Of a stretch of 11,751 nt of DNA, positions 1-11,751 are shown in pieces (positions within the stretch are counted from its first letter, which is position 1; every line of letters begins with the position of its first letter). Position numbers and translations under genes: made by a program. Under the pieces are notes generated by a model. It did no database searches and was not told the DNA's origin. It worked only from the letters and a program-made list of their open reading frames with translations. This DNA comes from a bacterium (lineage in GTDB: Bacteria; AUK180), in the NCBI GenBank assembly GCA_030622125.1, contig JAUXGM010000067.1, positions 1 to 11,751 of the forward strand, read 5' to 3'.

Positions 1-44
1 TGATTTAGTAAAATCACTTAAACTGAAAATTTAAAAGACTTTGG

Positions 45-69
45 AATCCGTATAATCCGTTAAATCCGT
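45..69. repeat. Triplet of 9-bp tandem units (AATCCGT core)
   Basis: The heptamer AATCCGT occurs three times, starting at 45, 54 and 63, an exact 9-bp period with two variable bases between copies. It lies in non-coding DNA upstream of the pilus ATPase gene. The bases before it (1-44) hold no recognisable gene. The function is unknown; it may be an interspersed intergenic repeat. Confidence 0.7.
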
Positions 70-119
70 GGTTAAATAAATTATATTATTTTTTTTTCTT
101 TTATTTCTTCTTTTTTAAA

Positions 120-146
120 CTCAGTGTTCTCTGTGTGCTCTGTGGT
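120..146. repeat. Triplet of 9-bp tandem units (CTCTGTGKK)
   Basis: Three consecutive 9-mers, CTCAGTGTT, CTCTGTGTG and CTCTGTGGT, run without gaps. This is a second family with the same 9-bp period as the AATCCGT triplet, and the two are separated by a poly-pyrimidine stretch (about 80-116). The last unit resembles the GTGCTGTGGT just downstream at 166-174. The function is unknown. Confidence 0.7.
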
Positions 147-151
147 ATATC

Positions 152-170
152 CAGCACCTTTTTGGTGCTG
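152..170. terminator. Perfect 7-bp hairpin, possible weak terminator
   Basis: CAGCACC and GGTGCTG form a perfect 7-bp stem around a TTTTT loop. The downstream plus-strand sequence is T-rich but not a clean U-tract, so termination of an upstream gene is possible but unproven. It could equally be a structural part of the repeat cluster at 45-146, which lies just upstream. Confidence 0.4.
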
Positions 171-206
171 TGGTTATTATATTTCTTATTTCACAAAAAA
201 CTAATC

Positions 207-235
207 TTTACATTTATTTAAAAATTTTATATAAT
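207..235 (+). promoter_or_regulatory. Sigma70-type promoter for the pilT-family operon
   Basis: A -35 element TTTACA (207-212) is followed after 17 bp by a perfect -10 element TATAAT (230-235). Transcription should start near 241-243, leaving a leader of only about 12 bases before the ATG at 255. It probably drives the four plus-strand genes up to 6362, since no other gap is large enough for an obvious promoter. Confidence 0.75.
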
Positions 236-242
236 AAACATT

Positions 243-250
243 GAGGTGAG
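243..250 (+). promoter_or_regulatory. Ribosome binding site that fixes the start at 255
   Basis: GAGGTGAG lies 4 bases before the ATG at 255. An in-frame GTG at 246 falls inside this Shine-Dalgarno sequence and would almost coincide with the predicted transcript start, so the GTG start, which would add three residues, is rejected. Confidence 0.75.
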
Positions 251-254
251 AATT

Positions 255-1412
255 ATGGCAGATAAAAATCCTATAAGAGACCTTTTGTGCACAATGGTCG
301 AAAAAAAAGCTTCCGATATTCATTTGCGGGTTGGAAAAGCACCAATAATGAGAATAAACGGGGAACTTGTAACTTCTAATTTTCCCACCGTTAAAGCAAA
401 GGGAATGGCTGTTATTGCAAAATATTTTGCTGAGAGTGAAGAGAAATATGAAAAGTTCTTGCAAGAAAAAGAAATGGATATTGCCTTTGAAGAATCCGAT
501 GTTGCAAGATTTAGGGTAAATCTATTCTTTGAAAAGGGAAATATCGCCATCGTTATAAGACATATTCCTATAAATATACCTTCATTTAAAGAATTGAATC
601 TTCCCGATACTTTAAAGGAAATCACAACTATTGACAGAGGGCTTGTTCTTGTCACCGGCACCACCGGATCGGGAAAATCAACGACATTAGCTGCAATGGT
701 CGACTACATCAATCATCACACTAAAAGACACATTGTTACAATTGAGGATCCCATAGAATTTCTCCATTTTGATGCGCTCTCAGTTGTAACTCAAAGAGAG
801 ATCGGGATCGATACAAAAAATTTTCATAGTGCTTTGAAATATGTGCTCAGGCAAGATCCCGATGTCATTCTTGTTGGTGAAATGCGAGATGAGGAAACGG
901 TTGGTGCTGCAATTTCCGCAGCAGAAACCGGACACCTTGTTTTGGGAACATTGCATACCTTAAATGCCATTCAAACGATTAACCGGATCATCGATTTTTT
1001 CCCGCCGGCACATCAGGAACAGATCAGGGTACAACTTGCATTTACCTTAAAAGCAGTCATATCTATGCGCCTTTTACAAAGAATTGACATAGACGGCAGA
1101 ACTCCTGCTCTGGAACTTCTGATCGTAACGGAAAATATTAAAGAACTGATACAGGATAAGCATAGAATTGCCGAGATTTCCGATGCAATGAAGGAAGGTT
1201 CTCAATACGGGATGCAAACATTTGATCAGCACCTGATAAAACTCGTTAAAGAAGGATTAATTTCACGAGAAACCGCACGACATAATGCAAATTCTCCCAG
1301 TGACCTTGCCCTTGCTCTTAAAGGATTTACTATTCAAGGCGGGACGGATACAAAGAGCCTTGAAGAAGAAGCTAAAAGTTATGACGATGATATTACCGAT
1401 GATTTTGAATAA
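255..1412 (+). CDS. pilT: PilT/PilU-family type IV pilus retraction ATPase
   Basis: This is a cytoplasmic hexameric ATPase of the secretion-ATPase superfamily; PilT members depolymerise type IV pili and drive twitching. The 385-residue protein has the N-terminal PAS-like region opening with KKASDIHL, then Walker A GTTGSGKST (about 135-143), Asp box TIEDPIEF (about 162-169), Walker B VILVGEMRDEET (about 204-215) and His box HLVLGTLHT (about 227-235). The C-terminal GMQTFDQHL stretch is shared with PilT and PilU. The AIRNLIRE-type motif of classical PilT is diverged (ENIKELIQD). After the usual end there is a tail of about 24 residues, mostly acidic (SLEEEAKSYDDDITDDFE), not typical of the family. 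A strong promoter and Shine-Dalgarno precede it, and the helicase gene follows after 26 bases. PilT versus PilU cannot be settled; no pilB or pilC is in the window. Confidence 0.9.
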   Translation: MADKNPIRDLLCTMVEKKASDIHLRVGKAPIMRINGELVTSNFPTVKAKGMAVIAKYFAESEEKYEKFLQEKEMDIAFEESDVARFRVNLFFEKGNIAIVIRHIPINIPSFKELNLPDTLKEITTIDRGLVLVTGTTGSGKSTTLAAMVDYINHHTKRHIVTIEDPIEFLHFDALSVVTQREIGIDTKNFHSALKYVLRQDPDVILVGEMRDEETVGAAISAAETGHLVLGTLHTLNAIQTINRIIDFFPPAHQEQIRVQLAFTLKAVISMRLLQRIDIDGRTPALELLIVTENIKELIQDKHRIAEISDAMKEGSQYGMQTFDQHLIKLVKEGLISRETARHNANSPSDLALALKGFTIQGGTDTKSLEEEAKSYDDDITDDFE

Positions 1413-1438
1413 AGCTTCTCAGTAAGATCTCATTATTT

Positions 1439-3616
1439 ATGCTCGATTATTTAAAAAAATGTCTTAACGATGAACAATTGGAAGTGGTTTTATCACAAAA
1501 TGAAGTGAATCTTGTTTTTGCGGGAGCCGGGACAGGGAAGACAAGAACAGCACTTTATAAGATATTCCATACATTGGTGGAACGAAAGGCATCGCCTTAT
1601 AATTTTTTTATTACGACCTTTACAAATAAAGCGGCGGGTGAACTTTCCAATAGAATTCGGGATCTATTAAAGGAAAATGATTTCCATTTTCCTTATCTCG
1701 GCACCTTTCATTCGCTGTGTGCCGGCATACTGAGAAGATATGCAGATCGGATCGGTTTTGACAATAGATTCGTTATCTATGATCAAGATGATTCTATACG
1801 GGTGATGAAAAAAATTGTTCCGAAGGAAAGCCAAATTCAACCGGAGACTGTTTGTAAAAAGATAAGCTTTTATAAGGAAAATCATCACGAAACCGGCGAA
1901 AAATTGGATGAGAAAATAGTTGGTTTTTATGAGGAATATGAAAGGACATTAAAAAGTTCAAATGCTATGGACTTCTCCGATCTTTTAGAAAAGGTTATAA
2001 TTCTCTTCCAAAAACAGGAATCCGCACTATACGAATATACAAAATGGATAAAATATATTTTCGTAGATGAGTTTCAAGATACCAATCTTGCACAATTTAG
2101 AATATTAAAACTTCTATGGAAAGGTGTGCAAAATAATACTACGGATCGATTGCTTTTTGTTGTCGGTGATGAGAACCAAAGTATATACGGTTTTAGAAAC
2201 GCCAATGTTGAGAATATCTTAAAATTTCCAAAATATTTTAAGAAGTCAAAGATATTCACGCTGAAAAAAAATTACCGTTCTACCAAAAACATCCTTGATG
2301 TTGCAAAGTATCTTGCATTTAAAAACCCTTATAAAACAGGTGATCTTGAACCTGCTGTCCCCAAAAACGGAAGTAAGGTTAAATATGTTTTGCTGCGAAA
2401 CGATCGGGCTGAAGCGGACTTTATTGCAAGAGAGATAGAAAGATTTAAAGGGCAAGGAATAGATTACGGAGATATCGCAGTATTTTTCAGGGTGAATTTT
2501 CAAGCGAGAACCTTTGAATCAAAGTTCAGGGATGAAATGATCCCTTATGTTGTTATCGGAGCACAGAGATTTTATGAAAGAAAGGAAATAAAGGATATAA
2601 TTGCCTATATCAAAGTAATTGTAAACCCAAAGGATATTGTTAATCTAATGAGGATCATAAATCTGCCGAAGAGAGGAATTGGAAATAAAACACTTGATAA
2701 GATCATGAATGCAATAAAAGAAACCAATACGGAATTTTCCGAAACGGTAAAGACAATGATCTCAAAAGGTGTTTTTACGGTCAGACAACAACAGAATCTT
2801 ACGGGACTTTTAGAGTTGTTGGAAGAAATGAGAAAAAGTGAAGAATCACCTTCTCTAATTGTTTCCGAATTGATAAATAGAATAAATTATTATGAATACC
2901 TTGAATCTTATGATGAGGAGAGAGCAGAAGAGAGAACGGATAATATAAAATATTTCATAAGAGAACTCAAACATCTTGAAGGCGAAGGCTACGATTCCCT
3001 TTTTGATATTATTGAAATGCTGACACTATCGTCATCTATCGACTCATGGAAAAAAAGTAAAAATGTTGTAAATCTTATGACATTACATCTTTCAAAGGGG
3101 CTGGAATTTGACACCGTTTTCATTACCGGTGTTGAACAAGGGATACTGCCTCATTCAAATACACGAAATGAAAAAGAATTTAAAGAAGAACAAAGATTGC
3201 TCTATGTCGGCATTACAAGAGGCAAGAAAAATGTTTATTTAACAAGAGCGGAAGAACGTTTTCGTTTTGGGGATCTTGCAAGAAATCCTGAATCCGACTT
3301 TTTTAAATTAATAAAAAAAGAGGATCTTGATATCATAGATAAAAGATTTTCCCAAAATTGGGAGTTTAATTCTGCAAAGCGTTTTAATTCCGTAAGGCAT
3401 ACTACCGGTAATATTAAAATAAAAGACCCTATTTCTTTCACTCCGCCTGTGGATAAAAGTAACCTATTTATAAAAGGGAGCAAGGTAAGGCATAGTGATT
3501 ACGGAACGGGCATAATCCTTAATTCTTACAAAGACGGATCAAGAATAAAGGTATTGGTTCATTTTTATAAATATGGAAAAAAACTGATGATAGGTGAATT
3601 TTTGGAGATGGTATAA
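1439..3616 (+). CDS. UvrD/PcrA-type superfamily 1 DNA helicase
   Basis: This is an ATP-dependent 3'-5' DNA helicase of the UvrD/PcrA/Rep group, which acts in repair, replication restart and removal of RecA or RNA polymerase. The 725 residues match the usual family length. Visible motifs in order are the Q-motif region LNDEQLEVV (9-17), Walker A AGAGTGKT (28-35), motif Ia TTFTNKAAGEL, the TFHSLC block, Walker B DEFQD (about 210), motif III GDENQSIYGFRNA (about 243), motif IV NYRST (about 278), motif V TLHLSKGLEFD (about 548) and motif VI LLYVGITRGKK (about 587). The last 50 residues (KVRHSDYGTGII... to FLEMV) resemble the C-terminal Tudor-like domain through which PcrA/UvrD contacts RNA polymerase. 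The ribosome binding site is weak. The stop overlaps the next ATG by one base (TAATG), suggesting translational coupling. PcrA and UvrD cannot be told apart here. Confidence 0.93.
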   Translation: MLDYLKKCLNDEQLEVVLSQNEVNLVFAGAGTGKTRTALYKIFHTLVERKASPYNFFITTFTNKAAGELSNRIRDLLKENDFHFPYLGTFHSLCAGILRRYADRIGFDNRFVIYDQDDSIRVMKKIVPKESQIQPETVCKKISFYKENHHETGEKLDEKIVGFYEEYERTLKSSNAMDFSDLLEKVIILFQKQESALYEYTKWIKYIFVDEFQDTNLAQFRILKLLWKGVQNNTTDRLLFVVGDENQSIYGFRNANVENILKFPKYFKKSKIFTLKKNYRSTKNILDVAKYLAFKNPYKTGDLEPAVPKNGSKVKYVLLRNDRAEADFIAREIERFKGQGIDYGDIAVFFRVNFQARTFESKFRDEMIPYVVIGAQRFYERKEIKDIIAYIKVIVNPKDIVNLMRIINLPKRGIGNKTLDKIMNAIKETNTEFSETVKTMISKGVFTVRQQQNLTGLLELLEEMRKSEESPSLIVSELINRINYYEYLESYDEERAEERTDNIKYFIRELKHLEGEGYDSLFDIIEMLTLSSSIDSWKKSKNVVNLMTLHLSKGLEFDTVFITGVEQGILPHSNTRNEKEFKEEQRLLYVGITRGKKNVYLTRAEERFRFGDLARNPESDFFKLIKKEDLDIIDKRFSQNWEFNSAKRFNSVRHTTGNIKIKDPISFTPPVDKSNLFIKGSKVRHSDYGTGIILNSYKDGSRIKVLVHFYKYGKKLMIGEFLEMV

Positions 3617-4518
3617 TGCTGAAAAAATTGTTTTCAAGATACAAACCTCAGGATTACGCTTTTAATGGGTTCATGCTTATTATAATGATACTACTTTTGG
3701 TATTTGCACCGGGCAAGGTGGCGAATTGGAATGTCTATATCATTAAAGACCTTATTTTTATTATTTTTGTGAATTTCTTGATCTATTTTTTTTCCGATGA
3801 TAAAAGCAATAAAATAGGTAAATTTTTTAGAGATTTCTATCCTCTGTTGCTTTTCTCTACTAATTATAAGGATATGGGTGATTTTGCGTTTATGATCGTT
3901 CCGACCTTACAGGATCCGATAATTACAAATTTTGAATTAAAGATCTTCGGCGTTCATCCGACATGGTGGATAGAAGAACATCTTTTTTTTAAACCGCTAA
4001 TTGAGTTTTTAACACTTGGTTATACGGCATACTATCTAATACTTCCATTACTTGCATTTTTACTCTATTTTAAAAAAAAGGACATCTATGGTTTCAATAA
4101 TCTTATTTTTACAGTAGCAATTTCATTTTATATTCACTATCTCGTGTTTATTTTACTTCCGATCGATGGTCCGTGGAGGTATGGACCGATCCTTGATCAT
4201 TTTACAAAACCGGTGGAAGGGTATTTGATCTTGGAGATTCAGAAAAAAATAATGGATTTTGGAGTAATGAAGCATAGCGGCTGTTTTCCTTCCTCGCATG
4301 TTGCTATTGCAACGATCGTTCTATTGAATGCCAGACGATTTTATAAGGGATTATTCCCGATCTATTTCATTATTGTTGTCCTGTTGTCTTTTGCAACATT
4401 CTTTTTGAGGTATCATTATCTTACCGATACGGTTGTCGGATTGCTCGTCGGAATTTTATGTTTTCTTCTGTTTTCAAGGATTTTTAAATTATGGTGGACG
4501 AAAAAGAATTTGACCTGA
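3616..4518 (+). CDS. PAP2_3-like integral membrane phosphatase/phosphotransferase
   Basis: A 300-residue polytopic membrane protein with about six hydrophobic segments (roughly 17-30, 43-58, 135-152, 162-182, 243-263 and 272-288). Catalytic signatures of the PAP2 (type 2 phosphatidic acid phosphatase) fold are present: GPWRY near 185-189 in the position of the first motif, CFPSSH with His228 for the PSGH motif, and LRYHYLTD (Arg265, His267, Asp271) for the third motif. The compact RxHxxxD and the FPSSHVAIA form match the AUR1/inositolphosphotransferase-like branch (PAP2_3) better than classical lipid phosphatases. The substrate is probably a lipid phosphate or phospholipid headgroup; which one cannot be read from sequence. 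A GGAG lies 8 bases before the ATG. It overlaps the helicase stop by 1 base and mnmG by 28 bases, so all three are likely coupled. Confidence 0.82.
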   Translation: MLKKLFSRYKPQDYAFNGFMLIIMILLLVFAPGKVANWNVYIIKDLIFIIFVNFLIYFFSDDKSNKIGKFFRDFYPLLLFSTNYKDMGDFAFMIVPTLQDPIITNFELKIFGVHPTWWIEEHLFFKPLIEFLTLGYTAYYLILPLLAFLLYFKKKDIYGFNNLIFTVAISFYIHYLVFILLPIDGPWRYGPILDHFTKPVEGYLILEIQKKIMDFGVMKHSGCFPSSHVAIATIVLLNARRFYKGLFPIYFIIVVLLSFATFFLRYHYLTDTVVGLLVGILCFLLFSRIFKLWWTKKNLT

Positions 4519-6362
4519 TCGTTGTTGGAGCCGGTCATGCCGGACTTGAAGCAGCTCTGATCGCTGATAAATTAGGGATGAAAGTCGGGCTTGTCTCTCT
4601 TTCATACAACAAGATCGGCGATATGCCGTGCAATCCTTCAATAGGCGGGATAGCAAAAGGGCATCTTGTCCGTGAGATAGACGCACTTGGCGGAGAAATG
4701 GGAAAGGCGGTTGACTATACGGGTATTCAGTTTAGAATGCTAAATAGATCAAAGGGACCTGCTGTTTGGGGACCTCGTGCACAGGCGGATAAGGAACTTT
4801 ATATAAAATATTTTCAAGACCTTTTGAAAAAGAAAAAAAATATAGAGTTCATAGGAGATGAGGTTACCGAATTAAATGAGCGGAGCTTCAAAGGTTCAAA
4901 AGAAAATGCTCCGCCAACAAGCGGGACATTCATCAAAGATGTGTGTCCCAAGACCGAAATTACCGGTGTTAGATTAAAGAACAACGGATTGATTCTTTCA
5001 AAAAAAGTGATCGTAACAACAGGAACATTTTTAAGAGGAAAATTATTTACCGGAATGAAGGCGGAAAAAGGCGGCAGATACGGTGAACCGCCGGCGGATC
5101 ATCTATCAAAGAGTATAAAAAACCTCGGACTGATAATGGGACGATTGAAAACGGGCACTCCGGCGAGGATATATAAAAATTCAATTGATTTTTCAAAAAC
5201 AGAGAGGCAGGAAGGCGATGATGATAATTTTTCATTTTCTTTTTGGCATAATAAATATATTGAAAATAAGGTCAATTGTTATATAACATATACAAATGAA
5301 AACACACATAAAATAATTAGAGAAGGGTTAAAATTTTCACCGCTCTATCAAGGGATGATTGAAGGAATAGGTCCAAGGTATTGTCCTTCGATTGAGGATA
5401 AGGTAGTAAAGTTTCCGGATAAGAAGAGACATCAAATATTTTTAGAACCCGAGGGACTAAAAAGCGATCTCATTTATCCGAATGGGATATCATCGTCCTT
5501 GCCGGCAGATTATCAGGATCGGTTTTTAAGAACATTACCTGGATTAAAAAACATTAAAATCGCAAGATACGGCTATGCCGTTGAATATGATTTTGTTCAG
5601 CCAACCGAACTTTATAAAACGCTTGAGACGAAAAAAATAAAAGGACTCTATTTTGCCGGACAGATAAACGGTACTTCTGGATATGAGGAAGCTGCTGCAC
5701 AGGGCTTGATCGCAGGAATAAATGCTGTCCTTTCCCTTTCAAATGCGCAACCGTTCATACTAAAAAGAAGTGAGGCATATATAGGGGTTTTGATCGATGA
5801 CCTTGTTTTGAAAGGGGTAACCGAGCCATACCGTTTATTTACTTCTCAGGCGGAGTACCGATTATTATTGAGGCAGGATACGGCTGATCTTCGGCTCTCC
5901 AAATATGCACTTAAATACGGATTGCTTTCAAAAAAAGAAGAGATTATCTTTGAAAATAAAATGAAAGAAAAGAATAAATTAGAAGAATTATTAAAACAGG
6001 AGAAGATAATATTAAACGGAAAGGGAATAAGATTGGCGATCTATGCAAAAAGAGATGTTACGGATGCTCAAAAAAGGTTTTTGGCGGCACATTCAGAATT
6101 TGATAAGGACCTTGTCTTTACGGTAGCAAATAATATAAAATATGAGGGTTATATTAAAAGAGAAATGGAAAAGATCAGGGATGAAGAAAAATTAAATATA
6201 AGGCTTCCCGATAATATTGATTATAACAATATTCCGTCACTAAAAAACGAAGCAAAAGAAAGATTGTCCAAGATAAGACCGAAAACATTACTTGATGCCT
6301 CTAAAATGTCGGGCATCTCAAGTGCCGACATTACCGTTTTGCTTGTGTATTTGAAGAAATGA
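4491..6362 (+). CDS. mnmG: tRNA uridine-5-carboxymethylaminomethyl modification enzyme MnmG (GidA)
   Basis: MnmG, with MnmE, uses FAD and methylene-tetrahydrofolate to build the cmnm5 group on U34 of tRNAs reading split codon boxes. The 623-residue protein has the Rossmann FAD motif GAGHAG (13-18), family signature DMPCNPSIGGIAKGHL (44-59, with Cys47), MLNRSKGPAVWGPRAQADK (83-101), TTGTFLRGK, the second conserved cysteine in GPRYCPSIEDK (near 296), the GYEEAAAQGLIAG signature and the helical C-terminal domain ending in VLLVYLKK, a little shorter than in E. coli. Residues about 130-154 form an insertion of roughly 22 residues relative to the E. coli protein as I recall it, encoded by two hairpins (4880-4949). 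The start overlaps the PAP2 gene by 28 bases and has AAGGA 10 bases upstream. Nothing suggests loss of function. Confidence 0.96.
   Translation: MVDEKEFDLIVVGAGHAGLEAALIADKLGMKVGLVSLSYNKIGDMPCNPSIGGIAKGHLVREIDALGGEMGKAVDYTGIQFRMLNRSKGPAVWGPRAQADKELYIKYFQDLLKKKKNIEFIGDEVTELNERSFKGSKENAPPTSGTFIKDVCPKTEITGVRLKNNGLILSKKVIVTTGTFLRGKLFTGMKAEKGGRYGEPPADHLSKSIKNLGLIMGRLKTGTPARIYKNSIDFSKTERQEGDDDNFSFSFWHNKYIENKVNCYITYTNENTHKIIREGLKFSPLYQGMIEGIGPRYCPSIEDKVVKFPDKKRHQIFLEPEGLKSDLIYPNGISSSLPADYQDRFLRTLPGLKNIKIARYGYAVEYDFVQPTELYKTLETKKIKGLYFAGQINGTSGYEEAAAQGLIAGINAVLSLSNAQPFILKRSEAYIGVLIDDLVLKGVTEPYRLFTSQAEYRLLLRQDTADLRLSKYALKYGLLSKKEEIIFENKMKEKNKLEELLKQEKIILNGKGIRLAIYAKRDVTDAQKRFLAAHSEFDKDLVFTVANNIKYEGYIKREMEKIRDEEKLNIRLPDNIDYNNIPSLKNEAKERLSKIRPKTLLDASKMSGISSADITVLLVYLKK
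4880..4949 (+). repeat. Pair of inverted repeats inside mnmG encoding an extra segment
   Basis: Two hairpins sit back to back. GCGGAGC (4880-4886) pairs perfectly with GCTCCGC (4908-4914). Then GGGACA (4923-4928) plus CATC (4931-4934) pair with GATG (4938-4941) plus TGTCCC (4944-4949) around an AAA loop. Together they cover MnmG residues 130-153, almost exactly the region absent from E. coli MnmG. This could be an in-frame palindromic element insertion; it could also be a chance structure in a tolerant surface loop. Confidence 0.55.
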
Positions 6363-6383
6363 GCGTATTCGCTTCGCTCATTT
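6357..6383. terminator. Bidirectional hairpin terminator shared by convergent genes
   Basis: AAATGAGCG (6357-6365) pairs perfectly with CGCTCATTT (6375-6383) around a 9-base loop. The stem contains the mnmG stop (6360-6362) and the first two transcribed bases of the minus-strand stop (TAA at 6384-6382). Short A/T tracts flank both sides. Its position between two converging genes, only 19 bases apart, supports a two-way terminator, although the U-tracts are weak. Confidence 0.65.
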
Positions 6384-7590
6384 AATTCGGTGGATTCAGA
6401 TCGGCAATTATTACATTATATTCTGTGGTATCAATTTTCATCCTTATCGGCTTATCTGCAATATAATATTCACTTCGGGAGACACGATTCTTATTAAGGT
6501 TCATATACTTTGAGAAATCCTTATATGCCATTCCGGCGTTACCACCTAATTTTACACTATTAAATGATAAAATTGAACCAGCGAAACTTTCATTTCCTGA
6601 CAATTTATTAACATCAGTATCTCCCATTACGATAATGATTCCGTCAAAATCAGGGGTACCTGTCATTGTTAAATTGCCGTAAATAACCATAACAGGAGGC
6701 GGAACCTCACCGGGATCTGAAAAATCACCATCACCATCATCTATAGTATCAACACCTCCAACATTTCCCGCCCATTTAGTTACATTTTCTTTAAAACAGT
6801 AGTTCCCCTCTAATTCTTTATTAGCATTTACATTTTCAGGGTTATTTGCAAAGGCAGTAACAAGTTGTACATCCTCCTCATAAACTCTTGTGGTACTCTC
6901 ACTACAGATATCTTTAGCCCAATCCTTTATCGCATCTTTTAAATCACTCCCCTCTGCACAGTCATCTGGTGTAAGCGAACATGATGATGTATCGGGATCG
7001 GTTACTGACACGCCACCTGAAATACCATCTGTTGCACATATCTTTCCATCAACCGAAATAGCATTAGTGGAACTTACCGACCCGCAAGCGGTTATTGCTG
7101 CATTAAAAGGATTAAATGGGATTGCCGCTCCTATCTTTGTTATAATAGTCCTTTTCTTAACAAGATGTCCATATTTAGTCGGATCTGATTTATAAAGATC
7201 GGGTTTATTCTGTGGATAATAAAAACCGGTGCATTTGATCCATATAGAGTAAGTAGTAGGATTAAAACTATTGTCGGGATTCCCTGTTACTACTGTAATC
7301 GGATTTGTGTTCGCATCCAATCTCTGGACCTTAAAATCCATCGTATCAAAATCAAATGTGTACGGATTACCGTCAGGTCCCGTTCTAAAATCCCAATCTG
7401 CATCTCGCATAAGGATATTCATTACACTATTTACACCTTCATTTGCATTATAAAGTGCAATATCCACTGCCTTTGAATGTTTGGCAGAGGTGCTGAAGCT
7501 CTTTATCACCCCGATATAGATAAGTGACAGCATCTCAACACCTGCAAGAATAATAAGAACAACAATTAAGATTGATCCTTTCTTTTTCAT
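6382..7590 (-). CDS. PilX/GspK-like minor prepilin
   Basis: A 402-residue protein with a type III (prepilin) signal: MKKKG followed by SILIVVLIILAGVEML, a hydrophobic helix (about 6-29) that would be cleaved after Gly5. The mature protein has Val rather than Glu at position 5, a trait of the PilX/GspK class at pilus tips. The stretch ALYNANEGVNSVM after the helix is typical of PilX N-termini. The C-terminal third has YGNLTMTGTPDFDGIIIVMGD (about 304-324) followed by further G-rich beta-strand units, a pattern seen in PilX-like proteins of other bacteria. An acidic DDGDGDFSDPGE loop (284-295) looks able to bind calcium. Nine cysteines are visible. It is third in an I-J-K-like operon, 11 bases after the GspJ/PilW-like gene, with AAGGAGGT 3 bases from the ATG. 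Exact family membership and partner proteins are inferred. Confidence 0.78.
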   Translation of the reverse strand: MKKKGSILIVVLIILAGVEMLSLIYIGVIKSFSTSAKHSKAVDIALYNANEGVNSVMNILMRDADWDFRTGPDGNPYTFDFDTMDFKVQRLDANTNPITVVTGNPDNSFNPTTYSIWIKCTGFYYPQNKPDLYKSDPTKYGHLVKKRTIITKIGAAIPFNPFNAAITACGSVSSTNAISVDGKICATDGISGGVSVTDPDTSSCSLTPDDCAEGSDLKDAIKDWAKDICSESTTRVYEEDVQLVTAFANNPENVNANKELEGNYCFKENVTKWAGNVGGVDTIDDGDGDFSDPGEVPPPVMVIYGNLTMTGTPDFDGIIIVMGDTDVNKLSGNESFAGSILSFNSVKLGGNAGMAYKDFSKYMNLNKNRVSRSEYYIADKPIRMKIDTTEYNVIIADLNPPN

Positions 7591-7593
7591 AGT

Positions 7594-7601
7594 ACCTCCT
7601 T
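7594..7601 (-). promoter_or_regulatory. Strong Shine-Dalgarno of the PilX/GspK-like gene
   Basis: On the minus strand AAGGAGGT is a full anti-SD match, 3 bases before the ATG at 7590-7588 and just after the TAG of the preceding gene (7604-7602). It supports the chosen start, where the prepilin signal MKKKG begins. Confidence 0.8.
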
Positions 7602-8330
7602 CTATTTTTTTATAGTAAATGTAAATTTTCTTATTGTGCCGTGATTATAGACATCGAAATGCCCCGCATCTTCTATATGCTTTGCTCTATGAAGATAGAC
7701 TCTGACACCAATGGAACAATTTAATATACGATCATTTGTAGTATCAGGTATGATCTCAACCTTTCTTATATAAAGCCGAGGCTCTTTTGCAGTGAACCGC
7801 ATTACTTTTAATTGGGATAATCCCAGATAATCATGATACTCAATGGATACAAAATTACTTTCCTTTGTCGGAATTTTATTTGCGTCAACATTTGAAATGC
7901 CAAGTGCCCTATAAAAATCAGGTGAACTAGAACATTCAAAGGGATTATCAAACTTGAATAAAAGTAATATTAGAACACTATTGAATCCGCTTATAAATTC
8001 GGTATCACCGGGAAAGACGGTAGTAATATCAGAAAATCCTCTTTGAAAAGTATTTGATGCATTTACGATATTTTTGGTAATATGTCCGCTTGCAGTAAGA
8101 AGAAATGGTGTGGTAACTCCTGATTGCCTTTTTATTGAAGTAGCAGAAGCATAAGATCTTGTCATTCCTTGAATTACCTCATCAATAAATTGCTCTCCCA
8201 ATGCTTCCGATTTTTTCTTTGCAATGCCATTGGTTATTGTATTGTAAGAAGCATAGATCATTGTTAATACCAACCCGGATATTGCAACGGCAATCAAAAG
8301 CTCAAGAAGTGTAAAACCTTTTCTTTTCAT
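7602..8330 (-). CDS. PilW/GspJ-like minor prepilin
   Basis: A 242-residue prepilin. The signal MKRKG precedes FTLLELLIAVAISGLVLTMI, giving Phe1 and Glu5 in the mature protein after predicted cleavage by a PilD-type prepilin peptidase, then the hydrophobic N-terminal helix that packs in the filament core. The remaining residues (about 40-242) show no motif I recognise. Length and operon position after a GspI/PilV-like gene and before a GspK/PilX-like gene match GspJ or PilW, minor subunits that help prime assembly at the tip. The gene begins 11 bases after the large prepilin gene, with AAGGAGGT overlapping that gene's stop codon, so translation is likely coupled. Assignment to pilus or secretion pseudopilus is open. 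Confidence 0.82.
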   Translation of the reverse strand: MKRKGFTLLELLIAVAISGLVLTMIYASYNTITNGIAKKKSEALGEQFIDEVIQGMTRSYASATSIKRQSGVTTPFLLTASGHITKNIVNASNTFQRGFSDITTVFPGDTEFISGFNSVLILLLFKFDNPFECSSSPDFYRALGISNVDANKIPTKESNFVSIEYHDYLGLSQLKVMRFTAKEPRLYIRKVEIIPDTTNDRILNCSIGVRVYLHRAKHIEDAGHFDVYNHGTIRKFTFTIKK

Positions 8331-8335
8331 ATTAT

Positions 8336-8343
8336 ACCTCCTT
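8336..8343 (-). promoter_or_regulatory. Strong Shine-Dalgarno of the PilW/GspJ-like gene overlapping the upstream stop
   Basis: On the minus strand the sequence reads TAAGGAGGTATAATATG: the stop codon of the 958-residue gene shares two bases with AAGGAGGT, and the next ATG follows after 5 bases. This favours ribosome re-initiation and matched synthesis of the two prepilins. Confidence 0.8.
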
Positions 8344-11218
8344 AATTACAACACCCGCCCGACGGTGGTCCTGTGCAAATTACATTTGTAGCAGCATTGG
8401 CTGTATTTCCGACACTATCGGTTACTGTAAGGGTAGCACTATATATAGCAGCTGTATTGTTTTTATAACTATGGTTAGTGGTTACCTCACCTGTTGAGTC
8501 ATTCCATTCATATATGTCTCCATCACCAAATTCTATATGGTATGTAAGCGTAGCATCATCGGTATCACTGGTTGTAATAATAAAAACAACGCCGTAGGAA
8601 TCAGCCGTATTCTGACTACAATTAAATACAGTTATCTCAGGAGGGACATTACTTCCTTCGGTTGGATACAATGTGATCCGACAGGTATCCGTATCGGATG
8701 AATGACTATCCCATACGGTTAAGGTTACATCAAAGATAGCAGGGGCGGTATCCGGGTCTCCTGTATCTTTTAAATTTAAGTAATCGGTATAGGTATAGGT
8801 ATGATATGCCGTAGCACCGGTAGCAGTTTCACCATCTGCAAAATTCCATTCATAATCGGTGATATCATTATCACAATCCGCCGACATTCTTCCCTCAAAG
8901 AAGACACTTGCATTTACAGTAGTTACTTTATCGGTACCGGCATTTGCGTTGGGCGGATAATACAACCCTGTTGTTTTTGTACTAAATATAAATTCGTTAT
9001 CACATTTATATTCCTTTGATTGATCGGATTGGAAGATCAGATCAAAATCACATTCTTTAATGCTAAACGGTATCGCCTGATAGGGATTATCCGTTTGTTT
9101 ATCCATAAAATGAATGCTTATCGTTACCTCTCTTCCATATCCACTTATGAGAAGTGCGTCCGGATCTACCTTATTAAAATAGAGAGTTATCGGACCTCTG
9201 TCTCTTGTACCCGGTGTCGGTTCATCTCTATTCCAATCCCAGATCACATTTCTTTTATAATCGGAAGCATCGGAGTTTTGCGATTCAAGTGTTATAGTGT
9301 CAACATAAGGAAATGCTACGGAGGTATCACCTGTTGAAAGACATATATTCTTATAAGCCGGTTCTTTTAAATATAAACTATCTAAATAAATATCTCCATC
9401 TCGATAATTTTTAAGCGAAATCGTAACGGTATCATTATAGGGAGGATAATCAGTGTCTATATCAGTATCAATACTCTCTGTAGCATACCATAAGGCATTC
9501 CCTTGATGGATTACCTTGAACTCCTCCCCCTTATAAGTATTAGGGTTCCAGTTTTCCAATCCCTTACTATCACGAGCATAGGTTCTAAAATAAAAATCAT
9601 TTCTTGAATCCCCTGGTGGAAAGTCGTATTTTACATTATACCAATTTGGTTGGGTGGCGGTAAGATCAAATGACTTTGTAACAGTAACGGCACCGGTGGT
9701 CTTGGAAAGGGTTGAAAATTCCATTAGATCAAGTCCACATTCATCTACGGCATCAAAATCAATCGGGATATTATCTCCACCACCATGAGGGACACAATCC
9801 TGAAAGCCGTTTCCATCGTAGTTTAATACAATAAGAGGCGGATTGATATCTATTTCAGATACCGTTATATCCGTTGTACCATCCCATTCAAGGATAGGTA
9901 TGGTAGTGCTGTTTCCACATTTATCATAAGCGGTAATTTTATAGTAAAGATCGGGTTTATCATCATAAGGTAGAGCATAAGGATCTATGCCGGAATGATT
10001 TTTAATATAATTCCCGTCTATTTCCCATACAAATCTTCCCTCTGCATCCGGTACGCCTATTTGCGGTGCACCTCCCACAAGTGTGCGAACACCTGCACCA
10101 TCTATCGTTCCATACTCCGCTTTTGTAAGAGAGAGATTTAATCCACCTTTCCCGTTTGCCCCATCCAGTATCTTTGCAAGTATAAGTCCGTTGCAGCCAT
10201 TTGCGACTATTCTACTTGAATAATCAATAATCGTAGGTGGTTCAAAGTCCGCAACATTTTTATAGATCGTATCGGAGGATGTTTTCCTTTCTGTAACATT
10301 TTTACAATTCGGACCGATATAATCATCCTTTGCATCAACCCTGAAAAACATATCATAATCGGTACCACTTCCATCTTCTATACAATCGGCATCTCTGTTT
10401 TGTATTTCGGAACCGGGAATATCCGCCGTATATGTGAGTAAACTGCCGGATGATTCCATTTCAATCTCTTTTGCATCGGCAAATGCTCCATTCGGATCAG
10501 TATCACTAAAATACCAATAGTAAAGTGTTAATGTAGGAAGTTTAACACATTCATCCTTTATGGTTGCTTTTACGGTATAATTCTGGGATACATTTAATGG
10601 GGTATCATTTGGAATTATCTCAACAGAGGCTATGGTTGGTGGATTACAACACGCCTTACTTTGCGGGTTGTAACTTGAAATTACAGTAGATAAAGAAAAA
10701 TACCTCATTCGGTTTTTCTTTATATAAGTCTGATTATTTGAAAATAATGCATTTAATACCTCACCTTCCGTAAATTTTCTTTTCGCCGATGGCCAGGCAA
10801 CCGTTACCGTAACCTCCTTCATATCCATTCCCTGACCGGTATTGTCATCGTATTTATCATTATCGGTATCTATAAAATCCATTATTTTATATTTACCGCC
10901 GGCATATTGAGTAACGACAAATTTTACTTTTTCCTGAACAAAGTAGGGTCTTGATAAATTAATTCCCATTTGACTGTATATTGGGTTTTTATTTTCATAA
11001 GTCCAAATCACATCGGAAATAGCAAGAAAATTTGTTTTTGCATTTGCTTCAATACTATCAATATGAGTTTTTGCTATCAACTTCGCTTCATTCTTATGAA
11101 TAAGCGATCTGCTTTCATTTCCAACAACAAGTATCGTTCTCATTACTGCAAAAAGACCAATCGTAACGATACTAATTGCAACTAAAAGTTCGATTAAGGT
11201 CGTACCTCTTCGCTTCAT
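8342..11218 (-). CDS. Giant modular PilV/GspI-like prepilin with C-terminal PKD domains
   Basis: A 958-residue protein starting with prepilin signal MKRRG then TTLIELLVAISIVTIGLFAV, so the mature protein has Thr1 and Glu5. Residues 6 to about 175 resemble a PilV/GspI-type minor pilin, including a DTDNDKYDD acidic loop (117-125). From the CC pair at 190-191 a long ectodomain begins. Three segments opening with PPTI or PPLI (193, 327, 460) look like divergent beta-sandwich repeats ending in a YxxxAxD-type strand. An unassigned beta-rich part (about 570-750) follows. Two PKD-like domains close the protein: 755-850 (YEWNFADGE, YHTYTY, VTLTVWD) and 859-948 (HIEFGDGD, NHSYKN, ATLTVTD). It ends in GGCCN. 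Eighteen cysteines are present. GspI/PilV proteins are normally under about 200 residues, so this is a large fusion. PKD domains usually mediate surface or protein contacts; a tip-adhesin role is inferred. It is first in the three-gene operon, after AGGAGG. Confidence 0.85.
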   Translation of the reverse strand: MKRRGTTLIELLVAISIVTIGLFAVMRTILVVGNESRSLIHKNEAKLIAKTHIDSIEANAKTNFLAISDVIWTYENKNPIYSQMGINLSRPYFVQEKVKFVVTQYAGGKYKIMDFIDTDNDKYDDNTGQGMDMKEVTVTVAWPSAKRKFTEGEVLNALFSNNQTYIKKNRMRYFSLSTVISSYNPQSKACCNPPTIASVEIIPNDTPLNVSQNYTVKATIKDECVKLPTLTLYYWYFSDTDPNGAFADAKEIEMESSGSLLTYTADIPGSEIQNRDADCIEDGSGTDYDMFFRVDAKDDYIGPNCKNVTERKTSSDTIYKNVADFEPPTIIDYSSRIVANGCNGLILAKILDGANGKGGLNLSLTKAEYGTIDGAGVRTLVGGAPQIGVPDAEGRFVWEIDGNYIKNHSGIDPYALPYDDKPDLYYKITAYDKCGNSTTIPILEWDGTTDITVSEIDINPPLIVLNYDGNGFQDCVPHGGGDNIPIDFDAVDECGLDLMEFSTLSKTTGAVTVTKSFDLTATQPNWYNVKYDFPPGDSRNDFYFRTYARDSKGLENWNPNTYKGEEFKVIHQGNALWYATESIDTDIDTDYPPYNDTVTISLKNYRDGDIYLDSLYLKEPAYKNICLSTGDTSVAFPYVDTITLESQNSDASDYKRNVIWDWNRDEPTPGTRDRGPITLYFNKVDPDALLISGYGREVTISIHFMDKQTDNPYQAIPFSIKECDFDLIFQSDQSKEYKCDNEFIFSTKTTGLYYPPNANAGTDKVTTVNASVFFEGRMSADCDNDITDYEWNFADGETATGATAYHTYTYTDYLNLKDTGDPDTAPAIFDVTLTVWDSHSSDTDTCRITLYPTEGSNVPPEITVFNCSQNTADSYGVVFIITTSDTDDATLTYHIEFGDGDIYEWNDSTGEVTTNHSYKNNTAAIYSATLTVTDSVGNTANAATNVICTGPPSGGCCN

Positions 11219-11223
11219 ATCAG

Positions 11224-11229
11224 CCTCCT
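11224..11229 (-). promoter_or_regulatory. Shine-Dalgarno of the modular prepilin gene
   Basis: On the minus strand AGGAGG lies 5 bases before the ATG at 11218-11216 (AGGAGGCTGATATG). It confirms the start at the MKRRG prepilin signal. Confidence 0.8.
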
Positions 11230-11239
11230 AATATTTACT

Positions 11240-11267
11240 ATCATAGAAATGGCATTATTTATGCCAA
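11240..11267 (-). promoter_or_regulatory. Promoter of the prepilin operon, sigma70-like and sigma54-like elements overlapping
   Basis: On the minus strand TTGGCA (11267-11262) and TATGAT (11245-11240) are separated by 16 bp, a good sigma70 match. The same DNA also reads TTGGCA then ATGCC with GG and GC placed 12 bases apart, as in sigma54 -24/-12 promoters, although several consensus bases differ. An inverted repeat, TGGCAT and ATGCCA around 5 bases (11250-11266), spans the -35 element and could be an operator. The leader would be about 15 to 22 bases. Which sigma factor is used cannot be decided here. Confidence 0.6.
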
Positions 11268-11292
11268 CTATTTAACTATTGAAATACTGGAT

Positions 11293-11304
11293 TATTTCGA
11301 AATA
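11293..11304. promoter_or_regulatory. 12-bp perfect palindrome upstream of the prepilin promoter
   Basis: TATTTCGAAATA is its own reverse complement and lies between the lptE-like stop (11309-11307) and the promoter elements at 11267-11240. Its left half also forms a 6-bp stem with GAAATA at 11281-11286. It may be a regulator site or the remnant of an lptE terminator; evidence is limited to symmetry and position. Confidence 0.3.
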
Positions 11305-11306
11305 GA

Positions 11307-11751
11307 TTACCATTTGTCAAGTAAATTTTGAACAATTTTCGTGGAAATTTTCTCAAGTGCTTCACGAATTCCATCCTCTTCACTATTTTGTTCGTCCCTT
11401 TCCGGATAGTAAAATCCGAAATCGGAGATCTCTCCTTTTTTTAGAATTTCTTCCTTGAAATTGAGTTTATAATCGATGCTAATAGCCATTTTGTATTGCA
11501 GCGGTTTATTGTTACTGTCAAAAAGCGTGGGGACCTTTTTTATTTCCAGAACATTGATCGTTAATTTGGATTTAGAGGTTCCGACCTTAATCCCCCCTTT
11601 ATAAAATTCATTTTCCAAGACCTCTTCAAATTTTTCCGAAACACTGAAATAGCCCTTATTCTCAATATTTTCAATGTAAACCTTATGTTCGCCCGAGACC
11701 AATACATTACCGAATTGGTAGCCGCAGCCGGAAAGTAAGAGGATGAGAAAA
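11307..11751 (-). CDS. lptE: LptE-like LPS-assembly outer-membrane lipoprotein, 5' end cut by the window
   Basis: LptE is the outer-membrane lipoprotein that plugs and supports LptD during lipopolysaccharide insertion. The open frame continues off the right edge: the first in-window residues are FLILLLSGCGYQFG, so a signal-peptide core and lipobox LSGC are visible, with the acylated Cys at 11724-11726. GCGYQFG directly after the lipobox is characteristic of the LptE family. About 139 mature residues follow, with alternating beta strands (INVLEI, MAISIDYKLNF) and a final helix (EDGIREALEKISTKIVQNLLDKW), the family's usual layout. A TTG at 11702 is not the true start, since the lipobox lies upstream in frame. 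Neighbouring genes upstream are outside the window. The prepilin operon follows on the same strand after 88 bases with its own candidate promoter. Confidence 0.8.
   Translation of the reverse strand, partial: FLILLLSGCGYQFGNVLVSGEHKVYIENIENKGYFSVSEKFEEVLENEFYKGGIKVGTSKSKLTINVLEIKKVPTLFDSNNKPLQYKMAISIDYKLNFKEEILKKGEISDFGFYYPERDEQNSEEDGIREALEKISTKIVQNLLDKW

Follow-up and report, generated by a model that had tools for sequence, protein, structure and literature searches.

A giant modular minor pilin of the I/PilV type in Mcinerneyibacteriota

The giant pilin gene and its neighbours

Analysis of the window (the whole stretch of 11,751 nucleotides), which comes from an uncultured member of the candidate phylum Mcinerneyibacteriota, revealed a minus-strand gene for a 958-residue pilin at exactly the coordinates that the first-pass annotation had given, 8342-11218. 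The genes and features of the window are as follows.

246..1412, plus strand: PilT-type retraction ATPase, 388 aa (PF00437, E 3.2e-49), on the same contig and the strand opposite to the giant pilin
6382..7590, minus strand: PilX/GspK-like minor pilin, 402 aa, without Glu5 (KKKG/SILIVVLIIL), recognised from its N-terminus, operon position and orthologues 30-50% identical
7602..8330, minus strand: PilW/GspJ-like minor pilin, 242 aa, with Glu5 (N_methyl E 1.5e-8; TIGR02532), conserved as the next gene in five other genomes
8342..11218, minus strand: giant modular minor pilin of the I/PilV type, 958 aa (ORF with ATG start; N_methyl, PKD_4, PKD and PilV/GspI models; orthologues)
10664..11218, minus strand: prepilin leader and predicted GspI-like pilin module, residues 1-185 (AlphaFold2; structural matches to XcpV/GspI and EpsI)
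8960..10663, minus strand: ectodomain stalk D1-D4, residues 186-753, modelled as about four Ig/FnIII-like beta-sandwiches with approximate boundaries (model, VIA-align rows, hhalign of D1 and D2, invariant Cys)
8663..8956, minus strand: PKD domain 1, residues 755-852 (Pfam PKD_4 at 755-809; collagenase PKD chains by phmmer)
8345..8662, minus strand: PKD domain 2 and Cys-containing C-terminus, residues 853-958 (second PKD stretch; 6aem_A match)
11307..11750, minus strand: LptE-like lipoprotein gene with its start truncated by the contig end (PF04390, E 1.5e-6; leuS-lptE-giant pilin order in relatives), the first flanking gene of the conserved block

The giant pilin is encoded together with J- and K-type minor pilins, a mark of I subunits, and five further genomes share this arrangement with the window, keeping the order giant pilin-pilW-pilX. 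The longer order leuS-lptE-giant pilin-pilW-like-pilX/GspK-like holds as far as the contigs extend. The 402-residue PilX/GspK-like protein had no family match in the domain and NCBIfam searches. As to a phage or plasmid origin of the giant pilin gene, no PHROG match and no plasmid match was obtained.

Other contigs carry further pilus machinery. Contig C117 encodes PilN and PilO together with a PilQ-like secretin and a single PilC platform protein. A major pilin is encoded on C14, where the beginning of a prepilin-peptidase-like ORF comes next. The pil operon of C117 contains two secretin-domain ORFs (L037, 1504-2772 and 3740-6229), a short one of 423 aa between pilN and pilO and the PilQ-like one of 830 aa. 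Four PilB-size and two PilT-size T2SSE ATPase ORFs, the PilT of the window included, were counted in the same genome (G000), while only one PilC/GspF platform protein was found per family genome. Separate from the C117 operon, a second pilin cluster was detected on contig C178 (L038, about 4064-8998, minus strand), comprising proteins of PilN/O size, a GspK-like ORF, small GspI-like and GspJ-like pilins and a GspD/PilQ-like secretin. From LptE and the secretins, the organism appears to be diderm.

The pilin module and the arm

The giant pilin has the canonical prepilin N-terminus that had been read from the sequence (MKRRG/TTLIELLVAI, with Gly at -1 and Glu at +5 of the mature protein; the slash marks the end of the leader). 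Its class III signal peptide consists of a basic leader up to the Gly and a hydrophobic stretch with Glu5 (MKRRG/TTLIELLVAISIVTIGLFAVM), and G5 and E10 are invariant across the six giant-pilin orthologues. The N_methyl model PF07963 scored above cut-off in the genome search (27.9 bits) and slightly under it by hmmscan (20.0 vs 21.2). The PilV model TIGR02523 (residues 4-62, E 9.7e-5) and the GspI model TIGR01707 (residues 5-56, E 2.2e-4) both gave sub-threshold matches, with scores below the curated NCBIfam cut-offs (22.9 vs 52.2 and 21.7 vs 44.35, respectively). By these profile matches the protein is classed as I/PilV-like, and, as the curated cut-offs were not reached, it is not filed as an equivalog.

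When residues 1-185 were folded alone (AlphaFold2, five sequences), a pilin model with a mean pLDDT of 84.6 was obtained, in which a long alpha1 helix (residues 8-66) lies on an antiparallel sheet of four strands (93-106, 109-114, 133-143 and 171-181), as in type IV pilins. The lack of a pilin fold at the N-terminus, which the first-pass annotation had named as a point on which its reading could fail, was therefore not seen. The four top VIA-align rows were XcpV (5bw0_F, Z 8.0; 9a1f_R, 7.8; 5vtm_V, 7.6) and EpsI (2ret_A, Z 7.5), with rmsd values of 2.4-3.1 over 83-114 residues, and the next row had a Z of 4.6; that these chains are XcpV and EpsI, and not their partner chains, was judged from chain lengths and entry titles. 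Because Z values of 7.5-8.0 are middling by VIA-align's own note, the assignment to the GspI family is based on the gap to the unrelated rows and not on the values themselves. Plain Foldseek gave nothing significant for the pilin module (best E 0.3), and the GspI chains were separated only by VIA-align. Residues 1-185 are thus predicted to have the I-subunit (GspI-type) fold; with GspI-family pseudopilins as the only strong structural matches and a V-W-X operon setting, the GspI/PilV-like N-terminus proposed earlier is well founded.

In the full-length model, which is of low overall confidence (pLDDT 61, pTM 0.39; residues 190-950 mostly pLDDT 50-80), residues 190-950 were modelled as successive Ig/FnIII-like beta-sandwiches with two PKD domains at the end. 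VIA-align rows over residues 190-576 were generic Ig/FnIII strings. With the full model, Foldseek matches were likewise confined to generic Ig/FnIII strings, for example complement and receptor ectodomains, at low TM-scores; D1-D4 are therefore left without a specific fold assignment. The two C-terminal PKD domains were found by Pfam (PKD_4, E 2.8e-20, two stretches; PKD, E 3.7e-13), an extra non-pilin module in the same ORF being a feature of modular pilins. PKD1 and PKD2 are alike (hhalign E 1.7e-7), and PKD2 matches PKD1 of Vibrio anguillarum Epp (6aem_A; VIA-align Z 10.6, 26% identity over 84 residues). Model and Pfam together support a beta-sandwich and PKD ectodomain on a modular minor pilin of the GspI/PilV type, as first described, whereas the description of the arm as Cys-bearing repeats stood only in part: 11 Cys are invariant in the six orthologues and D1 (186-328) is weakly related to D2 (324-462; hhalign E 3e-4), yet neither D3 nor D4 can be recognised as a repeat. 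In the giant pilin of the window, the PF05567 beta-propeller domain had no match.

In four orthologues (L012, L013, L014 and L015), PKD1 is separated from PKD2 by two to four Asp-rich repeats (CxNGxDDDGDGxxDCxDxDC). Repeats of this type (CDNGxDDDGDGxxDCxDPDC) are absent from the window protein and from the class-level L016. By likeness to other Asp-rich repeats, they could bind calcium or another metal, and they are a possible metal-binding spacer by which the length of the arm is tuned.

Giant pilins in other genomes and the distribution of PilY1

The giant pilin is present in every Mcinerneyibacteriota genome searched (n=7). The same fused protein was identified in four of four other family genomes (44-47% identity over the whole alignment) and in both class genomes (29% over the whole alignment in G005, 35% in a local match in G006). 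The first-pass annotation had proposed comparing homologues for the prepilin plus PKD arrangement and the gene order, and the six relatives of family and class share the first, and the second as far as their contigs extend. An in-frame TGA splits the orthologue of G006, a genome 72% complete, into ORFs of 344 and 496 aa (L006, 1117-3726); this TGA is either a sequencing error or a real disruption.

PilY1 had been described as absent, and PF05567 was indeed undetected genome-wide and in all relatives searched (0/7 Mcinerneyibacteriota genomes, two of them only 72-80% complete). Since the 14 control genomes gave no match either, a search of 290 genomes was used as positive control instead. The same search matched 43 of these (30 over the curated cut-off), so the absence of PilY1 is informative, though not proof. 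Among the 92 genomes matching the pilin-module profile, PilY1 was found in 0/12 genomes with giant I-pilins and in 12/80 others. This anticorrelation is not significant (Fisher p = 0.35 for 92 genomes, 1.0 by clades), because PilY1 is also present in only 12 of the 80 genomes without giant I-pilins. In nine genomes with a PilV-like match near a PilY1 match on the same contig, the PilV frames were 142-307 aa long.

The pilin profile also detected giant I/PilV-type pilins in a family represented by G120 and G257 (about 1,160 aa), in another represented by G092 and G232 (about 780-790 aa, with a second pilin of 1,005 aa) and in G244 (1,040 aa). Those of G092 and G232 carry Big_5 Ig-like domains, and most giant-pilin genes of other groups adjoin pilW- or pilX-type minor-pilin genes. 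The second giant PilV-like pilin of G232 (L065, 7072-12001; 1,005 aa) has Big_5 and Big_13 Ig-like domains and its own pilW/pilX-like genes, which are divergent from the first set on the same contig. Two other long frames were discarded, one in G235 (2,766-aa ORF), whose start is not that of an I-type pilin, and one in G200, a spurious frame in GC-rich DNA. The giant I/PilV design is therefore not unique, as it recurs in three other family-level groups. The arms of these groups may be unrelated to that of the window protein, and the design could have more than one origin. Accordingly, the architecture that the first-pass annotation did not recognise is unusual in having the I subunit as carrier and less so in other respects, modular pilins being widespread and giant PilV-type pilins occurring in the three other groups.

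Proposed function and comparison with known systems

Among minor pilins, the I subunit binds to both J and K, initiates assembly and assists in presenting effectors at the tip, and these effectors are PilY1 in diderm models and the modular PilB and PilC in Streptococcus sanguinis (PMC9934059). The effector role in diderm T4aP and S. sanguinis falls to PilY1 or to other modular pilins, and not to I (PMC10191384). Modular pilins comprise more than 1,200 proteins in 264 architectures (PMC8179133); a PKD-bearing minor pilin was not found in the literature searched. That the giant pilin is a modular minor pilin, a known kind, is well supported. What sets it apart is its carrier: the effector arm is borne by the I subunit, which is presumed to nucleate the tip complex.

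From this anatomy (prepilin motif, predicted fold, arm and operon), we infer a position at the tip, adhesion and replacement of PilY1. In the proposed mechanism, prepilin peptidase would cleave the giant pilin after Gly5, and the pilin module would join the PilW-like (J) and PilX-like (K) proteins in the inner membrane as an I-J-K complex that starts the filament. The string of beta-sandwiches and PKD domains, about 770 residues long, would stand out from the tip as an arm for adhesion or ligand binding and lead the filament as it extends through the secretin. Its Ig and PKD domains would contact the ligand, the arm performing at the tip what PilY1 performs in other diderms. We give a probability of roughly 70% to this reading, in which a modular I subunit assembles with J and K at the tip and its adhesive or ligand-binding arm takes over from PilY1. 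The giant pilin would then probably be a built-in adhesive tip for pili without PilY1.

The strongest alternative, still an unlikely one, is that the arm is a spacer or scaffold and not an adhesin, serving to place or shield the tip or as a docking site for a ligand-binding protein that is secreted separately. The arm shows only generic Ig, FnIII and PKD folds, with no ligand-binding site, binding module or known adhesin family recognised; the Asp-rich repeats alter its length between the PKD domains in four orthologues, as in a stalk, and CofB, which is thought to dock CofJ (PMC8179133), provides a precedent. However, no separate secreted gene is conserved beside the operon in the relatives, and the arm is 33-56% identical per segment over residues 186-852 within the family, a degree of conservation that points to more than a spacer. 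The lowest identity (29-37%) is that of the last PKD domain, as might be expected of a ligand-facing end, although this is a weak point.

It is considerably less probable that the protein belongs to a type II secretion-like system as a pseudopilin, with the role of the GspI-like subunit in a secretion pseudopilus and an arm for cargo recruitment. The closest structures are XcpV and EpsI of type II secretion, but these do not decide between the two systems, because their I subunits share the fold. The GspI model scores about equal to the PilV model, and there are several secretins in the genome; yet PilT-type ATPases, PilN, PilO and a PilQ-like secretin are present, a single platform protein was found per family genome, and the separate C178 cluster already supplies small GspI/J-like pilins and a secretin of its own. 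An artefact, in which a short pilin gene was joined to an unrelated PKD gene by a frameshift or assembly join (the other point on which the first-pass reading could have failed), was rejected as next to impossible, since assemblies from five other family or class genera have the same fusion, GC and GC3 are even along the gene, and the sole broken copy, that of the 72% complete G006, lends it no support.

If the I subunit does serve as an adhesive tip effector, a further step, which we put forward tentatively and consider somewhat doubtful, is that this holds phylum-wide, the jobs of PilV and PilY1 being done by one polypeptide whose arm length is tuned by the Asp-rich repeats between the PKD domains. 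Throughout this candidate phylum of diderm bacteria, each pilus would then have its own adhesin as the subunit that starts it. A phylum-wide I subunit with a giant arm, in diderms without detectable PilY1, would be another way to equip a pilus tip. It would also offer a simple test of tip-complex priming, as assembly and adhesion would hang on one gene. The giant pilin moreover adds a concrete surface protein to Mcinerneyibacteriota, a phylum scarcely mentioned in the literature searched.

Compared with known systems, the giant pilin has familiar parts on an unusual carrier subunit. It resembles the modular type IV pilins of S. sanguinis (PilB with a vWA module, PilC with Ig-like and lectin modules; PMC8179133, PMC9934059) in its class III signal peptide, pilin module and grafted modules, and PilC shares an Ig-like domain with its arm. 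In S. sanguinis, however, PilA, the I-type pilin, is small and other subunits bear the grafted modules, while here the I-type module bears the arm of about 770 aa; unlike the S. sanguinis modular pilins, it also comes from a host that appears diderm. With GspI/XcpV/EpsI and PilV it shares the predicted fold (residues 1-185), the prepilin motif and the operon position before J- and K-type genes, but the known members are small, whereas the giant pilin runs about 770 residues further and scores below the curated NCBIfam cut-offs. The PilC/PilY1 tip adhesin is likewise a large effector presumed to be displayed on the minor-pilin tip complex; PilY1, however, is a separate non-pilin protein with a beta-propeller, and the effector of the giant pilin is covalently part of the pilin and without PF05567. 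CofB/TcpB, ComZ and GspK are also minor pilins that carry additional domains and are located, or proposed to be located, at the filament tip; they differ in the carrier subunit and in the domains that it carries, which are beta-repeat and beta-sandwich, beta-solenoid and alpha-domain (PMC8179133).
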